A stretch of 64,000 bases of DNA, from positions 1,708,332 to 1,772,331 of the forward strand of contig NC_009253.1 in assembly GCF_000016165.1 (NCBI RefSeq), in the 5' to 3' direction. Under the pieces are notes generated by a model. That model was not told the DNA's origin and did no database searches. It saw nothing but the letters and a program-made list of their open reading frames with translations. Source of the stretch: Desulforamulus reducens MI-1. GTDB lineage: Bacteria; Bacillota; Desulfotomaculia; Desulfotomaculales; Desulfotomaculaceae. Positions 1 to 64,000 of the stretch are shown here, piece by piece (position 1 is the first letter of the stretch; every line of letters begins with the position of its first letter). Position numbers and translations under genes: made by a program.

Positions 1-2
1 TT

Positions 3-446
3 ACTGATCCTGTTAGTGCCAAGTTGGTAAAGAGTTTGGAACAACCGGGGACCAATGTTACCGGGACATCAGATTTGAACCCAGTAAAAGATCAGTTGCA
101 ACTGATTAAAGAGCTTGTTCCATCGGCCAAAAGAGTTGGGGTTATTTTTAATGCCAGCGAAATAAATTCCCAAGTTCAGATTGATTTAGCTGATAAGGTT
201 GCCCCTGAATTGGGACTGGAATTAGTAAAAGTAACAGTAACAGCTAGCAGTGAAGTCATGCAAGCAGCACAGTCGTTGGTAAAAAAAGTTGATGCAATTT
301 ACCTGCCCACCGATAATATGGTGATATCCTCCATGGCAGCTGTCCTCAAAGTGGCAGAGGAGAATAAGCTGCCCGTTGTTGCTGGAGAAAGCAACGCTGT
401 GGAAAATGGTGCCCTGGCCACCATAGGATATGAAGAAGAAAGCTAA
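3..446 (+). pseudogene. ABC transporter substrate-binding protein, 5' cut by window, C-terminus lost by deletion/frameshift
   Basis: The reading frame is already open at base 3, so the start lies upstream of the window. The visible part matches the periplasmic-binding fold of the tryptophan/tyrosine-type ABC family (DUF534/TrpX-like): it has the PGTNVTGTSD segment, a KRVGVIFNASE segment and the GALATIGY segment that normally precedes a further 60-80 residues. Here the frame stops six codons after ATIG. In another frame the DNA immediately around the stop reads KKKAKKIIE followed by TAG, which is the usual style of C-terminus for this family. I infer an internal out-of-frame deletion that joined the middle of the gene to its end. 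The permease and ATPase genes directly downstream look intact, so the operon probably lacks a working binding protein unless one exists elsewhere. Confidence 0.7.
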
Positions 447-472
447 AAAAATTATTGAATAGGTGATAAAAC

Positions 473-1396
473 GTGACAACAAGTATATGGCTGGGTGTGC
501 TTGAACAGGGCTTGCTATGGGGAGTCATGGTGCTGGGAGTCTATATCACCTTTCGGGTGTTGGACTTCCCGGATCTTACGGTGGATGGAAGTTTTACTCT
601 TGGTGCAGCCGTGGCGGCCAGAATGATAATAGAGGGTCAAGATCCTTGGTTGGGGACTTTGTTAGCACTGTTTGCCGGTGCCGCAGCCGGGTTTGTTACA
701 GGGTTTTTAAATACTAGGCTGCGGATTGCTCCTCTTTTGTCAGGGATTCTGATGATGATTGCTTTATATTCCATCAACCTGAGGGTTATGGGAAATAAAT
801 CCATGATATCGCTATTACGGATGGATAATATATATACAGATGTTGCAAATATTGGAGTTCCCGCTGGCATGGCAGTTTTAACCTTTGGCCTGGTTATCAT
901 TACGCTAACTACTTACTTGTTGTACGCATTCTTGCAAACGGAAATCGGAATGGCCCTCCGTGCCACTGGTGATAATGAACAAATGATTCGTAGTCTTGGC
1001 GTTAATACCAATTCTACGAAAATTTTAGGATTATCCATGGGCAATGCTTTGGTGGCGATGTCGGGTGCTTTAGTGGCCCAATATCAAAGCTACAGTGATG
1101 TGGGCATGGGCATTGGGATGATTGTGGTTGGATTAGCTTCCGTTATTGTTGGGGAAGTTGTCATAGGTAAACGTACCTTGCTGCGGACCCTGGTGGCTGT
1201 GTTGATTGGTTCCATCATCTACAGGGCAGTTATTGCCGCGGTTATGCAGTTGGGGCTACCCACCACAGATCTTAAACTATTTACTGCTTTGCTGGTGATA
1301 TTTGCTATGTCATCGCCACTTATCAAAGAAAAACTGTCTGCTCCACCGGGACGGGCGAAGGGAAGTGTAGACCATGCTGTCAATAGTGGGAATTAG
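473..1396 (+). CDS. ABC transporter permease, tryptophan/branched-chain type
   Basis: A 307-residue hydrophobic protein starting at GTG 473 behind an AGGTGA site. It has about eight to nine membrane segments and the BPD_transp_2 (LivH-like) organisation; the motif GxMALRATGDNEQMIRSLGVN is the conserved cytoplasmic loop that contacts the ATPase. Family knowledge places it in the inner membrane as the channel of an amino-acid importer paired with a DUF534 binding protein. It lies 26 nt after the damaged binding-protein gene, and its last 23 bases overlap the ATPase gene, so the three form one operon. The substrate (tryptophan, tyrosine or another compound) cannot be read from the sequence, and the T-box or operator that might reveal it would be upstream of the window. 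Confidence 0.85.
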   Translation: MTTSIWLGVLEQGLLWGVMVLGVYITFRVLDFPDLTVDGSFTLGAAVAARMIIEGQDPWLGTLLALFAGAAAGFVTGFLNTRLRIAPLLSGILMMIALYSINLRVMGNKSMISLLRMDNIYTDVANIGVPAGMAVLTFGLVIITLTTYLLYAFLQTEIGMALRATGDNEQMIRSLGVNTNSTKILGLSMGNALVAMSGALVAQYQSYSDVGMGIGMIVVGLASVIVGEVVIGKRTLLRTLVAVLIGSIIYRAVIAAVMQLGLPTTDLKLFTALLVIFAMSSPLIKEKLSAPPGRAKGSVDHAVNSGN

Positions 1397-2171
1397 AAAA
1401 ACCTTTAACCCTGGCAGTGTCAATGAACGGTTGGCTTTGGCAGGATTATCCCTTCATTTACAAGCCGGTGATGTGGTGACAGTTATTGGCGGCAATGGTG
1501 CAGGGAAATCCACTTTGCTAAACATGGTTGCGGGTGTTCACCCTGTTGATGAAGGTCGAATTATCATCGAGAATCAGGCAGTGGAACATCTACCTGAACA
1601 TATAAGGGCATCCTATATCGGTAGAGTTTTTCAGGACCCCATGATGGGCACTGCTGCCTCCATGACCATTGAAGAAAACCTGGCAATGGCCGTAAGGCGT
1701 GGTTCCACACGCAAATTGAGGCGGGGGATCAGAAGCAAGGATCGGCAATATTTTTGTGAACAGCTTGAACTATTAGGGTTGGGTCTGGAAGATAGGTTGA
1801 CCACCCGGGTGGGTTTGCTGTCTGGCGGTCAGCGTCAAGCCTTAACTTTACTGATGGCTACGCTGGTACCACCCAAGCTTTTGTTGCTGGATGAACACAC
1901 AGCAGCCCTGGACCCCAGTACTGCCCAAAAGGTATTAGAGCTTACAGAAAAAATGATCAAAAAACATAAACTAACTACCCTGATGGTAACTCACAATATG
2001 GAAGACGCCTTACGTATTGGCAACCGAACCATTATGATGCATGAAGGCCGCATAATATTTGACTTAAAAGGGGAACAAAGAAAAAATACGCGGATACCTG
2101 ATTTACTGGAAATGTTTAAGAAAGCCAGCGGCAGATCCATGGCCAATGACCGGATGCTATTGGCAAACTAA
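1374..2171 (+). CDS. ABC transporter ATP-binding protein
   Basis: A 265-residue ABC ATPase. It shows Walker A GGNGAGKST (about residues 39-47), signature LSGGQRQAL (about 149-157), Walker B LLLLDEHTAALDP (about 169-181) and the switch histidine in LMVTHNMEDAL. Walker B continues DEH rather than the usual DEP, which is common in this subfamily. The ATG at 1374 lies inside the permease gene, so the two are translationally coupled. It powers the adjacent permease. A strong terminator follows at 2222, ending the operon. Confidence 0.88.
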   Translation: MLSIVGIRKTFNPGSVNERLALAGLSLHLQAGDVVTVIGGNGAGKSTLLNMVAGVHPVDEGRIIIENQAVEHLPEHIRASYIGRVFQDPMMGTAASMTIEENLAMAVRRGSTRKLRRGIRSKDRQYFCEQLELLGLGLEDRLTTRVGLLSGGQRQALTLLMATLVPPKLLLLDEHTAALDPSTAQKVLELTEKMIKKHKLTTLMVTHNMEDALRIGNRTIMMHEGRIIFDLKGEQRKNTRIPDLLEMFKKASGRSMANDRMLLAN

Positions 2172-2221
2172 TTTTTAGACACTCCAAAGGATGCTGTTGC
2201 TTATTGAATCTGCAGGGAAGT

Positions 2222-2267
2222 AAAAAGACCTTTTACCACTTAAAGTGGTAGAGGTCTTTTTGTTTTT
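2222..2267 (+). terminator. Rho-independent terminator of the ABC operon
   Basis: AAAAAGACC and ACCACTT arms pair with AAGTGGT and GGTCTTTTT around a tiny loop, followed by TGTTTTTT. It ends the amino-acid ABC operon about 50 nt after its last stop codon. Confidence 0.85.
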
Positions 2268-2340
2268 TCCGACTTGCATAAGGGCAACTAAGGCTTACGC
2301 CAAGTCTTTAGGCGACGGCGTAAGCCAAGTTTTCTTTACT
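2268..2340. repeat. Dispersed palindromic intergenic repeat, copy 1
   Basis: Copy 1 of a four-copy family. It contains GACTTGCATAAGGGCAACTA, then the inverted pair GGCTTACGCC (left) and GGCGTAAGCC (right), and ends CAAGTTTTCTTTACT. The arms can fold into a hairpin. This copy is shorter than copies 2 and 3 because its central part is reduced. It starts on the T-run of the preceding terminator. The remaining DNA up to the next gene (2341-2560) is AT-rich and shows no gene. Confidence 0.8.
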
Positions 2341-2561
2341 AGGAGGTAACAATAGTAATCTTAAATATCAGAAAATTTAATAAATAAATAGTAGGGTTTT
2401 AGAAATATATGTTGAATATGTCAACAATAAAGATGTTTCGTAAATTAACTAACTATCATATTTAGAAACTAGATTATGGGGCTGCTTTAATATAAATATT
2501 GATAAATCGCTTATATTTTAAGACGTTAGTATTTAACTTAACAGAAGGGGGAAGATTAATT

Positions 2562-3389
2562 GTGGCTGGGCCCGATTGGCAAGAAATAATAAGTGTTGCA
2601 AAGACTGTTAAAATGCTCTTGGGGGCAGAGATAGGGATTGTTGTTAGTGACACCGAAAAATTTATCTATTATGAACGTGGCGCTAGCCTTGATTTAGGGA
2701 TAAAGATAGGTGATTCATTTAAACCGGGCAGCATTACAGAGCAAATATTAAACAGTAAAAGCAGAGTTGTCAGAAGAGCAGATAGTAAACTGTACGGGGT
2801 CCCTTACATAGGGATGGGCGCACCTATCTTTGATGAAAATAACCAGGTGGTGGGTTCCATCACCATTGGTCAACCAACCACTATACAGGAAGCATTACTG
2901 GAAGATGCAGCGAAGTTAGAAGCATCGATGGATGTTATCAGTCAAACCACGAGCAGTCTTTCAGCAGCCTCTCAACAGTTGGCAGCAACTGCCACAAATC
3001 TATCAGGACAAGCAGATGGTATTAATGAAAGTGTCCAAAAAACCGACTCAGTTCTTAATCTAATTAAAGATGTGGCAGCCCAGACCCATTTGCTTGGGCT
3101 GAATGCAGCCATTGAAGCAGCAAGAGCCGGTGATCAGGGAAGGGGTTTTAATGTTGTTGCGGAGGAGATCAGAAAATTAGCGGCCCGCACAACTGGTTCT
3201 GTCAAAGAGATATCCGAGACTCTGATGTTAATTCAAAATGCAGTTGAGGATTTAAGCGGCCAGACCCATCAAATCGCAGCGGTATCACAAGAACAATCTG
3301 CTTCAGTAGAGGAAATTGCTGCATCCATTGATGATGTAGTTTCAATGGCTAAGGAATTAAAGGAATTGGCGGATAATTTAACCAAATAA
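2562..3389 (+). CDS. Soluble methyl-accepting-type chemotaxis signalling protein
   Basis: 275 residues from GTG 2562, chosen because AGAAGGGGG stands about nine bases upstream; an in-frame TTG at 2499 has no such site. The N-terminal half (about 1-125) is a small GAF/cache-like sensory module without any membrane segment. The C-terminal half is the MCP signalling hairpin, with the highly conserved tip around [20 protein letters not shown] and the continuation [10 protein letters not shown]. The hairpin is short, so the protein is a cytoplasmic transducer expected to act on a CheA/CheW complex. No chemotaxis genes adjoin it. The ligand is unknown. Confidence 0.85.
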
Positions 3390-3410
3390 AAGAGGCCTTT
3401 ATGGAAGGCA

Positions 3411-3454
3411 GAATAAAAACTGTAGCCTAGTGTACTAAGCTACAGTTTTTATTC
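3411..3454. terminator. Bidirectional terminator between convergent genes
   Basis: A perfect 16-bp stem (GAATAAAAACTGTAGC with its complement) around a 12-nt loop. The A/T-rich ends give a U-tract in both directions. It serves the chemotaxis gene on plus and the sulfonate-type ABC operon on minus. Confidence 0.85.
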
Positions 3455-3455
3455 T

Positions 3456-4436
3456 TTACGGTGTCACAATGAGATCCTTCAGGTTGATTTTATTAGTTAA
3501 CATTTCGTTTTGCAGCAAAAATTCTTGGGTTTTCTCAAGATCTTCCATATCCTGGTCGGTGATGGAGGGGGTAAAGTCATACCAGTCGTACATCTTTTTT
3601 ACATCTTCCAGAGAAATCCCGGTTTCAGCGGCTGCCATTGCATAAACCTCATCGGTATTTTTTTGCATATATTGGATACTAGCATCATGTACCTTCATAT
3701 AGCGCTGTACCAGATCAGGGTGTTCTTTATAAAATTTACCTGATACGGCTATGACAATAGTTGCATCCAAAAGACCTTCCCCGGTGGTAAGTATTCGTGC
3801 TCCGCTTTCCAGTGCCTTAGGTACTGCCGGTCCGGCAACAAGGGTGGCATCGACGTTGCCAGAAAGCATGGCAGACACGGCGGAAGGTATAGGCATATTA
3901 ATAAAATTTACATCTGCTGATTTAAGGTTATCTTTACTTAGACTGGCCAAAAGCAACTGGTGAAGAATTGTTCCCTTAGGTCCAGCAACTTTTTTACCCT
4001 TTAGGTCAGCCACTGATTGAATAGCAGGATCTTTAGTCATAATGGTAAAAGCCTTGGGAGCCCTGCTATACATGCCAATAATTTTCAGATCCACGCCGTT
4101 GGCTGCTGCTAGAATGGCAGAGGTTCCACCTAGGGCATTGCAGAAATCCAAAGATCCCGAAGCAAGGGCTGCTGTCATTTTCGGACCTTCCGTGATTTCC
4201 GGAAAAGACACTTGGATGCCATCCTTTTCAAATTCTTTTTCAAATAAATTTAATTTCTTTTCTACAATGGAAGGGACATTTAATGGAAGTTTTACGTAGG
4301 ATATTTTTATATTTTCAACCTTCTGTGTTTGAGCTACTTGGTCCTTGGGGGCGGGTTGTTTTTGCTGCCCACTGCATCCCGCTAGTACCAAGGTTGTTAG
4401 AACAAACAAAGCGACTAGTGTAATAATTCTTTTCAT
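3456..4436 (-). CDS. ABC transporter substrate-binding lipoprotein (sulfonate/nitrate/taurine type)
   Basis: 326 residues. A type II signal peptide (MKRIITLVALFVLTTLVLAG) ends in the lipobox LAGC, so the mature protein is lipid-anchored outside the membrane. The rest resembles the NMT1/SsuA/TauA periplasmic fold: EITEGPKMTAALASGSLDF, a GGTSAI segment and KGKKVAGPKGTILHQLL are characteristic. Family members bind alkanesulfonates, taurine, nitrate or thiamine precursors. The TauE-type exporter gene upstream favours a sulfur compound, but that is inference. The gene is the third of a minus-strand set permease-ATPase-binding protein. Confidence 0.83.
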   Translation of the reverse strand: MKRIITLVALFVLTTLVLAGCSGQQKQPAPKDQVAQTQKVENIKISYVKLPLNVPSIVEKKLNLFEKEFEKDGIQVSFPEITEGPKMTAALASGSLDFCNALGGTSAILAAANGVDLKIIGMYSRAPKAFTIMTKDPAIQSVADLKGKKVAGPKGTILHQLLLASLSKDNLKSADVNFINMPIPSAVSAMLSGNVDATLVAGPAVPKALESGARILTTGEGLLDATIVIAVSGKFYKEHPDLVQRYMKVHDASIQYMQKNTDEVYAMAAAETGISLEDVKKMYDWYDFTPSITDQDMEDLEKTQEFLLQNEMLTNKINLKDLIVTP

Positions 4437-4456
4437 AAGAGCCTCCTTCAGTTAGC

Positions 4457-5200
4457 TTATTCACCCAGTACTACCCCTAAAATCCTTTCCCTTATCTGAA
4501 AAAAATCGGGCGAAAGGGGATTACGGGGATAGTTCAGTGACACCGGAACATCTTCAACTATTTTTCCTCCTTCAAAAATCACCACCCTTTGGCCAAGAAA
4601 GACAGCCTCGTCCACATCGTGGGTAACAAAAATAATGGTTTTTTTCTGCAGCAGAAAGATTTCCACCAACTCTGCTTGCAGGTTTTTCCGGGTGAAGGCA
4701 TCCAAGGCTCCCAGGGGTTCGTCCATCAGGATGATATCCGGGTCGTAACAGAGGGTTCTTCCCAGGGAAGTCCGTTGGGCCATGCCACCGGAGATCTGTG
4801 CGGGATAAGCATCTTTGAATTTTTTTAGACCCAGCATATCTAAGAAGTGCGAAACGGTCCGGCTCACCCGCAAAGGGTCCTTTTCTTTAAATAGGGCAAA
4901 TGCCATGTTTTGTTCCACCGTTAACCAGGGCATTAGCCTGGGCTCTTGAAAAACGATGCTAATTCTTTCCTTTCCTACTGCCCGTTCCTTTTTAGGCGAT
5001 AAAAAGGAAATTTCACCCTGGGTGGCCTGTTCCAAACCACAAAGCAATCGAAGCAGGGTGGTTTTTCCGGAACCGCTTTTTCCTACTAGGGTTACAAAAC
5101 TACCATCTTGGATGGTTAAATTAATGTTAGAGAGGGCTTGTACTTCTTGGCTGTGAATTGTATATGTTTTACAAAGTCCCTTGATGTTAACTCCTGCCAT
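4457..5200 (-). CDS. ABC transporter ATP-binding protein (SsuB/TauB/NrtD type)
   Basis: 247 residues with Walker A GKSGSGKTT (about 39-47), Q-loop in IVFQEPRLMPWL, signature ISGGMAQRTSLGR, Walker B ILMDEPLGALD and switch histidine FVTHDVDEA. The PRLMPWLTV segment is typical of the nitrate/sulfonate/taurine group. The start codon overlaps the end of the permease gene by 14 nt, which implies coupled translation. It energises the permease encoded next to it. Confidence 0.87.
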   Translation of the reverse strand: MAGVNIKGLCKTYTIHSQEVQALSNINLTIQDGSFVTLVGKSGSGKTTLLRLLCGLEQATQGEISFLSPKKERAVGKERISIVFQEPRLMPWLTVEQNMAFALFKEKDPLRVSRTVSHFLDMLGLKKFKDAYPAQISGGMAQRTSLGRTLCYDPDIILMDEPLGALDAFTRKNLQAELVEIFLLQKKTIIFVTHDVDEAVFLGQRVVIFEGGKIVEDVPVSLNYPRNPLSPDFFQIRERILGVVLGE

Positions 5201-5951
5201 AGGATACCCTCTTTCCAGCCCATGGAATTAGATGGTTTGTTAGTTTAAAGAAACAGTAATCGATTATGTAACCAAACAATCCGATGGTGAGAATCCCCAC
5301 AATAATAATGTCTGGGCGGGAAAGCTGTTCGGCGTCAATAATCATATAACCAATGCCCGAAGATGCAGCTATCAATTCGGCCCCGATAAGAGAGCGCCAG
5401 CTATAGCCTAATCCCAGTCGGAATCCCACAATGATGGAGGGGAGAGCAGCAGGTATGACGATTCGTAAAAACTTGTCCCGGGCAGTGAAGCCAAATACAT
5501 CGCCAACCTCCAACAGTTGTTTATTGCAGCCTAAGATACCGTTGAGGGTGTTGAGGAAGACCGGAAAAAAAGTAGCCAAAATTATGACCGCCAGCTTGGA
5601 AGTTTCTCCAATGCCAAACCAGAGAATGAGAATCGGGATGCAGGAAATGGGTGGAATGTGTCCTAGAAAATCCAGTACTGGGTCTATGTAGGGTGCCAGT
5701 CTTTGGTTTATGCCAACCAGAATCGCCAGAGGGAAGGCAAATAAAACGGTCAAAAGAAAGCCAGCAAAGACCCGATACAGGCTAATGGTAATATGTTTAA
5801 GCAATATCCCGCTGGCAGTTAGATCAAGGGCTGTTTGTAAAACTTTAGTAGGCGGAGGGATGATGTACTGGTTGATAGATTCCGTGGCTGAGCCAATTAA
5901 CCATAGAATAAGAATGACAAATGGTATGACAAAACCTTTCAGATAATGCAT
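5187..5951 (-). CDS. ABC transporter permease (SsuC/TauC type)
   Basis: About 254 residues from ATG 5951, which follows a GGGGG site at a five-base distance; an in-frame TTG 12 bases upstream is less likely. It has about six membrane segments and the BPD_transp_1 EAA loop near GDVFGFTARDKFLRIVIPAALPSI. It forms the channel of the importer with the neighbouring ATPase and lipoprotein. First gene of the three-gene set; the exporter-like gene upstream on the same strand may be co-transcribed. Confidence 0.85.
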   Translation of the reverse strand: MHYLKGFVIPFVILILWLIGSATESINQYIIPPPTKVLQTALDLTASGILLKHITISLYRVFAGFLLTVLFAFPLAILVGINQRLAPYIDPVLDFLGHIPPISCIPILILWFGIGETSKLAVIILATFFPVFLNTLNGILGCNKQLLEVGDVFGFTARDKFLRIVIPAALPSIIVGFRLGLGYSWRSLIGAELIAASSGIGYMIIDAEQLSRPDIIIVGILTIGLFGYIIDYCFFKLTNHLIPWAGKRVSYGRS

Positions 5952-6018
5952 AAATACCCCCAAAAAGAAAGACCTGTAACAGGTCGTGCTAAAATACGTT
6001 TTTTATTACCCGAATATA

Positions 6019-6774
6019 TTACTCCACATCAGGTTGAGGCTTGGGTGTCTTTAAATATTTAACCCCTGTCCGAATCATCACGATAGCAAATATAATTCGC
6101 AAAGCTCCTTCAGATAAAATATGGGCCAGAGACCCCCCCAGAAATGTTCCTATCAGGATACCTGGGATCAATCCCGGCAAAATACTGGTGCTGACATTCC
6201 CTAAACGCCAGTGGGTATAAGCGCCAACAATTCCCACAGGTACCATGGCCAAGAGAGAACAGCCCTGGGCGGTGTACTGGGTGAAGCCAATGAGCAGCAC
6301 CATGGAAGGAACCATGATTGTACCGCCACCGACTCCCATCATCCCGGAAAGGAAGCCTGTGAATCCCCCGGCCAGTAAAAGGATCAAGATTTTTACCCAG
6401 CCCATGGCAGGCTCGGCAACGTGGGGCAGATACGGTTTAATAAGTAGGAGCAGGGTGACCACAATTAAAAATCCACCGAAAGATTTTTTAAGCTTCCATT
6501 CCGGCAGGGCATTGGCAAATCGTGCCCCGGCCCTAGCGGTAAATATTGCGGTGGACGCCAAAAGGGCAGAGGCCACTATATCCACCGAGCCATTTAAAGC
6601 ATAAGTGACAGCCCCGGATAGTCCAGTAAAAACAAGTGCCACAAGACTTGTGCCGTGGGCCTGATGCTGACTCATTTTCAAAATACCGACCATTAGGGGG
6701 ATCATGATCACGCCGCCGCCTAAGCCCACAAGCCCTCCGAAAAAACCTGCTGCCAATCCGATTAATAAATTCAT
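6019..6774 (-). CDS. TSUP family membrane protein (TauE/SafE sulfite exporter-like)
   Basis: 251 residues, seven to eight membrane segments, with the duplicated glycine-rich helix hairpin of the TauE/SafE family: GGLVGLGGGVIMIPLM near the N-terminus and SGMMGVGGGTIMVPSM in the second half. ATG 6774 follows GGGAGGT. Family members export sulfite, sulfoacetate or related organosulfur anions. Its position just upstream of the sulfonate-type ABC genes on the same strand suggests a shared role in organosulfur handling, which is inference. Confidence 0.82.
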   Translation of the reverse strand: MNLLIGLAAGFFGGLVGLGGGVIMIPLMVGILKMSQHQAHGTSLVALVFTGLSGAVTYALNGSVDIVASALLASTAIFTARAGARFANALPEWKLKKSFGGFLIVVTLLLLIKPYLPHVAEPAMGWVKILILLLAGGFTGFLSGMMGVGGGTIMVPSMVLLIGFTQYTAQGCSLLAMVPVGIVGAYTHWRLGNVSTSILPGLIPGILIGTFLGGSLAHILSEGALRIIFAIVMIRTGVKYLKTPKPQPDVE

Positions 6775-7000
6775 TTCCTGTTACCTCCCGAACAAAAAGG
6801 GTAAACCCACTACTTTTAGGTTGATTAGATTCAATTAAGTATATTATTGCACGGCGGACATGGGCAAAGGTGTGGGCCCGATCCTATATTTACCATCCTA
6901 AATATATTATACATTTATTAATTAATCAAATAAACCTAAAAGTAAACAAAAGGGAAGGATTAAACCAACCCTTGTTCCAAGGAGTAGGGAATCTCTTATA

Positions 7001-7045
7001 AGAGAGAAAGTTTAAGGAAGGTACATACCTCCCTTAAACTTTCTC
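7001..7045 (-). terminator. Hairpin at the 3' end of the deacetylase gene
   Basis: GAGAAAGTTTAAGGAAGG faces CCTCCCTTAAACTTTCTC with a six-base loop. The stem includes the stop codon of the minus-strand gene. The downstream T-run is poor, so it may act as a processing or stability hairpin rather than a strong terminator. The rest of 6775-7000 shows nothing recognisable. Confidence 0.5.
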
Positions 7046-7849
7046 CCGGTTACTTTTCAGTTTAACAACCTGGGACAGTGGTACCAGCTTAACGCCCTCT
7101 TTTTCTATCAAGGGTAGAGCTTCTTTAACTGCTTCGGCTGTTACATTTCCGCCAGGACCCACATGGCCGATGGATATGGCATATCCCTGCTTTTTAGCAA
7201 TGGCACAGGCTTTCTTTAGATTCCTTGTAATAACTGCTTTTGATTTTACTTCATCCAAAAATACATCTCTTTTTACCCAAGGAACTTGCATGGATTTTGC
7301 TACCTTGATAACTTGTGATTTATCGGAAGTGCGGCTGTCCAGAACGAATAAACCTTTGTCTTTTGCAACTTCCAGCATAGGGGCAACCTTATCTTTATTG
7401 CTGGTTATTTTTGAACCCGTGTGGTTATTAAAACCTTCTGCATGGGGTACTGTCGCTAGGTTATCCAAAAATACCTTTTTAATTTCCTCATAACTCATAT
7501 CAGACTTTATTGCACCGGGCCCCAGCCAGGAGTCCTTCCCATGCAGTGGTTCCATTGGTTGGTGCAAAATTACCTCATGCCCTCTTTTGTGGGCCTCTTC
7601 ACTGTGTTCCTTGGAATTAACCAGATTGGGCATTACAGCTACTGTTATGGGTTGCTTTAATTCCATAAACTGAGCTACGCCGTGCGTATCGGCACCTCCA
7701 AAGTCGTCAATGACAATGGCTAACATTGGCTGGGCGACTTTTAGTGTCTGTGTTGAGCCTGATGAAATCTTTTCCATCCCCCAGTAGCCCAGGAAAGAAA
7801 TTAAGGAGATACCGAACATAATAACTATCCATTGCTGCTGTTTTTTCAT
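7034..7849 (-). CDS. Divergent polysaccharide deacetylase (YibQ/DUF610 family)
   Basis: 271 residues from ATG 7849, spaced nine bases from AGAGGTG; an upstream GTG lies inside that site. An N-terminal membrane anchor or signal (IVIMFGISLISFLGYWGM) is followed by a TIM-barrel-like divergent polysaccharide deacetylase domain: AIVIDDFGG, HQPMEPL, NNHTGSKIT, FLDSRTS-type (here VLDSRTSDKSQV) and IGHVGPGG. It acts outside the membrane; the substrate in this family is not established. Its ribosome site overlaps the stop codon of cwlD, so the two are an operon, which suggests cell-wall or cortex modification. Confidence 0.82.
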   Translation of the reverse strand: MKKQQQWIVIMFGISLISFLGYWGMEKISSGSTQTLKVAQPMLAIVIDDFGGADTHGVAQFMELKQPITVAVMPNLVNSKEHSEEAHKRGHEVILHQPMEPLHGKDSWLGPGAIKSDMSYEEIKKVFLDNLATVPHAEGFNNHTGSKITSNKDKVAPMLEVAKDKGLFVLDSRTSDKSQVIKVAKSMQVPWVKRDVFLDEVKSKAVITRNLKKACAIAKKQGYAISIGHVGPGGNVTAEAVKEALPLIEKEGVKLVPLSQVVKLKSNREKV

Positions 7850-7857
7850 TGATGAGA

Positions 7858-8580
7858 TCACCTCTTTTGAATATTTGCAACAAGGTTTTTAATGTAGTCA
7901 AGAACCTTAATATTTCCTGACTGGGGCTGGTCTTTTATTTTTAAGTAATTGATAATTCCTTTGGTTATAGCTTCAGCCATTATTAGCTGATACTTTTTAT
8001 CTGTAAGTTTTTCTCGTTCTTCAGGATTATTTAAAAAGCCAGTTTCTACAATTACGCAGGGCATATCGGTATGAGTAATCAAATAATAACGTCCGGTCTT
8101 TACTGCGCGGTGATTGATACCGGGTATCTGGTAAAGTTCTTTCTGTATGATCTCTGCCAGCATTTTTCCCTGGGCTGATTTTTTAAAATAAAAGGCCTCT
8201 GGACCAGAGCACTTCCGTCGACTTATATTCACATGAATACTAACCATTGCATCAGCTTTAGCCCTTTTGGCCAACTCTATTCGTTTATCAAAATCGTATC
8301 TCTTGGCTTCCTTTTTATGCAGTCCCTCCACAGCCAAGTTATAATCCCCATCCCGGGTTAACACAACTTCTACATTATTTTGTTTAAGCAACTTTGCGAT
8401 TTCCTGGGAAATTTGAAGATTAACATCTTTCTCCATTACACCTTGTCGAGTTGCTCCAGGGTCGTACCCGCCATGACCGGGGTCTACGGCTATGCGCCCT
8501 AATACATCTCCTGACGCCCAACCGGGAGTTGTATATAAAAGCAACATCATCACTAACGCCATGATTAGTCGAAGTTTCAT
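7858..8580 (-). CDS. cwlD: N-acetylmuramoyl-L-alanine amidase, CwlD-like
   Basis: 240 residues, close to the 237 of Bacillus CwlD. A signal peptide or anchor (LIMALVMMLLLYTTPGWA) precedes an Amidase_3 domain with the zinc ligands His in DPGHGG, Glu in MEKDVNL, His in SIHVN, and the catalytic Glu in VETGFLNNPEE. CwlD removes peptide side chains from spore-cortex muramic acid as the first step of muramic-delta-lactam formation, in the forespore/mother-cell space. ATG 8580 follows GAGGTGATTGC. It heads a two-gene minus-strand operon with the deacetylase. Assignment to CwlD rather than a vegetative amidase rests on size, single-domain layout and the deacetylase neighbour. Confidence 0.82.
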   Translation of the reverse strand: MKLRLIMALVMMLLLYTTPGWASGDVLGRIAVDPGHGGYDPGATRQGVMEKDVNLQISQEIAKLLKQNNVEVVLTRDGDYNLAVEGLHKKEAKRYDFDKRIELAKRAKADAMVSIHVNISRRKCSGPEAFYFKKSAQGKMLAEIIQKELYQIPGINHRAVKTGRYYLITHTDMPCVIVETGFLNNPEEREKLTDKKYQLIMAEAITKGIINYLKIKDQPQSGNIKVLDYIKNLVANIQKR

Positions 8581-8639
8581 GCAATCACCTCATGTTTTAT
8601 TAGAGGTATTATTGCCTTAAAAATAATAATAAATCCTAA

Positions 8640-8800
8640 CCCCGATACCATGACATAACATCTTGGTATGAAGTAAACCCGTAAAAACCGAAGAGTTCTT
8701 CTTGTTCAGAGAACTTGGCGGAGACCGCTCTAAAGCCAGCATCGGTTAGTAACTATAAACAATTTATCCTTAAGGCTTAGGTTATTAATTCAATTCTAGT
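8640..8800 (-). ncRNA. Candidate structured RNA, possibly an orphan HEARO/IscB-omegaRNA-like element
   Basis: Between the truncated terC fragment and cwlD the minus strand folds into at least three consecutive stem-loops: GCGG/CCGC with a three-base loop (8718-8728), AGTTCT/AGAACT (8694-8715) and ATACCA/TGGTAT (8645-8669). The segment GGCTTTAGAGCGGTCTCCGC and the following stems remind me of the HEARO RNA that accompanies IscB-type IS elements, but I cannot verify this here. No IscB or TnpB gene is present. What is seen is the folding potential and the broken terC gene at its 5' edge. Confidence 0.3.
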
Positions 8801-8815
8801 TTAGCATACTAAATC

Positions 8816-8941
8816 TTAAACGGGGTTTGGAAGGTTTCTAGCAGCCATTCCAATCACTATGGCATTGTCACCCGCTAGGACCAGGTCAATAACAATAATT
8901 GCCAACAATGCTGAGAAAAACTCTGCTGAAAACAACTCCAT
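8816..8941 (-). pseudogene. terC-family membrane protein, 41-codon N-terminal remnant
   Basis: ATG 8941 with a near-perfect GGAGGTTAAC site opens a frame of 41 codons. It contains IIVIDLVLAGDNAIVIGMAA, the first helix and signature of TerC/YjbE-type integral membrane proteins, which normally exceed 200 residues. The frame ends shortly after AARNLP. No TerC sequence is found further along, so the 3' part is lost. The family is linked to manganese export and metal loading of secreted proteins. The structured stretch described at 8640-8800 begins right where the gene breaks off. Confidence 0.75.
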
Positions 8942-8961
8942 TTTGTTAACCTCCATTTCAA

Positions 8962-8997
8962 GAGATTATTATTTCCTATTTAGAAAATAATAATCTC
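8962..8997. repeat. Perfect 13-bp inverted repeat in a divergent promoter region
   Basis: GAGATTATTATTT (8962-8974) and its exact complement (8985-8997) flank ten bases. It lies between the terC remnant on minus and the CNNM-type gene on plus, so it could be an operator or an mRNA hairpin near the start of the latter. No U-run follows. Confidence 0.6.
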
Positions 8998-9012
8998 ATA
9001 CCGAAGAAAGGG

Positions 9013-10362
9013 TTGAAAATAACATTGATACTGGTAAACTTGGTAATTATGATTATACTGATCACTGCCACTGCCTTTTTTGTTACTACAGAATTTGCCA
9101 TGGTGAAGGTGAGGGATTCCCGCATTGAGCAACTAATTCAGGAGGGAAATAAACGGGCAGAGTCTGTAAGAAAAGTTATTTACAACCTGGACGGCTACCT
9201 TTCTGCCTGCCAGTTGGGTATTACCCTTACTGCCTTAGGGCTGGGTTGGATTGGGGAACCTGCTGTGTCCAATGTCATTGAGCCGGTTATTCATTACCTG
9301 GGTTTGCCCGTTGCTGTGACACAAGGGCTGTCCTTTATCATAGGTTTTGCCACTATCACTTTCTTACATGTGGTGGTTGGAGAACTTGCGCCAAAAACCC
9401 TGGCTATTCAAAGGGCTGAACAAGTGACCCTTGCAGTTTCATCGACCTTGATCTGGTTTTATAAAGTCATGTACCCGGCCATTTGGCTCTTAAATGGTTC
9501 TGCCAGGTATATCATTAAGCTTATCGGTCTACAGGTAGTTTCCGAGCACCACCAAATTCATTCCGAAGAGGAAATTCGCATGATTTTGTTGCAGAGTCAT
9601 AAGGGAGGTGAAATTACACAGACTGAGTTGCAATTGGCCAGAAACTCGTTGCATTTTGCTGACCGGGTGGCCGCAGAAATCATGGTTCCTCGCCCCGACA
9701 TGGTCTGCTTATATACCAATTTAAGCTGGGAAGAAAATTTAAAAATTATCACCGAGGAGAAATATGCCCGCTACCCGGTGTGCGATGGTGACAAAGACTA
9801 TATTATTGGCTTTGTTAATACTAAAGATTTGTGCTTTAGCGGTCTAACAGATTTAAATATGCTTAATTTGGAAGGCTTTTTGAAACAGGCCCTGCGTAAA
9901 GCTATGGTGGTTACAGAGTTAACACCAATTGATGAGATTTTAAAGAAAATGCAGAAAAACCGACTGCAAATGGCTATTGTACAGGATGAATATGGCGGCA
10001 CTGCAGGGCTTTTAACCCTGGAAGATATTTTAGAGGAGATTGTGGGAGAAATTCAGGACGAGCACGATGAGGAGCGGCAACTTATTGAGTCCCTGGGCGG
10101 TAACAGGTACTCACTGGATGCCAGGCTGCCCATTGCGGATTTCAACTTAGAATTTGATTTAGACCTTAAGGCAAAGGGTGTCTATACTCTAGCCGGTTGG
10201 TTCCAGGAGGAGTCCCACCGAACACCGGAGAAGGGTCAGACCGTTCGTTATAAAAACTTACAGTTTAGCATTTCTGAAATTGATAAAAATACCATTAGGC
10301 GCATCGAGATGACTTTTTTCAGGAACCACGATCATAGTAACTCAGGGTTTTCGGAGTTTTGA
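9013..10362 (+). CDS. CNNM/HlyC-CorC family membrane protein with CBS pair
   Basis: 449 residues. N-terminal DUF21 domain with four membrane segments (about 1-190; FFVTTEFAMVKVRDSRIEQL is diagnostic), a CBS pair (about 205-330; EIMVPRPDMVCL and MAIVQDEYGGTAGLLTLEDI), and a C-terminal CorC/HlyC transporter-associated domain (about 345-435). Family members are implicated in magnesium or cobalt export and resistance; older annotations call them hemolysins. The start is uncertain: TTG 9013 sits almost on its AAAGGG site, and TTG 9025 in the same frame has a longer gap of about 12. Monocistronic by context. Confidence 0.85.
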   Translation: MKITLILVNLVIMIILITATAFFVTTEFAMVKVRDSRIEQLIQEGNKRAESVRKVIYNLDGYLSACQLGITLTALGLGWIGEPAVSNVIEPVIHYLGLPVAVTQGLSFIIGFATITFLHVVVGELAPKTLAIQRAEQVTLAVSSTLIWFYKVMYPAIWLLNGSARYIIKLIGLQVVSEHHQIHSEEEIRMILLQSHKGGEITQTELQLARNSLHFADRVAAEIMVPRPDMVCLYTNLSWEENLKIITEEKYARYPVCDGDKDYIIGFVNTKDLCFSGLTDLNMLNLEGFLKQALRKAMVVTELTPIDEILKKMQKNRLQMAIVQDEYGGTAGLLTLEDILEEIVGEIQDEHDEERQLIESLGGNRYSLDARLPIADFNLEFDLDLKAKGVYTLAGWFQEESHRTPEKGQTVRYKNLQFSISEIDKNTIRRIEMTFFRNHDHSNSGFSEF

Positions 10363-10476
10363 AGATGATGTAAGCAAGTTAGCTCAGACATAAATAATAT
10401 GGGCGGTTATACCAGTAAAAACTAAATCCAAGTCTAAATCCTAAATGATTAGACTGTATAATCATAATAGGAGAAG

Positions 10477-10510
10477 TGAAAGCCCCTCAAGTATAAATGA
10501 GGGGCTTTCA
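10477..10510 (+). terminator. GC-rich hairpin downstream of the CNNM gene
   Basis: TGAAAGCCCCTCA pairs perfectly with TGAGGGGCTTTCA around eight bases. There is no clear T-run, so efficiency is uncertain. The remainder of 10363-10764 is AT-rich and shows no gene. Confidence 0.55.
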
Positions 10511-10764
10511 AACTGCCAATTAAAAAAGATTAAGGACTTTTTAGGCAACCAAAGAAGATTAAAAAGAAAAATAATAAAAATTAAATAAAAATAAATTACA
10601 AATTTCTACACAAGATATGTTCCTACAGTTCTTTTAGTTTATTCAGTCGGCCAAGGACTATTAAGAATGTTTTTCCAGTTCCCTGACAAAGGTTTGTAAA
10701 AATGCTGTTTATTTTATTTCAGTTATCCTCGGATGTAATTATTAGAATTATAAGGACTATGTTT

Positions 10765-12495
10765 CTAATCTTCGCCCATTGCTATTTTTGCACTTTTCAT
10801 TTTAACTTCTTGACGTTCCACTGTGCCCATTCTGCCAAGGACGTATTCAGCAAGGTTCACTGAGTGATCACCAATTCGTTCCATGTTGCTAAGGAGATCT
10901 AAGAAAACAGAACCTTCAGCACCTGCACAAAAGCCTTCGTTTAAGCGCATGATATGTCCATAGCGGAATTCCTTCTCTAAATTATCTATAATAACCTCAT
11001 TTTTAATAACCAAGCGAGCCAGAGAACGGTCATTATTTTCAAAGGATTTTAGAGCTAGGTTTAAAGTTTCTTCGGTTAGTTCAGCCATTGTCCGGACACT
11101 GGCCAGCGCTTCTTCCGAAAAAACAAACTTGTTTTCCATACTATAGATGGTGGATTCCACAATATTTTCTGCATGATCACCAATGCGTTCCAAATCATTT
11201 ACAGCTTGCAGTAATGTTGAGGCATATTTGGATTGCTCCTCGGTCATGGTTTTATTAGCAGAAAGCTTAACCAGATAATCTGTAATGGTGGCATCTAAAC
11301 GATTTATGAGTTCTTCCTTTTGCTCCAGGTACATGGGATTGACTTCCTTGTCCTTGGGGTTAAAAAAGAATCGAACAGATTCACTAAAAAATTCACTGGA
11401 GTAACGCCCCATCCGAGATAGTTCTTGGGAGGCCTGTCCCAAGGCAACAGACGGGTTAGTAAGCAATCTAGGTTCTAGATATTCGGGCTCCATATTAAAC
11501 AGGGCATCTTTGCCCGGTACCAACTTCGTAACAATCATAGCCAATAGAGAAACCAAAGGTAATTGTACTAATGTGTTAGTAATATTGAACATCCCGTGGG
11601 TCTGAGCAATTTGCATTTTAATATTTAGGGTTTCCCAGGTTCCTTCGAAGCCCGGTAATAGAACAAAAACGTTATTTGTTGCAAATCGTATAAATTCGGG
11701 AAAAACACCTAACATGAAGAGTGGTAAAAATACTAATGTACCAGTTATGTTAAAGATAGTGTGAGTCAAAGCAGCTCTTCGTGCGGCCACCGTTGTGCCG
11801 ATGGCAGCAAGCAGTGCGGTAATGGTTGTTCCAATATTATCACCAAATAATATGGGCACAGCCTGGTGGTATGTGACTACTCCTTGTTCTGCCATTTGTT
11901 GTAGGATTCCAATGGTGGCACTACTGCTCTGAACAATCACGGTAAAGACAGTACCAATTACTACGCCCAGTAAAGGATTATTGTCCACATTGGCCATCAT
12001 GTTTAGGAAGAAATCCAAATTCTTCAAAGGCTTGAGTCCTTGTCCCATAAGGTCCATGCCGTAAAATAGCATCCCAAAACCAAAAAAAATCTGACCCACT
12101 TGGGTTACCTTTTTGTTCTTAAAGAAGAAGAGCATTAGTACACCAACAGCAATAATAGGAAGCGCATATTCTTCCAATTTAAAACCAATGAGATAAGCGG
12201 TCATGGTTGTTCCAATATTTGCTCCCATGATAATACCGATGGCTTGTCTTAAAGTTAGAAGTCCAGCATTAACTAGTCCCACCGTTAAAACAGTGGTACC
12301 ACTACTACTTTGAATAAGGGCAGTAACCAGGGTTCCCGTTATGACCCCACGAAGAGGTGTTTTTGTACCCTTTTCAAGAAATAGTCGCATTCGGTCCCCA
12401 GCAGTTTTTTGTAACCCTTCGGACATGTATTTAATGCCGAAGAGGAAGATACCCAGGCCACCCAAAGCGAGAAAAAGCATTTCCTTGAACTCCAT
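10765..12495 (-). CDS. Na/Pi cotransporter family protein with C-terminal PhoU-like domain
   Basis: 576 residues from ATG 12495, spaced nine bases from GGAGGG; the frame stays open nine codons further but without a site. Two Na/Pi-cotransporter repeats carry the characteristic QSSS motifs: TALIQSSSGTTVLTVGL and TVIVQSSSATIGILQQM. A PhoU-like helical domain follows (about 340-560; RIGDHAENIVES and RIGDHSVNLAEY). Expected to drive sodium-coupled phosphate movement across the cytoplasmic membrane. A Pho-box-like array of TTAACA repeats lies 70-120 bp upstream, consistent with phosphate control. Confidence 0.87.
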   Translation of the reverse strand: MEFKEMLFLALGGLGIFLFGIKYMSEGLQKTAGDRMRLFLEKGTKTPLRGVITGTLVTALIQSSSGTTVLTVGLVNAGLLTLRQAIGIIMGANIGTTMTAYLIGFKLEEYALPIIAVGVLMLFFFKNKKVTQVGQIFFGFGMLFYGMDLMGQGLKPLKNLDFFLNMMANVDNNPLLGVVIGTVFTVIVQSSSATIGILQQMAEQGVVTYHQAVPILFGDNIGTTITALLAAIGTTVAARRAALTHTIFNITGTLVFLPLFMLGVFPEFIRFATNNVFVLLPGFEGTWETLNIKMQIAQTHGMFNITNTLVQLPLVSLLAMIVTKLVPGKDALFNMEPEYLEPRLLTNPSVALGQASQELSRMGRYSSEFFSESVRFFFNPKDKEVNPMYLEQKEELINRLDATITDYLVKLSANKTMTEEQSKYASTLLQAVNDLERIGDHAENIVESTIYSMENKFVFSEEALASVRTMAELTEETLNLALKSFENNDRSLARLVIKNEVIIDNLEKEFRYGHIMRLNEGFCAGAEGSVFLDLLSNMERIGDHSVNLAEYVLGRMGTVERQEVKMKSAKIAMGED

Positions 12496-12567
12496 TGTTC
12501 TTGTCCCTCCGATTATCGTCAAAATATAACATGATTTTAGCAGAAATCTTTCATTTGTGGAGACAAC

Positions 12568-12614
12568 TTAACCTTATCTTAACATAGTTAATGTAAGCTT
12601 AACAAAAGTTAGGT
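12568..12614. promoter_or_regulatory. Candidate Pho-box array upstream of the Na/Pi transporter
   Basis: On the plus strand five hexamers related to TTAACA start at 12568 (TTAACC), 12579 (TTAACA), 12588 (TTAATG), 12599 (TTAACA) and 12609 (TTAGGT). Their spacing of 11, 9, 11 and 10 bases is one helical turn. PhoP of Firmicutes binds such direct repeats. The array is about 75 bp from the transporter start. Confidence 0.55.
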
Positions 12615-12789
12615 CCTATGTATAGGCCGGATTGCTTAGTGTCAAGAATATAGCAGGTTAATGATAGTTGGTGTTTATAACAATATTAGCAGGGTTCATG
12701 CCGTTAAAGTTTGCCGATGTGGAACACCGGAAAGGTACATCAACTTGACATGAATTTCACTCCCTCAATGAAATAAGTTTTTCTTTCGT

Positions 12790-13047
12790 TTACTCACTCA
12801 TTCTTACAATTTTAAGTACATCAGTATGATCCTTACCGTGCTCTAACATTAGGGTTCTAATCCAATGCATCAGCTTGGTTAAACCTGCCCTAGTGTTGTC
12901 AAAAACCAAGCGTTTCCCAAGCTCGATACCCCTGAAATCTTGGGCACGTGCCACATGTTTTAATTTTGCAATATCAGCACCGATAATTAAAGTTGATTCA
13001 GTAAGTTGCTCAATTCGCTGTTTTTGTTTATAATTTATTTTGAAGTA
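12790..13047 (-). pseudogene. IS110-family transposase, N-terminal remnant without start codon
   Basis: About 85 codons in frame: YKQKQRIEQLTESTLIIGAD, then IAKLKHVARAQDFRG, a good match to the DEDD (RuvC-like) N-terminus of IS110 transposases, with the first catalytic Asp in IIGADIAK. A strong GGAGG at 13048 is followed directly by TAC TTC AAA with no start codon in frame. The frame ends in TAA at 12790, where the rest of about 320 residues is missing. So it is doubly dead. It is a different subgroup from the complete IS110 element at 58.4 kb. Confidence 0.75.
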
Positions 13048-13239
13048 CCTCCTGTGTGATTAAATTAGGGGTCGGTTGCCTGAACAGCTCCACACCCAGT
13101 ATATTACAGGAGGTGCTTTTCTTTTTCAAAGGTCATTTTATTTCCTTACAGGAATGCTCCAATAAAAAAGTAGTGTGGGGTTGATGCAAATCACCGCACA
13201 CTACTCGTTTTAAGGCATCCCACACGTCTCGGTTAGAGA
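13048..13239 (-). other. Possible non-coding left end of the IS110 remnant
   Basis: The 190 bases upstream of the remnant transposase carry no gene. They hold an 8-bp hairpin, GTAGTGTG (13170-13177) with CACACTAC (13197-13204), and GC-rich stretches. IS110 elements encode a bridge RNA in this position, so this may be its relic. Inference only. Confidence 0.3.
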
Positions 13240-13278
13240 AATAAAAAATGGGACTTTGTGGTAATTCCGCAAAGTCCC
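13240..13278 (-). terminator. Terminator of tRNA-Leu
   Basis: On the minus strand GGGACTTTG and CAAAGTCCC pair around 11 bases, followed by ATTTTTTATT. It lies 15 bases past the tRNA 3' end. Confidence 0.85.
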
Positions 13279-13292
13279 GGATTTCAAGGTTT

Positions 13293-13377
13293 TGGTGTCG
13301 AAGGCGGGACTTGAACCCGCACGGTGTTACCCACACGCCCCTCAAACGTGCGCGTCTGCCGATTCCGCCACTTCGAC
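13293..13377 (-). tRNA. tRNA-Leu (anticodon GAG)
   Basis: An 85-nt class II tRNA with encoded CCA. Acceptor GTCGAAG pairs with CTTCGAC, discriminator A. The anticodon arm CACGT/GCGTG encloses loop TTGAGGG, giving GAG. A long variable arm (TGGGTAACACC) and T-arm GCGGGTTCAAGTCCCGC are normal for tRNA-Leu. Confidence 0.93.
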
Positions 13378-13703
13378 ATTTCTCAATCGCAAGTGTCATT
13401 ATAGCATAACAAATATACCGAGGCAAGAAGTTTTTATAAAGAAAATATATATTTTGCAAAAGGGTTTTTGAAAACAGTGATTAGATCAAGAAAGTTATTT
13501 AAAACTAATACGACATACGGGGAAGGTGCGTGGATCCCTACCAAAGGCCTAGCCAGTTTAATACATGGTTAAATAGAAAAAGGAGAGAGATCCTCCTGTT
13601 TTTTTTTATGTGGCAAAAATTAGATATTGCAATTATATGTAAAATGGTTCACAATAGATATGTTTGCTTATTAGTATTTTATGAAGATAGGGAGTGATAC
13701 CCT

Positions 13704-15137
13704 TTGAAGAATTACGATGTAATTGTTGTTGGTGCGGGTCCGGCAGGTATCTTCACCTGCTATGAATTAATGCTAAAGGCACCCCAACTAAAGGTTCTAT
13801 TAATAGAAAAGGGCCGCGATATATACAAGCGGCATTGTCCTATTTTGCAAAAGAAAATGGTTAAATGTCCTCCGGCTACCGCTAAGAAAGATTATGCAGG
13901 TTGTCTGCCGGCATGTTCTGTAACCAACGGTTTTGGCGGAGCAGGGGCCTACTCTGATGGTAAGTTTAACATTACCACCGAATTTGGTGGTTGGATGACT
14001 GACTACATGGTACCCTCTGAGGTTCTTAAACTTATTAAATATGTAGATGGAATTAATTTAAAACATGGTGCCACAACGGTACTTTCCGATCCAACAACTC
14101 CAGCGGTAAAGAGCATTGAAAAACGGGGCCTTAGCGTAGGCTTAAAACTACTGCGTGCTGAGGTGCGGCACCTGGGAACCGAACAAAACCTGGAAATCCT
14201 CAAAAGTATATTTGAAACCTTGAAGCAAAACATTGATATGGTTTTTGACACCGAAGTAGAAGATATTTTGCTGAAAAAAAAGTTTGATAGTAAATATATT
14301 AAGGGAATTGTAACCAAAAATAAAGAGGAAATTTATGCAAAACACGTAGTAATTGTTCCTGGCCGTGATGGTTCCGAGTGGCTAACCGGTATTCTAAAGA
14401 AACACGACCTGGAAATGACCAATAACCAGGTGGATGTGGGAGTTCGTGTTGAAACCATGGATACCATTATGGAAGAGATCAACGAGCACCTGTATGAAGG
14501 GAAGTTTATCTACAGATCTTCCACGGGAACTACCGTAAGAACCTTTTGCAGTAACCCCTCGGGTCATGTTGTGATTGAGAACCACAGTGGAGTTATGCTG
14601 GCCAATGGCCATGCCTACAAAGACAAAAAGCTGGGTAGCAATAACACAAACTTTGCCCTGTTAGTATCCCATAAATTCTCCTATCCCTTTAATAAGCCCA
14701 TTGAGTATGCCAAGTCCATCTCCCGTTTGGCCAATGACCTGTCCAATGGCAGTGTGTTGATTCAACGGTTTGGCGATATCTTGAAGGGACGTCGCTCGAC
14801 GGAGAAACGGATTCAGGAAGGATTTGTGGAACCTACGTTGAAAGAAGCAGTACCAGGTAACTTGGGTCTGGTTTTGCCCTATAACACCATGAAGAGCATT
14901 ATTGAGATGATTGAGGCCCTGGATGCTGTTACTCCAGGTATTGCTTCCGAACATACCCTTCTATATGGTGTCGAGGCTAAATTCTATTCTTCCCGGCCTA
15001 AGTTAAACGATAAGTTTGAAACCCAAATTAACGGACTTTATTCTGGTGGTGATGGAGCCGGTATCACCCGTGGTTTAGCCCAGGCCGGAGCCTGTGGTGT
15101 ATGTATTGCCAGAGACATTATTGAAAAGTTGAGTTAA
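13704..15137 (+). CDS. FAD-dependent dehydrogenase (COG2509 type)
   Basis: 477 residues from TTG 13704 behind GGGAGTGAT. The N-terminus has a dinucleotide-binding fold, VIVVGAGPAGIFTCYEL, with ADP-ribose-contacting acid in LLIEKGRD. A cysteine-bearing stretch CPPATAKKDYAGCLPACS and the NGFGGAGAYSDGKFN loop typify the uncharacterised FAD-dependent dehydrogenases of COG2509. The C-terminus GLYSGGDGAGITRGLAQAGA is the second FAD-binding segment. The substrate is unknown for the group. It stands alone between terminators; upstream, 13378-13703 contains only a small GGAG/CTCC hairpin with a T-run near 13582-13608 and no gene. Confidence 0.8.
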   Translation: MKNYDVIVVGAGPAGIFTCYELMLKAPQLKVLLIEKGRDIYKRHCPILQKKMVKCPPATAKKDYAGCLPACSVTNGFGGAGAYSDGKFNITTEFGGWMTDYMVPSEVLKLIKYVDGINLKHGATTVLSDPTTPAVKSIEKRGLSVGLKLLRAEVRHLGTEQNLEILKSIFETLKQNIDMVFDTEVEDILLKKKFDSKYIKGIVTKNKEEIYAKHVVIVPGRDGSEWLTGILKKHDLEMTNNQVDVGVRVETMDTIMEEINEHLYEGKFIYRSSTGTTVRTFCSNPSGHVVIENHSGVMLANGHAYKDKKLGSNNTNFALLVSHKFSYPFNKPIEYAKSISRLANDLSNGSVLIQRFGDILKGRRSTEKRIQEGFVEPTLKEAVPGNLGLVLPYNTMKSIIEMIEALDAVTPGIASEHTLLYGVEAKFYSSRPKLNDKFETQINGLYSGGDGAGITRGLAQAGACGVCIARDIIEKLS

Positions 15138-15148
15138 TAATTTTCTAT

Positions 15149-15178
15149 AGGTCATTGGATAACTCCAGTGACCTTTTA
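15149..15178 (+). terminator. Terminator of the FAD dehydrogenase gene
   Basis: AGGTCATTGGA faces TCCAGTGACCT (one mismatch) with a four-base loop, followed by TTTTAT. It begins 12 bases after the stop codon. Confidence 0.8.
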
Positions 15179-15179
15179 T

Positions 15180-15293
15180 AGCAAATCAGAAAGAATAAAA
15201 CTTTCCGACTTGCATAAGGGCAACTAAGGTTTACGCCGTTGCCTAAAGTCTCTCGTGCCCTATATGGTATGGCGTAAGCCAAGTTTTCTTTAT
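15180..15293. repeat. Dispersed palindromic intergenic repeat, copy 2
   Basis: Begins AGCAAATCAGAAAG, continues GACTTGCATAAGGGCAACTA, and has TTTACGCC facing GGCGTAA before CAAGTTTTCTTTAT. It shares the central TCTCGTGCCCTATA block with copy 3. Like copies 1 and 3 it directly follows a terminator. Confidence 0.85.
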
Positions 15294-15377
15294 AGCCCTG
15301 ACGAATGGGTGAAAAAACCAAAGTATGAGTGGTTGTAAAAATTGTAAAAGCGGGAGGCATTATAAAGGAACCAAAAG

Positions 15378-15405
15378 AGGTTGAAAGTTAATTCCTTCAA
15401 CCTCA
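15378..15405 (-). terminator. Terminator of the phosphatase/hydrogenase operon
   Basis: GAGGTTGAA pairs with TTCAACCTC around ten bases, followed by TTTTGG on the minus strand, 30 bases past the phosphatase stop. Confidence 0.8.
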
Positions 15406-15435
15406 CAAATGTTGACTATTGATTTACCCATTGGT

Positions 15436-16587
15436 TTAAAAATATTCTTCCGTGATCTCTTTGCCGATTTCCCGCAGGCTGTTAATTAAGTCCCGAATGA
15501 CGTGGTGTTTATAGGCATAGATGGCTGGCACGTCGTTGCAATCCAGGGCATCGTTTTGAGCCCTACCCACCATAATGTGTATACTGTCGGCGCTTCTTAA
15601 TAAGGTTGCCAGACGGCTGGCACCGTCTTTACCGTCCTTTAAGTCCTTGAGCTTAGTGTTTCCTTTTATATGCTCTAAGGTTTGTACCAGAGTAACAGCA
15701 CCTTCAGTAATAAGGTCGATGCCTGGCAGCATACCCACTGGGGGAATGCCCTCCACCACCGAGGAAATGTCCACAAACACTTTTCTTCCCAATACCCGAC
15801 CCACGATTTCACCGGTGGTGCCGCCGCAGATGACCTTGGCTCCAGGGGATTCCATCAGCTTCCGTACCACCCTACGATCATCTTCCCTTTGCTTGGGAGG
15901 GCCGATTAACAGGGTTACATGCACTGGGTGCCGTACCTTAACTGCTACAACGGTTACATCATCGCCGGGCTGTTCTCCATACAGGGAGTTGCAGAGACCA
16001 ACGATTTCCTCGGACCATTCAGAGGCAGTTTTGTCCGGGGCATAGGAGTCTTCGATAAACCGGCTCATACGATCCCAGCCCCAATTTACATTCATTTGCC
16101 CATTGGTGCCTGCATTGAGAACTCCGTCGGAAGTGAGTACCAACCAGTCATGGTCGTCCACCTCAAAGTCATATTCGCGGATTTTTTTACCGGCAATGGT
16201 CCGCTCTTCCCGCCGGGGGGTAAACAGGGTATTTTGGTTTCCTATGAATGCCCCGGGGTTATCATATTCCACCAGATGTAGTTTACCGTTGTTCTGTACC
16301 TGTAAAATGGAGAAGGTACTGTAGGCGGCATGAATGGTTTTATCAATGGGCAGAGTCTTGGCCACGGTATCAATTACTTCATCAATATTGCCACCCATGC
16401 GGAGCATGGTGGCGGCGGTTTTGGTGGTCAGCCGGGAGAGGATATTTGCCTTAACCCCACTGCCCAGTCCATCAGACAGTACCACCAGATCCGCCTGAGT
16501 TGTTCGTACAATCTCCACACTGTCCCCACAAAGTTCCTCGCCATATTTTTTTAGTTGAGCCACACCGATATCTAAATAAATTTTCAT
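15436..16587 (-). CDS. SpoIIE/PP2C-type protein phosphatase
   Basis: 383 residues from ATG 16587, eight bases from AGAGGAG. The first 225 residues form a PP2C (SpoIIE) domain: metal-binding Asp in VVLSDGLGSGVKAN, a second in LVLTSDGVLNAG, and the last in GEQPGDDVTVVAVKV. The C-terminal 150 residues (VTLLIGPPKQ; AKVICGGTTGEIVGR) are a separate domain that accompanies these phosphatases in clostridia. Expected to dephosphorylate Ser/Thr on a regulatory partner. It lies 15 bases behind the H-cluster protein gene, so the pair is an operon. In group C [FeFe] hydrogenase clusters such phosphatases are standard neighbours and are thought to pass on a hydrogen signal. Confidence 0.83.
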   Translation of the reverse strand: MKIYLDIGVAQLKKYGEELCGDSVEIVRTTQADLVVLSDGLGSGVKANILSRLTTKTAATMLRMGGNIDEVIDTVAKTLPIDKTIHAAYSTFSILQVQNNGKLHLVEYDNPGAFIGNQNTLFTPRREERTIAGKKIREYDFEVDDHDWLVLTSDGVLNAGTNGQMNVNWGWDRMSRFIEDSYAPDKTASEWSEEIVGLCNSLYGEQPGDDVTVVAVKVRHPVHVTLLIGPPKQREDDRRVVRKLMESPGAKVICGGTTGEIVGRVLGRKVFVDISSVVEGIPPVGMLPGIDLITEGAVTLVQTLEHIKGNTKLKDLKDGKDGASRLATLLRSADSIHIMVGRAQNDALDCNDVPAIYAYKHHVIRDLINSLREIGKEITEEYF

Positions 16588-16602
16588 TGGCGGCACTCCT
16601 CT

Positions 16603-18324
16603 CTAAAGGGTTTCTTGCCGCATTAATTTAATTAATTTACCCAGTTGAACCTTGGTCTCCGCCGTTGCTTCGCCCAGCAGACCCGCTATTTCCTGGGCCA
16701 CCATCATTTGTTTTTCAATTACATCCTGGGCCTGTTGGATGGTTTGACTTTTAATTAATTCGTACTGTTCCCGCTGTTTCTTTTCGGAAGTTATGTTAAT
16801 AAAGATTCCCACCACCGCATCGGTTCCTTTGACTGGGAAAATAATCTCATGGGTGACAATCCCCAGTAAGGGATAGGTCTCGGTGGTATTAATCATTTCC
16901 CCGCTTTGAATCACCTTCAAGAAATTAGTGGCAGGCATTAGAGTGAGAAGTCTTTGTCCCACAACCTCGGAAGCAGAACACTGAAAGAGTGCCTCTGCCG
17001 CTGGATTGATCTCTAAAATATCCAGATTTTTACCCACCACGATGATGGCATTGGGCATGGCCGAAATGACCCGATTTGACATGGATTCTGCCCGTTTTCT
17101 CATATAGGGAATACACATTTCTACTTCGGCCTTACCCTGATAAACAGCCACAGCCTTGTCACGGCAGGAGTTGTAGCCACAATTTCCGCAGTTAAACTCC
17201 TGGGCTGCTGATAATTTGCCGGTTCTGGCCAAAATACCTTGAATTTCAGCTTCACTTGGATAGGGTTGCTCCACCTTACGGTTGACAAAATCTCTTTTTA
17301 AAGGAATCTCAGGCAGTTTATAATCATCAATTACGAAAACACATTCACCGGACGAGTTGTAATACTCCAGAAGTTTGCGTTGTCGCATAAAAAGACTTTC
17401 TTCCAGACAGAGGGAAAGGGGACCATTAATGCAGCCACCTTTACAGGCCCAGAGTTCCATTAACTTAGGAGGGTTTGTAATCTGTCCTTGACTAAGGTGT
17501 TTAACAAATTCGATGCAACTGTCCAAACCAGATATGGTCAGAAAATCTTCCCCGGCTTGCCGCAGTTCTTCGGCTACGGCCCAAATGACACCGCCTTCCA
17601 CGGGATAAATGCGGTTTTGGCAAGGGGAAAAGCTGTCAAAGGCCGAAGGGGAAAGATCTTCCGTCAAGGGTACCGAGTCCTGAATCCAATCCCATAGCTC
17701 GTTAAAACCCAGGAAATAATCAATGGTATCCTTCAGGCCCAGGAGTTGAGCTTCATCCCGTTTGGCTGCACAGGGGCCTATGTAGACCACTTTGGCATAG
17801 GGATTGAGGGATTTTATAATTCTTCCCTGGGCGATCATAGGTGAAACGATGGGAGCCAGCAGGGTAATTAATTCGGGATAATACCGCTCAATTAAATTAA
17901 CAATCACCGGACAGTAACTAATCAGGCGGGGGGTTTCAAAACCCATGTTTAGATACTCTTGTGTAACCATACCAGCACCAATGGAGGTTTCTTGAACTTC
18001 AATAAAACCCAATTTCTTTAATAGGGTTGGCAATAAATCCGGTTTTTTCAGGGGAAGGGCACTGATGAAGGAAGCGGCCACCACGGCAATGACGGGGGTT
18101 CCTTCGGCCAAGAGTTGTTTTACTTCTTTGAGATCGGAAACGGGCCTTTTGGCCCTTTGGGGGCAAGCAAGAATACACTGGCCGCAATGGACACAAAGTT
18201 CATCTATGACCTGGGCATGAAATCTGCCCTGATGACCGGTATTCATCCTGATGGCCTTTAAGTTGCAGATCCTTACACAACGGTAGCAATCACGACATTT
18301 TGCTCCAGTATAGATTAACCCCAT
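16603..18324 (-). CDS. Sensory-type (group C) [FeFe]-hydrogenase H-cluster protein with PAS domain
   Basis: 573 residues. Two N-terminal [4Fe-4S] sets: CRDCYRCVRIC (from about residue 9) and CVHCGQCILACP. The H-cluster region has L1 reduced to SYCPV (instead of TSCCPxW), L2 GPCAAKRDE and L3 WACKGGCINGP, so all four cluster cysteines are kept although the motifs deviate from catalytic enzymes. A second Fe-S domain follows (CGNCGYNSC...C, about 375-400), then a PAS domain (about 415-520; MPNAIIVVGKNLDILEINPA) and a C-terminal helical region. Known group C proteins are low-activity hydrogen sensors. Here the partner is the PP2C-type phosphatase downstream. No small regulatory site was seen in front. 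Confidence 0.83.
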   Translation of the reverse strand: MGLIYTGAKCRDCYRCVRICNLKAIRMNTGHQGRFHAQVIDELCVHCGQCILACPQRAKRPVSDLKEVKQLLAEGTPVIAVVAASFISALPLKKPDLLPTLLKKLGFIEVQETSIGAGMVTQEYLNMGFETPRLISYCPVIVNLIERYYPELITLLAPIVSPMIAQGRIIKSLNPYAKVVYIGPCAAKRDEAQLLGLKDTIDYFLGFNELWDWIQDSVPLTEDLSPSAFDSFSPCQNRIYPVEGGVIWAVAEELRQAGEDFLTISGLDSCIEFVKHLSQGQITNPPKLMELWACKGGCINGPLSLCLEESLFMRQRKLLEYYNSSGECVFVIDDYKLPEIPLKRDFVNRKVEQPYPSEAEIQGILARTGKLSAAQEFNCGNCGYNSCRDKAVAVYQGKAEVEMCIPYMRKRAESMSNRVISAMPNAIIVVGKNLDILEINPAAEALFQCSASEVVGQRLLTLMPATNFLKVIQSGEMINTTETYPLLGIVTHEIIFPVKGTDAVVGIFINITSEKKQREQYELIKSQTIQQAQDVIEKQMMVAQEIAGLLGEATAETKVQLGKLIKLMRQETL

Positions 18325-18411
18325 AATTACACCTCGTTTCTAGGGGAATTGTTAAATACTACTTGATTCAATTTTACTAGGAAGTTTCCCTTTTCCTTTA
18401 CGCAATTTATC

Positions 18412-18479
18412 TTGTGGTTGAGATCAAAGGGTGGTATCCTAACACTAGGTAAACGAAATGTGTGTAATTAGTTTACCTA
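18412..18479 (+). promoter_or_regulatory. Promoter and operator-like inverted repeat of the efflux operon
   Basis: TTGTGG (18412-18417), a 17-base spacer and TATCCT (18435-18440) form a plausible sigma-A promoter. Just downstream TAGGTAAAC (18446-18454) is repeated exactly inverted at 18471-18479, a site placed over the transcription start. The last gene of the operon encodes a TetR-type repressor, the obvious candidate to bind here. Confidence 0.55.
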
Positions 18480-18511
18480 AAAATTAACAGTATGCCAATG
18501 GGGGCGATAAT

Positions 18512-19498
18512 ATGAAGAAAAGAGTAGTGGCTTTTATCTTAGTAGGATTACTGGCTGGTGTTTTGTACTGGGGTTATCAACGTTTTTATAATCCCCAAGA
18601 ATCAGCTTTAACTGCCAGTGGGACAATCGAGGTAACAAAGGTGGAGCTCAGTGCCAAGCTTCCTGGAACCATTGGCGCTATTTCTGTAGTTGCTGGGGAT
18701 AAGGTAAAAAAAGGACAACTGGTTGGTCAGATAATCAGAAATGATCTGGTTGCTCAAAAGGAACGGGATGCATTGGGTGTACTTAAGACTGAAAGTCAGT
18801 TAAAGGATCTCAACTCCGGAGCCAGAGTACAGGAGATCAAGGAGGCATCGGCCAATGTAAACGTTGCCCAAGCTTCTTATGAAAAAGCACTGGCAGATTA
18901 TGAAAGGGGGGAGAAGTTATTTCAAGCAGCAGCTCTCCCACAGGAACAATTAGAAAAGCTTCAGACTGATCTTAGGATTAAAGAAAACCAACTGGCATCA
19001 TTCAGTGCTAAGCTAAGTTTACTAGAGGAAGGTAACCGTCCAGACGCCATTAAAGCTGCTCAAATAGAAATGGAGCGTGCACGGGCAATTTTGAAAGCCT
19101 CCGAGGCCCTGTTGGCAGATACTAAGATATTCTCTCCGGTGAGCGGAATAGTCTTATCCAAAAATCAGGAACCTGGGGAATTTGTTCAGGCCGGGGTATC
19201 TCTTGTTACGGTGGCGGATCTAAACGATATGTGGATTCGCGTTTATGTACCCACAGATGACCTACCTAAGCTGAGATTGGGGCAAGAAGTTTATTTTACT
19301 GTTAGTGGCAGTAATGATCATTATGCTGGTCAGATAGAAGAAATAGCTTCTCAGGGTGAATACACTCCTAAAACTATACAGACAAAAAATGAACGCACTA
19401 ACATAGTTTATGCTGTAAAGATTCGGGTCACGAAACCCAACGGAACTTTGAAACCCGGTATGCCCGCAGATGTGGTATTTCAACAGCGGGGTGAGTAA
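18512..19498 (+). CDS. HlyD-family membrane fusion protein (YbhG/EmrA-like)
   Basis: 328 residues. An N-terminal membrane anchor (VVAFILVGLLAGVLYWGY) leads into a biotinyl-lipoyl-like domain (SGTIEVTKVELSAKLPGTIG), a long alpha-hairpin coiled coil (about 80-200; EQLEKLQTDLRIKENQL), and the beta-barrel domain with IFSPVSGIVLSKNQEPGEFV. Such adaptors link ABC exporters to the cell surface. The gene opens a five-gene operon: its stop abuts the next ATG. ATG 18512 follows GGGGGCG. Confidence 0.85.
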   Translation: MKKRVVAFILVGLLAGVLYWGYQRFYNPQESALTASGTIEVTKVELSAKLPGTIGAISVVAGDKVKKGQLVGQIIRNDLVAQKERDALGVLKTESQLKDLNSGARVQEIKEASANVNVAQASYEKALADYERGEKLFQAAALPQEQLEKLQTDLRIKENQLASFSAKLSLLEEGNRPDAIKAAQIEMERARAILKASEALLADTKIFSPVSGIVLSKNQEPGEFVQAGVSLVTVADLNDMWIRVYVPTDDLPKLRLGQEVYFTVSGSNDHYAGQIEEIASQGEYTPKTIQTKNERTNIVYAVKIRVTKPNGTLKPGMPADVVFQQRGE

Positions 19499-20398
19499 AT
19501 GATTAAAACCCAGCAATTAAACAAAGAGTTTGGCTCCAGCCAAGCCGTAGCAGGGGTTTCCTTAGAAGTACAACGCGGAGAAATCTTTGGCTTAGTGGGT
19601 CCCGATGGCGCCGGTAAAACTACATTAATTCGCATGATTTGTGGACTTATTACACCTGATAGCGGGAGTGTACGCTTGGCCTTACCGGAACCAACAGCAG
19701 AACAGGGGGCCTTTGGCTACATGCCCCAAAAGTTTAGTTTATATGGTGATCTTACGGTCATGGAAAATATTAATTTCTTTGGTTCTATGTATGGCTTAGG
19801 ACGGAAAACTGTTGGGCAAAGGGCAGATGAAATACTACAGATAACTAATCTCATTCAGTTTAAGAAGAGATTTGCCGATAATCTCTCGGGTGGTATGAAG
19901 CAAAAGCTAGCTTTAACCTGTGCTCTTATTTCCAGACCACAGTTACTGGTCTTGGACGAGCCCACCTTTGGTGTGGATCCAGAGTCCAGAAAGGAGTTTT
20001 GGAAGATTCTTTACCAGTTAAATAAGGGTGGTATGACCATTTTAGTTTCCACTCCCTATATGGATGAGGCTGAATTGTGTAAAAAAGTAGGGTTCATGAA
20101 TAACGGCAAGTTAGTGGCAGTTGATACACCGGGCAACTTAAAAGGCAGCTTTCCCTACAGGGTACTGGAAGTTAAGGCAGCTACTCGGGAGCCTGAAATC
20201 TTCAGTCAAGGAAAAGAGATATTGGATGCCAATTTTTATGGTTATAAATATCATTTGGTAGTTAGGGACCATCAGGCAGCTTTAGAGGAGATCCGCTCTA
20301 TCTTAGCGAAACGGGATATCCTATTATATTCTGTGGCAGAGGTGGCTGCAACGATGGAGAATGTCTTTGTGGTCCTGGCTGAACAAGGGGTGGTTTAA
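19499..20398 (+). CDS. ABC transporter ATP-binding protein (first half of a YbhF-like ATPase)
   Basis: 299 residues with Walker A GPDGAGKTT, signature NLSGGMKQKLAL, Walker B LLVLDEPTFGVDPESR and the switch region replaced by STPYMDEAE (no histidine). In Enterobacteria YbhF is one protein with two nucleotide-binding domains; here the halves are separate adjacent genes. The missing H-loop histidine suggests this is the non-canonical site of an asymmetric pair. It starts one base after the HlyD stop. Confidence 0.85.
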   Translation: MIKTQQLNKEFGSSQAVAGVSLEVQRGEIFGLVGPDGAGKTTLIRMICGLITPDSGSVRLALPEPTAEQGAFGYMPQKFSLYGDLTVMENINFFGSMYGLGRKTVGQRADEILQITNLIQFKKRFADNLSGGMKQKLALTCALISRPQLLVLDEPTFGVDPESRKEFWKILYQLNKGGMTILVSTPYMDEAELCKKVGFMNNGKLVAVDTPGNLKGSFPYRVLEVKAATREPEIFSQGKEILDANFYGYKYHLVVRDHQAALEEIRSILAKRDILLYSVAEVAATMENVFVVLAEQGVV

Positions 20399-21322
20399 AT
20401 GGATTATGTGGTAGAGACCAATGATTTAACCAGAACCTTTGGCAGTTTTACCGCCGTGAATAAGCTGACTATTAAAATTCGTCCCGGCGAAATATATGGT
20501 TTTTTGGGTCCGAACGGTTCCGGTAAATCCACAACCATACGGATGCTCTGTGGTATTCTAGAACCTACCTCCGGCAGCGGCAGGGTGCTGGGCTACGATT
20601 TAGCCAGCGAGTCTGAGCAAATTAAAAGTCGCATTGGTTACATGTCGCAAAAATTTAGTCTTTATGATGACTTAACAGTACAGGAAAACCTTAGTTTTTA
20701 TGCAGGGCTTTACAGTGTGCCACGGCCGGAGCGGAAAACGCGAATTGAAGAAATGATAGAGATGGCCTGTCTTACCGGGCGTGAAAAGGAACTGGTAGTC
20801 AATCTTAGTCTGGGTTGGAAGCAACGATTGGCACTGGGCTGCGCCATCCTTTCCAAACCCGCCATCATATTTTTGGATGAACCAACCAGCGGCATAAGTC
20901 CCACTAGCCGTAAAATGTTTTTTAATATTATACAAGGATTGGCTAATGCAGGAACCACAATCATGGTTACCACCCACTTCATGGATGAGGCTGAACGCTG
21001 TAGCAATATTGCCTTTATTTCCGAGGGCCATTTAATTGCCAATGATACACCGGACAACCTGAGAAACAATGTGCTGGAGGGTGTGTTGGCAGAGGTGGCT
21101 ACTAATAATCCCATGGACAGACTACCTGTGGTTGAAGCCCTACCATATGTTAAGGAATGTTCTGTCCATGGTTCTCTATTACATGTGCTGGTGCAGTCTG
21201 AAGAGAATCTGTCGGAGCTTCAACAACACACAGCTGGTAACATAAAGAAAATAACACCCTCCCTGGAGGATGTATTTATTGCTTTGTCCAGGCAGAGAAG
21301 GAGGGGTAGTGCCAATGAGTAG
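20399..21322 (+). CDS. ABC transporter ATP-binding protein (second half of a YbhF-like ATPase)
   Basis: 307 residues with Walker A GPNGSGKST, a degenerate signature NLSLGWKQRLAL (LSLGW in place of LSGGQ, as in the C-terminal half of YbhF), Walker B IIFLDEPTSGISPTSR and switch histidine TTHFMDEAE. Here the H-loop is kept while the signature is altered, complementing the first ATPase. Start follows the previous stop directly; the end overlaps the permease start by eight bases. Confidence 0.85.
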   Translation: MDYVVETNDLTRTFGSFTAVNKLTIKIRPGEIYGFLGPNGSGKSTTIRMLCGILEPTSGSGRVLGYDLASESEQIKSRIGYMSQKFSLYDDLTVQENLSFYAGLYSVPRPERKTRIEEMIEMACLTGREKELVVNLSLGWKQRLALGCAILSKPAIIFLDEPTSGISPTSRKMFFNIIQGLANAGTTIMVTTHFMDEAERCSNIAFISEGHLIANDTPDNLRNNVLEGVLAEVATNNPMDRLPVVEALPYVKECSVHGSLLHVLVQSEENLSELQQHTAGNIKKITPSLEDVFIALSRQRRRGSANE

Positions 21323-22424
21323 AATTTTATCCATCTTATATAAGGAATTTTTACAAATGAAAAGAGATCGCTTAACCATTGGGTTAATTTTCATGCTTCC
21401 CCTGGTGCAGCTGCTGCTTTTTGGCTATGCTATCCAAACTGAAGTAAAACATATACCCACAGTGGTTTTTGATCAATCCTTATCTCCGGAGAGTCGTGAA
21501 CTGCTGGATTCCTTCAAGGTATCAGGTTACTTTGAGGTTACAGAGATGGCGGGAAGCTATACAGAAGTTACCGACATGATCGATAAAGGTACTGTTAAGG
21601 TGGGGGTGATTTTCCCGCCTGATTTTGCTGGGAATGTGAGAAGGGGAGATACCGCCCAGGTCCAAGTACTAGTAGATGCCACAGATAGTATGGTTTCTAA
21701 TTCTGCCATCGCCACTGCTAATGCCATTGGACTAATTAAATCCCAGAATGTTATTATTGAAAAGGTTGGTCATTATCAACCTCCCTACGATGTGCGAGTT
21801 CGGCCTTGGTATAATCCAGATGGAATTACGGCCTATTACATGGTACCGGCTATTTTGGGAATCATTGTAACAATGACAATGGTAATGATGACATCAATGG
21901 GGATTGTTCGTGAGCGGGAGCGGGGAACTCTGGAGCAGCTTATTGTTACCCCCATTAAATCCTATGAATTAATGATTGGAAAGGTTATTCCATACGTTGC
22001 CCTGGGTTATCTGCAAATTACGGTAGCATTGCTGGTGGGAGTGATTATCTTTGATGTTCCCATCCGGGGCAGCTTACTGCAACTGTATCTTTTAACACTG
22101 TTCTTTATTACTGCGTCCTTGGGTATTGGTGTACTGATATCTAACATCGCCAAGTCACAAATGCAAGCCATGCAAATGTCATTTTTCGTTCTATTGCCTA
22201 GTATTTTGCTATCGGGATTTATGTTTCCAAGGGATGCTATGCCTGTTGTGATAAAATATATAAGTAACCTGATCCCTCTAACTTATTATTTAACCATTAT
22301 TCGGGGGATTGTCCTGAAGGGGATAGGATTTTCTTATCTGGTACCCCAAGTCATAGCATTGTTTACTTTCACAGTAGTATTGATGACTATTAGTATCTTA
22401 AAGTTTAAGAAGAAGATTGTCTAA
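21315..22424 (+). CDS. ABC-2 type permease (YbhS/YbhR-like)
   Basis: 369 residues from ATG 21315 behind GGAGGGG. One N-terminal membrane segment, a large extracytoplasmic domain (about 40-170) and five C-terminal segments, including the conserved RERERGTLEQLIVTPIKSYE loop. This is the ABC-2 exporter layout. Enteric operons carry two such permeases (YbhS and YbhR); only one is present, so it may work as a homodimer. Substrates in the family are cationic drugs and dyes. Confidence 0.85.
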   Translation: MSRILSILYKEFLQMKRDRLTIGLIFMLPLVQLLLFGYAIQTEVKHIPTVVFDQSLSPESRELLDSFKVSGYFEVTEMAGSYTEVTDMIDKGTVKVGVIFPPDFAGNVRRGDTAQVQVLVDATDSMVSNSAIATANAIGLIKSQNVIIEKVGHYQPPYDVRVRPWYNPDGITAYYMVPAILGIIVTMTMVMMTSMGIVRERERGTLEQLIVTPIKSYELMIGKVIPYVALGYLQITVALLVGVIIFDVPIRGSLLQLYLLTLFFITASLGIGVLISNIAKSQMQAMQMSFFVLLPSILLSGFMFPRDAMPVVIKYISNLIPLTYYLTIIRGIVLKGIGFSYLVPQVIALFTFTVVLMTISILKFKKKIV

Positions 22425-22443
22425 CCTTGAAGGTGGTGATTCA

Positions 22444-23022
22444 ATGGAGCCGCGTGAGAAAATTATTGTACTTTTTAGGGAGTTGGCGGAGGAAAGGGGT
22501 TTTTACGGAGTTACGGTGGATGAATTGGCAGCTCGTAATAATATGAGTAAACGAACAATCTATCGCTATTTTAAAAGCAAGGAAGAAATCGTCGAGGGAG
22601 TTATGCGGCAGTTTATGCTGGAGACCGAGAAAGAGGTTTTTCAGGTTTTGCAAAACCATGGCACTCCTATTGAGAGAATCACCAATTTTGTTAAATTGAT
22701 CTCGGAAAGACTAAGGATTTTGTCGCCAAGAGTCTTGAGTGAACTGCAGCGGCACTATCCAGATATTTGGGAACAGGTGGAGCAATTTCGTGCAGAAAAG
22801 ATAAAGTACCTAATTGAAATGATCGTGGAAGGCAGTAAGGAGGGCTACTTTAAGGAAATTAACCCCACCATCGTTACAGCCTCTCTTTTGTCAACTGTCC
22901 GCAGTGTGGTGAATCCAACCTTTGTTGTGGAAAATAACCTTACAATAGAAGAAGCATTTAAAACAGTTATGCACACATTCTTATATGGTATTGTGGCTGA
23001 TCAAAAACTCCCTGCTATATAA
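22444..23022 (+). CDS. TetR-family transcriptional regulator
   Basis: 192 residues from ATG 22444, behind AAGGTGGTG; earlier in-frame codons lie inside the permease gene. The N-terminal helix-turn-helix reads VTVDELAARNNMSKRTIYRYF followed by KSKEEIVEG, the TetR signature. The C-terminal ligand domain is not specific. As the last gene of the HlyD-ABC operon it likely represses it through the inverted repeat at 18446-18479 and is released by an exported compound. That link is inference. Confidence 0.85.
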   Translation: MEPREKIIVLFRELAEERGFYGVTVDELAARNNMSKRTIYRYFKSKEEIVEGVMRQFMLETEKEVFQVLQNHGTPIERITNFVKLISERLRILSPRVLSELQRHYPDIWEQVEQFRAEKIKYLIEMIVEGSKEGYFKEINPTIVTASLLSTVRSVVNPTFVVENNLTIEEAFKTVMHTFLYGIVADQKLPAI

Positions 23023-23034
23023 CAGGGAGTTTTT
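23003..23034 (+). terminator. Terminator of the efflux operon
   Basis: AAAAACTCCCTG and CAGGGAGTTTTT form a 12-bp stem with an eight-base loop that contains the TetR stop codon. Confidence 0.85.
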
Positions 23035-23216
23035 CCTTTACCATAGCAAGTCACCTTACTTTTTTTAATAATATATTTTAGAGGGAGTCGATTTGTTAAT
23101 GAGCTTAAGAATGGAGCTGGGAGTTTACTAAAAATCTGTAAACAATCCAGAGATTTGTTTTATAATGCAATTAGGATGAAGAAAGCAAGTTGTATTTTTC
23201 GAATGAGGTGAAAAAA

Positions 23217-23735
23217 TTGCCAGAAAGAATGATAGGAAAATTGGGAGACCCTGCCTTGCGTAAGGTATGTAAACCCGTATGCGAAATTACACCTAACATA
23301 TTACAATTATTGAATGATATGGCGGATACACTCAGGGCTACGCCTAACGGTGCCGCATTAGCTGCACCCCAGGTGGGATTTCTGAGAAGAGTTGTAGTAA
23401 TCGACCTAGGCAATGAAAAGATTGAATTGATTAACCCGGAAATCATAGAAAAATCTGGTGAACAAGTTGGTTCCGAGGGATGTTTATCCCTACCGGGTAT
23501 CTGGGGCAGGGTGAAAAGGAGTAAATTTGTTAAAGTTAAGGCCATGAACAGAGAAGGGGAAGAAATTCTTGTGGAAGGAAAGGGGCTTTTGGCCCGCTGT
23601 CTACAGCATGAGATTGACCATTTAGATGGTATTTTATATATTGACCATGTTGCTGCGGGGCAGCTTTTCCTTGAGCAGACAAATGAACCTCTTGATGTTT
23701 ATAAGCTGATACAAAAATCCAAAGAAAATGGGTAG
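23217..23735 (+). CDS. def: Peptide deformylase
   Basis: 172 residues from TTG 23217, six bases from GAGGTG. Motif 1 reads GAALAAPQVG (usual GxGLAAPQVG), motif 2 EGCLSLPG with the zinc-binding Cys, motif 3 QHEIDHLDG with both His ligands and the catalytic Glu. It removes the formyl group from nascent N-termini. The methionine aminopeptidase gene follows after 17 bases, so the two steps of N-terminal processing are encoded together. A TATAAT at 23161 suggests a promoter just upstream. Confidence 0.92.
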   Translation: MPERMIGKLGDPALRKVCKPVCEITPNILQLLNDMADTLRATPNGAALAAPQVGFLRRVVVIDLGNEKIELINPEIIEKSGEQVGSEGCLSLPGIWGRVKRSKFVKVKAMNREGEEILVEGKGLLARCLQHEIDHLDGILYIDHVAAGQLFLEQTNEPLDVYKLIQKSKENG

Positions 23736-23752
23736 ATATGGGAGGTTAAGCT

Positions 23753-24499
23753 GTGATTATTATTAAATCACCCCAGGAGATTCAAATTATGAGGGAGGCA
23801 GGAAAGATGGTTGCCGAGTGTCACGCCATTCTTGCCGAACGAGTAAAGCCTGGCGTGACCACAGGTGAACTGGATCAAATTATTGAAAAGCATATACGAA
23901 AACTCGGGGGAGTACCCAGCTTTAAAGGGCACATGGGTTTTCCAGCCACCATCTGCGTGGCTATCAATGATGTAATTTGCCATGGATTCCCGGGTCCCAG
24001 GGAACTTAGGGCTGGTGAAGTTGTCACAATAGATATAGGTGCTTTGTATAAAGGTTATCATGCGGATTCTGCCTGGAGCTACGCCGTTGGGGAGGTTTCC
24101 CCAGAGATCCAGCAGCTAATGAAGGTAACCAAGGAATGCTTGTATCGGGGCATTGCTATGGCTCGTCCGGGCAACCGGACCGGGGATATCGGCAATGCCA
24201 TACAGACCTATGCGGAAAGCTTCCATTACGGTGTTGTAAGGGAATTTTGTGGCCACGGTGTGGGGCGGAGTTTGTGGGAGGCACCTGAAATACCTCACTA
24301 TGGCAGACCCAACAGAGGCCCATCGTTGCAAGCCGGCATTACTATAGCCATTGAACCAATGATTACCCTTGGAGCTTGGAAAGCTAAATTGGACCGGGAC
24401 GGCTGGACAGCCCGGACGGTGGATGGTTCTATCTGTGTTCAATATGAGCACACTTTGGCTGTTACCGAGGACGAACCGATTATTATAACTACTTTATAG
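23753..24499 (+). CDS. map: Methionine aminopeptidase, type I
   Basis: 248 residues from GTG 23753 behind GGGAGGT. The metal ligands of the pita-bread fold are recognisable: Asp in VTIDIGALYKGYHADSAW (two), His in FCGHGVGR, Glu in AIEPMIT and Glu in QYEHTLAV. It removes the initiator Met after deformylation. Second gene of the def-map unit; a strong terminator follows. Confidence 0.92.
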   Translation: MIIIKSPQEIQIMREAGKMVAECHAILAERVKPGVTTGELDQIIEKHIRKLGGVPSFKGHMGFPATICVAINDVICHGFPGPRELRAGEVVTIDIGALYKGYHADSAWSYAVGEVSPEIQQLMKVTKECLYRGIAMARPGNRTGDIGNAIQTYAESFHYGVVREFCGHGVGRSLWEAPEIPHYGRPNRGPSLQAGITIAIEPMITLGAWKAKLDRDGWTARTVDGSICVQYEHTLAVTEDEPIIITTL

Positions 24500-24508
24500 G
24501 GATGACGA

Positions 24509-24557
24509 TAAAAAAGAGTTTAATCTTTACCAAAGATAAAGATTAAACTCTTTTTTT
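24509..24557. terminator. Strong terminator after map
   Basis: A 19-bp perfect stem (AAAAAAGAGTTTAATCTTT with its complement) around ACCAAAGAT-type loop, ending in a run of T. It can also work on the opposite strand. Confidence 0.88.
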
Positions 24558-24670
24558 AGCAAATCAGAAAGTATAAAATTTCCGACTTGCATAAGGGCAA
24601 CTAAGGCTTACGCTGTCTCCTAAAGGCTCTCGTGCCCTATAGGGTATAGCGTAAGCCAAGTTTTCTTTAC
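24558..24670. repeat. Dispersed palindromic intergenic repeat, copy 3
   Basis: Begins AGCAAATCAGAAAGTATAAA, contains GACTTGCATAAGGGCAACTA, GGCTTACGC and its inverted partner GCGTAAGCC, and ends TTTTCTTTAC. It abuts the 3' CCA of the tRNA-Pro gene. Confidence 0.87.
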
Positions 24671-24756
24671 TGGTCGGAGCTACAGGAGTTGAACCTGCGA
24701 CCTCTACCACCCCTACCACCCCAAGGTAGCGCTCTCCCAAACTGAGCTACGCCCCG
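24671..24756 (-). tRNA. tRNA-Pro (anticodon GGG) with 9-nt tandem duplication, probable pseudo-tRNA
   Basis: The minus strand reads as a tRNA-Pro: D-arm GCTCAGTTTGGGAGAGC, anticodon arm CTACC/GGTAG around TTGGGGT (anticodon GGG), T-arm GCAGGTTCAACTCCTGT and encoded CCA. After the anticodon stem the nine bases GGGTGGTAG occur twice, which lengthens the variable region from 5 to 14 nt. The acceptor stem is also imperfect: CGGGGCG faces AGCTCCG with one G-U and one G-A. tRNA-Pro(UGG) can read all proline codons in bacteria, so loss would be tolerated. Confidence 0.8.
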
Positions 24757-24943
24757 GCTATTTGTTGAACTTTCTTGGAGACAAAATGTATTATAACCAA
24801 GATGGACAATGAGTTTGAGTTATAATAGCGACTTGATAAGTTGTGTCGTGAAAGGGAAACCCTCACGAATTGCGGAGGGTTCAAGTACAAGCCACCGAAG
24901 AGGCGGGCTAAGGGTTTTCCGTATCTAACAATTCGATAGGATA
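24757..24943 (-). other. Intergenic stretch with two hairpins after the pgaC-like gene
   Basis: On the minus strand GCCCGCC/GGTGGC-type and AACCCTC/GTGAGGGTT (about 24856-24882) stem-loops follow the glycosyltransferase stop codon. The second precedes TTTCCCTTT and is a weak terminator candidate. No gene is seen. Confidence 0.4.
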
Positions 24944-26221
24944 TTACTCGTCCAACGAACCCTGCATAGAACTTCTGGCCGGACTCTTCCATTTGCCAAC
25001 GGTAACCAGATCACCGAAAAGGCCCCGACAGCTTGTCCATACTACTGTTAGAGCCCCTATGCAAAAGAAAAAGATAGGATACCAGGGAATCCAGAAAAAA
25101 CTTTGATACATTTTGTGATCATGGCGATGATTAGCTAATAGGGCTGCTCCGAATTGGACCAGGCAAACAAAACTAATTACAGAACCGTACCATGCTGGGA
25201 TGGGTGTTAAGCCAATGGCAGGTTTGCTAGGAATCAAATAGGTAACTAACCATAGGAGAGTTCCTATCACCAAGCAAAAGGACCAAAGATAACTAATGAC
25301 AAAATCTAAATAAACAGGCCAAAGTCTGCGCCACCGCCAGTGGGTAAAGATGTCCCAATGGCTCCGTAATAGGTGCCAGCCTCCTAAGGCCCAACGGCAC
25401 CTCTGGTGCCAAAATTCCTTTATGGTCTTGGGTACCTGAATATATGCTATTGCTCTTGGTTCAAACCATACCTCATAAAAGTTTCGCTGAATAGCCCAGG
25501 TAATGTCGATGTCCTCTGTGGCAGATCGGGAGGAGAAACCACCTAATTGCCTCAGGGTATCGGTACAAAAGGCAGTAATACAGCCAGATACCGTAAGCAT
25601 CCGCCCCAGAGATCGTTGAGAACGCTTAATTAATCCTAGAATTGAAGCAAATTCCGCGGTTTGTAAATTTTCTAGCAGATTTTCTCGATTTCCCACCAGG
25701 GGATTTCCGGAGACAGCACCCAGACGAGGTTGGCGGATAAAAGGGGCTATCAACCATTTTAAGGTATCGGGGGTAATCAAAGTATCAGCGTCTATAACAA
25801 CCGTTATGGGTGTATGTACGGCCACTTGCAGGCCGCAGTTTAAAGCCTTTGCCTTACCCTGATTAGTCGTCAACCGTAATAGGTGAAAAGAAGGAACTTC
25901 TTGCCTAAGCCATTCCCGGATGATCTGTGCCGTGTTGTCGGTGGAAGCATCATCAATAAAGACCACTCTCAGGTCTGGGTAATTAACTTTGCTTAAAGCA
26001 TGGCAAGTAGTTGCAATGCTGATTTCCTCGTTATGGCAGGGAATCAAAATGGTTACGGGGGGCCAGACCTCGGGCCAGTTGTTGGTTCGCGCCTTTCTCT
26101 CTCGGTACCACCAAAAATATAAACCGCCAATGACCCAAATGATACTCATGGTCACAGGGTAAAGAAAAGTAAAATAACCAATCCCGTGTAAAAGTGTATC
26201 TGCTGTTATGGTGTTAACCAT
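24944..26221 (-). CDS. Membrane glycosyltransferase, family 2 (PgaC/IcaA-like)
   Basis: 425 residues. An N-terminal membrane segment (about 12-32) precedes a GT-A catalytic domain: VTILIPCHNEE, VFIDDASTDNT, VVIDADTLITPD (DxD), SATEDIDITW (ED base) and QRCRWALGG (QxxRW). At least three membrane segments follow. This is the processive beta-glycosyltransferase layout of poly-N-acetylglucosamine, cellulose and hyaluronan synthases. The small membrane gene 21 bases upstream resembles PgaD, which favours poly-beta-1,6-GlcNAc. No PgaA/B-like gene is visible here. Confidence 0.82.
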   Translation of the reverse strand: MVNTITADTLLHGIGYFTFLYPVTMSIIWVIGGLYFWWYRERKARTNNWPEVWPPVTILIPCHNEEISIATTCHALSKVNYPDLRVVFIDDASTDNTAQIIREWLRQEVPSFHLLRLTTNQGKAKALNCGLQVAVHTPITVVIDADTLITPDTLKWLIAPFIRQPRLGAVSGNPLVGNRENLLENLQTAEFASILGLIKRSQRSLGRMLTVSGCITAFCTDTLRQLGGFSSRSATEDIDITWAIQRNFYEVWFEPRAIAYIQVPKTIKEFWHQRCRWALGGWHLLRSHWDIFTHWRWRRLWPVYLDFVISYLWSFCLVIGTLLWLVTYLIPSKPAIGLTPIPAWYGSVISFVCLVQFGAALLANHRHDHKMYQSFFWIPWYPIFFFCIGALTVVWTSCRGLFGDLVTVGKWKSPARSSMQGSLDE

Positions 26222-26242
26222 TACCTCACCATCTTTTCTTGG

Positions 26243-26617
26243 CTACGTCTTAATTTCAAATTTTAAATCCATGGGATCAAAGGTTGCCTCGTTCCAATGC
26301 AGAGGAGGTACTTGATCCTCTAAAGGTTTGTGTTGTCGGTGACCCTTAATGAAATAACGTTTATAGTTATAATGGGACCAGAGCATAAAGAAGCTCAAAA
26401 CCACTCCAGTCCAAAGGATAATGAAAAGCATTGTTCGAACCGTGGCTAAAACACTGTGAGGAACCACCAGTTCATGCCACCATAATTTTCCCAATAACCA
26501 CCAACCCAGTGCCACCCATACCCAACCTGCCAGACTGATAAAAGCGGCCCAGGCAAGGAAGGTTAAGAATAATTTTCGCCTTAAAATAAGTCTGAAAAGA
26601 TTAAGCAGCTTTTTCAA
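26243..26617 (-). CDS. Small membrane protein, PgaD-like
   Basis: 124 residues with two membrane segments (about 16-40 and 60-82), tryptophan-rich, then a basic stretch HYNYKRYFIKGHRQHK and a soluble tail. Size, topology and place before a PgaC-like synthase match PgaD, the c-di-GMP-responsive partner subunit. Sequence similarity by eye is modest, so the name is withheld. Confidence 0.6.
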   Translation of the reverse strand: MKKLLNLFRLILRRKLFLTFLAWAAFISLAGWVWVALGWWLLGKLWWHELVVPHSVLATVRTMLFIILWTGVVLSFFMLWSHYNYKRYFIKGHRQHKPLEDQVPPLHWNEATFDPMDLKFEIKT

Positions 26618-26717
26618 CCAAGTTCATCCCTTACTTAGACATTTGTAAATCGACTCTATTATACAATTAATTAAACAAAATATCGTAAGTTAAGAAATAC
26701 CATAAGATCCAGAAAAT

Positions 26718-26748
26718 AAAAAAGTCATTCGCAAGGAATGACTTTTTT
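26718..26748. terminator. Terminator of the polA-slt operon
   Basis: AAAAAAGTCATTC and GAATGACTTTTTT pair around five bases. It directly adjoins the stop codon of the transglycosylase gene. Confidence 0.85.
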
Positions 26749-27321
26749 TTACTCCATACCGTAAAGGTAATGATAAACTTTCTGGTTCCAAAGGACTCGC
26801 CGGATATACTGTCTGGTTTCCATAAAGGGAATCTGATCAATGGTTTTTCTTTCTCCGGTCCAGTGTTGCTCGTTTAACCAATGAGTAACATTGCCGCGCC
26901 CGGCATTATAGGCAGCAATCACCAAAACTGGATCATTTTTAAATTCGGAAAATAGATCCGATAAGTACCAAGTGCCTAAACTGATACTGGTTTCCGGATA
27001 GAGTAGGTTTTCTGACTTCAGGGGACCGCTGCCAATTTGTTGGGATATCCAATTGGCGGTGTCTGGCATAATTTGCATGAGGCCCCGGGCCCCCTTGGGG
27101 GACGTGGCTCTGGGATTAAAATTGCTTTCGGTTTTAATAACCGCTGCCACCAGCAAAGGGTCTAGGTGGTTAACTTCGGCATAATGATAAATTAACTCCT
27201 GGTACTTAAAGGGGTACCATAACTTCCCGATTTCTTTATGGCTGAACCAGATTAGTACTAGCAAAACCAGAAGCAGGAGCCTTCTTTTAAAGCCTCTATT
27301 TTTTTTGCTTCGAATAGTCAC
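26749..27321 (-). CDS. Lytic murein transglycosylase (Slt family)
   Basis: 190 residues from GTG 27321, eight bases from AGGAG. A membrane anchor (LLLLVLLVLIWFS) is followed by an SLT domain: catalytic Glu in IKTESNFNPRATS, then GARGLMQIMPDTA and VIAAYNAGRGNV. It cleaves peptidoglycan glycan strands outside the membrane. Last gene of the polA-mutM-ytaF-coaE set. Confidence 0.87.
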   Translation of the reverse strand: MTIRSKKNRGFKRRLLLLVLLVLIWFSHKEIGKLWYPFKYQELIYHYAEVNHLDPLLVAAVIKTESNFNPRATSPKGARGLMQIMPDTANWISQQIGSGPLKSENLLYPETSISLGTWYLSDLFSEFKNDPVLVIAAYNAGRGNVTHWLNEQHWTGERKTIDQIPFMETRQYIRRVLWNQKVYHYLYGME

Positions 27322-27374
27322 TGTCATCACTCCTGCAAACAAACTTAACCAATACATTATATACCAGAAAATGG

Positions 27375-27980
27375 TTAATCATGTAAATAATTTATTAAGT
27401 TGGACCAAATAACTATTAATTTTTGCTTTACTTCCTCGGGAGTACCGGAATTATCAATGATAACATTGGCATATTTCATTTTTTCCCTTTGTGGCATTTG
27501 GCTGTGGATACGTTTTTTAGCTTGTTCTGGGGAAAGCTTGTCCCTTTGCATTAAACGTTCTAACTGAACCCGTTCATCAACCGTTACCAACCATACCTGA
27601 TCGACCTTTTTATGCCAACCCACTTCAATCAGCAGGGGAACTTCCAGCACAAGAACCGAAGCATGATTATCCTTGGAAAAAAACTCAATTTGTTGGTTAA
27701 TTTCTTCTTCGATGCGGGGGTGTGTAATGGCCTCTAATTTCCTTCTAGCCGCCGGGTTGTCAAATACAATGGTTGCCAATTTGGCTCGATTCAATGTTCC
27801 ATCGTTGTTTAGAACACCTGCCCCAAAGGAGAAAACAATCTCCTTTAGGGCAGGTGTATCAGGCAATACAATTTCCCGAGCTACCCGGTCCGTATCAATC
27901 ACCTTAGCTCCTAACTCCTTTAATAAGTGCGACACGGTACTCTTGCCGCTGGCAATGTTACCGGTTAACCCAATAATCAT
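27375..27980 (-). CDS. coaE: Dephospho-CoA kinase
   Basis: 201 residues from ATG 27980, eight bases from AGGAG. P-loop GLTGNIASGKSTV (residues 4-16), the DTDRVAREIV substrate segment, VLEVPLLIEVGW and the lid region RLMQRDKLSPEQAKKRI. It phosphorylates the 3' hydroxyl of dephospho-CoA, the last step of CoA synthesis. Encoded between ytaF and the transglycosylase in the operon headed by polA. Confidence 0.92.
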   Translation of the reverse strand: MIIGLTGNIASGKSTVSHLLKELGAKVIDTDRVAREIVLPDTPALKEIVFSFGAGVLNNDGTLNRAKLATIVFDNPAARRKLEAITHPRIEEEINQQIEFFSKDNHASVLVLEVPLLIEVGWHKKVDQVWLVTVDERVQLERLMQRDKLSPEQAKKRIHSQMPQREKMKYANVIIDNSGTPEEVKQKLIVIWSNLINYLHD

Positions 27981-28011
27981 AAAACACACTCCTTAGAAAG
28001 TAAAAAGTTAA

Positions 28012-28656
28012 TTACTTAATTTTAAAAAGCCCCAACAGGATGAGAATACACCCTGGAACCAATGCCAATTGCCGACCCAAGGAACTGTAGGCAAAATATT
28101 TACCAAGCACCAAACCGGCATAGGTCATCAAGATATGTCCGATGCCAACAACAACTGCTGTGAGAGCAGTGCTGAAACCAAACATTGATACTGCAAAACC
28201 TGCTCCAAAGGCATCCATGGACAGAGCGATGCCCAGTAATAGTGCTTCTCGGGCGGAAATGACACCGGATTTATCCAAGTCTGCCTTAGAGGGCTCCCGT
28301 AGAATGTGAATCACCAAGCCCAATGATTTAATACGAATTTGCATAACGGTCCGTTCAAATTCGGCTAAATCCTCTAGATTATCTTGCTTGGCATCCTTGA
28401 TGGATTGGATAAGAATCCAAATACCCACAAGTAACAAAAGAATGCCGCCCAGTCTATGAGCAAAGGCAGGCGAGATCAGTTTCGAAACCATCTGACCCGC
28501 TGTCATAGAAAAAATAATTGTGAGGACGGACATGCCGCTGATAATCAGCAGAGACAAAAAAGGGATGCGAATTTTTCGTATCCCATAGGCTACCCCGGTA
28601 CCCAGGGCATCCATGTTTAGGGCAAGGGCAAAGACAACCAATGTGAGCAACTCCAT
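28012..28656 (-). CDS. ytaF: Sporulation membrane protein YtaF (MntP-like fold)
   Basis: 214 residues, six membrane segments in two repeats. Each repeat contains the MDA motif: ALALNMDALGTGVAYGIRK and ALSMDAFGAGFAVSMFGFS. These resemble the manganese exporter MntP; the longer central loop (about 85-135) and the place next to mutM/polA/coaE match YtaF. The role of YtaF in sporulation is not defined. Confidence 0.85.
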   Translation of the reverse strand: MELLTLVVFALALNMDALGTGVAYGIRKIRIPFLSLLIISGMSVLTIIFSMTAGQMVSKLISPAFAHRLGGILLLLVGIWILIQSIKDAKQDNLEDLAEFERTVMQIRIKSLGLVIHILREPSKADLDKSGVISAREALLLGIALSMDAFGAGFAVSMFGFSTALTAVVVGIGHILMTYAGLVLGKYFAYSSLGRQLALVPGCILILLGLFKIK

Positions 28657-28725
28657 GACTTCCCCCCCAGTCGACGTTGTTTACATCTACAGTCTATGAA
28701 GGGGGAGAGAAAGGGGTGCTTGCTA

Positions 28726-29559
28726 CTATTTGGCTTTTTGACAGGAGGAGCAGTAATAAGAACTTCTGCCTGCTACTTTTATGCGTTGGATAGGTTTTCC
28801 GCAGTGGGGGCAGGGAAGACCTTCGCGGTTATAAACCTTTAATTGGTGTTGATAGCTGCCGGAACGACCTTCTCCGTCTACGTAATCGCGAAAAGTGGTT
28901 CCTCTGTGTTTAATGCCACTGGAGATAACTTCAATAATAGCTTTATGCAACCCTGATGCTTCACGGCTGGTTAAATCCGGTGCCAATCGTTCGGGATGAA
29001 TTTTAGCCTCGTGCAGTGCTTCGTCAGCATAGATATTGCCTAACCCGGCAACAAAACACTGGTCCAACAATAAAGATTTAATACGGGTTCGTCTGCGACG
29101 AAGTTCTTTCTTTAAATATTCTCGGCTAAAGGCTGTGTCCAAGGGCTCTGGACCCATTTCTTTTATTCCGGGCAAATGGGGTACCTCTCTGGTTGGTACC
29201 AGACTCATACGACCAAAGCGCCTTACATCGGCAAAGCGCAGTTGTTTACCATTATCCAAATGAAAAATCACATGGGTGTGTTTTTCCAGCGGTAAGTCAG
29301 CATCACAATAAATCAGTCTTCCAGTCATGCGAAGATGAATTACCAGGGTTAAGCCATCGCTCATGTGGAGTAAAAGGTATTTGCCGCGACGCCCCAGTTT
29401 TTTTTGAAATTGCCTTCCTACAATTTGATCCGTAAATATATCCACCCTGGGTGTACGGATAACCTCTGGTTTAAATAAATCAACGGAGGTTATGACAAGG
29501 CCGGATAAATGTTTTTCCAGGGAGCGAACGATGGTTTCTACTTCCGGTAGTTCAGGCAT
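28726..29559 (-). CDS. mutM: Formamidopyrimidine-DNA glycosylase
   Basis: 277 residues. The N-terminus MPELPEVETIVRSLEKHL gives the catalytic Pro2 and Glu3 after Met removal. KYLLLHM and the zinc finger CPHCGKP...CSSCQK at the C-terminus complete the Fpg/Nei layout, with the helix-two-turn-helix around GLGNIYADEALHEA. It excises 8-oxoguanine and related lesions. It lies 24 bases after polA and is part of the same transcript. Confidence 0.93.
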   Translation of the reverse strand: MPELPEVETIVRSLEKHLSGLVITSVDLFKPEVIRTPRVDIFTDQIVGRQFQKKLGRRGKYLLLHMSDGLTLVIHLRMTGRLIYCDADLPLEKHTHVIFHLDNGKQLRFADVRRFGRMSLVPTREVPHLPGIKEMGPEPLDTAFSREYLKKELRRRRTRIKSLLLDQCFVAGLGNIYADEALHEAKIHPERLAPDLTSREASGLHKAIIEVISSGIKHRGTTFRDYVDGEGRSGSYQHQLKVYNREGLPCPHCGKPIQRIKVAGRSSYYCSSCQKAK

Positions 29560-29582
29560 GATTTCACCTCTCAGAAGACGGA

Positions 29583-32234
29583 TTAAATGGGCTTAGCTTC
29601 GTACCAATTGGGACCAAGCTTAATGTCCACCACTAGTGGTACGTCTAATTGTAATGCGTTTTCCATACTTTGGCGAACCAGCATTATCAATGACTCGATT
29701 TCGTTTTCCGGTGCATCAAAAATTAATTCGTCATGAACTTGTAGGACCATTTGAGAAGAAAGATTTTGCTCTTTGAGCTGCTGGCTGATTTTAACCATGG
29801 CCAGTTTTATGATATCCGCAGCAGTGCCCTGTATAGGAGTATTCATGGCAGCTCGTTCCCCGAAGTTACGAATATTGAAGTTTTTGCTGAATAATTCCGG
29901 CAGGTAACGGCGGCGGTTTAACAATGTGTTAACATAGCCGGTTTCTTTTGCCTCTTTGATAACCCTGTCAATATATTGCCGAACCCCCGGGCAGCGTGCA
30001 AAGTAATGATCGATATAACCCTGGGCCTCTTTGCGTGACACCTTTAAATCCCGAGCTAGTCCAAAGTCACTGATGCCATAAACGATACCGAAGTTGACAG
30101 CCTTGGCCCGACTTCGCATTTCCGAGGTCACCTGATCCATGGGTACGCCAAAAACCTCCGAAGCAGTTCGGGTATGGATATCTTGACCCTGCCGAAATGC
30201 ATCCAAGAAGCTTTCGTCTTGGGACATATGGGCAAGCACTCTCAATTCGATTTGAGAATAATCCGCTGTCAGGATTAGATTACCCCTTTGACGGGGAATA
30301 AACACCTTGCGAATTTTCCTGCCGGTTTCCAACCGGATGGGAATGTTTTGTAAATTTGGTTCTGCACTTGATAACCGTCCAGTGGCGGTAACCGTTTGGT
30401 GAAAGGTTGAATGCAGCCGCCCTGTTTGAGGGTCCACCAGGGCCGCAAGACCATCGGTATAGGTGGATTTTAATTTGGCCATTTGCCGATATTCCAGAAT
30501 TAAGGCGACTATCTCGTGCTCCTCGGCCAGTTTCTCCAGAACCTCTGCGTCGGTGGAATACCCCGTTTTGGTTTTTTTAAGTACAGGTAGCTTAAGCTTC
30601 TCAAAGAGAATGGGCCCCAATTGTTTGGGGGAATTAATGTTAAAGTTCTCACCGGCCAGTTCGTGGATTTTGGTCGTCAGGGTTTCTGTTACAGTTTGAA
30701 GTTCCACAGACATGTCCTGTAAACCCTGCTTATCAACGGCTACGCCGGCAATTTCCATCTCAGACAGAATGCGTACCAGAGGCAACTCCACCTGTGTTAG
30801 CAATCTGTCTTCCTGACGCTCAGCCAACTTTTCAAATAGTTTCTGGGCCAACCGGCGGATAGCCTCAGCTCTGCTGGCCATTGCCGTCTCGCCCTCCGCA
30901 GGCAATACCATGCCCAGATGCTCTAAGGCCACATCATTAATATCGTAGTTGGAGGCCGTAGGATTTAGCAGGTAGGCCGATACCATGGTGTCGGCGGCCA
31001 ATGCCTTCAGTTCAATGCTATGGTGGTGCAACATCCACAGGGCCTGCTTGGCATCGTGAAAATATTTTTTGACACTCTCACATTCACAAATGGCCTTCAG
31101 CACAGTCAGGCAGGGGTCCGAGTCACTGTCTTTGTTTTGGATAGCCAATCTGTATATATCGTGATCCTCCATTGCCAAATAGGCAGTGTCAATCCCTTGA
31201 TTTCTCAAACCTTCCAGATAAATGGCAACTTTTCCCTGGCGACTAACCTCAATGAGAAGTTCATCAAGGGCATCTTGATCCGTTACATTTAGATAACCCA
31301 CTTGATAGGTTTCTAAAGGTGGCAAATCAGCAGATGTTCCACTGTCTTGGCTTTGTTTTATAAATTTTTGACCGGAGGTAAGTTGCTTAATCAGGGTTTT
31401 AAATTCAAGCTCCTTGGCTATTTCCAGAAGCTTTTGGTTATCGGGTCCGTGCCAGGAACATTCAGATAAATCCAGTTCCATGGGGACGTCCCGGATAATA
31501 GTGGCCAGTTTCTTTGAAAGAAGTGCAATCTCTTCATTTCCTCGTAAGAGTTTCTGGTGCCTGGGGGAGAGCTTATCAATGTTTTTTAAGATTTCTTCCA
31601 CAGATCCGTATTCTTTAATTAATACACTGGCGGTTTTTTCTCCGATACCGGCAACGCCGGGGATATTATCCGAGGTGTCCCCTTGCAGACCTTTTAAATC
31701 CACAACCTGACTTGGAGTAACACCATACTTGTCCCAGACCTTACCTTCATCAAATAAGTCAATTTCTGTGATCCCTTTACGGGTCAGCATAACCTTGGTT
31801 TTAGGAGACACCAGTTGCAAAGCGTCCCTATCACCGGTAAGAATTAACACGTTGAGTCCAGTGGCCTCGGCCTGGCAAGCAATGGTACCGATTAAATCAT
31901 CGGCCTCAAAGCCATCCAATTCAAAGAAGGGTATTCGCATCGCTCCCAAGATATCCCTGGCCAGGATAAATTGAGGGCGCAGTTCATCGGGGGTAGCTTT
32001 ACGGGTACCTTTATATGCGGCATATTCCTGGTTTCGGAACGTGGTTTTGCCTTTATCAAAGGCAACAGCAACAAGACCCGGCTCCTGCTCTTTGATAACC
32101 TTTAAAACCATATTAGTGAAACCATATACAGCGTTGGTAATAACCCCTTTACTGTTGGAAAGCAGGGGGATGGCATGAAAAGCTCTATGAATTAGGCTGT
32201 TGCCGTCGATAATAATGATGGTATCCAGGGACAA
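29583..32234 (-). CDS. polA: DNA polymerase I
   Basis: 883 residues from TTG 32234, eight bases from GGAAGG; a GTG nine bases earlier lies within that site. The 5' nuclease domain (1-290) has IIIDGNSLIHRAF, ELDGFEADDLIGT and LTGDRDALQL. The central 3'-5' exonuclease domain has lost the DxE pair (the motif position reads VAIYLEG), so proofreading is unlikely, as in Bacillus. The polymerase domain has motif A ADYSQIELRVLAH, motif B RAKAVNFGIVYG and motif C QVHDELIFDAP. It heads the operon. Confidence 0.94.
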   Translation of the reverse strand: MSLDTIIIIDGNSLIHRAFHAIPLLSNSKGVITNAVYGFTNMVLKVIKEQEPGLVAVAFDKGKTTFRNQEYAAYKGTRKATPDELRPQFILARDILGAMRIPFFELDGFEADDLIGTIACQAEATGLNVLILTGDRDALQLVSPKTKVMLTRKGITEIDLFDEGKVWDKYGVTPSQVVDLKGLQGDTSDNIPGVAGIGEKTASVLIKEYGSVEEILKNIDKLSPRHQKLLRGNEEIALLSKKLATIIRDVPMELDLSECSWHGPDNQKLLEIAKELEFKTLIKQLTSGQKFIKQSQDSGTSADLPPLETYQVGYLNVTDQDALDELLIEVSRQGKVAIYLEGLRNQGIDTAYLAMEDHDIYRLAIQNKDSDSDPCLTVLKAICECESVKKYFHDAKQALWMLHHHSIELKALAADTMVSAYLLNPTASNYDINDVALEHLGMVLPAEGETAMASRAEAIRRLAQKLFEKLAERQEDRLLTQVELPLVRILSEMEIAGVAVDKQGLQDMSVELQTVTETLTTKIHELAGENFNINSPKQLGPILFEKLKLPVLKKTKTGYSTDAEVLEKLAEEHEIVALILEYRQMAKLKSTYTDGLAALVDPQTGRLHSTFHQTVTATGRLSSAEPNLQNIPIRLETGRKIRKVFIPRQRGNLILTADYSQIELRVLAHMSQDESFLDAFRQGQDIHTRTASEVFGVPMDQVTSEMRSRAKAVNFGIVYGISDFGLARDLKVSRKEAQGYIDHYFARCPGVRQYIDRVIKEAKETGYVNTLLNRRRYLPELFSKNFNIRNFGERAAMNTPIQGTAADIIKLAMVKISQQLKEQNLSSQMVLQVHDELIFDAPENEIESLIMLVRQSMENALQLDVPLVVDIKLGPNWYEAKPI

Positions 32235-32502
32235 AGTAAGCACCTTCCTTATTTAGCATCTTTAGTATTTTCCTCGGCAAGGCTCAAAATACCTTCATGG
32301 GAGTTAATTTTGTCTTCATAATCAATTGGGGAAGGGATTTGCTAGGGTCTTCTCGAAATTACCAGATATGAACACTTAGCTGGCTTTAACCCTTCGGGTT
32401 GCTATTTTTCAGTGCTACAACCAAGGAAAGACCGTGATTCACTGTTTAAAAGTGCCCTGGGGTCCAAGGAACTGCTAAGAAAACCTGTTGAGAGGTGGTA
32501 AA
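32235..32502. other. Divergent intergenic region between polA and the S41 protease
   Basis: Must hold promoters for both directions. A small AACCC/GGGTT hairpin with GCTATTTTT occurs near 32387-32410. No gene or clear operator is seen. Confidence 0.4.
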
Positions 32503-33957
32503 TTGTTAAAACGATTGCTCGTATTGTTATCATTTTGTTCTTTGGCCTGGACCCTGCCAGCATATGCCCAAGAGGACGAAGCTATGAATGGTGCAGCGAC
32601 CCTTGGGGAAGTTTTTGGCTATATCAGCAAGTTTCATCTAAGTAGTCCCGATGTTAAGGAACTAACGAATGCAAGCATTGACGGGATGTTAGATCATTTA
32701 GGTGACCCCTACACAGTTTATTTTGCCCCCGGTGAATTTGACCAGTTCAGTGATGAACTTAATGGAGACTTTGAGGGGATTGGGGCGGAATTGGAATCAC
32801 AGGATCAGTATCCTCGGGTAGTTCGGGTTCTTCCTGAATCACCGGCCAAACAGGCAGATCTGAGAGTGGGGGATATTATTCTCAAAGTGGATAGCCAAGA
32901 CATTGCTGGAAAGCCTCTAACTGACGTTGTGAGTATGCTGCGTGGAAAAAAGGGGACGAAGGTGTACCTGACTGTAAGAAGAGCTGGGCAAAAGGACGTA
33001 CAATTGGGGATCACCCGTAATATCGTAAATATGCCCACGGTTTACTCTGAGGTTTTGAACCAGAAAATAGGCTATATTTCGATTGATAGTTTTGGCATGG
33101 AAACCGGCACGGAGTTTGGCGATGCCTTCTTGCAATTAAAGGAGAAGGGTATCGATTCCTTGATTATTGACCTGCGCAATAACGGCGGTGGCTATGTAGA
33201 TTCTTCAGCGGAAATTGCATCTTTTTTACTGGGGAAAGATAAAACCATTTTTGTTACCGAGGATCGGAATAAGAGAAGAGATGCCTACGTAACGGAATAT
33301 GAAGAAATTGCCAATAAAATACCCATGGTAGTTTTAGTGAACGAACAAACTGCCAGTGCATCGGAAATTTTAGCTGGAGCTCTGCAGGACTACGGCATGG
33401 CTACCCTATTGGGAACAAAAAGTTACGGCAAAGGAACCGTGCAGGATATTATTCCGTTGGGGAACGGTGGAGCTCTTAAAATGACCACAGCTGAGTACTT
33501 AACTGCCAAGGAGCGGAAAATCAATGGCATTGGTTTAAAACCGGACCGATTTGTAGCAACCCCAGCCCTTCAATTGTATCGGGCCACACAACTACTGCAC
33601 CCGTCAAAGCTGGAAATGCAATATACAGAGAATAAAGCTTTAATTAATGGTAAAAAGTTTAATTTGCCGGCCATAGTTAAGGTAGGGGGAGAATGGTTTG
33701 TACCCCTGCGTGCCACTGTGGAAGCACTGGGTTTTGAGGCGAATTGGGATAAACAGAACAACAGGATTGTGGTTAGTGGCAACAACCTCTCCTGGGGTCT
33801 GCCGGTCCTTGGGGATAAAAGTATTTTGAATGGGCAGCCAAAACAGATACATCCTTTACAAGCTAAGGATTCCAGCTCCTATATAGCCGCAGCAGACCTC
33901 CGTTTGTTGGGGGCAGAGGTCTTGCTTCAACCCAATGAGGTTCTGATAAAGAATTAG
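32503..33957 (+). CDS. C-terminal processing protease (S41) with PDZ and copper amine oxidase-N-like domain
   Basis: 484 residues from TTG 32503 behind GAGAGGTGG. A signal peptide ends PAYA-QED. Then a tail-protease N-domain, a PDZ domain (about 95-175; VVRVLPESPAKQADLRVGDI), and the S41 core with catalytic Ser in NEQTASASEILAG and Lys in GTKSYGKGTV. The last 110 residues are a copper amine oxidase N-terminal-like (stalk) domain (VPLRATVEALGFEANWD), common in clostridial exported proteins. It acts outside the membrane; CtpB-type relatives signal in sporulation, but that role is not shown here. Confidence 0.88.
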   Translation: MLKRLLVLLSFCSLAWTLPAYAQEDEAMNGAATLGEVFGYISKFHLSSPDVKELTNASIDGMLDHLGDPYTVYFAPGEFDQFSDELNGDFEGIGAELESQDQYPRVVRVLPESPAKQADLRVGDIILKVDSQDIAGKPLTDVVSMLRGKKGTKVYLTVRRAGQKDVQLGITRNIVNMPTVYSEVLNQKIGYISIDSFGMETGTEFGDAFLQLKEKGIDSLIIDLRNNGGGYVDSSAEIASFLLGKDKTIFVTEDRNKRRDAYVTEYEEIANKIPMVVLVNEQTASASEILAGALQDYGMATLLGTKSYGKGTVQDIIPLGNGGALKMTTAEYLTAKERKINGIGLKPDRFVATPALQLYRATQLLHPSKLEMQYTENKALINGKKFNLPAIVKVGGEWFVPLRATVEALGFEANWDKQNNRIVVSGNNLSWGLPVLGDKSILNGQPKQIHPLQAKDSSSYIAAADLRLLGAEVLLQPNEVLIKN

Positions 33958-33964
33958 GGTGTTT

Positions 33965-34001
33965 CAATATGGCCGAAGATTCCCTTCGGTCATATTTTTT
34001 T
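33965..34001 (+). terminator. Terminator of the S41 protease gene
   Basis: AATATGGCCGAAG and CTTCGGTCATATT pair around ATTCC, followed by TTTTTGTTTT. Confidence 0.85.
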
Positions 34002-34058
34002 GTTTTAGCATGTATAAATAAAAATACGAATATTTTCTAATGAATCAAGGGGGAGAGA

Positions 34059-34667
34059 ATGCTGGATTTCTTGGAGCCTTTATTACACCAGGTGACAGTG
34101 GTTATTGCAGCCCTTGGTTACTGGGGAGTGGCCATTGGCATGGCCATTGAAAGCGCCAACATACCCTTACCCAGTGAAGTAATCCTTCCCTTTGGGGGTT
34201 ACCTTGTTTATGCTGGAAGACTGGATTTCTGGGGAACTGTCATGGCTGGGACCGTTGGCGGCACCATGGGATCAATTGCTTCCTACTATTTGGGAATGCG
34301 AGGCGGTCGGCCCTTTTTGCAGAAGTATGGTCGTTATCTGGGTATCACACCACGCAAACTGGCAGTGGCAGACAGGTGGTTTGAGAGATATGGTGAAGCA
34401 ACGGTATTTTTTACCCGCTTAATGCCCATTATCCGGACCTTTATTTCTCTGCCTGCTGGAATTTCCGGCATGAACTTCAAAAAGTTTGTCTTTTATACTT
34501 TTCTGGGGTCTTTACCTTGGAGTATCTTGCTGGTTTACGCAGGCTATGCGCTGGGACAAAATTGGCAAGCCTTAAAACCATGGTTTCACCGGGCGGATTT
34601 CTTGGTGGCGGGGGTCTTGGGTGTCTTGGTTATCTATTATTTTTCTGCAAAACTTAAAAGGAAGTAG
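34059..34667 (+). CDS. DedA-family membrane protein
   Basis: 202 residues, ATG 34059 behind GGGGGAGAG. The DedA/SNARE-associated core shows ESANIPLPSEVILPFGGYLV, GGTMGSIASYYLGMRGG and FFTRLMPIIRTFISLPAGI. DedA proteins are involved in lipid-carrier (undecaprenyl phosphate or phosphatidylethanolamine) flipping and envelope homeostasis. It converges on a second member of the same superfamily (TVP38) just downstream. Confidence 0.87.
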   Translation: MLDFLEPLLHQVTVVIAALGYWGVAIGMAIESANIPLPSEVILPFGGYLVYAGRLDFWGTVMAGTVGGTMGSIASYYLGMRGGRPFLQKYGRYLGITPRKLAVADRWFERYGEATVFFTRLMPIIRTFISLPAGISGMNFKKFVFYTFLGSLPWSILLVYAGYALGQNWQALKPWFHRADFLVAGVLGVLVIYYFSAKLKRK

Positions 34668-34670
34668 TAA

Positions 34671-34706
34671 ATAAAACCCCTGATTATTGATCGGGGGGTA
34701 TTTTAT
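34671..34706. terminator. Bidirectional terminator between dedA and TVP38 genes
   Basis: ATAAAACCCCTGAT faces ATCGGGGGGTATTTTAT around five bases. The stem covers the stop codon of the minus-strand gene. Confidence 0.75.
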
Positions 34707-35379
34707 GTGGGGGTTTCTTGTTATTTTTAATCTTTCGCGATATCAATGGCCAAGCAACAATAGTAACGAGGATGAGGAGAATCGTTACTTTAGTGGCTAG
34801 TCCTTCGGCTTGACTAAAGCTATGACCCAGGGCAGTGTAGATCACAATTTCGGGTACTTTGCCAATGGCCGTGGCAACAAAAAAGCCCCGGAAGGTCATT
34901 TTGCTTAAACCGGCTAAGTAGCTGATGATGCTGGAAGGAATCACAGGTATTAATCGGGCCATAAACACCATCCACGGGCCTTCCCGGCAACTCATTTCGT
35001 CAACCTTTGCCAGATAGTTTTCTTTCAGATAACGTGATAACATACCTCTTCCAAAACCCCGGGCAACATAAAAAGCAATTGTAGCTCCGAGGATAGAGCC
35101 AACCAGTGTAATCAAAATGCCGTACCAGACGCCAAATATAAAACCATTGGCCCCTGCCAGTAAAAAGAGGGGGAGGGGTGTGAAGAGAGTTTGCAGTACC
35201 ATTAAAGACAGACTTATCACAACAGTCATAGCGCCAAAGGAGCGGATGTATTCTGCCAGATTCTCTGGATTATTAAAATGGTGTGACTGCCAAATTGGGA
35301 GGGTATGGATATCAAGAACATAGAATAATACCACGATCAACGAAGCGGCAACAATCATAAAAGTCACTTTTTTTATCAT
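34684..35379 (-). CDS. TVP38/TMEM64-family membrane protein
   Basis: 231 residues with about six membrane segments and the VTT domain: GFIFGVWYGILITLVGSILG, ARGFGRGM and ARLIPVIPSSIISYLAGLSK. This is the same superfamily as DedA. Roles in the family are lipid scrambling and envelope maintenance. ATG 35379 follows GGGGATAT. Confidence 0.85.
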   Translation of the reverse strand: MIKKVTFMIVAASLIVVLFYVLDIHTLPIWQSHHFNNPENLAEYIRSFGAMTVVISLSLMVLQTLFTPLPLFLLAGANGFIFGVWYGILITLVGSILGATIAFYVARGFGRGMLSRYLKENYLAKVDEMSCREGPWMVFMARLIPVIPSSIISYLAGLSKMTFRGFFVATAIGKVPEIVIYTALGHSFSQAEGLATKVTILLILVTIVAWPLISRKIKNNKKPPHKIPPDQ

Positions 35380-35485
35380 ATAATATCCCCTAGCTTATAA
35401 GGTTGTGGCAGATTAAATATACCAAAACCCGCTAACTTTGAAAAGGTAAGAAGTTGTAAGTCGTAATATATTATTAAAACCAGTG

Positions 35486-35522
35486 AAAAATGTTCCCGTT
35501 GATTTGGTAGGGGAACATTTTT
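35486..35522. terminator. Hairpin with T-run
   Basis: AAAAATGTTCCC and GGGAACATTTTT form a 12-bp stem with a 13-base loop. It lies upstream of the TVP38 gene on minus and downstream of the cupin relic, whose transcript it may end (reading right to left). Confidence 0.6.
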
Positions 35523-35527
35523 TGGCA

Positions 35528-35637
35528 TATCGAAAAGTTAAAAACTTTCCGATGTGCACAAGGGCAACTAAGGCTCCGCCCGCGCTAAAAGCTTGGCGTA
35601 GACAAGTTTTCCTAAGCAAATTAGAAGTATAAAGTTT
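35528..35637. repeat. Dispersed palindromic intergenic repeat, copy 4 (diverged)
   Basis: Holds AAGGGCAACTAAGGC, then a degraded palindrome and GGCGTAGACAAGTTTTCC, followed by AGCAAATTAGAAGTATAAAG, which equals the left flank of copies 2 and 3. This order suggests the unit can occur in tandem. It ends at the stop codon of the cupin relic. Confidence 0.75.
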
Positions 35638-35984
35638 TAGGATAGGTTGAAAATAACAATTAAGAGCATTTTAAATCTTTCCTGGGCCACCAGACCATGT
35701 GGCACGTTATTTGGCATCACGATTGCTTCACCGCTTTTTACGATGTGTTTTTCATTTCCAATGGTTATTTCCGATTCTCCATCCAATATGTAGACCAGAG
35801 CATCCCCGGGGGAGGAATGGGAGCTAATTTCTTCCCCTCTATCAAAGGCAAAAAGGGTCACGCTTAGGGGCTTTCCCTGGGCTAAGGTTCTGCTAACCAC
35901 CCTGCCCTCTTGTTATTCCACCAGTGAAGAAAAATTAACAGCCGTTGAAAAATCAATATTTTTAATCAAATGTTGACCTTGCAT
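35637..35984 (-). pseudogene. Cupin-domain protein with in-frame nonsense codon
   Basis: ATG 35984 has an excellent AAGGAGG site seven bases upstream. The frame reads 23 codons to LVE, meets TAA at 35915-35913, and continues in the same frame with QEGRVVSRTLAQGKPLSVTL to a complete single-domain cupin (SSHSSPGDALVYILDG; MPNNVPHGLVA). Relatives read LVEYQEG, so a tyrosine codon (TAT or TAC) became TAA by one base. The downstream part could only be made by readthrough or reinitiation at GTG 35900. The fresh, single lesion suggests a recent loss or a sequencing error. Confidence 0.75.
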
Positions 35985-35996
35985 GTCTTATCCTCC

Positions 35997-36224
35997 TTAG
36001 TTTTTGATTATATATCCCTTTTCCTGAAAAGTTTGCTTGATGGTGTCTAAATCAATTTTTTTTAGGGCAGCACCTTTAGGGATGGTCATAACCCTGCCGG
36101 CGGTATTTAACATAGCTGGTTTGACAATGTCTTTAAAACCAAGTTCGTGCATAATGTTGGCGATGTCGGGATGTTCTCGGACTAACTCAAAAAGACTTTT
36201 TTGCAAATTCAGTATTTTTGTCAT
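35997..36224 (-). CDS. DUF1858-domain protein
   Basis: 75 residues covering one DUF1858 domain: KSLFELVREHPDIANIMHEL, GFKDIVKPAMLNTAGRVMTI. The domain occurs in anaerobes, often next to cupins, hemerythrins or hybrid-cluster genes and is thought to bind a metal or redox cofactor; no function is established. It precedes the cupin relic by 12 bases on the same strand, so they formed an operon. Confidence 0.78.
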   Translation of the reverse strand: MTKILNLQKSLFELVREHPDIANIMHELGFKDIVKPAMLNTAGRVMTIPKGAALKKIDLDTIKQTFQEKGYIIKN

Positions 36225-36277
36225 GCTATCACCATTTTCTCATTTTCCTTACCTTGCCCCAAAGGGAGCGAAAATAT

Positions 36278-36316
36278 AAACAGCAAGTGGGTCGAAAATA
36301 GACCCACTTGCTGTTT
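36278..36316. terminator. Terminator of pdaB
   Basis: A perfect 16-bp stem AAACAGCAAGTGGGTC with its complement around seven bases. On minus it is followed by ATATTTTCG. The stem includes the pdaB stop codon. Confidence 0.8.
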
Positions 36317-37061
36317 AATCGATGGTTCCTTCGCCATGTTTAAGAAGTTCCGAAACAGTTACCAATGTATAACCCTTTTCTTTAAGACCTTCCAGCACCT
36401 GGGGCAGTGCTTCAGGCGTTTGGAGACAAGTGTCACTGGCATGCATTAGGATAATTGCACCAGGTTCTGTTTTTTTTAAAACTCGATCCACAATGGCCTG
36501 TACACCGGGTTTTTTCCAATCCAGTGAATCGGCACTCCACTGGATGACGCGGTAATTTAGTTCCTCTGCGGTGGTAAGTACCATGTCGTTCCAGTCGCCA
36601 TTAGGTGTACGAATTAAAGATGGTTCTACGCCGGTGACTTCTTTAATTTTACCATGTGCCGTAAGAATGTTTTTCTTTACTTCATCCTTGTTGTATTCGC
36701 TTAGGTTTACGTGTTCTTCACCGTGGCTGGCTATTTCATGTCCCTCTGCCACAATTCTTTTGGGAAATTCAGGGTGTTTTACGGCCCAGGGACCCGAAAT
36801 GAAAAAGGTGGATTTAACATTGTGTTTTTTTAAGGTATCCAGAACCGGACCCGGCACTTTGGTGCCCCAACTAATATCAAAGGTTAAGGCCACCACCTTT
36901 TTATCGGTTTTTACTTTATAAATGGCATATTTTTTTGCAGTGGTTGGCAGCATCTGTTGCTGATATAACATGGTTGTGAAGAAAACGGCACAGAGAAAGA
37001 AAGTTCCCAAAAGCAGTACTTGTTTTTTAAATTTACGGTAGTCAAAAACAAAAACTCTCAA
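36315..37061 (-). CDS. pdaB: Polysaccharide deacetylase family sporulation protein PdaB
   Basis: 248 residues, TTG 37061 behind GGGGGTG. A membrane anchor (VLLLGTFFLCAVFFTTML) precedes a NodB domain: ALTFDISWGTKVPGPVLDTL, TFFISGPWA, EIASHGEEHVNLS (metal HxxxH), IRTPNGDWND and ILMHASDT. PdaB is made under sigma-E/G control and is needed for late spore stability. The first metal motif reads TFDISWG rather than TFDDGP, typical for PdaB. Confidence 0.88.
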   Translation of the reverse strand: MRVFVFDYRKFKKQVLLLGTFFLCAVFFTTMLYQQQMLPTTAKKYAIYKVKTDKKVVALTFDISWGTKVPGPVLDTLKKHNVKSTFFISGPWAVKHPEFPKRIVAEGHEIASHGEEHVNLSEYNKDEVKKNILTAHGKIKEVTGVEPSLIRTPNGDWNDMVLTTAEELNYRVIQWSADSLDWKKPGVQAIVDRVLKKTEPGAIILMHASDTCLQTPEALPQVLEGLKEKGYTLVTVSELLKHGEGTID

Positions 37062-37202
37062 TACTTACACCCCCTATAAACTATAGTATTTAAATACGTT
37101 AAAGGATATGAAAAAACTATAAAATTTTCCCAATGCTGATAACCCTTTCCTGTTATCAGCTGTTGCCTGAGGAGAGAAAATAAGGGCGGAGGAGGATGTA
37201 AT

Positions 37203-38369
37203 GTGAATCAGAAAAGAATCATAATTATTTTCCTGAGTCTGCTAAGTATCTTTCTATTGTTGCCGGGAACCCTTTGGGCAGAAACCCAAGGTAAACCGCC
37301 TAAAGTTAAAGCTTCCGCAGCCAGTTTAATGGAAGTCGAAAGCGGTAAAGTTTATTTTGAAAAGGATGGAGATAAAAGGCGAGAACCGGCAAGTTTAACC
37401 AAGGTTATGACAGCTATTCTAGCCATTGAAAAGGGAAACCTGAAGGATGTTGTGACCGTGCAGCAAAGGGCGGCCAGGGTATCGATGGGGCAGGATATTG
37501 GTTTAAATATTGGAGACAGACTCTACCTGGAAGATTTGTTAAAGGCGGCATTAATGTATTCAGCAAATGATTCAACTGTAGCCATAGGCGAGCATATTGG
37601 GGGGAGTCATGATCAATTCGTAAAAATGATGAATGAAAAGGCCGTTGCACTTGGTTTAAAAAACACGCATTTTGCCAACACCAATGGTTTTCACCATCCA
37701 AATCATTATACAACTGCCAATGATTTGGCTAAGTTAACTTGTTATGCTTTGCAGAATAAAACCTTTGCAGAATTTGTTCGTACCAAAGAGGCAACCATCA
37801 CTTGGTTGCCCAAGGAAACTGCAGTAAAAACAGGTAAAAAATCCGAGGCAGAAACCGTGAAACAACGTGTATTGCGAAATACCAATAGGCTACTAAGATC
37901 TGACTTTGAGGGCATTAATGGTGTAAAAACAGGTACAACGCCCAGAGCGGGTAATTGCTTAATAGCTTCTGCCACCAGAGAAGGACGGCAATTGGTAGTG
38001 GTGATCTTACATAGTAATAATCGGTGGAACGATGCAACCCGATTGTTGGAATATGGTTTTAATGAGGTAAAACCAGTGGTGCTGGTGGAAAAGGATGAAG
38101 TATTGTCAACAATGCCAGTTTTAGAGGGGGTAGAAAATAAAATAACCCTAGTGACAGCTAAGAAACTAGAGGTTTATGTGCCAAGCGTTGATATGGATAA
38201 AATAGAAAGAAAGATTCACTTAAAGCCCACACCAATGGCGCCCGTTAAACAGGGAACAAAACTAGGCCAAGCGATATTTACTGTAAAGGGAAAAGAAATT
38301 GCTTCGGTGGATTTGGTAGCTAATCAGAATATTGAGCGATTGCCCTGGTATAAGCGTATTTTTAACTAA
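37203..38369 (+). CDS. dacF: D-alanyl-D-alanine carboxypeptidase (DacF/DacB type)
   Basis: 388 residues from GTG 37203 behind GGAGGAGG. A signal peptide ends LWAET. The S11 peptidase motifs are SLTK (nucleophile Ser), SAND (SxN) and GVKTGTTPRAG (KTG). The C-terminal PBP5-C beta-domain (about 295-365) precedes an amphipathic end LPWYKRIFN that may anchor it to the membrane. It trims pentapeptides in peptidoglycan. DacF versus vegetative DacA cannot be settled from sequence alone; DacF is favoured by size. Confidence 0.82.
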   Translation: MNQKRIIIIFLSLLSIFLLLPGTLWAETQGKPPKVKASAASLMEVESGKVYFEKDGDKRREPASLTKVMTAILAIEKGNLKDVVTVQQRAARVSMGQDIGLNIGDRLYLEDLLKAALMYSANDSTVAIGEHIGGSHDQFVKMMNEKAVALGLKNTHFANTNGFHHPNHYTTANDLAKLTCYALQNKTFAEFVRTKEATITWLPKETAVKTGKKSEAETVKQRVLRNTNRLLRSDFEGINGVKTGTTPRAGNCLIASATREGRQLVVVILHSNNRWNDATRLLEYGFNEVKPVVLVEKDEVLSTMPVLEGVENKITLVTAKKLEVYVPSVDMDKIERKIHLKPTPMAPVKQGTKLGQAIFTVKGKEIASVDLVANQNIERLPWYKRIFN

Positions 38370-38380
38370 GAACTGACTGT

Positions 38381-38412
38381 GTAGCACTGTCTTATAGGCA
38401 GTGCTATGATAA
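38381..38412 (+). terminator. Terminator of the carboxypeptidase gene
   Basis: AGCACTG and CAGTGCT pair around nine bases, followed by ATGATAATTTT. Confidence 0.65.
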
Positions 38413-38428
38413 TTTTATACATAACAGC

Positions 38429-38457
38429 TTGACTTTTTGGGTTGCATCGTTTATATT
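38429..38457 (+). promoter_or_regulatory. Sigma-A promoter of tRNA-Val
   Basis: TTGACT, 17-base spacer, TATATT; ends 34 bases before the tRNA. Confidence 0.8.
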
Positions 38458-38491
38458 AATTTATGCAAATGGTGAAAATGATTTTTAAAAT

Positions 38492-38568
38492 GGGACGTTA
38501 GCTCAGATGGTTAGAGTGCTGCGTTGACATCGCAGAGGTCACTGGTTCGATTCCAGTACGTCCCACCA
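38492..38568 (+). tRNA. tRNA-Val (anticodon GAC)
   Basis: 77 nt including encoded CCA. Acceptor GGGACGT/ACGTCCC, D-arm GCTCAGATGGTTAGAGT, anticodon arm CTGCG/CGCAG with loop TTGACAT giving GAC, and T-arm CACTGGTTCGATTCCAGT-like. All arms fold normally. Confidence 0.95.
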
Positions 38569-38703
38569 AATATATTTTTTGGATGTTTATCTTTTTTTGG
38601 ATAATTAATATTTTAGTGGTTTGTAATGACTCAGAGGGGTAACTTCTGGGTTTTTTGGTTTTCATTATGCTATATATTATACTGCCAGTTTAGGAGGTAA
38701 ACT

Positions 38704-39216
38704 ATGAAACATATACCCGTTAAAGAAATTATGATCAGTTTAGAAGATTATTTGACAGTAAATCAGTTCGACACAGTAAAGGATGCCATACAAAAGTTGC
38801 AATCTTCATTTAAACTGGATAATAAAGGAATTGCCACGGGCCATACGTCACTTTTAGTGGTGAATGATAAGGGACATTTGGTTGGGTTGCTTACCATCAG
38901 GGGGATTTTAAAGGCCCTAGTTATGCATGAGGAGAGCAAAGAAATTCCATCTAATTTTCTGTGGACCCTATTTGTGTCAAAGTCTTATAAGACGGCTTCG
39001 GAGATTCCGGTTCGTCGTATTATGAGAGACCGTCATATTTTTTCCATTGGTCCAGAAGAGGATATTATGAAGGCGGTGCAGATGATTGTTGCGAATAAGG
39101 TCAATGCACTACCAGTGGTTGAAAAGGGTAAAGCTGTTGGTATTATAAGATCTAAAGATATTTTTGGTATGATTGGTGATTTAATTGACAATACGGATAT
39201 GGATGAAATGGAATAA
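38704..39216 (+). CDS. CBS-domain protein
   Basis: 170 residues made of two CBS motifs (about 5-80 and 103-165): KEIMISLEDYLTVNQFDTVK, SLLVVNDKGHLVGLLTIRG, and PVRRIMRDRHIFSIGPEED, NALPVVEKGKAVGIIRSKD. CBS pairs bind adenosine nucleotides or metals and regulate partner proteins; no partner is adjacent. ATG 38704 follows AGGAGGTAAACT. It lies 136 bases after tRNA-Val. Confidence 0.85.
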   Translation: MKHIPVKEIMISLEDYLTVNQFDTVKDAIQKLQSSFKLDNKGIATGHTSLLVVNDKGHLVGLLTIRGILKALVMHEESKEIPSNFLWTLFVSKSYKTASEIPVRRIMRDRHIFSIGPEEDIMKAVQMIVANKVNALPVVEKGKAVGIIRSKDIFGMIGDLIDNTDMDEME

Positions 39217-39282
39217 GGGTCGTCCGTCTTGTGGGGACAATAGTAATAAATAATTAGAATATAGAAACTTCTTTCTAAAATA

Positions 39283-39310
39283 TTGCACATTTTCAAAAAT
39301 ATATTAAAAT
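39283..39310 (+). promoter_or_regulatory. Promoter of the glycine-riboswitch transcript
   Basis: TTGCAC, 16-base spacer, TAAAAT, about 35 bases before the first aptamer. Confidence 0.55.
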
Positions 39311-39344
39311 ATCATTGTACAACTGAATAATAAACTGGATGATG

Positions 39345-39600
39345 CATACGGGAGAGTGGCAGTAAATGCCCGCCGAAGGAGTTATACTCTCAGGTGCTTT
39401 GATTAAAAGTGGAACCGTAAGTGGACAGGACTCTGGAGAGACCCATAATTGGGCGCCGAAGGTGCAAACAGCTTATAAGAGCTGTAAATCTCTCAGGCAA
39501 AAGGACAGAGGGTAGAAGAAAAAAGCAAACCGTTTTGGACGGCATGCTTTTGCTTCCTATTCTGTCTCTCTGGAGTCAAATCAATAAGATTTGACTCTTT
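39345..39600 (+). promoter_or_regulatory. Tandem glycine riboswitch with terminator
   Basis: Two consecutive glycine aptamers. The first (about 39345-39400) has ACGGGAGAG, the GCCGAAGGAG core and ACTCTCAGGT. The second (about 39428-39515) has CTCTGGAGAGACC, GGGCGCCGAAGGTGCAAAC and ATCTCTCAGGCAAAAGGACAG. A long helix formed by GGACAGAGGGTAGAAG with CTTCCTATTCTGTC and a terminator GAGTCAAATC/GATTTGACTC + TTTTGTAG (39573-39604) make the expression platform. It controls the Na+/amino-acid symporter starting 28 bases later, which supports glycine as a substrate. Confidence 0.92.
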
Positions 39601-39631
39601 TGTAGTTTTAAGTGAAAAGGGAGATGGCGAA

Positions 39632-41002
39632 ATGGATTTTTTAAAAGTTCTTGATCAGGTGGATAGTTTCGTTTGGGGTCCACCGCTATTAATCTTATTA
39701 GTGGGCACAGGAATCTGGCTAACCCTGAAACTTCAATTGATTCAGTTAACTCGTTTACCAATGGCCCTAAAGCTTATCTTTAAGGCGAAAAACGATGGTT
39801 CTGGAGATGTCAGTAGTATTGGTGCCCTATGCACTGCACTGGCAGCCACCGTTGGTACTGGAAATATCGTTGGGGTGGCAACTGCTGTCGGGACCGGTGG
39901 ACCCGGGGCCATCTTTTGGATGTGGATGGCGGCCTTCTTTGGTATGGCTACAAAATATGCCGAAGGTCTATTGGCGGTTAAATACCGGACCGTGGACAAA
40001 AATGGACAAATCTCCGGTGGTCCAATGTACTATATTGAAAAGGGGTTAGGACGTAAATTTCGCCCCCTGGCAATAATGTTTGCAGCCAGTGGCATCCTGG
40101 TAGCGTTTTTTGGTATTGGTACCTTCCCCCAGGTAAATGCCATTGTTGATGCTTGTAAACTATCTCTGGGTATCCCGCCTTATGCAACGGCGGCGGTGGT
40201 TACTGTTCTTGTGGCCTTGGTTACCATTGGTGGTTTGAAGAGCATTGCCAATGTTGCAACCAAAGTGGTACCCTTTATGGCTATATTTTACATATTAAGT
40301 TGTGCTTACGTTTTGATAACCTTTGCAGATAAGCTGCCTGCGGTCGTAAATCTTATTCTTACCAGTGCCTTCTCTGGAACAGCTGCGGCAGGTGGTTTTC
40401 TAGGTGCCACTGTTATGCTGGCAATTCGTAATGGTGTGGCTAGGGGCGTATTCTCAAATGAATCCGGTTTGGGGAGTGCTCCCATTGCAGCAGCTGCGGC
40501 GAAAACAAAATGGCCCGCAGAACAGGGGTTAATATCTATGACAGGTACCTTTATTGATACCATTATAATCTGTACCATGACAGGATTATCTTTGGTGGTT
40601 ACTGGTGTTTGGACAGGTGAAGCTAAGGGTGCGGCCATGACAAATGAGGCCTTTGTTTCGGCACTTCCTGGCATAGGTCCGGTAGTTCTGACCCTTGGCC
40701 TGGTTTTGTTTGCCTTTACCACTATTCTAGGATGGAACTATTACGGTGAACGCTGTTGTGAATATCTCTTTGGAATAAAAGGTATTAAAGCTTATCGATT
40801 GATATTCATTGGGCTGGTTGCCACGGGAGCTTTCCTAAAGTTGGAAGCTATATGGCTGCTGGCAGATATTGTAAACGGCTTAATGGCCATACCTAACTTG
40901 ATTGCCTTATTGGGCTTAACCGGCGTAATAGTTTCTGAAACCAAACGATACCTTGATTATGTAAAAATTCAAGACGCTAAGGATCATACCAAAGCAGCTT
41001 AA
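39632..41002 (+). CDS. Sodium:alanine/glycine symporter (AGCS family)
   Basis: 456 residues, about ten membrane segments. Family signatures: GTGNIVGVATAVGTGGPGAI, WMWMAAFFGMATKYAEGLLA, GGPMYYIEKGLG and ARGVFSNESGLGSAPIAAAA. ATG 39632 follows AGGGAGATGG. Regulation by the glycine riboswitch directly upstream indicates glycine transport. Riboswitch-linked AGCS genes may serve uptake or efflux depending on whether glycine turns them on; the platform logic was not resolved. Confidence 0.9.
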   Translation: MDFLKVLDQVDSFVWGPPLLILLVGTGIWLTLKLQLIQLTRLPMALKLIFKAKNDGSGDVSSIGALCTALAATVGTGNIVGVATAVGTGGPGAIFWMWMAAFFGMATKYAEGLLAVKYRTVDKNGQISGGPMYYIEKGLGRKFRPLAIMFAASGILVAFFGIGTFPQVNAIVDACKLSLGIPPYATAAVVTVLVALVTIGGLKSIANVATKVVPFMAIFYILSCAYVLITFADKLPAVVNLILTSAFSGTAAAGGFLGATVMLAIRNGVARGVFSNESGLGSAPIAAAAAKTKWPAEQGLISMTGTFIDTIIICTMTGLSLVVTGVWTGEAKGAAMTNEAFVSALPGIGPVVLTLGLVLFAFTTILGWNYYGERCCEYLFGIKGIKAYRLIFIGLVATGAFLKLEAIWLLADIVNGLMAIPNLIALLGLTGVIVSETKRYLDYVKIQDAKDHTKAA

Positions 41003-41011
41003 TCATTTAAA

Positions 41012-41043
41012 GAAGGGCCTGGTCACTTTCAACCAGGCCCTTC
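41012..41043. terminator. Terminator of the symporter gene
   Basis: GAAGGGCCTGGT and ACCAGGCCCTTC form a 12-bp stem with an eight-base loop; the T-run is weak. Confidence 0.7.
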
Positions 41044-41111
41044 GCAAGTTTCGTAAGTTTCCCTGTTTTTTTCGTGTCTCCATGTACTCACGGTACATTT
41101 TATTTGCAGCC

Positions 41112-41195
41112 TCAGCCACCCTTACCGATCATTCTGAAAAACAATATAACGAAAACAATAATGGCTATATAAGATGCAATGGTGCTAAAGTCCAA
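41112..41195 (-). CDS. 27-residue single-span membrane protein
   Basis: TTG 41195 stands seven bases behind a perfect AAAGGAGG. The product has one membrane helix, IASYIAIIVFVILFFRM, and ends IGKGG. Not recognised by family. It is divergent to a second tiny membrane protein 130 bases away. The strong ribosome site and clean amphipathic layout support a real gene. Confidence 0.6.
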   Translation of the reverse strand: MDFSTIASYIAIIVFVILFFRMIGKGG

Positions 41196-41324
41196 GATGC
41201 TAGCCTCCTTTCTTTCTAGTAAAAATTTCGTGATCTTAGATTGAAATTCCTTTCTGTCATAATCAAAATTATGATTCTATGTATGCTATAATGTTATCGA
41301 TATTTTATTTGGGAGGGGTTTAGG

Positions 41325-41399
41325 TTGGATATCAGATTTATGATAGGCATAGGATTTCTATTAGTGGCTGCTTTTATTTATTTTACTAAAGTCGTGTAG
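41325..41399 (+). CDS. 24-residue single-span membrane protein
   Basis: TTG 41325, behind GGGAGGGG, encodes MDIRFMIGIGFLLVAAFIYF followed by TKVV. A TATAAT lies at 41286-41291 and a strong terminator starts 16 bases after the stop, so the unit looks like a complete monocistronic gene. No family recognised. Confidence 0.6.
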   Translation: MDIRFMIGIGFLLVAAFIYFTKVV

Positions 41400-41414
41400 G
41401 AAATTTTTCATATA

Positions 41415-41450
41415 AAAAAACCGCCGAAAATCAAAAACGGCGGTTTTTTC
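41415..41450. terminator. Bidirectional terminator
   Basis: AAAACCGCCG and CGGCGGTTTT pair around AAAATCAAAAA, with A-run before and T-run after. It separates the tiny plus-strand gene from the minus-strand hypothetical gene. Confidence 0.88.
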
Positions 41451-41451
41451 C

Positions 41452-41721
41452 TTATTGTTTGTTTTGGGATTTGGTGGCTGCATGGCGCTCTAGACCAAGG
41501 ATTTCTTTGATATCTGTTACCACTGGATTAACCTGTTCGGACAAAGCCTCTAGTTTTGCCAATAATTCCTGAATCTTTTCTAGTTTTACTTCGGCCTTTT
41601 GGATAGTTGATTTCGCGTCCCAACGTGGGAAGAAGGGGGCCTTTGCCATGTTGATCTGGTGTTTTAGGGATCGTATCTCCGCTTCGCAGAGCTGTTTAAG
41701 TTCTTCGAATTTATTCAGCAT
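41452..41721 (-). CDS. Hypothetical helical protein
   Basis: 89 residues from ATG 41721 behind GGCAGGTG. The frame is open further upstream but without a site. The protein is charged and mostly alpha-helical, with a heptad-like run AEVKLEKIQELLAKLEAL. No membrane segment and no recognised family. It has its own terminator. Confidence 0.6.
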   Translation of the reverse strand: MLNKFEELKQLCEAEIRSLKHQINMAKAPFFPRWDAKSTIQKAEVKLEKIQELLAKLEALSEQVNPVVTDIKEILGLERHAATKSQNKQ

Positions 41722-41968
41722 ACAACAACACCTGCCTTTTTTCCCATAATATTGAACAATAACTAAAAATGTGTATGTATACCAAAGAAAATCCAAACCA
41801 AGTTTACTGAATAATCACAAAAAGAATCTTTGCAACCTTTTCTTAATATCTTCCTTTTGCGCCTGCAAGCTGTATTGATGCACAAATTTCTTTGCCGATG
41901 ATTGAGCCAGTCGGTGATATGGCAGCCGGAGAAAAAAAGAAACCTTATCAGTGTTAGGACGCGGAAAG

Positions 41969-42058
41969 ATGAAGGAAACGCTTCTTGCCAGAAGTAGGGT
42001 GCTTCTGTGGTTAATGATTATGGTTGTGATCTTGGGAATCATTATGTTGGAAAGATAA
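41969..42058 (+). CDS. Possible 29-residue membrane protein
   Basis: ATG 41969 opens a frame with one hydrophobic helix, VLLWLMIMVVILGIIML, flanked by basic residues. The ribosome site (GCGGAAAG) is poor and too close. The opposite strand is also open through this stretch, so the call is weak. Confidence 0.3.
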   Translation: MKETLLARSRVLLWLMIMVVILGIIMLER

Positions 42059-42253
42059 AAATTTACAAAGTCTTGCAAGGCTAAAAATAATCCTCAATTA
42101 CTCCATAGTCAGGATTGATCTTTAATTTTTACATGGGATAGCAACATAGAAAAATGACTATACTGCAATTAGAAGAAGATAAATTTAAGAATCGGCCAAA
42201 TTTCATCCAGTATACAAAAAAGTACCTCTCATATACTGATAGTAAAGGAAGGG

Positions 42254-43159
42254 GTGATTGAGGAGATGAGTCAATGTTTCTCCATTGGAGCCACCCGGCA
42301 TATTGATTTGTTGAAAGATAAGCTGGGTAGGGAACTTCCCCTAAATGAGGGTAACAATTTAATTGTAAAACTCACGGAGAAACCCATTGGGAATATAACT
42401 TTTTTATCCTTCGATTTCAATGGAGCTTTATGCTGTGGCGGGCCCCTGGAAGATGAGTTGTTATTCAGGCACTTTGTGGCAGACATTATATCTGACCTTA
42501 TTCTGAATCAATGGGAAAAGGCAATTATGGCAGATGTCATTAAGGAAAATTACTTTTTCTTCAATGAAGATGAAAAAAAAATAATCTACCAGTATTCCCA
42601 GGATTACGCCAAAGGTGAAAGGGTTTTTATCGGTTGTATGGATCGGTTAGATCGAAAAAACTTAATTATAAAGAGACTTGTAGAATTTTTGGAGCAGAGC
42701 AACAACCTTGTCATTGATGGCTTTATAAGATTCCGCCTTAAGGATTACATAAACGAGATTAAAGAGGCGGTTGATCAGGCAGTGGATGATTTTTTAATGG
42801 AAAGAGAATACCGAGAATTTATTCAGCTTCTGAAATACTTTGTTGAGATTCAGGACTCAAAGGTAGATGTTGTAAATGTTTTAATGAACCAAAGGGGAAC
42901 ATATAAACTTTATGATGAAAATAACGAACCCATAAGTAGTGAGTTTTTAGAGGGGTTCATTTTAGATATTATGGATAATGAGATTAATTATGAGGACTTA
43001 TTAATAAGCGCGCTTATTACTATGGCACCTAATAAAATAGTATTTCATTTTGGTGCATCCCATAAACCTGAGACCACCATTGACACCATAAAACATGTTT
43101 TTGAAGGAAAAGTTGAAGAATGTCCTGGCTGTAAATTATGTCAAAATCAGCAACAATAA
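42254..43159 (+). CDS. ytxC: Putative sporulation protein YtxC
   Basis: 301 residues. The family hallmarks are seen: HFVADIISDLILNQWEKAIM near residue 80, FIRFRLKDYINEIKEAVDQAVDDF in the middle (about 155-180), and a cysteine-containing end ECPGCKLCQNQ. YtxC is conserved in spore formers but its function is unknown. The start is uncertain: GTG 42254 lies on its GGAAGGG site; ATG 42266 is the alternative. The thrS gene, a frequent neighbour of ytxC, follows after one gene. Confidence 0.82.
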   Translation: MIEEMSQCFSIGATRHIDLLKDKLGRELPLNEGNNLIVKLTEKPIGNITFLSFDFNGALCCGGPLEDELLFRHFVADIISDLILNQWEKAIMADVIKENYFFFNEDEKKIIYQYSQDYAKGERVFIGCMDRLDRKNLIIKRLVEFLEQSNNLVIDGFIRFRLKDYINEIKEAVDQAVDDFLMEREYREFIQLLKYFVEIQDSKVDVVNVLMNQRGTYKLYDENNEPISSEFLEGFILDIMDNEINYEDLLISALITMAPNKIVFHFGASHKPETTIDTIKHVFEGKVEECPGCKLCQNQQQ

Positions 43160-43197
43160 GAAGAAAACTGCCACCATAGGCGGTTTTCTTCTTATTA
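43157..43197. terminator. Terminator of ytxC
   Basis: AATAAGAAGAAAACTGCC and GGCGGTTTTCTTCTTATT form an 18-bp stem around six bases. Confidence 0.88.
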
Positions 43198-43289
43198 TGG
43201 CACACCATGATATCCTATAATCTATTGCACCACCCCTTACATTCTGATATAGTAAATGTCGTTAATTGACGAATGGGGGTTATGTAAAG

Positions 43290-43892
43290 GTGCAATGGTG
43301 GACGGTTATCATAATACCTGTCATAGGTGCCTTTATTGGTTGGGTTACAAACTTAATTGCTGTAAAGGCAATATTTAAACCCTATCAGCCGGTTCATATT
43401 ATCGGTACCTTTTCCATACAAGGAGTTGTGCCGAAAAGGAGACAGGAACTGGCCAGGAGCATCGGGGAAGTGGTTGAAAAAGAACTTCTTAAGGCAGAAG
43501 ACTTGATTAACCAAATGAAATCACCGGAAATTCTAAATAAGATTGTGGATACGGCCACTGATTCTATACGCAATATGGTGGTTGAACGGATACCCATATG
43601 GGTGCCCACCACCATTCGAGCGGTTATTTTGGAGATGATGGGGGACATGCTAAATAAGCAGATGCCTCTAATGATTAATCAAATTGTGGATCAGGCTGGC
43701 GGCAGTGTAGCTGAAAAGGTTAAGGTAGCCCAACTGGTAGAGGATCGGTTAAATGATTATGATATTAAACATTTGGAAAAAATAATTCTAACCGTTGCCT
43801 CTAGGGAATTGAAACATATTGAAATCATTGGAGGCGTACTGGGATTTATCATTGGACTGGTACAGGTTCTAATCATACATCTATCAGCTTGA
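43290..43892 (+). CDS. DUF445-family membrane protein
   Basis: About 200 residues from GTG 43290, nine bases from GGGGGT. An N-terminal membrane segment (VIIIPVIGAFIGWVTNLIAV) carries the diagnostic GWxTNxxAxxxxF element, followed by KPYQPVHI and QGVVPKRRQELARSIG. A second membrane segment closes the protein (IIGGVLGFIIGLVQVLIIHL). YheB-type family, linked to sporulation/envelope in Bacillus but without known function. Confidence 0.8.
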   Translation: MQWWTVIIIPVIGAFIGWVTNLIAVKAIFKPYQPVHIIGTFSIQGVVPKRRQELARSIGEVVEKELLKAEDLINQMKSPEILNKIVDTATDSIRNMVVERIPIWVPTTIRAVILEMMGDMLNKQMPLMINQIVDQAGGSVAEKVKVAQLVEDRLNDYDIKHLEKIILTVASRELKHIEIIGGVLGFIIGLVQVLIIHLSA

Positions 43893-43924
43893 CATTTTTT
43901 AGATCGTCTCCTATAATAAACCCG

Positions 43925-44175
43925 TAAATGCATATGATGCTATGAAAAGGAAAAGTAAGGCAGTATGGTTGCCCCAGAGAGGAAGTGCCGTGGCTGAAAG
44001 CACTTCCCACTAGCTGTCTGAAAGACCACCTTGGAGCAGTTTGCAGAATTTTAGTAAGCAAACCGGTCTGATACCGATATCATCCTTTGAGGTGGGAGCA
44101 ATGTCTCCAACCAGGGTGGAACCGCGGCAACAACCCCGTCCCTGAGGTTATCAGGGATGGGGTTTTTATTTTTGA
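43925..44175 (+). promoter_or_regulatory. T-box riboswitch, threonine-specific
   Basis: Stem I contains the AGAGAG bulge (about 43977-43983) and the specifier loop GAAAGACCACC, where ACC (44025-44027) is a threonine codon. The T-box sequence GGGTGGAACCGCGG lies at 44115-44128. The terminator CCCCGTCCCTGAGG.../TCAGGGATGGGG + TTTTT (about 44138-44170) is the alternative fold. Uncharged tRNA-Thr should open expression of thrS. Confidence 0.92.
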
Positions 44176-44206
44176 AACAAAGTAATCAATTGAAAGGAGC
44201 ATTTTT

Positions 44207-46114
44207 ATGATTAAAATAACCCTGAAAGATGGTTCTGTTAGAGAATATGCAGTTGGAACCACTGTGTTAGAAGTTGCTAAGAGCATCAGTCAAGGCTTAG
44301 CCAGGGAAGCTTTGGCTGGTAAAGTTAATGGTAAGATTGTGGATCTTGAGTATCCCTTAAAGGAAGATGCTGCGTTAGAATTATTGACCTTTAATGATGA
44401 AGAGGGAAAAACCGTTTATCGCCACAGTACAGCCCACGTTTTAGCTCAGGCTGTAAAAAGATTGTTCCCAGATGCTAAACTAGCCATTGGTCCTGCCATT
44501 CAAGATGGTTATTATTACGATTTTGATGTTGAACAACCCTTTACACCTGCGCAATTAGAACGTATTGAAGAAGAAATGAATAAAATTATTAAGGAAGATA
44601 TTCCTTTCAAACGGGTGGAACTCTCGCGGGAAGAAGCCTTGGAACACTTCAAAAAACAGGACGAAATCTATAAGATAGAACTTATCACAGATCTGCCCGA
44701 GGACGCAGTTATCTCCTGTTACCAACAGGGGGATTTTGATGATCTCTGTGCTGGGCCCCACGTACCTTCCACTGGACGCTTAAAGAGTCTTAAGCTGATG
44801 AGCATTGCCGGTGCTTATTGGCGGGGCAGCGAGAAAAACAAAATGCTGCAGCGTATTTATGGCACATCTTTTCCCAAAAAGGCCATGCTGGATGAACATC
44901 TCTTCCGCATTGAGGAAGCCAAGCGCCGTGACCATAGGAAATTGGGGCAGGAATTGGATCTCTTTAGTATTCAGGAAGAGGGACCGGGATTTCCTTTCTT
45001 CCATCCCAAGGGCATGGTTTTACGCAATGAATTGGAAAATTTCTGGCGTCAAGAACATAAAAAACGTGGTTACCAGGAAATTCGCACACCCATTATCTTA
45101 AATCGCAGCATGTGGGAGCAATCCGGCCACTGGGCCCATTATAAGGATAATATGTACTTTACCAAAATTGATGAAGCAGATTATGCCGTAAAGCCCATGA
45201 ACTGTCCAGGCAGTATTTTGGTTTACAAAACTAGAATGCACAGCTATCGCGATCTGCCTTTGCGCTGGGGTGAACTGGGCCTTGTACACCGCCACGAGTT
45301 GTCTGGCGCTTTGCACGGCTTAATGCGTGTGCGTTGCTTTACCCAAGATGATGCACATATCTTCATGCTGCCCAGTCAGATTAAGGACGAGATTATTGGT
45401 GTTATTGATCTGTTTGATTACTTCTATAATACCTTTGGTTTAAATTACCACGTAGAACTCTCCACCCGTCCGGAGAAATCCATGGGTTCCGATGAAATGT
45501 GGGAAGTTGCAACCAACTCCCTCCGCGATGCTCTGGAGGCCAAAAAGATGGATTATAAAGTCAACGAGGGCGACGGAGCTTTCTATGGACCTAAAATTGA
45601 CTTCCACTTAACTGATAGTTTGGGTAGAACTTGGCAGTGTGGTACCATTCAATTAGACTTCCAAATGCCGGAAAGATTCAATCTGAACTATGTTGGGGAA
45701 GACGGTCAGAAGCACCGTCCTGTTATGATCCACAGAGTTGTTTTTGGCAGTATTGAACGATTTATTGGTATTCTAACAGAGCACTTTGCTGGAGCCTTCC
45801 CGGTTTGGTTGGCACCTGTACAGGTGAAAGTGCTGCCCATTACCGATAGGCATCATGAATATGCCCGGGAATTAGTAAAGAGATTGCAAGGGCTGGATAT
45901 TCGAGTGGAACTGGATGCCAGAAATGAAAAAATCAACTATAAAATCCGGGAAGCCCAGACCCAGAAAATTCCTTACATGCTGGTGATTGGTGATCGAGAA
46001 ATGGAACAAGGAGCCGTTGCAGTACGTGAGCGTGGCAAAGGCGATGTTGGCGCCATTTCGGTGGGAGATTTTATCAAGAAAATAGAAGATGATATTCAAA
46101 ACAAAACGATATAA
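44207..46114 (+). CDS. thrS: Threonyl-tRNA synthetase
   Basis: 635 residues. TGS domain (1-60), editing domain with HSTAHVLAQAVKRLFP and CAGPHVPSTG, class II core with MNCPGSILVYK (zinc Cys), RHELSGALHGLMRVR (motif 2) and HRVVFGSIERFIGILTEH (motif 3), and an anticodon domain at the C-terminus (VLPITDRHHEYA). ATG 44207 is preceded by GAAAGGAGC. Controlled by the threonine T-box upstream. Confidence 0.95.
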   Translation: MIKITLKDGSVREYAVGTTVLEVAKSISQGLAREALAGKVNGKIVDLEYPLKEDAALELLTFNDEEGKTVYRHSTAHVLAQAVKRLFPDAKLAIGPAIQDGYYYDFDVEQPFTPAQLERIEEEMNKIIKEDIPFKRVELSREEALEHFKKQDEIYKIELITDLPEDAVISCYQQGDFDDLCAGPHVPSTGRLKSLKLMSIAGAYWRGSEKNKMLQRIYGTSFPKKAMLDEHLFRIEEAKRRDHRKLGQELDLFSIQEEGPGFPFFHPKGMVLRNELENFWRQEHKKRGYQEIRTPIILNRSMWEQSGHWAHYKDNMYFTKIDEADYAVKPMNCPGSILVYKTRMHSYRDLPLRWGELGLVHRHELSGALHGLMRVRCFTQDDAHIFMLPSQIKDEIIGVIDLFDYFYNTFGLNYHVELSTRPEKSMGSDEMWEVATNSLRDALEAKKMDYKVNEGDGAFYGPKIDFHLTDSLGRTWQCGTIQLDFQMPERFNLNYVGEDGQKHRPVMIHRVVFGSIERFIGILTEHFAGAFPVWLAPVQVKVLPITDRHHEYARELVKRLQGLDIRVELDARNEKINYKIREAQTQKIPYMLVIGDREMEQGAVAVRERGKGDVGAISVGDFIKKIEDDIQNKTI

Positions 46115-46134
46115 TAAAGCTAAAGGAAAAAACC

Positions 46135-46310
46135 TTGACTGCTCAGGCAAACCATGGTACAATTACTCCTGTTGAACTTAATACTATATTAAAGTAGAAG
46201 CATCCCGCTTCTCACCTTACAACCGAGGTTCGTAGGGTCTTATTACACAATATGTTTTTAAAATTGTGTCTATTAGCGGGTGTTTATCACCCGCTTTTTA
46301 TTTTTTGTTT
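46135..46310 (+). promoter_or_regulatory. Promoter and L20-type attenuator leader of infC-rpmI-rplT
   Basis: TTGACT (46135-46140), a 17-base spacer and TACAAT (46158-46163) make a strong promoter. The leader contains further stems and ends in a terminator AGCGGGTG/CACCCGCT (46275-46295) followed by a T-rich run. In Bacillus the same operon is attenuated by L20 binding a mimic of its rRNA site; the place and layout fit that leader. Confidence 0.75.
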
Positions 46311-46336
46311 GACCTATTATATGGAGGTGAATATAT

Positions 46337-46861
46337 ATTTCCAAACAAGAGCAACGCATTAATGAGGAGATTCGAGCACGTGAAGTACGGGTAGTAGATG
46401 CTGAAAATAACCAACTGGGTATTATGTCTACGAAGGAAGCCCTGCGTTTGGCAGAGGAAAAACAACTGGATTTGGTTGAGGTTGCTGCCCAAGCAAAACC
46501 GCCGGTTTGCCGTATTATGGATTATGGCAAGTTCAAATATGAGCAAAGCAAGCGGGAAAAGGAAGCCAAGAAAAGGCAAAGAATCATTCAAGTTAAAGAA
46601 GTTAAATTACGCCCTCGCATTGAGGACCATGACTACTCCACAAAATCCAAGAATGCCGAACGATTCCTTAAAGATGGTGATAAGGTCAAGGTTACGATCA
46701 TGTTCCGAGGTAGAGAAATTGTCCATACAGAGTTGGGGAGAGCCCTATTGGAACGTCTGGCCCAAGACCTAAAAGATATTTGTATTGTCGAAAGACATCC
46801 TAAGCTTGAAGGTAAAAACATGATTATGATCTTAGCACCAAAAAATGAAAAGCAAGACTAG
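46337..46861 (+). CDS. infC: Translation initiation factor IF-3 (AUU start)
   Basis: 174 residues when started at ATT 46337. A GGAGGTGA site lies seven bases upstream and no ATG, GTG or TTG is available before the conserved N-terminus SKQEQRINEEIRAREVRVVD. AUU is the classical rare start codon of infC and lets IF-3 discriminate against its own mRNA. An internal ATG at 46424 would delete the N-domain start and is rejected. The C-domain shows KEVKLRPRIEDHDYSTKSKN. First gene of the infC-rpmI-rplT operon. Confidence 0.92.
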   Translation: MSKQEQRINEEIRAREVRVVDAENNQLGIMSTKEALRLAEEKQLDLVEVAAQAKPPVCRIMDYGKFKYEQSKREKEAKKRQRIIQVKEVKLRPRIEDHDYSTKSKNAERFLKDGDKVKVTIMFRGREIVHTELGRALLERLAQDLKDICIVERHPKLEGKNMIMILAPKNEKQD

Positions 46862-46877
46862 AAAGGAGTTGCCCTAA

Positions 46878-47072
46878 ATGCCTAAAATTAAAACCCACCG
46901 TGGGGCTGCTAAGAGATTTAAGAAAACTGCCACTGGAAAAATTCGTGGTTGGCACGCTTTTCACAGCCACATTCTAGGTAAAAAGACTGCTAAGCGCAAG
47001 CGCAACCTACGCAAGTCTACCATTATTCATGAATCCGATGCAGTTCGTATTAGTAGACTGTTGCCCTATTAA
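46878..47072 (+). CDS. rpmI: 50S ribosomal protein L35
   Basis: 64 residues, highly basic, with [20 protein letters not shown] and the [15 protein letters not shown] core. ATG 46878 follows AAAGGAGTTGCC. It lies 16 bases after infC in the standard order. Confidence 0.95.
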
Positions 47073-47108
47073 AGTTTGATTTTTTTCAAGTAGAAGGAGG
47101 TAATCATC

Positions 47109-47465
47109 ATGCCACGGGCTAAAAGCAGTGTGGTTTCTCGCAATAGACACAGAAAGATTCTAAAGTTGGCCAAAGGTTATAGAGGTTCCCGCAGTAAGCT
47201 GTTCAGGGTAGCCAACCAGGCCGTAATGAAAGGTTTATTCTATGCTTACAGAGACCGTCGTCAGAAGAAACGTGATTTCCGTAAGCTTTGGATTGCTCGT
47301 ATTAACGCAGCCACTCGCATGAACGGGTTGTCCTACAGCCGTTTTATCAACGGTCTGAAAAAAGCTGGTGTAGAGGTAAACCGTAAAATGTTGGCAGACT
47401 TGGCAGTAAACGATGCCAAAGCATTTGGCCAACTGGTTGAGCTTGCAAAGTCCAAGCTCGCCTAA
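47109..47465 (+). CDS. rplT: 50S ribosomal protein L20
   Basis: 118 residues, the normal length. It shows [20 protein letters not shown] and [20 protein letters not shown]. It binds 23S rRNA and, by family knowledge, the leader of its own operon. ATG 47109 follows GAAGGAGGTAATC. A terminator closes the operon. Confidence 0.95.
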
Positions 47466-47496
47466 GTTAAATAAAAACATATTATATGAATAACCC

Positions 47497-47525
47497 AAAG
47501 CATGGTCTTAGACCATGCTTTTATT
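47497..47525 (+). terminator. Terminator of the infC-rpmI-rplT operon
   Basis: AAAGCATGGTC and GACCATGCTTT pair around TTA, followed by TATTT. Confidence 0.85.
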
Positions 47526-47660
47526 TGCTTGTTAGGAAGTAGTAAAGTCTTTGATAACATTGGACAAACTACGAAAGTTAGAAGTGGTTCCCTAAAATAC
47601 TAGCATTAACTTCATAATTTGCTATAATAGTGCATGATTCTTTTTAAAGAGGCGATCAGT

Positions 47661-48995
47661 TTGAAAAACAATAAGGGCTTTTTAAGTCAGCCATCAAGGG
47701 CTTTGGCGGTAGGTTTTGCCGGGCTAATTCTACTGGGGGGGATTCTATTATCTTTACCAGTAGCCTCCGCCAGTGGTCAGCCCACGGATTTTTTAACAGC
47801 ACTTTTCACCTCAACTTCTGCTGTATGTGTTACAGGACTTGTGGTGGTGGATACTGGAACCTACTGGAGTACCTTTGGACAGGTTGTAATCATAAGCTTG
47901 ATTCAAGTAGGCGGTCTGGGATTCATGACCATGGCTGTTTTGTTTTGGCTAATCTTGGGACGCAAGGTTACCTTTAGAGAGCGACTTTTGATCCAGCAGT
48001 CCTTAAATGTAATTGATTTAAGTGGAATTATCAAGCTAGCCAAACAGGTTATAGTTTTAACCCTTACCATTCAAATATTTATAGCCACCCTATTGGCTGT
48101 AAGATTTGTTCCAGAGCTAGGGTTGCAAAAGGGAATCGCCTTCAGTTTATTTCACGCCGTATCTGGTTTCAATAATGCAGGTTTTGATTTGTTTGGAGAT
48201 TTTCGAAGCCTTACCCAGTATACCGCTGACCCCATTGTGAACTTTGCCATAGGTTTGGACATTATTTTGGGCGGGATTGGGTTTACTGTCATGACAGACG
48301 CAATTCGATATCGTAAGAGAAAGAAAATCAGTCTGCACTCAAAGCTAGCCCTTTACATAACGGCCATACTTTTACTCTTTGGCATGGTTGTCTTCTTACT
48401 ATTGGAGTTTAATAATACCTTGGCTTCCCTAAGTTTTGGAGGTAAACTGTGGGCCAGCTGGTTTCAGTCTGTAACACCACGTACAGCAGGATTTAACACC
48501 ATTGATTTAACGGCCATGCGTCCTGTAACTTTGTTTTTTATTATTCTTCTTATGTTTATTGGAGCCTCTCCGGGTTCCACTGGCGGAGGGGTTAAGACCA
48601 CTACCTTTGGTATTGTTGTGTTAGCTTTGATTTCGTTGGCACGTGGCAAGGAGGATGCAGAGGTTTTCTACCGCCGAATTTCCAAAGAGCAGGTTTACAA
48701 GGGATTGGGGATTATTTTGCTGGCCATGGGCTGGATTATCTTTGCTACATTGTTACTAGGGGCTGTTGAGAAGGCAGATTTTCTTAAAATTTTATTTGAA
48801 GTGGTTTCGGCCTTAGCCACTGTTGGACTTTCTGCGGGTCTTACACCAACCCTTTCAGATTTTGGGCAGGTTGTTATCATGTTTACAATGTTTCTTGGAC
48901 GTTTGGGACCCTTAACTGTGGCCTATGCCTTGGCTACCAAGCAACAGCGTAAACAGCAGTTTCGTTATCCGGAGGAAAGGATTATTATTGGTTAA
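47661..48995 (+). CDS. ktrB: Potassium transporter membrane subunit (TrkH/KtrB family)
   Basis: 444 residues from TTG 47661, eight bases from AGAGG. An in-frame ATG at 47634 lies only about five bases after a TATAAT (47623-47628), so it would fall at the transcription start and is rejected. Four pore-like MPM repeats are visible, with filter regions such as FTSTSAVCVTGLVVVDTGTY, SGFNNAGFD, TPRTAGFNTID and ALATVGLSAGLTP. It partners with the RCK protein encoded 15 bases downstream. Confidence 0.88.
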   Translation: MKNNKGFLSQPSRALAVGFAGLILLGGILLSLPVASASGQPTDFLTALFTSTSAVCVTGLVVVDTGTYWSTFGQVVIISLIQVGGLGFMTMAVLFWLILGRKVTFRERLLIQQSLNVIDLSGIIKLAKQVIVLTLTIQIFIATLLAVRFVPELGLQKGIAFSLFHAVSGFNNAGFDLFGDFRSLTQYTADPIVNFAIGLDIILGGIGFTVMTDAIRYRKRKKISLHSKLALYITAILLLFGMVVFLLLEFNNTLASLSFGGKLWASWFQSVTPRTAGFNTIDLTAMRPVTLFFIILLMFIGASPGSTGGGVKTTTFGIVVLALISLARGKEDAEVFYRRISKEQVYKGLGIILLAMGWIIFATLLLGAVEKADFLKILFEVVSALATVGLSAGLTPTLSDFGQVVIMFTMFLGRLGPLTVAYALATKQQRKQQFRYPEERIIIG

Positions 48996-49010
48996 GGAGG
49001 GCTATAGGAT

Positions 49011-49664
49011 ATGAAACAATTTGCCGTTATTGGGTTAGGACGTTTTGGTAGTAGTGTTGCCAGAACCCTTTCTAAAATGGACTATGAGGTACTGGGACTG
49101 GATGTAAATGAAGAACGTGTAAATGATATTATAGAGGATGTAACCCATGCTGTTCAGTTGGATGCATTGGATGACCATTCATTACAGGCTGTAGGCATTC
49201 GTAATTTTGACGTCGTGGTGGTGGGCATTGGTCAGGAGGTGCAATCCAGCATATTGGTAACTTTAATGTTAAAAGAAATGGGCGTCAAAAGGGTCGTGGC
49301 CAAGGCTCAAAATGATTTGCACGGCAAGGTTCTTGAACGGGTGGGAGCTGATAAAGTGGTCTTTCCAGAAAGAGATATGGGCATTAAGTTGGCCCATGCG
49401 TTGGTTTCCCAAAATATTATGGAGCAGATATCGTTGTCGCCGGAATATAGTCTGGTTGAAATGGCAGCTCCGCCAAATTTTGTTAACAAAACACTGGAAA
49501 AGTCCGGCGCCAGGCAACAATATGGTGTCAGCATTCTAGCCATTCGAAGGGGGGAAGATATGATCATCTCCCCGGGGGCCAGTCAAGAAATTTTGGAAGG
49601 GGATATTTTGGTGGTCATTGGTAAGAATGAAAAACTACAAAAATTTGATACGGTTGAGGTCTAA
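49011..49664 (+). CDS. ktrA: Potassium transporter regulatory subunit (TrkA/KtrA RCK protein)
   Basis: 217 residues. RCK-N Rossmann domain with AVIGLGRFGSSVARTLSKM and acidic LGLDVNEERV, ATP/NAD-binding, then RCK-C domain (about 135-217; VEMAAPPNFVNKTLE, EGDILVVIGKNEKL). It gates KtrB in response to nucleotides. Its stop codon overlaps the start of the methyltransferase gene. Confidence 0.9.
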   Translation: MKQFAVIGLGRFGSSVARTLSKMDYEVLGLDVNEERVNDIIEDVTHAVQLDALDDHSLQAVGIRNFDVVVVGIGQEVQSSILVTLMLKEMGVKRVVAKAQNDLHGKVLERVGADKVVFPERDMGIKLAHALVSQNIMEQISLSPEYSLVEMAAPPNFVNKTLEKSGARQQYGVSILAIRRGEDMIISPGASQEILEGDILVVIGKNEKLQKFDTVEV

Positions 49665-50467
49665 TGATTACATCTTCTCAAAATTTACGTGTGAAATTGG
49701 TTAAAAAGTTGGCCCAACGGAATTTTCGGCAAAAGGAAAGGAAATTGGCGGTGGAGGGCATCCGATTTGTTGAAGAGGCCTTAAGTAGCACCTGGCAAAC
49801 GGAGATTTTACTTTACACGGATCAGGCCTGCCAGGCTCAACGGGGAAAAATACTGTTGGATTTGGCCAGGGATAAAGGGGTCGAAGTACTGGCGGTGTCA
49901 GATGCTATTATGAAGGAACTATCGGACACCGAGACTCCCCAGGGCATGCTGGCGGTACTTAGGCAACCCGATTATACCCTGGAGGATATTATCAGGCCCG
50001 ATCAAAAGCCCCTGGTGGTGATTGTGGATGGTGTTCAGGATCCGGGAAATCTTGGTACTATTATCCGCTCCGCAGACGCTGCGGGGGCCAGTGGAGTGAT
50101 CTTACTGAAGGGTACGGTGGATATTTATAACCCTAAAACATTACGGGCTACCATGGGTTCTTTGTTTCATTTGCCAGTGATACAGGTCAGTGATGTTAAC
50201 GAAGCCTTGGAGTATCTTGCATCCATAGGCGTTACTTTGCTGGTGGGGGAACCTGCCGGTGGCATACCTGTTTTTAAAGCCAACCTCCAAACTCCGGTAG
50301 GGATTATTGTGGCCAATGAGGGAGCGGGACCCAGGGAAGAGATATTTCGATATAACCATCAGAAAATAACCATTCCCATGCCCGGATGTGCTGAATCTTT
50401 AAATGTTGCCATTGCCACCTCCATTATCCTTTATGAGGCCATCAGGCAGAGACATAAAATTCAGTAA
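49664..50467 (+). CDS. SpoU/TrmH-family rRNA 2'-O-methyltransferase
   Basis: 267 residues. N-terminal substrate-binding domain (KERKLAVEGIRFVEEAL) and SPOUT knot with VIVDGVQDPGNLGTIIRSAD, VGIIVANEGAGPREE and IPMPGCAESLNVAIATSIIL, the three TrmH motifs. It methylates ribose in rRNA or tRNA using AdoMet; the target base is not predictable. YsgA-type genes next to pheST are common in Firmicutes. ATG overlaps the ktrA stop by one base. Confidence 0.87.
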   Translation: MITSSQNLRVKLVKKLAQRNFRQKERKLAVEGIRFVEEALSSTWQTEILLYTDQACQAQRGKILLDLARDKGVEVLAVSDAIMKELSDTETPQGMLAVLRQPDYTLEDIIRPDQKPLVVIVDGVQDPGNLGTIIRSADAAGASGVILLKGTVDIYNPKTLRATMGSLFHLPVIQVSDVNEALEYLASIGVTLLVGEPAGGIPVFKANLQTPVGIIVANEGAGPREEIFRYNHQKITIPMPGCAESLNVAIATSIILYEAIRQRHKIQ

Positions 50468-50473
50468 ACTTTC

Positions 50474-50502
50474 TTGTTTTGCTTAAATTCATATGATATA
50501 AT
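50474..50502 (+). promoter_or_regulatory. Promoter of the yqzL-pheST transcript
   Basis: TTGTTT, 17-base spacer, TATAAT. Confidence 0.65.
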
Positions 50503-50546
50503 CAGTGTCGAAAGGTCCCCAAAAAGAGATGAAAGGTCGTGGTTAC

Positions 50547-50639
50547 ATGCTGTTAACCGCCGAATTTTTTTGGAACCTGTTCGAAGCAACCGGTTCGGTT
50601 ACTGCTTATATAAACTATCGCCGACTGGTTTTACATTAA
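50547..50639 (+). CDS. yqzL: YqzL-family small protein
   Basis: 30 residues from ATG 50547 (or 36 from ATG 50529 in the same frame). It contains LLTAEFFWNLFEATGSVTAY, the pattern of the YqzL family of spore-forming Firmicutes, whose function is unknown. GAAAGG lies ten bases before the second ATG. It sits between the methyltransferase gene and the pheS T-box leader. Confidence 0.65.
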   Translation: MLLTAEFFWNLFEATGSVTAYINYRRLVLH

Positions 50640-50654
50640 TAGTGCTACTGCCAT

Positions 50655-50912
50655 GATGGGGAGAAGTACGTTGATTGTTTCTTCGCAGGGAGAGAGGGTC
50701 GAGACTGGAAATCCTCTTAAGAAAAGTCATCGGAAAGTTCGCCCTTGAGCTGCGGTCTGAAAGTATATACATACGAGTAGGTTTCGCCGGTTCTTCTGCC
50801 GTTATCAGAAGTGGATAAGTGTTTTTATCCTCTGAGTGGTTCTTTGTAGTAGAACAATCTGGGTGGTACCACGGAGATACTCCGTCCCTATATTTAGGGG
50901 CGGTTTTTTATT
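50655..50912 (+). promoter_or_regulatory. T-box riboswitch, phenylalanine-specific
   Basis: Stem I carries GGAGAGAGGGTCG and the specifier loop GGAAAGTTCGCC with TTC (50738-50740), a phenylalanine codon. The T-box GGGTGGTACCACGG is at 50861-50874. The terminator CCGTCCCTA/TAGGGGCGG plus TTTTTTAT ends the leader 30 bases before pheS. Confidence 0.92.
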
Positions 50913-50940
50913 TATTTTTTGATTTTACAGGAGGATTGTC

Positions 50941-51963
50941 ATGGAGCAGAAATTAAGAACATTAGCCCAGGAGGCACTGGCTGCCTTGGAGAGCGCCAAA
51001 ACTCCGGAAGCACTTAATGATATTCGGGTTAAATACCTGGGTAAAAAGGGTGAGGTCACACAGTTGTTAAGAGGCATGGGTGCCTTATCAGCCGAGGAAA
51101 GACCCCGTGTTGGGCAGGTGGCCAATGAAGTGAGGGCTTCCATCGAGCAGGCCCTTGAGGAGAGAAATGCCCGGGTAAAAGAAGCACAAAAGGAACAAAT
51201 GCTGGCTGCAGAGACCATTGATGTTACCCTGCCAGGCAACCAGTTTGGTTTAGGTAGAATGCACCCCCTTACCCAGGTTATGCAGGAAATAGAAAGTATC
51301 TTTATGGGGCTTGGCTTTAAGATTGCTGAAGGGCCGGAAGTGGAGTTGGATTATTATAACTTTGAGGCTTTAAATTTGCCAAAGGACCATCCGGCTAGAG
51401 ATATGCAGGATACTTTTTTTATCAACCCGGAGGTTCTTTTGAGAACCCATACATCTCCGGTGCAGGTAAGAACCATGGAAAAAATGGTTCCCCAGGTGCC
51501 CATTAAAATTATATGCCCGGGTCGAGTTTACCGCCGGGATGACGATGCCACCCACTCCCCGATGTTCCATCAGGTGGAGGGTTTGGTGGTTGATAAGCAT
51601 ATCACCTTTGCGGATTTAAAGGGCGTTTTGGCTACCTTTGCCAGGCAAATGTTTGGACTGGACACGAAAACCCGTCTGCGTCCCAGCTATTTTCCCTTTA
51701 CCGAACCCAGCGCAGAAGTGGATATCTCTTGTTTTAACTGTAAAGGTAATGGCTGTCGGGTTTGTAAAGGCAGCGGTTGGTTGGAGATCCTGGGTTCCGG
51801 TATGGTACACCCAAGGGTACTGGAGATGTCCGGCTACAATCCCGAGGAAGTGACAGGTTTTGCCTTTGGTATGGGGGTTGAACGGATTGCCATGCTAAAG
51901 TACGGCATCGATGATCTCCGCTTATTATTTGATAACGATTTACGATTCCTGTCACAATTCTAA
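50941..51963 (+). CDS. pheS: Phenylalanyl-tRNA synthetase alpha subunit
   Basis: 340 residues. N-terminal coiled coil (about 1-85), class II core with [20 protein letters not shown] (motif 2) and [20 protein letters not shown] (motif 3), and the cysteine insert [17 protein letters not shown] found in many PheS. ATG 50941 follows CAGGAGGATTGTC. Forms an alpha2-beta2 enzyme with the product of the next gene. Confidence 0.95.
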
Positions 51964-51992
51964 AGTATTTATTCAGGAGGTTTTTTATAACC

Positions 51993-54413
51993 ATGCGTGT
52001 TTCTTACCAATGGCTTAAAGACTATGTTGATATTCAAATTACGCCCCAGGAGTTAGCCGATCGGTTAACCCTTTCTGGCTTGGCTGTTGATACCGTCGAT
52101 GAATTGGGTACTGAAATTGAAAATGTTGTAACCGGACGCATTGTAAAGATAGAGAAACATCCCAATGCTGATAAGTTGGTTGTTTGTCAGGTGGATGTAG
52201 GTCAAGAAGAATTGTTGCAAATTGTTACCGGAGCCACCAATGTACGGGAGGGCCATGTGATTCCCGTAGCCCTGGAAGGGGCGAAATTGGCCGAAGGCTT
52301 ACAGATTAAACGTTCCAAGCTAAGGGGTGTGGAGTCCCGTGGCATGCTCTGCTCCGGACAGGAATTAGGGATGGAAACAAGACTTTTATCCCCAGATATG
52401 GCCAATGGCATATTGATTCTGCCCGAAGATGTACCTGTGGGTTTGGATGCTAAAGAAATTCTAGGGCTAAATGACGCTGTGTTGGAATTGGATCTCACAC
52501 CAAACCGGGGCGATGCCCTTAGCATGATTGGTGTTGCCAGGGATGTAGCAGCTCTGCTAAATACCGAATTGAAAATTCCGGTTCCTCAATTCCAGGAAAA
52601 TAACGAGAAGATTGATAAACTGGCTAAAATTGATATAGAAGATATTGACTTGTGCCGTCGTTACGTGGGTCGTGTCATCAAAGGAATCAAGATCGGACCT
52701 TCACCCATTTGGTTGCAAAATAGACTGCGGGCGGCGGGAATCAGACCCATTAGCAACGTGGTGGATGTAACCAACTATGTAATGTTGGAAATGGGTCAGC
52801 CACTACATGCCTTTGACTATGATAAAATAGCCAACCACCATATCATTGTTCGCCGTGCCCAAGAAGATGAGAAGATCATTTCCTTGGATGGCGTAGAACG
52901 CACACTAAACCCAGAGATGCTGGCCATTACCGACGAAGCAGGCCCGGTGGCTGTGGCTGGTGTAATGGGTGGTCTGGAAAGTGAAGTTACCGATGCCACA
53001 ATCAATATCCTGGTTGAGTCTGCTTACTTCCATCCCATCAATGTGCGCCGTACTTCTAAAGCCCTGGGGTTGCGTTCGGAATCTTCCATGCGCTTTGAAA
53101 AGGGCATTGATATTAACGGTTGTCTGAGGGCTGCAGACAGAGCGCTGCAATTAATGCAGCAACTGGCTGGGGGCATGGTGGTTTCTGGTACCATTGATAA
53201 ATTTCCCAACCCCATCACAGAAAAAACCATCCTGTTGAGACCCAAACGGGTAAATTGGGTCTTGGGAGTTGATATTCCCAAACAGGAAATCATGCGGATC
53301 ATGGAAAGCTTGCAGTTCAGAGTGCAGGAACAGGAAGGGGATATTCTGGTTACCGTACCCACCTTCCGTCCGGATATTAGCGGTGAGTGGGATTTGGTAG
53401 AAGAAGTGGTCCGGTTATATGGTTTTAACCAGATTCCCGAAACCTTACCCTTTGGTGCAACCTCCCAGGGCGTCAGGACTGCTGAGCAACAAATGAACTG
53501 GGATATGCGCAGGATTATGACTTCCTGTGGATTTTATGAGGTTGTTACCTACGGTTTTGTACATCCCAGGATATTTGATTTAATGAATTTGCCCAAGGAT
53601 AGCATATTCCGAAACTGTGTAAAATTACAAAATCCCCTTAGTGAAGAGCAGTCTATTATGAGGACTGTGCTGGTTCCCAGTCTATTAGAGGTATTACAGA
53701 AAAATAGTAATCGGCGGGCCCAAAGTGGAGCCATCTTTGAAATTGCCCGGGTCTTTTATCCCCAGGAAGGGCAACCGTTACCCGAAGAAGTGCCAGTACT
53801 GGCTGCGGTGGCCTACGGAAATACACAAAAAACTTGGAATCAGCCTGCCCGGCCAATGGATTACTATTTCATGAAGGGTGTTGTTGAGCAACTAATGGAA
53901 GGACTGGGTGCTGCAAGCACGGCATTCAGTCGTCATCAGGATCCCAGTTTCCATCCTGGTCGTTGTGCCAAGATTGAAGTTGCAGGCCGTATGCTGGGGG
54001 TTGTGGGAGAACTTCACCCCAATGTCGTTGAAAACTATGAATTACCCAGTAGAGCTGTGGCCGTGAAGTTGGATTTAAAGGTTTTAGCAGAGGTCAACCG
54101 CCCAGTTAAACAATACCAGGGGTTACCTAAGTTCCCCACCATGGAAAGGGATCTGGCTGTTTTAGTGAAACTGGAAGTTCCTGCCGCCGAAATGCTTTCC
54201 ATTATTCAAAGGGCCGCAGGGGAACTGCTGAAAGAAACCGATATTTTTGATGTTTATCAAGGTTCCCAAGTACCCGAGGGTTATAAAAGTGTGGCCTTCT
54301 CCATGAAGTTCCAGGCCAAGGACAGAACTCTCACCGATGAAGAAATTAACGAAAAAATGCAGCGTATCACCAAATCCCTGTTTGCCCAGACGGGAGCAGA
54401 GTTAAGAAAATAA
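51993..54413 (+). CDS. pheT: Phenylalanyl-tRNA synthetase beta subunit
   Basis: 806 residues. Domains in order: tRNA-binding EMAP-like (about 40-150), B3/B4 editing domain (about 210-380), B5 domain (about 400-475), core, and the C-terminal ferredoxin-fold anticodon-binding domain (about 710-805; KFPTMERDLAVLVKLEVPA). ATG 51993 follows AGGAGGTTTTTT. It lies 29 bases after pheS under the same T-box control. Confidence 0.95.
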   Translation: MRVSYQWLKDYVDIQITPQELADRLTLSGLAVDTVDELGTEIENVVTGRIVKIEKHPNADKLVVCQVDVGQEELLQIVTGATNVREGHVIPVALEGAKLAEGLQIKRSKLRGVESRGMLCSGQELGMETRLLSPDMANGILILPEDVPVGLDAKEILGLNDAVLELDLTPNRGDALSMIGVARDVAALLNTELKIPVPQFQENNEKIDKLAKIDIEDIDLCRRYVGRVIKGIKIGPSPIWLQNRLRAAGIRPISNVVDVTNYVMLEMGQPLHAFDYDKIANHHIIVRRAQEDEKIISLDGVERTLNPEMLAITDEAGPVAVAGVMGGLESEVTDATINILVESAYFHPINVRRTSKALGLRSESSMRFEKGIDINGCLRAADRALQLMQQLAGGMVVSGTIDKFPNPITEKTILLRPKRVNWVLGVDIPKQEIMRIMESLQFRVQEQEGDILVTVPTFRPDISGEWDLVEEVVRLYGFNQIPETLPFGATSQGVRTAEQQMNWDMRRIMTSCGFYEVVTYGFVHPRIFDLMNLPKDSIFRNCVKLQNPLSEEQSIMRTVLVPSLLEVLQKNSNRRAQSGAIFEIARVFYPQEGQPLPEEVPVLAAVAYGNTQKTWNQPARPMDYYFMKGVVEQLMEGLGAASTAFSRHQDPSFHPGRCAKIEVAGRMLGVVGELHPNVVENYELPSRAVAVKLDLKVLAEVNRPVKQYQGLPKFPTMERDLAVLVKLEVPAAEMLSIIQRAAGELLKETDIFDVYQGSQVPEGYKSVAFSMKFQAKDRTLTDEEINEKMQRITKSLFAQTGAELRK

Positions 54414-54417
54414 GGTA

Positions 54418-54467
54418 AAAACCAAAAAAATCCAGCAGACATCGTCTGTTGGATTTTTTTGGTTTTA
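54418..54467. terminator. Terminator of pheST
   Basis: AAACCAAAAAAATCCAGCAGAC faces its near-complement around ATC, with long A and T runs on both sides, so it also serves the WYL genes on minus. Confidence 0.88.
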
Positions 54468-55125
54468 TCAACGGTATATTTCTTCCCACTGCTTTGCTAT
54501 TCCTATCATTTCCTCCCGTAGCCAAGCAGGCTCCAGCACCTCTGCTGAAAGTCCCAGAGGGCAGATAATCCACTCCACCCGTTGGTTGATAGACTTTGCA
54601 TCATAGAGTAACCTTAGTTTCTTTTCGTTTAAGACCGCCTCTCTTAATGTGGGAAGATATTTGGTCTGGGGGAGCGTTACCCCACCTAGGGTATGCAGAT
54701 GTCGTGTGAATTCCGCTGCTGCGGCAACCTCCTTGAACTGGGATAAATGATTTTTTAGTTTATACCATAAGTCCAGCAGGTCTGCGTCCTTGGATGGGAA
54801 TTCTTCAAATAACCATAAAAGATCCAGGGCCTCTCCGGTAGTGAGTTTAACCGGGGCGTAAGGCCCAGAATATACATGAATGAACCATTTAAGACGGGGA
54901 TCTTTAATCCACTAGATACTCTTCTGGGTCGTCTGGCTGTTCATCAGGAAAGATGGCAAAGTAATGTCCTAAATCGGTGTTGTTTAATATCTCGTTAAGA
55001 TCCCTTAGTACCTGATCCGCCGGGTAAGTGGTGTATTTCGATAACTCTACTGCACTGAGTCCCTGGGGGTGGGCTTCCAGGGTGTTAAGGATGGCGGAAA
55101 CCCTCATGAGCATTTTATTGTTCAT
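54468..55125 (-). pseudogene. WYL-domain transcriptional regulator, frameshifted and internally deleted
   Basis: ATG 55125 opens a 73-codon frame (winged-helix-like LEAHPQGLSAVELSKYTTYP) that stops after EEYLVD. The other frame continues at once with WIKDPRLKWFIHVYSGPYAP for about 145 codons to TGA 54468 but has no start codon of its own. Rejoining them gives one regulator, so a small deletion broke the frame at about 54905. The second part also jumps from the WYL motif LLYDAKSINQRVEWIICPLG straight to a C-terminal helix EVLEPAWLREEM, so most of the WYL core is missing. Its start overlaps the end of the second WYL gene. Confidence 0.72.
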
Positions 55126-55700
55126 CGGGACACACCCCTAAACCGTACCGCCAAAGCATACGCCTGGCGGCAAATTCGTTTAGTCCGGCAATTTTATCTT
55201 CTAGGACTAAACAGCCCTCCTGTGCTGTCAACTTGCATTGTCCCCGATTATTTTGGAGGCGGCGGGATAAATCCCCCAGCAGTTTTCTAGGTAAGAGGCT
55301 AAAACAAAGTCTTCGGGTGGGACAAAGGTATCCTTCAGCAATTCCAAGCGATCCACGCGGTCCAGCCTGTAATTGTAAATGGTACTATTTTTAGAATTGA
55401 TAGCGATAATATACCGATCCATTCTTTGCCAGTGATATACGATCCCTAGGGGGGATATTTTATAGTTTTGTCCACGGTAATCTATACATACAGCCCGGTG
55501 ATTGGCAATTGCCTGTTCGACCAATTGGTTAACACTTTCAATCACTTGCTGTCCCGCCTGACCTTGGCCGTGCACGATGATGCGCTGGGTCATTTTTATT
55601 ATTTCATTGCGCCAGTCCTCGCATTCCCGAATAAGCATCAGGGACAACAGTTTACCTTTGATAACAGACAGCGTATGGGGTAATGGCATTACAGCGGAGA
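55115..55700 (-). pseudogene. Second WYL-domain regulator, 5'-truncated and frameshifted
   Basis: The piece 55689-55228 holds a WYL core: QLVEQAIANHRAVCIDYRGQ, ISPLGIVYHWQRMDRYIIAI, YRLDRVDRLELL. It stops at TGA 55228. In the next frame LTAQEGCLVLEDKIAGLNEF continues to TAA 55115, the expected C-terminal extension. The N-terminal DNA-binding domain is missing: at about 55700 the sequence passes into a transposase relic. The last codons overlap the start of the first WYL gene, as in a two-gene operon. Such WYL pairs often sit beside CRISPR-Cas loci and regulate them. Confidence 0.7.
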
Positions 55701-55706
55701 TGAGCC

Positions 55707-55967
55707 TTTATGTGGCTCAAAGTATTATCGTATAACCTTCTCAACTGGTTTCGCTTGGCCTTATTGGATGGCAAAGACGGCCGTGCTGAAGTGCCCACTA
55801 TCCGCCGTAAAATACTGAATGTACCTGGGAACATTGTAGGCAACAACCGTTACCGCCATATAAAGTTAGCCCCTAATCCCTGGCTGCAAAAGGCATTGAA
55901 GAATGCTAAGGAAAAATTACAAGAATTCCTTTGCATACAGGCATGGGTTGCCGTAAGTTCAGGTTAA
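55707..55967 (+). pseudogene. IS1380-type transposase, C-terminal remnant
   Basis: About 85 codons ending at 55967: KVLSYNLLNWFRLALLDGKD, VPTIRRKILNVPGNIVGNNR and KLAPNPWL. This is the C-terminal signature of IS1380-family DDE transposases, normally over 400 residues. The upstream part is absent and the frame is closed by a stop at about 55700. Its insertion or recombination removed the front of the WYL gene. Confidence 0.65.
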
Positions 55968-56489
55968 ACAAACTCGAGACTAATAGAATTACCCAAATAT
56001 GATATCACTGATCAAAAAAAGATGGGTCTTATTAACTGTACCCTAAAATCTAGCTTTTTATTGGAGTATACAGCAGTGATAACGCTTTCCGAGTGATTAG
56101 GCACTCGGGCAACATAGCAGCTCAAGCGGTATAACCAAAAATTGGTTATTTTGGAGCTTTAACTTCAAAGGTAAGGAGGTATTTTTTTAAAAACTTCCTG
56201 AGTATATCAAATGAAGATGACAGAAGTATAATTGGTGAAATAGAGTACCAAAATGATATAATAAAATAAGGGTAAGTAAATATAATTGTGAATATTCAGA
56301 TATCACCGATCTGTTGGTGTGTAATATACCAGGGACTTCTGCGATTTCTAAAATCCCTTGGCATCTAAAGGTTAGGGACTTTACTAGAGGCAGGATTTTG
56401 TGTAAGATAGGAAAAACCAACCAATTTTAAAGTAATGCTCGCAAAATGTATTTTCATCCTAGGTGTAGTAAGGGATAAAAAGCGCAGGA
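55968..56489 (+). promoter_or_regulatory. Non-coding region with probable CRISPR leader
   Basis: No gene is seen. The last 150-200 bases before the first repeat are AT-rich and should be the leader, because the repeat polarity (3' end ATTGAAAC) and the decayed repeat at 60350 put the leader on this side. A TATAAT occurs at 56257-56262. The exact promoter cannot be fixed by eye. Confidence 0.5.
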
Positions 56490-57670
56490 GTCAAAACACA
56501 AAATAATTCCCTTTGGGAATTGAAACAACAAGTCTAATACCAGTAGCGAGTATCCATTCTTCCTCGTCAAAACACAAAATAATTCCCTTTGGGAATTGAA
56601 ACAAAATATACATAAGTAAATTGGCTGTGGTTAGTTCTTCGTCAAAACACAAAATAATTCCCTTTGGGAATTGAAACTGAAATATGGATTCAATCTTTAG
56701 AAGGTGGCACTATATCCGTCAAAACACAAAATAATTCCCTTTGGGAATTGAAACAGCTGCACTGTTATAAGATTCACTGATTGTAGCTGATTGTCAAAAC
56801 ACAAAATAATTCCCTTTGGGAATTGAAACGTATGCTTCTTTATATTCTTAATAACTGTAAATGGTCTAGTCAAAACACAAAATAATTCCCTTTGGGAATT
56901 GAAACGCATTATTATATTTGCTTGTTTCTTCCGTTAACCACTTTGTCAAAACACAAAATAATTCCCTTTGGGAATTGAAACACAAATAAAAAAGGTCAGA
57001 TGACTTCTGTTACATTAACGTCAAAACACAAAATAATTCCCTTTGGGAATTGAAACTGAAAGTGTCAGTATGCATATTCAAGCAATTCAAAAAGTCAAAA
57101 CACAAAATAATTCCCTTTGGGAATTGAAACATTTTAAAATTATTCATTTTTACCTCCTATTCTGTGACTGGTGTCAAAACACAAAATAATTCCCTTTGGG
57201 AATTGAAACGGTATCCACCTTCGGCAGGTGAAACAAAAAAGTGGGCAAGGCCCAGTCAAAACACAAAATAATTCCCTTTGGGAATTGAAACGTATAGCAG
57301 AAGTTGGAGTATTACAGCCGATACTGGTAAAGTCAAAACACAAAATAATTCCCTTTGGGAATTGAAACTTGAGGAATGATGGCAGTAACACTGCTTTCTA
57401 TGCCTGCGTCAAAACACAAAATAATTCCCTTTGGGAATTGAAACTCCTTACCCCTTTAGCAGATATACAGTCATCTTCTTCAGTCAAAACACAAAATAAT
57501 TCCCTTTGGGAATTGAAACATTACACTATTCTACCTATGTAATTAATTTCCTTTACGTCAAAACACAAAATAATTCCCTTTGGGAATTGAAACTATATTC
57601 AACACACCATCCTTTTACCTATCTCGGCAATATGTCAAAACACAAAATAATTCCCTTTGGGAATTGAAAC
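56490..57670 (+). CRISPR. CRISPR array 1 (16 repeats)
   Basis: Sixteen identical 37-bp repeats, starting at 56490, 56566, 56641, 56718, 56793, 56869, 56945, 57020, 57094, 57173, 57255, 57332, 57408, 57483, 57557 and 57634. Each begins GTCAAAACACAAAAT and ends GGGAATTGAAAC, with the palindrome ATTCCCTTTGGGAAT inside. The 15 spacers are 36-45 nt; a sixteenth spacer-like stretch follows the last repeat before the IS110 insertion. The ATTGAAAC end provides the usual 8-nt crRNA 5' handle, so transcription is on plus. No two spacers in this part are alike. Confidence 0.97.
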
Positions 57671-58395
57671 ATTTGAAATTTTACTATAAACATAATATAC
57701 CTCCTCGTATAATAGTAATAGATTCACTGGACAAACCTAATTTCCATAAATGGAATAAGGTGGAGTCCATGTATGAGAACCGGTTCTCGATAACGGGTAT
57801 CGAGACCAGCTAAAATGATAACCAATTCCACACTGGGTGCAATAATGGTACCAGTCAGTCGCGCGGCTATTGTTTATGTGGATAAGGTCATTGTCTAAAC
57901 TGAGTCTAAGTACCCTAAATATGGTGGTGATGTTTAGAAAACATACAAGATTATCCACAGTCAATCCCTGATCAGGGAGAGTAGATACTAATAACTACAG
58001 CTCCATAATTTAAGATATTGTGATTCTTAATGCCGGCCCCCTGGAGATTTCTTTTGAGGTTTCCTGACCGGGTCGGTTTTCTATTGCCTTTTTTACACTT
58101 CCAATTATTGTCTGGCAGTTCAGACCTCCCCATGGGACAATGGGATTAACAGGTTGTTCTCGGGATATTTCTTTCCCTCCTTGCGGACCTTTTGGTACTG
58201 CTTAATAAGCCTGCTACCCATGATCCATCATCGATGATCTAACCGCTGGTTGCACCTCTTTCCATGAAGGGGGAGTAGCACCCCGAATTGTCTTCATGTT
58301 AATGATGAGTGCTGATGACGAGGCAGCTTTCGATGGTTCCCATGGGCACCCAGGTCTGAGACCAACCTGATTTTTTAGAACAGGGAGGTGATCCT
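57671..58395 (+). other. Spacer 16 and long non-coding left part of the IS110 insertion
   Basis: 57671-57709 fits a sixteenth spacer. The remaining 685 bases up to the transposase have no convincing gene. They contain TGTGGATAA (57877-57885) and its inverted copy TTATCCACA (57951-57959), with CTAAAC/GTTTAG inside, and near the transposase a palindrome GGTCTGAGACC (58353-58363) followed by ACCTGATTTTTT. IS110 elements carry a bridge-RNA gene in this position; the last 200-300 bases are the candidate. The stretch is longer than a usual IS110 left end, so part may be a second insertion. Confidence 0.45.
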
Positions 58396-59800
58396 ATGTC
58401 ACAAATGTTGGTGGGAATAGACGTTAGCTTACAGTCTCACCATGTACAATTTATGGATGGAGACGGAGGGGCATTGGCTTCTTTTTCTATTCACAACAAT
58501 CGGCAGGGGGCCGACACCCTCATTCAAAAGATTGTTGATACATCTGATAGAATCAAAAGTCAATCCCTTCGAATTGGTATGGAGGCAACTTCAAATCTGG
58601 GTTGGCACCTTGCTCACTATTTGCAAGAACAGCTTCAAACCACTTGCCCCCAAAAAGATACACAGATTTACGTTCTTAATGCACGAAAAGTGGCCCGTTT
58701 CAAAAAGGGGTATGACACCCTCCCAAAGAACGACCGCATCGATGCCTGGGTAATTGCAGACCACCTTCGTTTTGGTCGACTACCTCATGCCATGAAAGAC
58801 ATTATTCAATACGAGGCTTTGCAGAGGCTTACAAGGACACGATTTCACCTGATGCAAAATATCACTCGGGACAAAACCTATTTTCTTAATCAGGTCTTCT
58901 TAAAGTTTAGTGGTTTACGCCAGGATAACCCATTTTCCAATCTTTTTGGCAGCACCTGTCTTGCTGTTATCCAAGAACTAGAACCGGAACAAATTGTAGC
59001 CATGTCTATGGAAGAACTGGTTGATTTCTTAAAGGATAAAGGGAAAAACCGTTTCGATAATCCGGAGGAAATTGCTCTTTATCTTCAAAAAATTGCCCGG
59101 TCTTCTTATCGACTGAACAAGGCGATGGCTGACCCTGTGAATATTTCTTTGGCCACTATGCTTAATGTAATTAAACATATGGAATCGGAAGTGAAAAAAC
59201 TGGACAAAGAAATCGCCAAAATCATGAAGGGCCTTCCCCAAACTTTAACTTCCGTTAAAGGGATTGGAGATGTTTTTACCGCCGGAATCATGGCAGAAAC
59301 CGGAGATATCCAACGCTTTAAAGACCATAATGCTCTGGCTAAATATGCCGGTTTAACTTGGAACCAACATCAATCAGGTGAATTTGAAGCCGAAGATACC
59401 AGCAGAACCAGGACCGGGAACAAGTATCTTCGTTATTACTTAATTCAGGCTGCTGATTCTGTACGGAAGCATGTTCCTGAGTACAAAGACTTCTACCAAA
59501 AGAAATATGATGAAGTACCAAAACACAAACATAAAAGGGCTCTCGTCTTAACCGCTAGAAAACTGGTACGGTTGGTGTTTTCGCTACTAAACACCAGGCA
59601 ACTGTACACTTCACCAGAGAGGAGGGGGTAACGTCTTTACCCTAAAATCTACTCTCTTTTCCATTTACACCATTTAAAGGGAATTTTTCTTTGCTTAACT
59701 GGTGGGCTTATTTTGTATACCCTTTTTTAGGGTATAGGGTACACTTTTGTTAAATTAATTTCCAATTTTTTAGAATCATTCTCTTGACATATCACCGCTG
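57710..59800 (+). mobile_element. IS110-family insertion inside the CRISPR array
   Basis: Identical CRISPR repeats flank about 2.1 kb that contains one complete IS110-type transposase gene and long non-coding DNA on its 5' side. No terminal inverted repeats or clear target duplications are seen, as expected for IS110. The true ends could not be fixed by eye. Confidence 0.65.
58396..59631 (+). CDS. IS110-family transposase
   Basis: 411 residues, ATG 58396 behind GGGAGGTGATCCT. The N-terminal DEDD (RuvC-like) domain shows Asp in VGIDVSLQSHHVQF, Glu in GMEATSNLGWHLAHYL and the Asp pair in LPKNDRIDAWVIADHL. The C-terminal transposase_20 domain has LTSVKGIGDVFTAGIMAETG and DTSRTRTGNKYLRYYL with the conserved Ser. 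Full length and undamaged, so possibly active. IS110 enzymes recombine DNA under guidance of a bridge RNA from the element's non-coding end. Confidence 0.9.
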   Translation: MSQMLVGIDVSLQSHHVQFMDGDGGALASFSIHNNRQGADTLIQKIVDTSDRIKSQSLRIGMEATSNLGWHLAHYLQEQLQTTCPQKDTQIYVLNARKVARFKKGYDTLPKNDRIDAWVIADHLRFGRLPHAMKDIIQYEALQRLTRTRFHLMQNITRDKTYFLNQVFLKFSGLRQDNPFSNLFGSTCLAVIQELEPEQIVAMSMEELVDFLKDKGKNRFDNPEEIALYLQKIARSSYRLNKAMADPVNISLATMLNVIKHMESEVKKLDKEIAKIMKGLPQTLTSVKGIGDVFTAGIMAETGDIQRFKDHNALAKYAGLTWNQHQSGEFEAEDTSRTRTGNKYLRYYLIQAADSVRKHVPEYKDFYQKKYDEVPKHKHKRALVLTARKLVRLVFSLLNTRQLYTSPERRG

Positions 59801-59807
59801 GGCTTTG
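59632..59807 (+). other. IS110 right flank and partial spacer
   Basis: No gene. TATACCC and GGGTATA form a small hairpin at about 59717-59737. The 20-30 bases before the first repeat of array 2 may be a spacer or its remnant. Confidence 0.4.
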
Positions 59808-60380
59808 GTCAAAACACAAAATAATTCCCTTTGGGAATTGAAACAAAAACCGAGTCTTCGAGAATTAACCTACCAACACAGTTTGTCAAAACACAAAATA
59901 ATTCCCTTTGGGAATTGAAACTAAATTTCTTTTATGTTCCTTCCATCTGCCTAATATATCAATAGTCAAAACACAAAATAATTCCCTTTGGGAATTGAAA
60001 CCTTGATTTATTATCTTCAGATTCACTATCTGCTCCAGCATGTCAAAACACAAAATAATTCCCTTTGGGAATTGAAACTATCCTAGTGTTTCATTTAAGC
60101 ATTCAATTTCTTTTGCAAGTCAAAACACAAAATAATTCCCTTTGGGAATTGAAACTTTTCTTCTGCTGTTTTTAATGTCTGTCCTGAAAGTTGTTGTCAA
60201 AACACAAAATAATTCCCTTTGGGAATTGAAACAAAAACCGAGTCTTCGAGAATTAACCTACCAACACAGTTTGTCAAAACACAAAATAATTCCCTTTGGG
60301 AATTGAACCCTTGATTTATTATCTTCAGATTCACTATCTGCTCCAGCATGTCAAAACACAAAATAATTCCCTTTGGGAAT
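59808..60380 (+). CRISPR. CRISPR array 2 (8 repeats, trailer end)
   Basis: Repeats identical to array 1 start at 59808, 59885, 59965, 60042, 60119, 60196, 60273 and 60350. The seventh has one substitution near its end (GAACC for GAAAC) and the eighth lacks its last six bases, which marks the trailer. Spacers 1 (59845-59884) and 3 (60002-60041) recur exactly as spacers 6 (60233-60272) and 7 (60310-60349), so the order is 1-2-3-4-5-1-3. This is the continuation of array 1 beyond the IS110 insertion. Confidence 0.97.
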
Positions 60381-60512
60381 ATTTGGATGATAGTAATACA
60401 AATTTGTTTTAAGGGCGTGAACACAATGGTTACGCTCTTTTTTTTTGTTGAATAAATACATCCTGCCAGGGTAATACTTAATAAATACATACTTTGACCT
60501 TGGGTGAAGTCA
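60381..60512 (+). other. Gap between CRISPR trailer and cas4-cas1
   Basis: Short non-coding stretch with a GCG-TGAACACAATGGTTACGC hairpin near 60413-60437 followed by a T-run, possibly a terminator for the array transcript. Confidence 0.45.
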
Positions 60513-62147
60513 ATGGCAGAACATAATATATCCAATGAACAGCATTACTTTCCAATTTCTTCTGTGGCAGAAATACTTTACTGCCCGAGAAACTTTTACT
60601 ACCGGGTGGTTGAAGGGGCAGAAGATTCTAACCACCATCTATTGGAGGGCAAGTTGCAGGAGGAACGGCGGGACGAAAGACAGCGACTGGTTCGGGAAGG
60701 TTACCGTCAAGATAGGTCCATTCATGTTTCTTCAGAAAAACTTAACCTTTATGGTATTGTAGATATAGTGGAGCAGGGTAAAGAGATTTACCCGGTGGAA
60801 TATAAGAAGGGCTTTCGAAAGGAAAGTTTGAATGATGATGTCCAGGTTTGTGCCCAGGCTATGGCTCTGGAAGAAAAACTAGGTCAAGATATTAACCGGG
60901 GATATATTTATTACGCTGGGTCCAAAGCTAGGCGTGAAGTAATATTTGATGAAGACTTGCGACTGATGGTAGAGAATGCGGTTGGCCTGGCCAGAAATAT
61001 TGCTTTGTCAGGGGAGATACCGCCACCACTGGCTGATAACCGTTGTGAAGGCTGTGCCCTGGTAAATCGTTGTCTTCCCTTTGAAGTGAAAGGGATCAAA
61101 GAAAACAAGGCAAAGGCAGTTCGCCCCCAACCAGGAATTAACCTAGGCAGGGTTCTATATGTGGACGAACAGGGTGCATCCCTTTATAAAAAGGGAGAAC
61201 GGGTGCTGGTAACAAAAGATCAAATAAAATTTAAAGATATACCACTATGCAACCTGGATCAAGTGGTCCTTGTGGGGAATGTCAATTTATCTTCCCAGTT
61301 AATTAAACTTTTTTTGGGAAGAGGTACAGAGGTCCATTTTATATCCACAAAGGGAAAATACTATGGCTGTCTTCAGGCTGCCCTGTCAAAAAACTCTGTT
61401 TTGCGTATTGCCCAGCATCGGGCCTACCAGAAGCAAGAGGAGCGCCTGCTCTATGCCAGTGAATTTGTTCGTGGAAAGCTATCCAATATGCGAACCAATT
61501 TATTAAGATATAACCGATCGTTAAATAACCATAGTATTGATGAAGCTGTATCAAGAATAAAAAATATTATCAAAAGGTTGGAGAAGGCCAAAGATCTTAA
61601 TGAGTTGATGGGTTTGGAGGGGGCTGGTTCCCGAGATTATTTTAGTGTGTTTGGCCTGCTTATTAAGGATAGAGTACCCTTTGATTTTAATAAGCGCAGC
61701 AGGCGCCCTCCTGAAGACCCGGCCAATGCGCTCCTAAGTTTTAGCTACTCTCTGCTGTTAAAAGATGTGATCACAGCCGTTCAGGTGGTAGGTTTTGACC
61801 CATTTATTGGGTTTCTTCATAGGTCTGATTTTGGTCGACCTGCCCTGGCCCTGGATATAATAGAAGAGTTTCGGCCAGTAGTGGCAGACTCAGTTGTGCT
61901 AACGGCTTTAAACAAAGGTGTTATTGCAGAAGGGGATTTTGAGTACAGGATGGGTGGATGTTTTTTAAGTGAAACCGGGCGTAAAAAAATGTATCGGCTT
62001 TACGAAGAGCGCAGAAAGGAAATGATTACCCATCCGGTTTTTGGCTACCGTATTTCCTACCTGCGTACCATAGAATTACAAGCACGATTTTTGGCAAAAG
62101 TCCTTACTAAGGAAATCGATGGGTATAAACCTTTTCTTGTTCGGTAG
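60513..62147 (+). CDS. cas4-cas1: Cas4-Cas1 fusion protein
   Basis: 544 residues from ATG 60513, about six bases from GGGTGAAG. The N-terminal 200 residues are Cas4: AEILYCPRNFYYR gives the first cluster Cys, GIVDIVEQGKEIYPVEYKKG the RecB nuclease motif, and CEGCALVNRC the three further cysteines of the [4Fe-4S] site. A linker leads to Cas1 from about residue 215 (VLYVDEQGASLYKKGERVLV), with catalytic Glu in LMGLEGAGSRDYF, His in GFLHRSDFGRPALALD and the acidic IIEEFRP. Together these process and integrate new spacers. It is followed closely by cas2 and lies downstream of the array on the same strand. Confidence 0.93.
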   Translation: MAEHNISNEQHYFPISSVAEILYCPRNFYYRVVEGAEDSNHHLLEGKLQEERRDERQRLVREGYRQDRSIHVSSEKLNLYGIVDIVEQGKEIYPVEYKKGFRKESLNDDVQVCAQAMALEEKLGQDINRGYIYYAGSKARREVIFDEDLRLMVENAVGLARNIALSGEIPPPLADNRCEGCALVNRCLPFEVKGIKENKAKAVRPQPGINLGRVLYVDEQGASLYKKGERVLVTKDQIKFKDIPLCNLDQVVLVGNVNLSSQLIKLFLGRGTEVHFISTKGKYYGCLQAALSKNSVLRIAQHRAYQKQEERLLYASEFVRGKLSNMRTNLLRYNRSLNNHSIDEAVSRIKNIIKRLEKAKDLNELMGLEGAGSRDYFSVFGLLIKDRVPFDFNKRSRRPPEDPANALLSFSYSLLLKDVITAVQVVGFDPFIGFLHRSDFGRPALALDIIEEFRPVVADSVVLTALNKGVIAEGDFEYRMGGCFLSETGRKKMYRLYEERRKEMITHPVFGYRISYLRTIELQARFLAKVLTKEIDGYKPFLVR

Positions 62148-62151
62148 ACAT

Positions 62152-62430
62152 ATGAAACAGTATATTATTAGCTATGACATAACAAACGATAAAAGACGGA
62201 ATAAAATACGCAAGTTATTATGCGACTACGCTGTACCGGTTCAATACAGTGTTTTTGAAGCGCGGCTGAGTGAAGAGGATTACATAATGTTAAGGCATAA
62301 ATTATCACGGCTTCTCAGGAAGGACGAAGATAGCATTATTTTTTATTTGCAGTGTTCCAGATGCAGGGATGGTATAATAAGGCTAGGGAATTGCAGCGAC
62401 CCATTTGGAGACGGGATATATATTGTGTAA
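62152..62430 (+). CDS. cas2: CRISPR-associated protein Cas2
   Basis: 92 residues from ATG 62152, four bases after the cas4-cas1 stop. The ferredoxin-like fold begins MKQYIISYDITNDKRRNKIR with the conserved Asp, and QYSVFEARLSEEDY and IIFYLQCSRC follow. Cas2 dimerises between Cas1 dimers during spacer integration. The frame is open further upstream inside cas4-cas1, but translation probably starts at this ATG by coupling. Confidence 0.93.
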   Translation: MKQYIISYDITNDKRRNKIRKLLCDYAVPVQYSVFEARLSEEDYIMLRHKLSRLLRKDEDSIIFYLQCSRCRDGIIRLGNCSDPFGDGIYIV

Positions 62431-62708
62431 GCCATCAAGTATCGCGAACCAATCGTTGTGCACAAAACCGGCTGGTTCGGCGAATTTCAATTAACCGTGT
62501 AAAATAAGGGCTTATTACGAAGCCAGCGCCTAAATGACGCTGGCTTTCCCTCCCACCTCAATGACCACTTCTATTTATCTTGTGGCAAAGGTGTGTTATG
62601 AAGTATTTAGAACCTATGCAAAATAATCTAAATTTATTAAATATATGCTAAATAAGAAAGGATGCTAGGTAAATTTGTCAAATATGGATATGAAAAAGGG
62701 GTGAGAAA
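62431..62708 (+). other. Intergenic region before cas10
   Basis: No gene. CGAACCA/TGGTTCG (about 62440-62481) and AAGCCAGCG/CGCTGGCTT (62520-62546) form hairpins; the second can end the cas4-cas1-cas2 transcript, though its T-run is weak. The AT-rich DNA after 62580 may hold a promoter for the effector genes. Confidence 0.45.
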
Positions 62709-64000
62709 GTGATTTATGAAACTATCCAACTAGCTGGTTTACTACATGATATCGGAGTATTTTTTCAAAGAGGTAACATTAGTAATTTAAATAGTTTACA
62801 ATATTCCGAAATATCAGCACGATTGATAAAATCTTTTAGTAAGCAACTATCAAAAATCTGTGATTCTGAATTGTTAAAAAATCTGATTTTAAATCAATAC
62901 GAAGATACTGATTTTTCACAGGAAGCTATACCTAAAAATAAAATAAATCTGACCTATTTAATTAGCAGAGCTGATAGATATTCTTCTTCGGAATTAGAGC
63001 AGGACACCGTGGAAATATATAATTATAAAAAACGGCCCATGGATGCAGTATTTTGCCACTTGGAAATTGGTAAAAAGGTCCCCCAAAGAATGCAATATTC
63101 ATTGGCTGAGTACCGCCCGGAGAATGGATTTCCACGAGAAATTATATCTCACACTGAAGGGGAAATTAATAAAATATTAACTGATTTTAGCCTTGAATTT
63201 AAAAATATTGTTTCTAACATTAAAAGCTTTGAGTGCTTTTACAACCAACTTTATTCTCTTTTATTGAAGTATACTTGGTGCATCCCTTATAACACACGGG
63301 AGAAGATAGCAGACATATCACTATTTGATCATTTAAAAACCACCAGTGCCATCGCAACTTGCCTTTATCAATATCACAACTTTTGCAATGATTATTCTAT
63401 CCCTTCAATAATAGACGATCAAACCTTTAAGTTTAGATTACTCGTGGGTGACCTTTCCGGCATACAAAGTTATATATTCTCTGGAGCCAATGTTGGGGCA
63501 GGGGGAGTAGCAAAAAGGTTACGTGCCAGATCATTTATACTGTCCATGTTGTCAGAGTTAATTTCTTACCAAATTATAAAATCATTTAACTTAACAGTAG
63601 CTAATATACTTATGGCCTCAGGCGGGAAGTTTTATATTTTGTTACCAAATACTAAAGAAAGTGTATCCAGGTTAGAAAAACTTCAACAGAAACTAGACAA
63701 ATACCTGTTGCAGGAGTTTAAAGGTGAGATAGCCCTTAACCTTGCTCATCAGGAGTTAAATGGTAATGATTTTTGTCAATTTGGCAGTGCGGTAAGCAGG
63801 CTAAGTAAAAAACTGGCTGTTAAGAAAAAAATGCCCTTTGCTAATGTTATGTATTCTCAAGAAGAATGGAAGGAAGGGCAGTTCATATTTCATGCAGAGG
63901 ATACCAAAGGGTTAGGAATATGCAAGGGATGTGAAAAAGAGTTTGCTATTCAACAGGTCGAAGATAAGGTGTATGGACCTGCCTGTCTAAGGGATCTAAA
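62709..64000 (+). CDS. cas10: Type III-A CRISPR effector subunit Cas10/Csm1, 3' cut by window
   Basis: GTG 62709 follows GGGGTGAGAAA. The frame is open for 430 codons to the window end. It begins with an HD-domain motif, IQLAGLLHDIGVFFQRGN (HD nuclease residues His-Asp), then a long helical part, the Csm1 hallmark LLVGDLSGIQSYIFSGAN with GVAKRLRARSFIL, and the first half of a zinc knuckle, GLGICKGCEKEF...GPACL. The GGDD palm motif that makes cyclic oligoadenylate would lie beyond the window. The GDLSGIQ/RLRARSF combination favours Csm1 (III-A) over Cmr2. Remaining csm genes should follow downstream. Confidence 0.9.
   Translation, partial: MIYETIQLAGLLHDIGVFFQRGNISNLNSLQYSEISARLIKSFSKQLSKICDSELLKNLILNQYEDTDFSQEAIPKNKINLTYLISRADRYSSSELEQDTVEIYNYKKRPMDAVFCHLEIGKKVPQRMQYSLAEYRPENGFPREIISHTEGEINKILTDFSLEFKNIVSNIKSFECFYNQLYSLLLKYTWCIPYNTREKIADISLFDHLKTTSAIATCLYQYHNFCNDYSIPSIIDDQTFKFRLLVGDLSGIQSYIFSGANVGAGGVAKRLRARSFILSMLSELISYQIIKSFNLTVANILMASGGKFYILLPNTKESVSRLEKLQQKLDKYLLQEFKGEIALNLAHQELNGNDFCQFGSAVSRLSKKLAVKKKMPFANVMYSQEEWKEGQFIFHAEDTKGLGICKGCEKEFAIQQVEDKVYGPACLRDL

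Follow-up and report, generated by a model that had tools for sequence, protein, structure and literature searches.

The relay of the H2 signal from sensory [FeFe] hydrogenases is an open question, and the accessible portion of a 2026 paper on TamHydS calls the finding of their interaction partners critical. A locus in Desulforamulus reducens MI-1 raises this question in the form of two adjacent genes, one for a protein with an H-cluster domain and one for a phosphatase. What might the first protein sense, and on what might the second act? We analyzed the locus in its window, a stretch of 64,000 nucleotides (NC_009253.1, positions 1,708,332 to 1,772,331), and compared it with related loci. The kind of system found is already known; what is new is its lineage-wide detachment, a Tyr/Trp pocket, and, in sister species, a stand-alone gene that duplicates the C-terminal domain of the phosphatase.

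Sensor and phosphatase genes

The preliminary description had proposed a two-gene unit of a hydrogen sensor and a PP2C phosphatase. Both reading frames are present on the minus strand, and their domains match this proposal (Table 1).

Table 1. Features of the sensor-phosphatase locus (window coordinates)
Feature	Position	Strand	Basis or description
Sensor gene (HydS/HfsB-like), 573 aa	16603..18324	(-)	2x[4Fe-4S] - H-cluster domain - FeS - PAS - helix
N-terminal 4Fe-4S dicluster domain, aa 8-58	18151..18303	(-)	Pfam and alignment
H-cluster domain Fe_hyd_lg_C, aa 77-302	17419..18096	(-)	Pfam E 2.5e-40, profile 2-245 of 245
L1 motif ISYCPV, aa 135-140	17905..17922	(-)	Ligand C138; Tyr137 at proton-relay position C299
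L2 motif GPCAAK, aa 183-188	17761..17778	(-)	Ligand C185; Gly183 at M353 position
L3 motif ELWACKGGCINGP, aa 290-302	17419..17457	(-)	Ligands C294, C298; Trp292 at M497 position
C-terminal FeS domain, Cx2Cx4Cx16C	17107..17196	(-)	PF04060 E 6.8e-10
PAS domain, about aa 418-510	16795..17073	(-)	PF00989 32.7 bits, cut-off 22.6
Sensor C-terminal helix, aa 512-550	16675..16791	(-)	Alignment and model
PP2C/SpoIIE-type phosphatase gene (HfsC-like)	15436..16596	(-)	ORF; Pfam SpoIIE E 2.4e-12
Phosphatase domain	15931..16596	(-)	Pfam; fold searches; alignment
Extra C-terminal domain of phosphatase, about aa 223-386 (~160 aa)	15439..15930	(-)	Alignments, model
Terminator-like hairpin 3' of the two-gene unit	15377..15404	(-)	11 pairs, TTTT tail

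In addition to the tabulated Fe_hyd_lg_C and FeS matches, Pfam detects Fer4_7 (E 1.6e-08) and PAS (E 8e-08) in the sensor. All four H-cluster ligands, which had been described as retained, are indeed present and are invariant in an alignment of 26 sequences. The same alignment has invariant cysteines in the Cx2Cx4Cx16C cluster (C379, C382, C387 and C404) and at seven positions of the N-terminal dicluster (C10, C13, C16, C20, C44, C50 and C54), with C47 conserved in 16/26. The PF00989 match covers only aa 418-467 of the PAS domain, whose full extent was taken from the secondary structure of the model. Along the C-terminal helix pLDDT declines, and the helix ends in a conserved stretch, IEKQM..AQEIAGLLGE.TAET, that is likely to be the contact with the phosphatase. 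A fold search with the sensor model returned 8a6t_A, from HydABC of T. kivui, as its top match (E 5.8e-20). The genes for HydG, HydE and HydF are adjacent in the genome (2354836-2358619) and all score over the cut-off; therefore, the host can build an H-cluster.

Two starts are available to the phosphatase gene, GTG 16596 (386 aa, 6 bp from the sensor gene) and ATG 16587 (383 aa, 15 bp). The latter is likelier, because AGAGGAG lies 8 nt ahead of it and 8/24 aligned relatives start exactly there. Five aspartates, which we take to be metal binding (D25, D42, D157, D212 and D213), are invariant in a 25-sequence alignment, and the best fold matches of the model, 3pu9_A (Z 25.7) and SpoIIE 5ucg_A (Z 24.6), point to a PP2C (PPM) fold. 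In NCBIfam the only match is SpoIIE (E 1.3e-14), which falls far short of the cut-off of that model. The hairpin that follows the unit is weak by count: the window has two terminator-like sites against a mean of 4.4 in shuffled sequences, and thus no enrichment.

Classification of the sensor

The preliminary description had also assigned the protein to the sensory group C of [FeFe] hydrogenases and had suggested placing it in a HydA phylogeny. In a tree of H-domains made by a quick method, group A is set apart at 99, the sensor falls outside group A, and two group B-like proteins of the same genome form a branch of their own (83) apart from the sensor; the join of group A to the rest and the group B pair both carry a "long branches meet" warning. 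The sensor is thus neither with group A nor outside the [FeFe] hydrogenases. On this tree, which has no labelled group C or D anchors, the 48 pair rows need two changes.

Group C is favored over group D because the sensor has a PAS domain. The available part of one report (PMC8163306) names this domain and the Cx2Cx4Cx16C motif for group C, and the sensor has both, with the PAS after the H-domain, together with the four H-cluster cysteines and altered residues at C299, M353 and M497. These features, the tree and the adjacent phosphatase support the group C assignment. In the accessible text on HydDB (PMC5037454), group C3 comprises [FeFe] proteins linked to a Ser/Thr phosphatase and proposed to sense H2. 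By features matched to that description, the sensor fits group C3, which it resembles in its group C-type H-domain and its phosphatase link; it differs in lying away from any hydrogenase operon and in its Tyr/Trp at C299/M497.

Residues of the H-cluster pocket

The positions C299, M353 and M497 are all altered in the sensor (Y137, G183 and W292). Across the 26 sequences, the C299 position holds S in 11, A in 7, Y in 5 and C in 3, and the M497 position holds L in 14, W and M in 5 each, and N in 2. The combination of Tyr and Trp occurs in 9/9 rows of the lineage and in 0/39 others, and a lineage locus with a broken frame (L046) also carries it, which makes 10/10. Nine of these ten loci come from Desulforamulus; the remaining one (L039) is from G059, a metagenome-assembled genome (MAG) that belongs to the same family but to a different genus. 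The comparison indicates that Tyr/Trp is a trait of the Desulforamulus lineage and not of group C. Consequently, the L1 and L3 sequences and cysteines given earlier stand, but "SYC" and "W" do not hold as a general group C pattern.

TmHydS and TamHydS, as presented in the parts of their texts at hand, share with the sensor the ligands, alterations at C299, M353 and M497, and the Cx2Cx4Cx16C cluster. However, the C299 and M497 positions of TmHydS are occupied by Ala131 and Ser267, and TamHydS lacks a PAS domain; in the portions counted, the word phosphatase is absent. Beside the [2Fe] site, Tyr and Trp could hinder cofactor insertion or turnover, and these variants are natural probes of the H-cluster pocket.

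Gene context across loci

As scored by script, a phosphatase lies within two genes after the sensor in 60/63 loci, after removal of three duplicates (L040, L043 and L044). The three misses are L065, where the phosphatase is present but was mis-scored (the best match there is a C-terminal piece of it), L050, which is at a contig end, and L053, where the phosphatase is absent. The gap between the two genes is -25 to +36 bp in 54/60. A count of 47/113 genomes with matches includes some, such as G023 and G041, whose matches are paralogous sensors alone. The pair is also present in MAGs whose labels assign them to Omnitrophota, Planctomycetota and Bacteroidota.

The preliminary description reported no kinase or catalytic hydrogenase beside the pair. 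This is correct for the window and for the lineage, in which 0/10 loci have a catalytic [FeFe] gene near the pair. Genes for any hydrogenase, for an HfsA-like ferredoxin or for Rex were likewise not found near it in these ten loci, one of which (L042) is on a short contig without an upstream flank. It is not general, for 31/53 loci outside the lineage carry a catalytic-type [FeFe] gene near the sensor: HydA with HydB in 24 and a group B enzyme in seven. The strict count was lowered to 31/53 from 33/53 by removing L080, whose 41-bit match proved not to be HydB, and L062, whose HydB lies where the contig ends. In the other 22/53, the stretch examined contains no [FeFe] gene of catalytic type longer than 400 aa, some contigs being short. 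In the 7/53 loci with a group B enzyme, HydABC is missing; the hydrogenase partner is thus not constant. Seven hydrogenases of 471-504 aa near the phosphatase were considered as HydA2-like and rejected, since 7/7 score above the threshold set for the group B model. In the three nearest relatives (the f7 set) the gene order is HydC-HydB-HydA-sensor-phosphatase. Because the ten lineage loci have no hydrogenase nearby, the evidence for linkage comes only from relatives.

Two described systems have a similar layout. HfsB-HfsC of the Thermoanaerobacterium hfsABCD operon, likened here by description (available parts of PMC5707799 and PMC11837493), likewise consists of an [FeFe] protein with a PAS domain and, next to it, a homologue of serine phosphatases, but the window pair has no adjacent HfsA-like ferredoxin or HfsD-like hydrogenase. 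HydS of Ruminococcus albus, according to the accessible sections of PMC6776011, also combines an H-cluster and a PAS domain with a phosphatase subunit and is proposed to act in H2 feedback; unlike the window pair, it shares a transcript with genes for a group A1 hydrogenase and for an alcohol/aldehyde dehydrogenase.

The C-terminal domain and its free-standing copy

The extra C-terminal domain that had been noticed on the phosphatase is real. Relatives conserve its GPP, CGGTT, EG and G.A.N motifs, and it is modelled as strands alternating with helices. A profile search of the PDB to E 10 gave a single, unconvincing match (E 0.14), and among Pfam searches with 23 members each family matched at most one member (best E 0.085). 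In whole-model fold searches the matches went to model residues 4-224, the phosphatase domain, and this one was barely probed.

A free-standing gene for this domain lies directly 3' of HydA in the HydCBA set of 8/8 other Desulforamulus genomes; it was not found in the genome of D. reducens MI-1. Its substitution pattern indicates purifying selection, with pN < pS in 28/28 pairs and dN/dS of 0.09-0.13 in the 8/28 that are unsaturated. A tree that holds the free-standing domain with the phosphatases of the lineage has a borderline p-AU of 0.046, six long-branch loci having been left out beforehand, and the stem of the domain is long (1.47). Because this copy adjoins HydA in sister species, it hints that the electron-bifurcating hydrogenase HydABC is the partner of the sensor-phosphatase output. 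As a candidate for the missing signaling link, the free-standing domain in HydABC operons is concrete and open to testing.

A more elaborate reading, which we offer tentatively and rather doubt, is that the C-terminal domain represents a novel module for docking on HydABC or reading its state, so that group C3 would tune HydABC post-translationally. Desulforamulus would then have split the system, with the pair elsewhere, a paralogous docking-domain gene beside HydA, a sensor pocket rebuilt with Tyr/Trp, and a diverged ferredoxin-like tail on HydA. The HydA comparison left out the broken-frame HydA pieces of L170 (<500 aa).

Proposed function and alternatives

We propose, with a probability of about 0.6, that the pair is a cytoplasmic sensor of H2 (or of H2-linked redox state) that switches its partner phosphatase, as a member of group C3. 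The sensor might instead read redox by way of the ferredoxin/NADH pool, through its FeS clusters or a PAS ligand, its H-cluster domain being a relic with a pocket filled by Tyr and Trp. The large aromatics that replace both C299 and M497 in this lineage only, and the lack of a neighboring hydrogenase, speak for such a reading, which is nevertheless rather unlikely, as the four H-cluster ligands are invariant, the maturases are present, and uptake of the [2Fe] cluster persists in TmHydS, with Ala and Ser at C299/M497 (PMC10055695, in the part available). A catalytic hydrogenase of low activity with an accessory phosphatase is very improbable: TmHydS and TamHydS do keep some turnover, according to the accessible portions of the texts, but the sensor has lost the proton-relay Cys, is linked to a PAS domain and a phosphatase, and belongs to a genome that encodes four group A enzymes.

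Partner switching would have the phosphatase act on a STAS anti-anti-sigma factor against an RsbW/SpoIIAB-type kinase, and H2 would control a sigma factor. SpoIIE is the only NCBIfam match, SpoIIE and RsbU-like chains are among the best fold matches, and a STAS/kinase pair at 1175004-1175757 in the genome is SpoIIAA-SpoIIAB-like by size and order. However, that is the sole clear small STAS/RsbW-type pair (PF01740 and PF13581; PF13466 was not included), and it was rejected as the target because it is distant from the window genes. The other two STAS matches are frames of 584 and 601 aa, none of the matches is near the window genes, and no STAS antagonist or RsbW-type kinase was found beside the phosphatase. 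Here, partner switching would extend at most to SpoIIAA and sporulation, and the occurrence of the pair in the MAGs named above also counts against it; to our knowledge, sporulation genes are not expected in Omnitrophota, Planctomycetota or Bacteroidota, although the MAG labels may be wrong. Overall, we find partner switching quite improbable. Both Hanks-type kinases of the genome were rejected as the opponent, neither being linked to the window: one has, at a distance of ~2.8 kb, a weak SpoIIE match under the cut-off, perhaps its own PP2C (1869793-1873616), and the 3.7-kb locus of the second (284 aa, at 842688) does not include a sensor gene.

In an H2 sensor that switches a phosphatase, H2 would react at the H-cluster, and the change would presumably reach the C-terminal helix by way of the FeS domain and the PAS domain. 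By analogy with the coiled-coil linkers of RsbU, this helix may bind the phosphatase encoded by the next gene and shift its dimer or switch helices, turning it either on or off. The PPM phosphatases SpoIIE, RsbU and RsbP share the phosphatase fold and possibly coil-driven switching (available text of PMC12143880); here, in contrast, sensor and phosphatase are separate proteins, the phosphatase has an extra C-terminal domain, and there is no nearby STAS/RsbW partner. The phosphatase would strip phosphate from a Ser/Thr protein, with its C-terminal domain as a putative ligand-binding or docking module. Comparison of loci hints that the partner could be HydABC or something bound to it, on which the Desulforamulus pair, encoded outside the HydABC operon, would act in trans.

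Physiologic data from relatives, in the accessible portions of the reports, indicate what such a system may control. Sensor deletion redirects the fermentation of thermophiles to ethanol: in Thermoanaerobacterium, ethanol and adhE rise on deletion of hfsA or hfsB, and hydrogenase activity rises on deletion of hfsB (PMC5707799). Mutations in the hyd operon occur in 80% of sequenced evolved hfsB-deletion strains (PMC11837493). In T. saccharolyticum, hfsC deletion leaves ethanol at the wild-type level, shifts flux to lactate and slightly lowers hfsD (PMC5707799); because hfsC deletion did not copy sensor deletion, a simple line in which the sensor activates the phosphatase is unsupported there. 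In R. albus, the cluster with the group C sensor is down 111-fold in co-culture (PMC6776011). AdhE was rejected as a conserved output in the genus, since only 2/9 Desulforamulus genomes have a near-full-length match; the MI-1 match has a stop counted inside, and a third genome has an 895-aa frame that spans both halves.

The sensor gene is separated from an efflux operon by a stretch with a palindrome, which was considered as a sensor operator and rejected. The exact 9-bp repeat is at this place in just two (L067 and L041) of ten loci read. By eye, an imperfect palindrome-like sequence is seen in other loci with efflux genes and is absent from loci without them. Because a similar sequence accompanies efflux genes across loci, the palindrome is more probably an element of the efflux operon.

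Gene pair and group membership

Open reading frames and domain matches bear out the two-gene unit of the preliminary description, an H-cluster/PAS protein (the sensor) with a phosphatase that carries an extra C-terminal domain. The genes lie 6 to 15 bp apart, depending on the start codon, and are followed by a terminator-like hairpin. In the sensor, two ferredoxin clusters precede an H-cluster domain of ~226 residues; an FeS domain (Cx2Cx4Cx16C) comes next, then a PAS domain and lastly a long helix. The top PDB match of the sensor's predicted structure (mean pLDDT 81) is a chain of the electron-bifurcating hydrogenase HydABC (8a6t_A, E 5.8e-20). The second gene encodes a SpoIIE-type phosphatase that continues, from about residue 223, into an additional domain; the fold matches of its predicted structure (pLDDT 87), to 3pu9_A (Z 25.7) and SpoIIE (Z 24.6), fall mostly on residues 4-224.

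Features in the window and in fetched loci of relatives (L numbers)
Feature	Location	Strand	Remarks
Sensor gene	16603-18324	(-)	573 aa
Phosphatase gene	15436-16596	(-)	386 aa from GTG; 383 aa from likelier ATG 16587
Terminator-like hairpin	15404-15377	(-)	3' of gene pair
Glycine riboswitch	39423-39518
T-box	43933-44146
L20 leader	46186-46308
T-box	50644-50892
CRISPR-DR63 repeats	56490-57670 and 59808-60389		two stretches
H-cluster + FeS domain + sigma-54 activator fusion	L096:4797-7058		by kinship to L097 only
H-cluster + FeS domain + sigma-54 activator fusion	L097:4780-6978		Pfam
H-cluster + FeS domain + sigma-54 activator fusion	L098:5623-7887		Pfam
H-cluster + FeS domain + sigma-54 activator fusion	L099:5439-7643		Pfam
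H-cluster domain + FeS domain + GGDEF + HD_5 fusion	L100:5107-7560

The D. reducens genome, a single contig of 3,608,104 bp, has eight H-cluster-domain matches: four group A proteins, two group B-like proteins (one above the cut-off of the group B model), the window sensor and a second sensor-like protein. Its HydG, HydE and HydF genes are mutually adjacent. In a tree of 85 H-domains, made by a quick method that gave long-branch warnings, group A stands apart (support 99) and the window sensor falls outside it, in keeping with the group C pattern noticed in the preliminary description. The two group B-like proteins branch together on their own (83); pair-type sensors cluster with the second sensor type (99). 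Assignment to group C rather than D rests on the PAS domain, as the tree held no labelled C or D references. The HydDB table includes a class "C3, phosphatase-linked (putative)" (PMC5037454), and in the portions available of two reports on the Thermoanaerobacterium hfs operon, a PAS-bearing [FeFe] protein, HfsB, comes before HfsC, a serine phosphatase homologue (PMC5707799; PMC11837493), the same order as in the window. The pair is therefore of an already known kind. The second sensor-type protein (L087:6343-8073; L087 is genome 2514000-2528000) is followed by a PAS histidine kinase (L087:4682-6073), resembling the C1 arrangement.

H-cluster pocket

Positions C299, M353 and M497 of the CpI reference correspond to Y137, G183 and W292 in the window sensor. 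In the window's lineage (ten loci: nine from Desulforamulus, and L039 from a MAG of the same family), Tyr and Trp at the C299 and M497 positions occur in 9 of 9 rows, versus 0 of 39 others; the lineage's broken-frame locus, L046, also has both. For sensory enzymes, the available part of a published survey gives Ala (~43%), Cys (17%), and Pro and Ser (~10% each) at C299 (PMC10055695).

Genomic context

Sensor matches at E <= 1e-60, paralogous sensors included, occur in 47 of 113 genomes of the class. By scripted scoring, a phosphatase gene lies at most two genes downstream in 60 of 63 loci. The sensor L053:3865-5562 has none downstream. In L194, L195 and L196, a phosphatase with the C-terminal domain adjoins a small [2Fe-2S] ferredoxin, no sensor gene being present in the stretch; the gene beside this phosphatase, read by eye, is presumably a glutamine synthetase.

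Among 53 loci outside the lineage, the fetched stretch contains HydA and HydB in 24 and a group B hydrogenase in 7; a small [2Fe-2S] thioredoxin-like ferredoxin is nearby in 26, and a Rex gene is found in 13. None of these is present in the ten lineage loci (L042 being a short contig), the window included, which agrees with the earlier remark that no catalytic hydrogenase adjoins the pair. Outside the lineage, the pair's three closest relatives (f7 set: L045, L073, L074) share the gene order HydC-HydB-HydA-sensor-phosphatase. Because the pair is linked to HydABC there and unlinked in the lineage, it probably left a HydABC operon in the window's lineage, a direction of movement that we infer. 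Monomeric group B hydrogenases of 471-504 aa, 7 of 7 over the model's cut-off, accompany sensor-phosphatase pairs in L201, L205, L206, L208, L209, L210 and L212.

The HydA of the window's genome that corresponds to the one preceding the free-standing domain gene of other Desulforamulus genomes (see below) shares one clade of the 85-H-domain tree (support 98, 12 rows) with HydA proteins of sensor loci. Of 21 HydA proteins from sensor loci, 20 carry a ferredoxin-like tail (53.9-106.3 bits); all 8 first HydA proteins examined in Desulforamulus retain it, with weak scores (19.6-35.4 bits). None of the 4 HydA proteins that lie away from sensor loci has it, nor does any of the 7 second HydA copies in the other Desulforamulus genomes.

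C-terminal domain of the phosphatase

A profile of this domain, built from 23 sequences, finds it in 46 of the 113 genomes of the class and in 122 of 398 from the phylum. Most of these matches lie inside frames of ~380-410 aa, the others being in short frames (several broken or at contig ends) and in a few longer ones. Pfam and PDB profile searches by sequence gave no convincing match. The predicted structure alternates strands and helices, and conserved GPP, CGGTT, EG and G.A.N motifs sit just after strands, a placement suggesting that they may form a ligand pocket.

All eight other Desulforamulus genomes carry a free-standing gene of the domain (152-159 aa), directly 3' of one HydA and ahead of a second HydC-HydB-HydA set, from which a small ORF separates it in four. 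One of the eight, L170, has broken hydrogenase frames. In 28 of 28 comparisons pN < pS, and dN/dS is 0.09-0.13 in the 8 that are not saturated. These copies form one clade on a long stem; their origin within the lineage is borderline (p-AU 0.046). The window's genome lacks such a copy: the profile gives one match only, and tblastn of the corresponding 19-kb region finds no trace. Titles and abstract openings gave nothing on the free-standing copy or the Tyr/Trp pair; the searches were aimed at neither and covered subscription literature thinly, making this silence weak evidence of novelty.

Output of the signal

Switching of the phosphatase may resemble the coil-driven activation of RsbU, as outlined in part of PMC12143880. 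A dedicated sigma-factor switch is an unlikely output, because the sole STAS/RsbW-type pair found in the window's genome, with two families searched, is a spoIIA-like set. In the Thermoanaerobacterium reports, so far as their available portions go, deletion of hfsA or hfsB raises adhE and ethanol (PMC5707799), and hyd operon mutations occur in 80% of sequenced evolved hfsB-deletion strains (PMC11837493). Deletion of hfsC leaves ethanol at the wild-type level and shifts flux to lactate (PMC5707799), which counts against a simple activation line. Taken together, the hfs deletion data and the free-standing domain make HydABC, or the regulation of HydABC, the favoured candidate for the output in this group; in 7 of the 53 other loci the neighbouring enzyme is of group B instead.

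Additional observations

The sigma-54 activator part of the L096-L099 fusions has AAA+ and a Fis-type HTH, and their H-cluster domain is of the sensor type; judged from sequence, they would be one-protein H2-responsive transcription activators. A literature search on such fusions gave nothing related by title. The L098 fusion gene is followed by HydC-HydB-HydA. The L100 fusion is possibly, from its domains, an H2-controlled cyclic-di-GMP enzyme. In the window, the palindrome TAGGTAAAC-N16-GTTTACCTA (18446-18479) lies between the sensor gene and divergent HlyD/ABC efflux genes, after which comes a TetR-type gene (22417-23022); the palindrome is probably an efflux operator.
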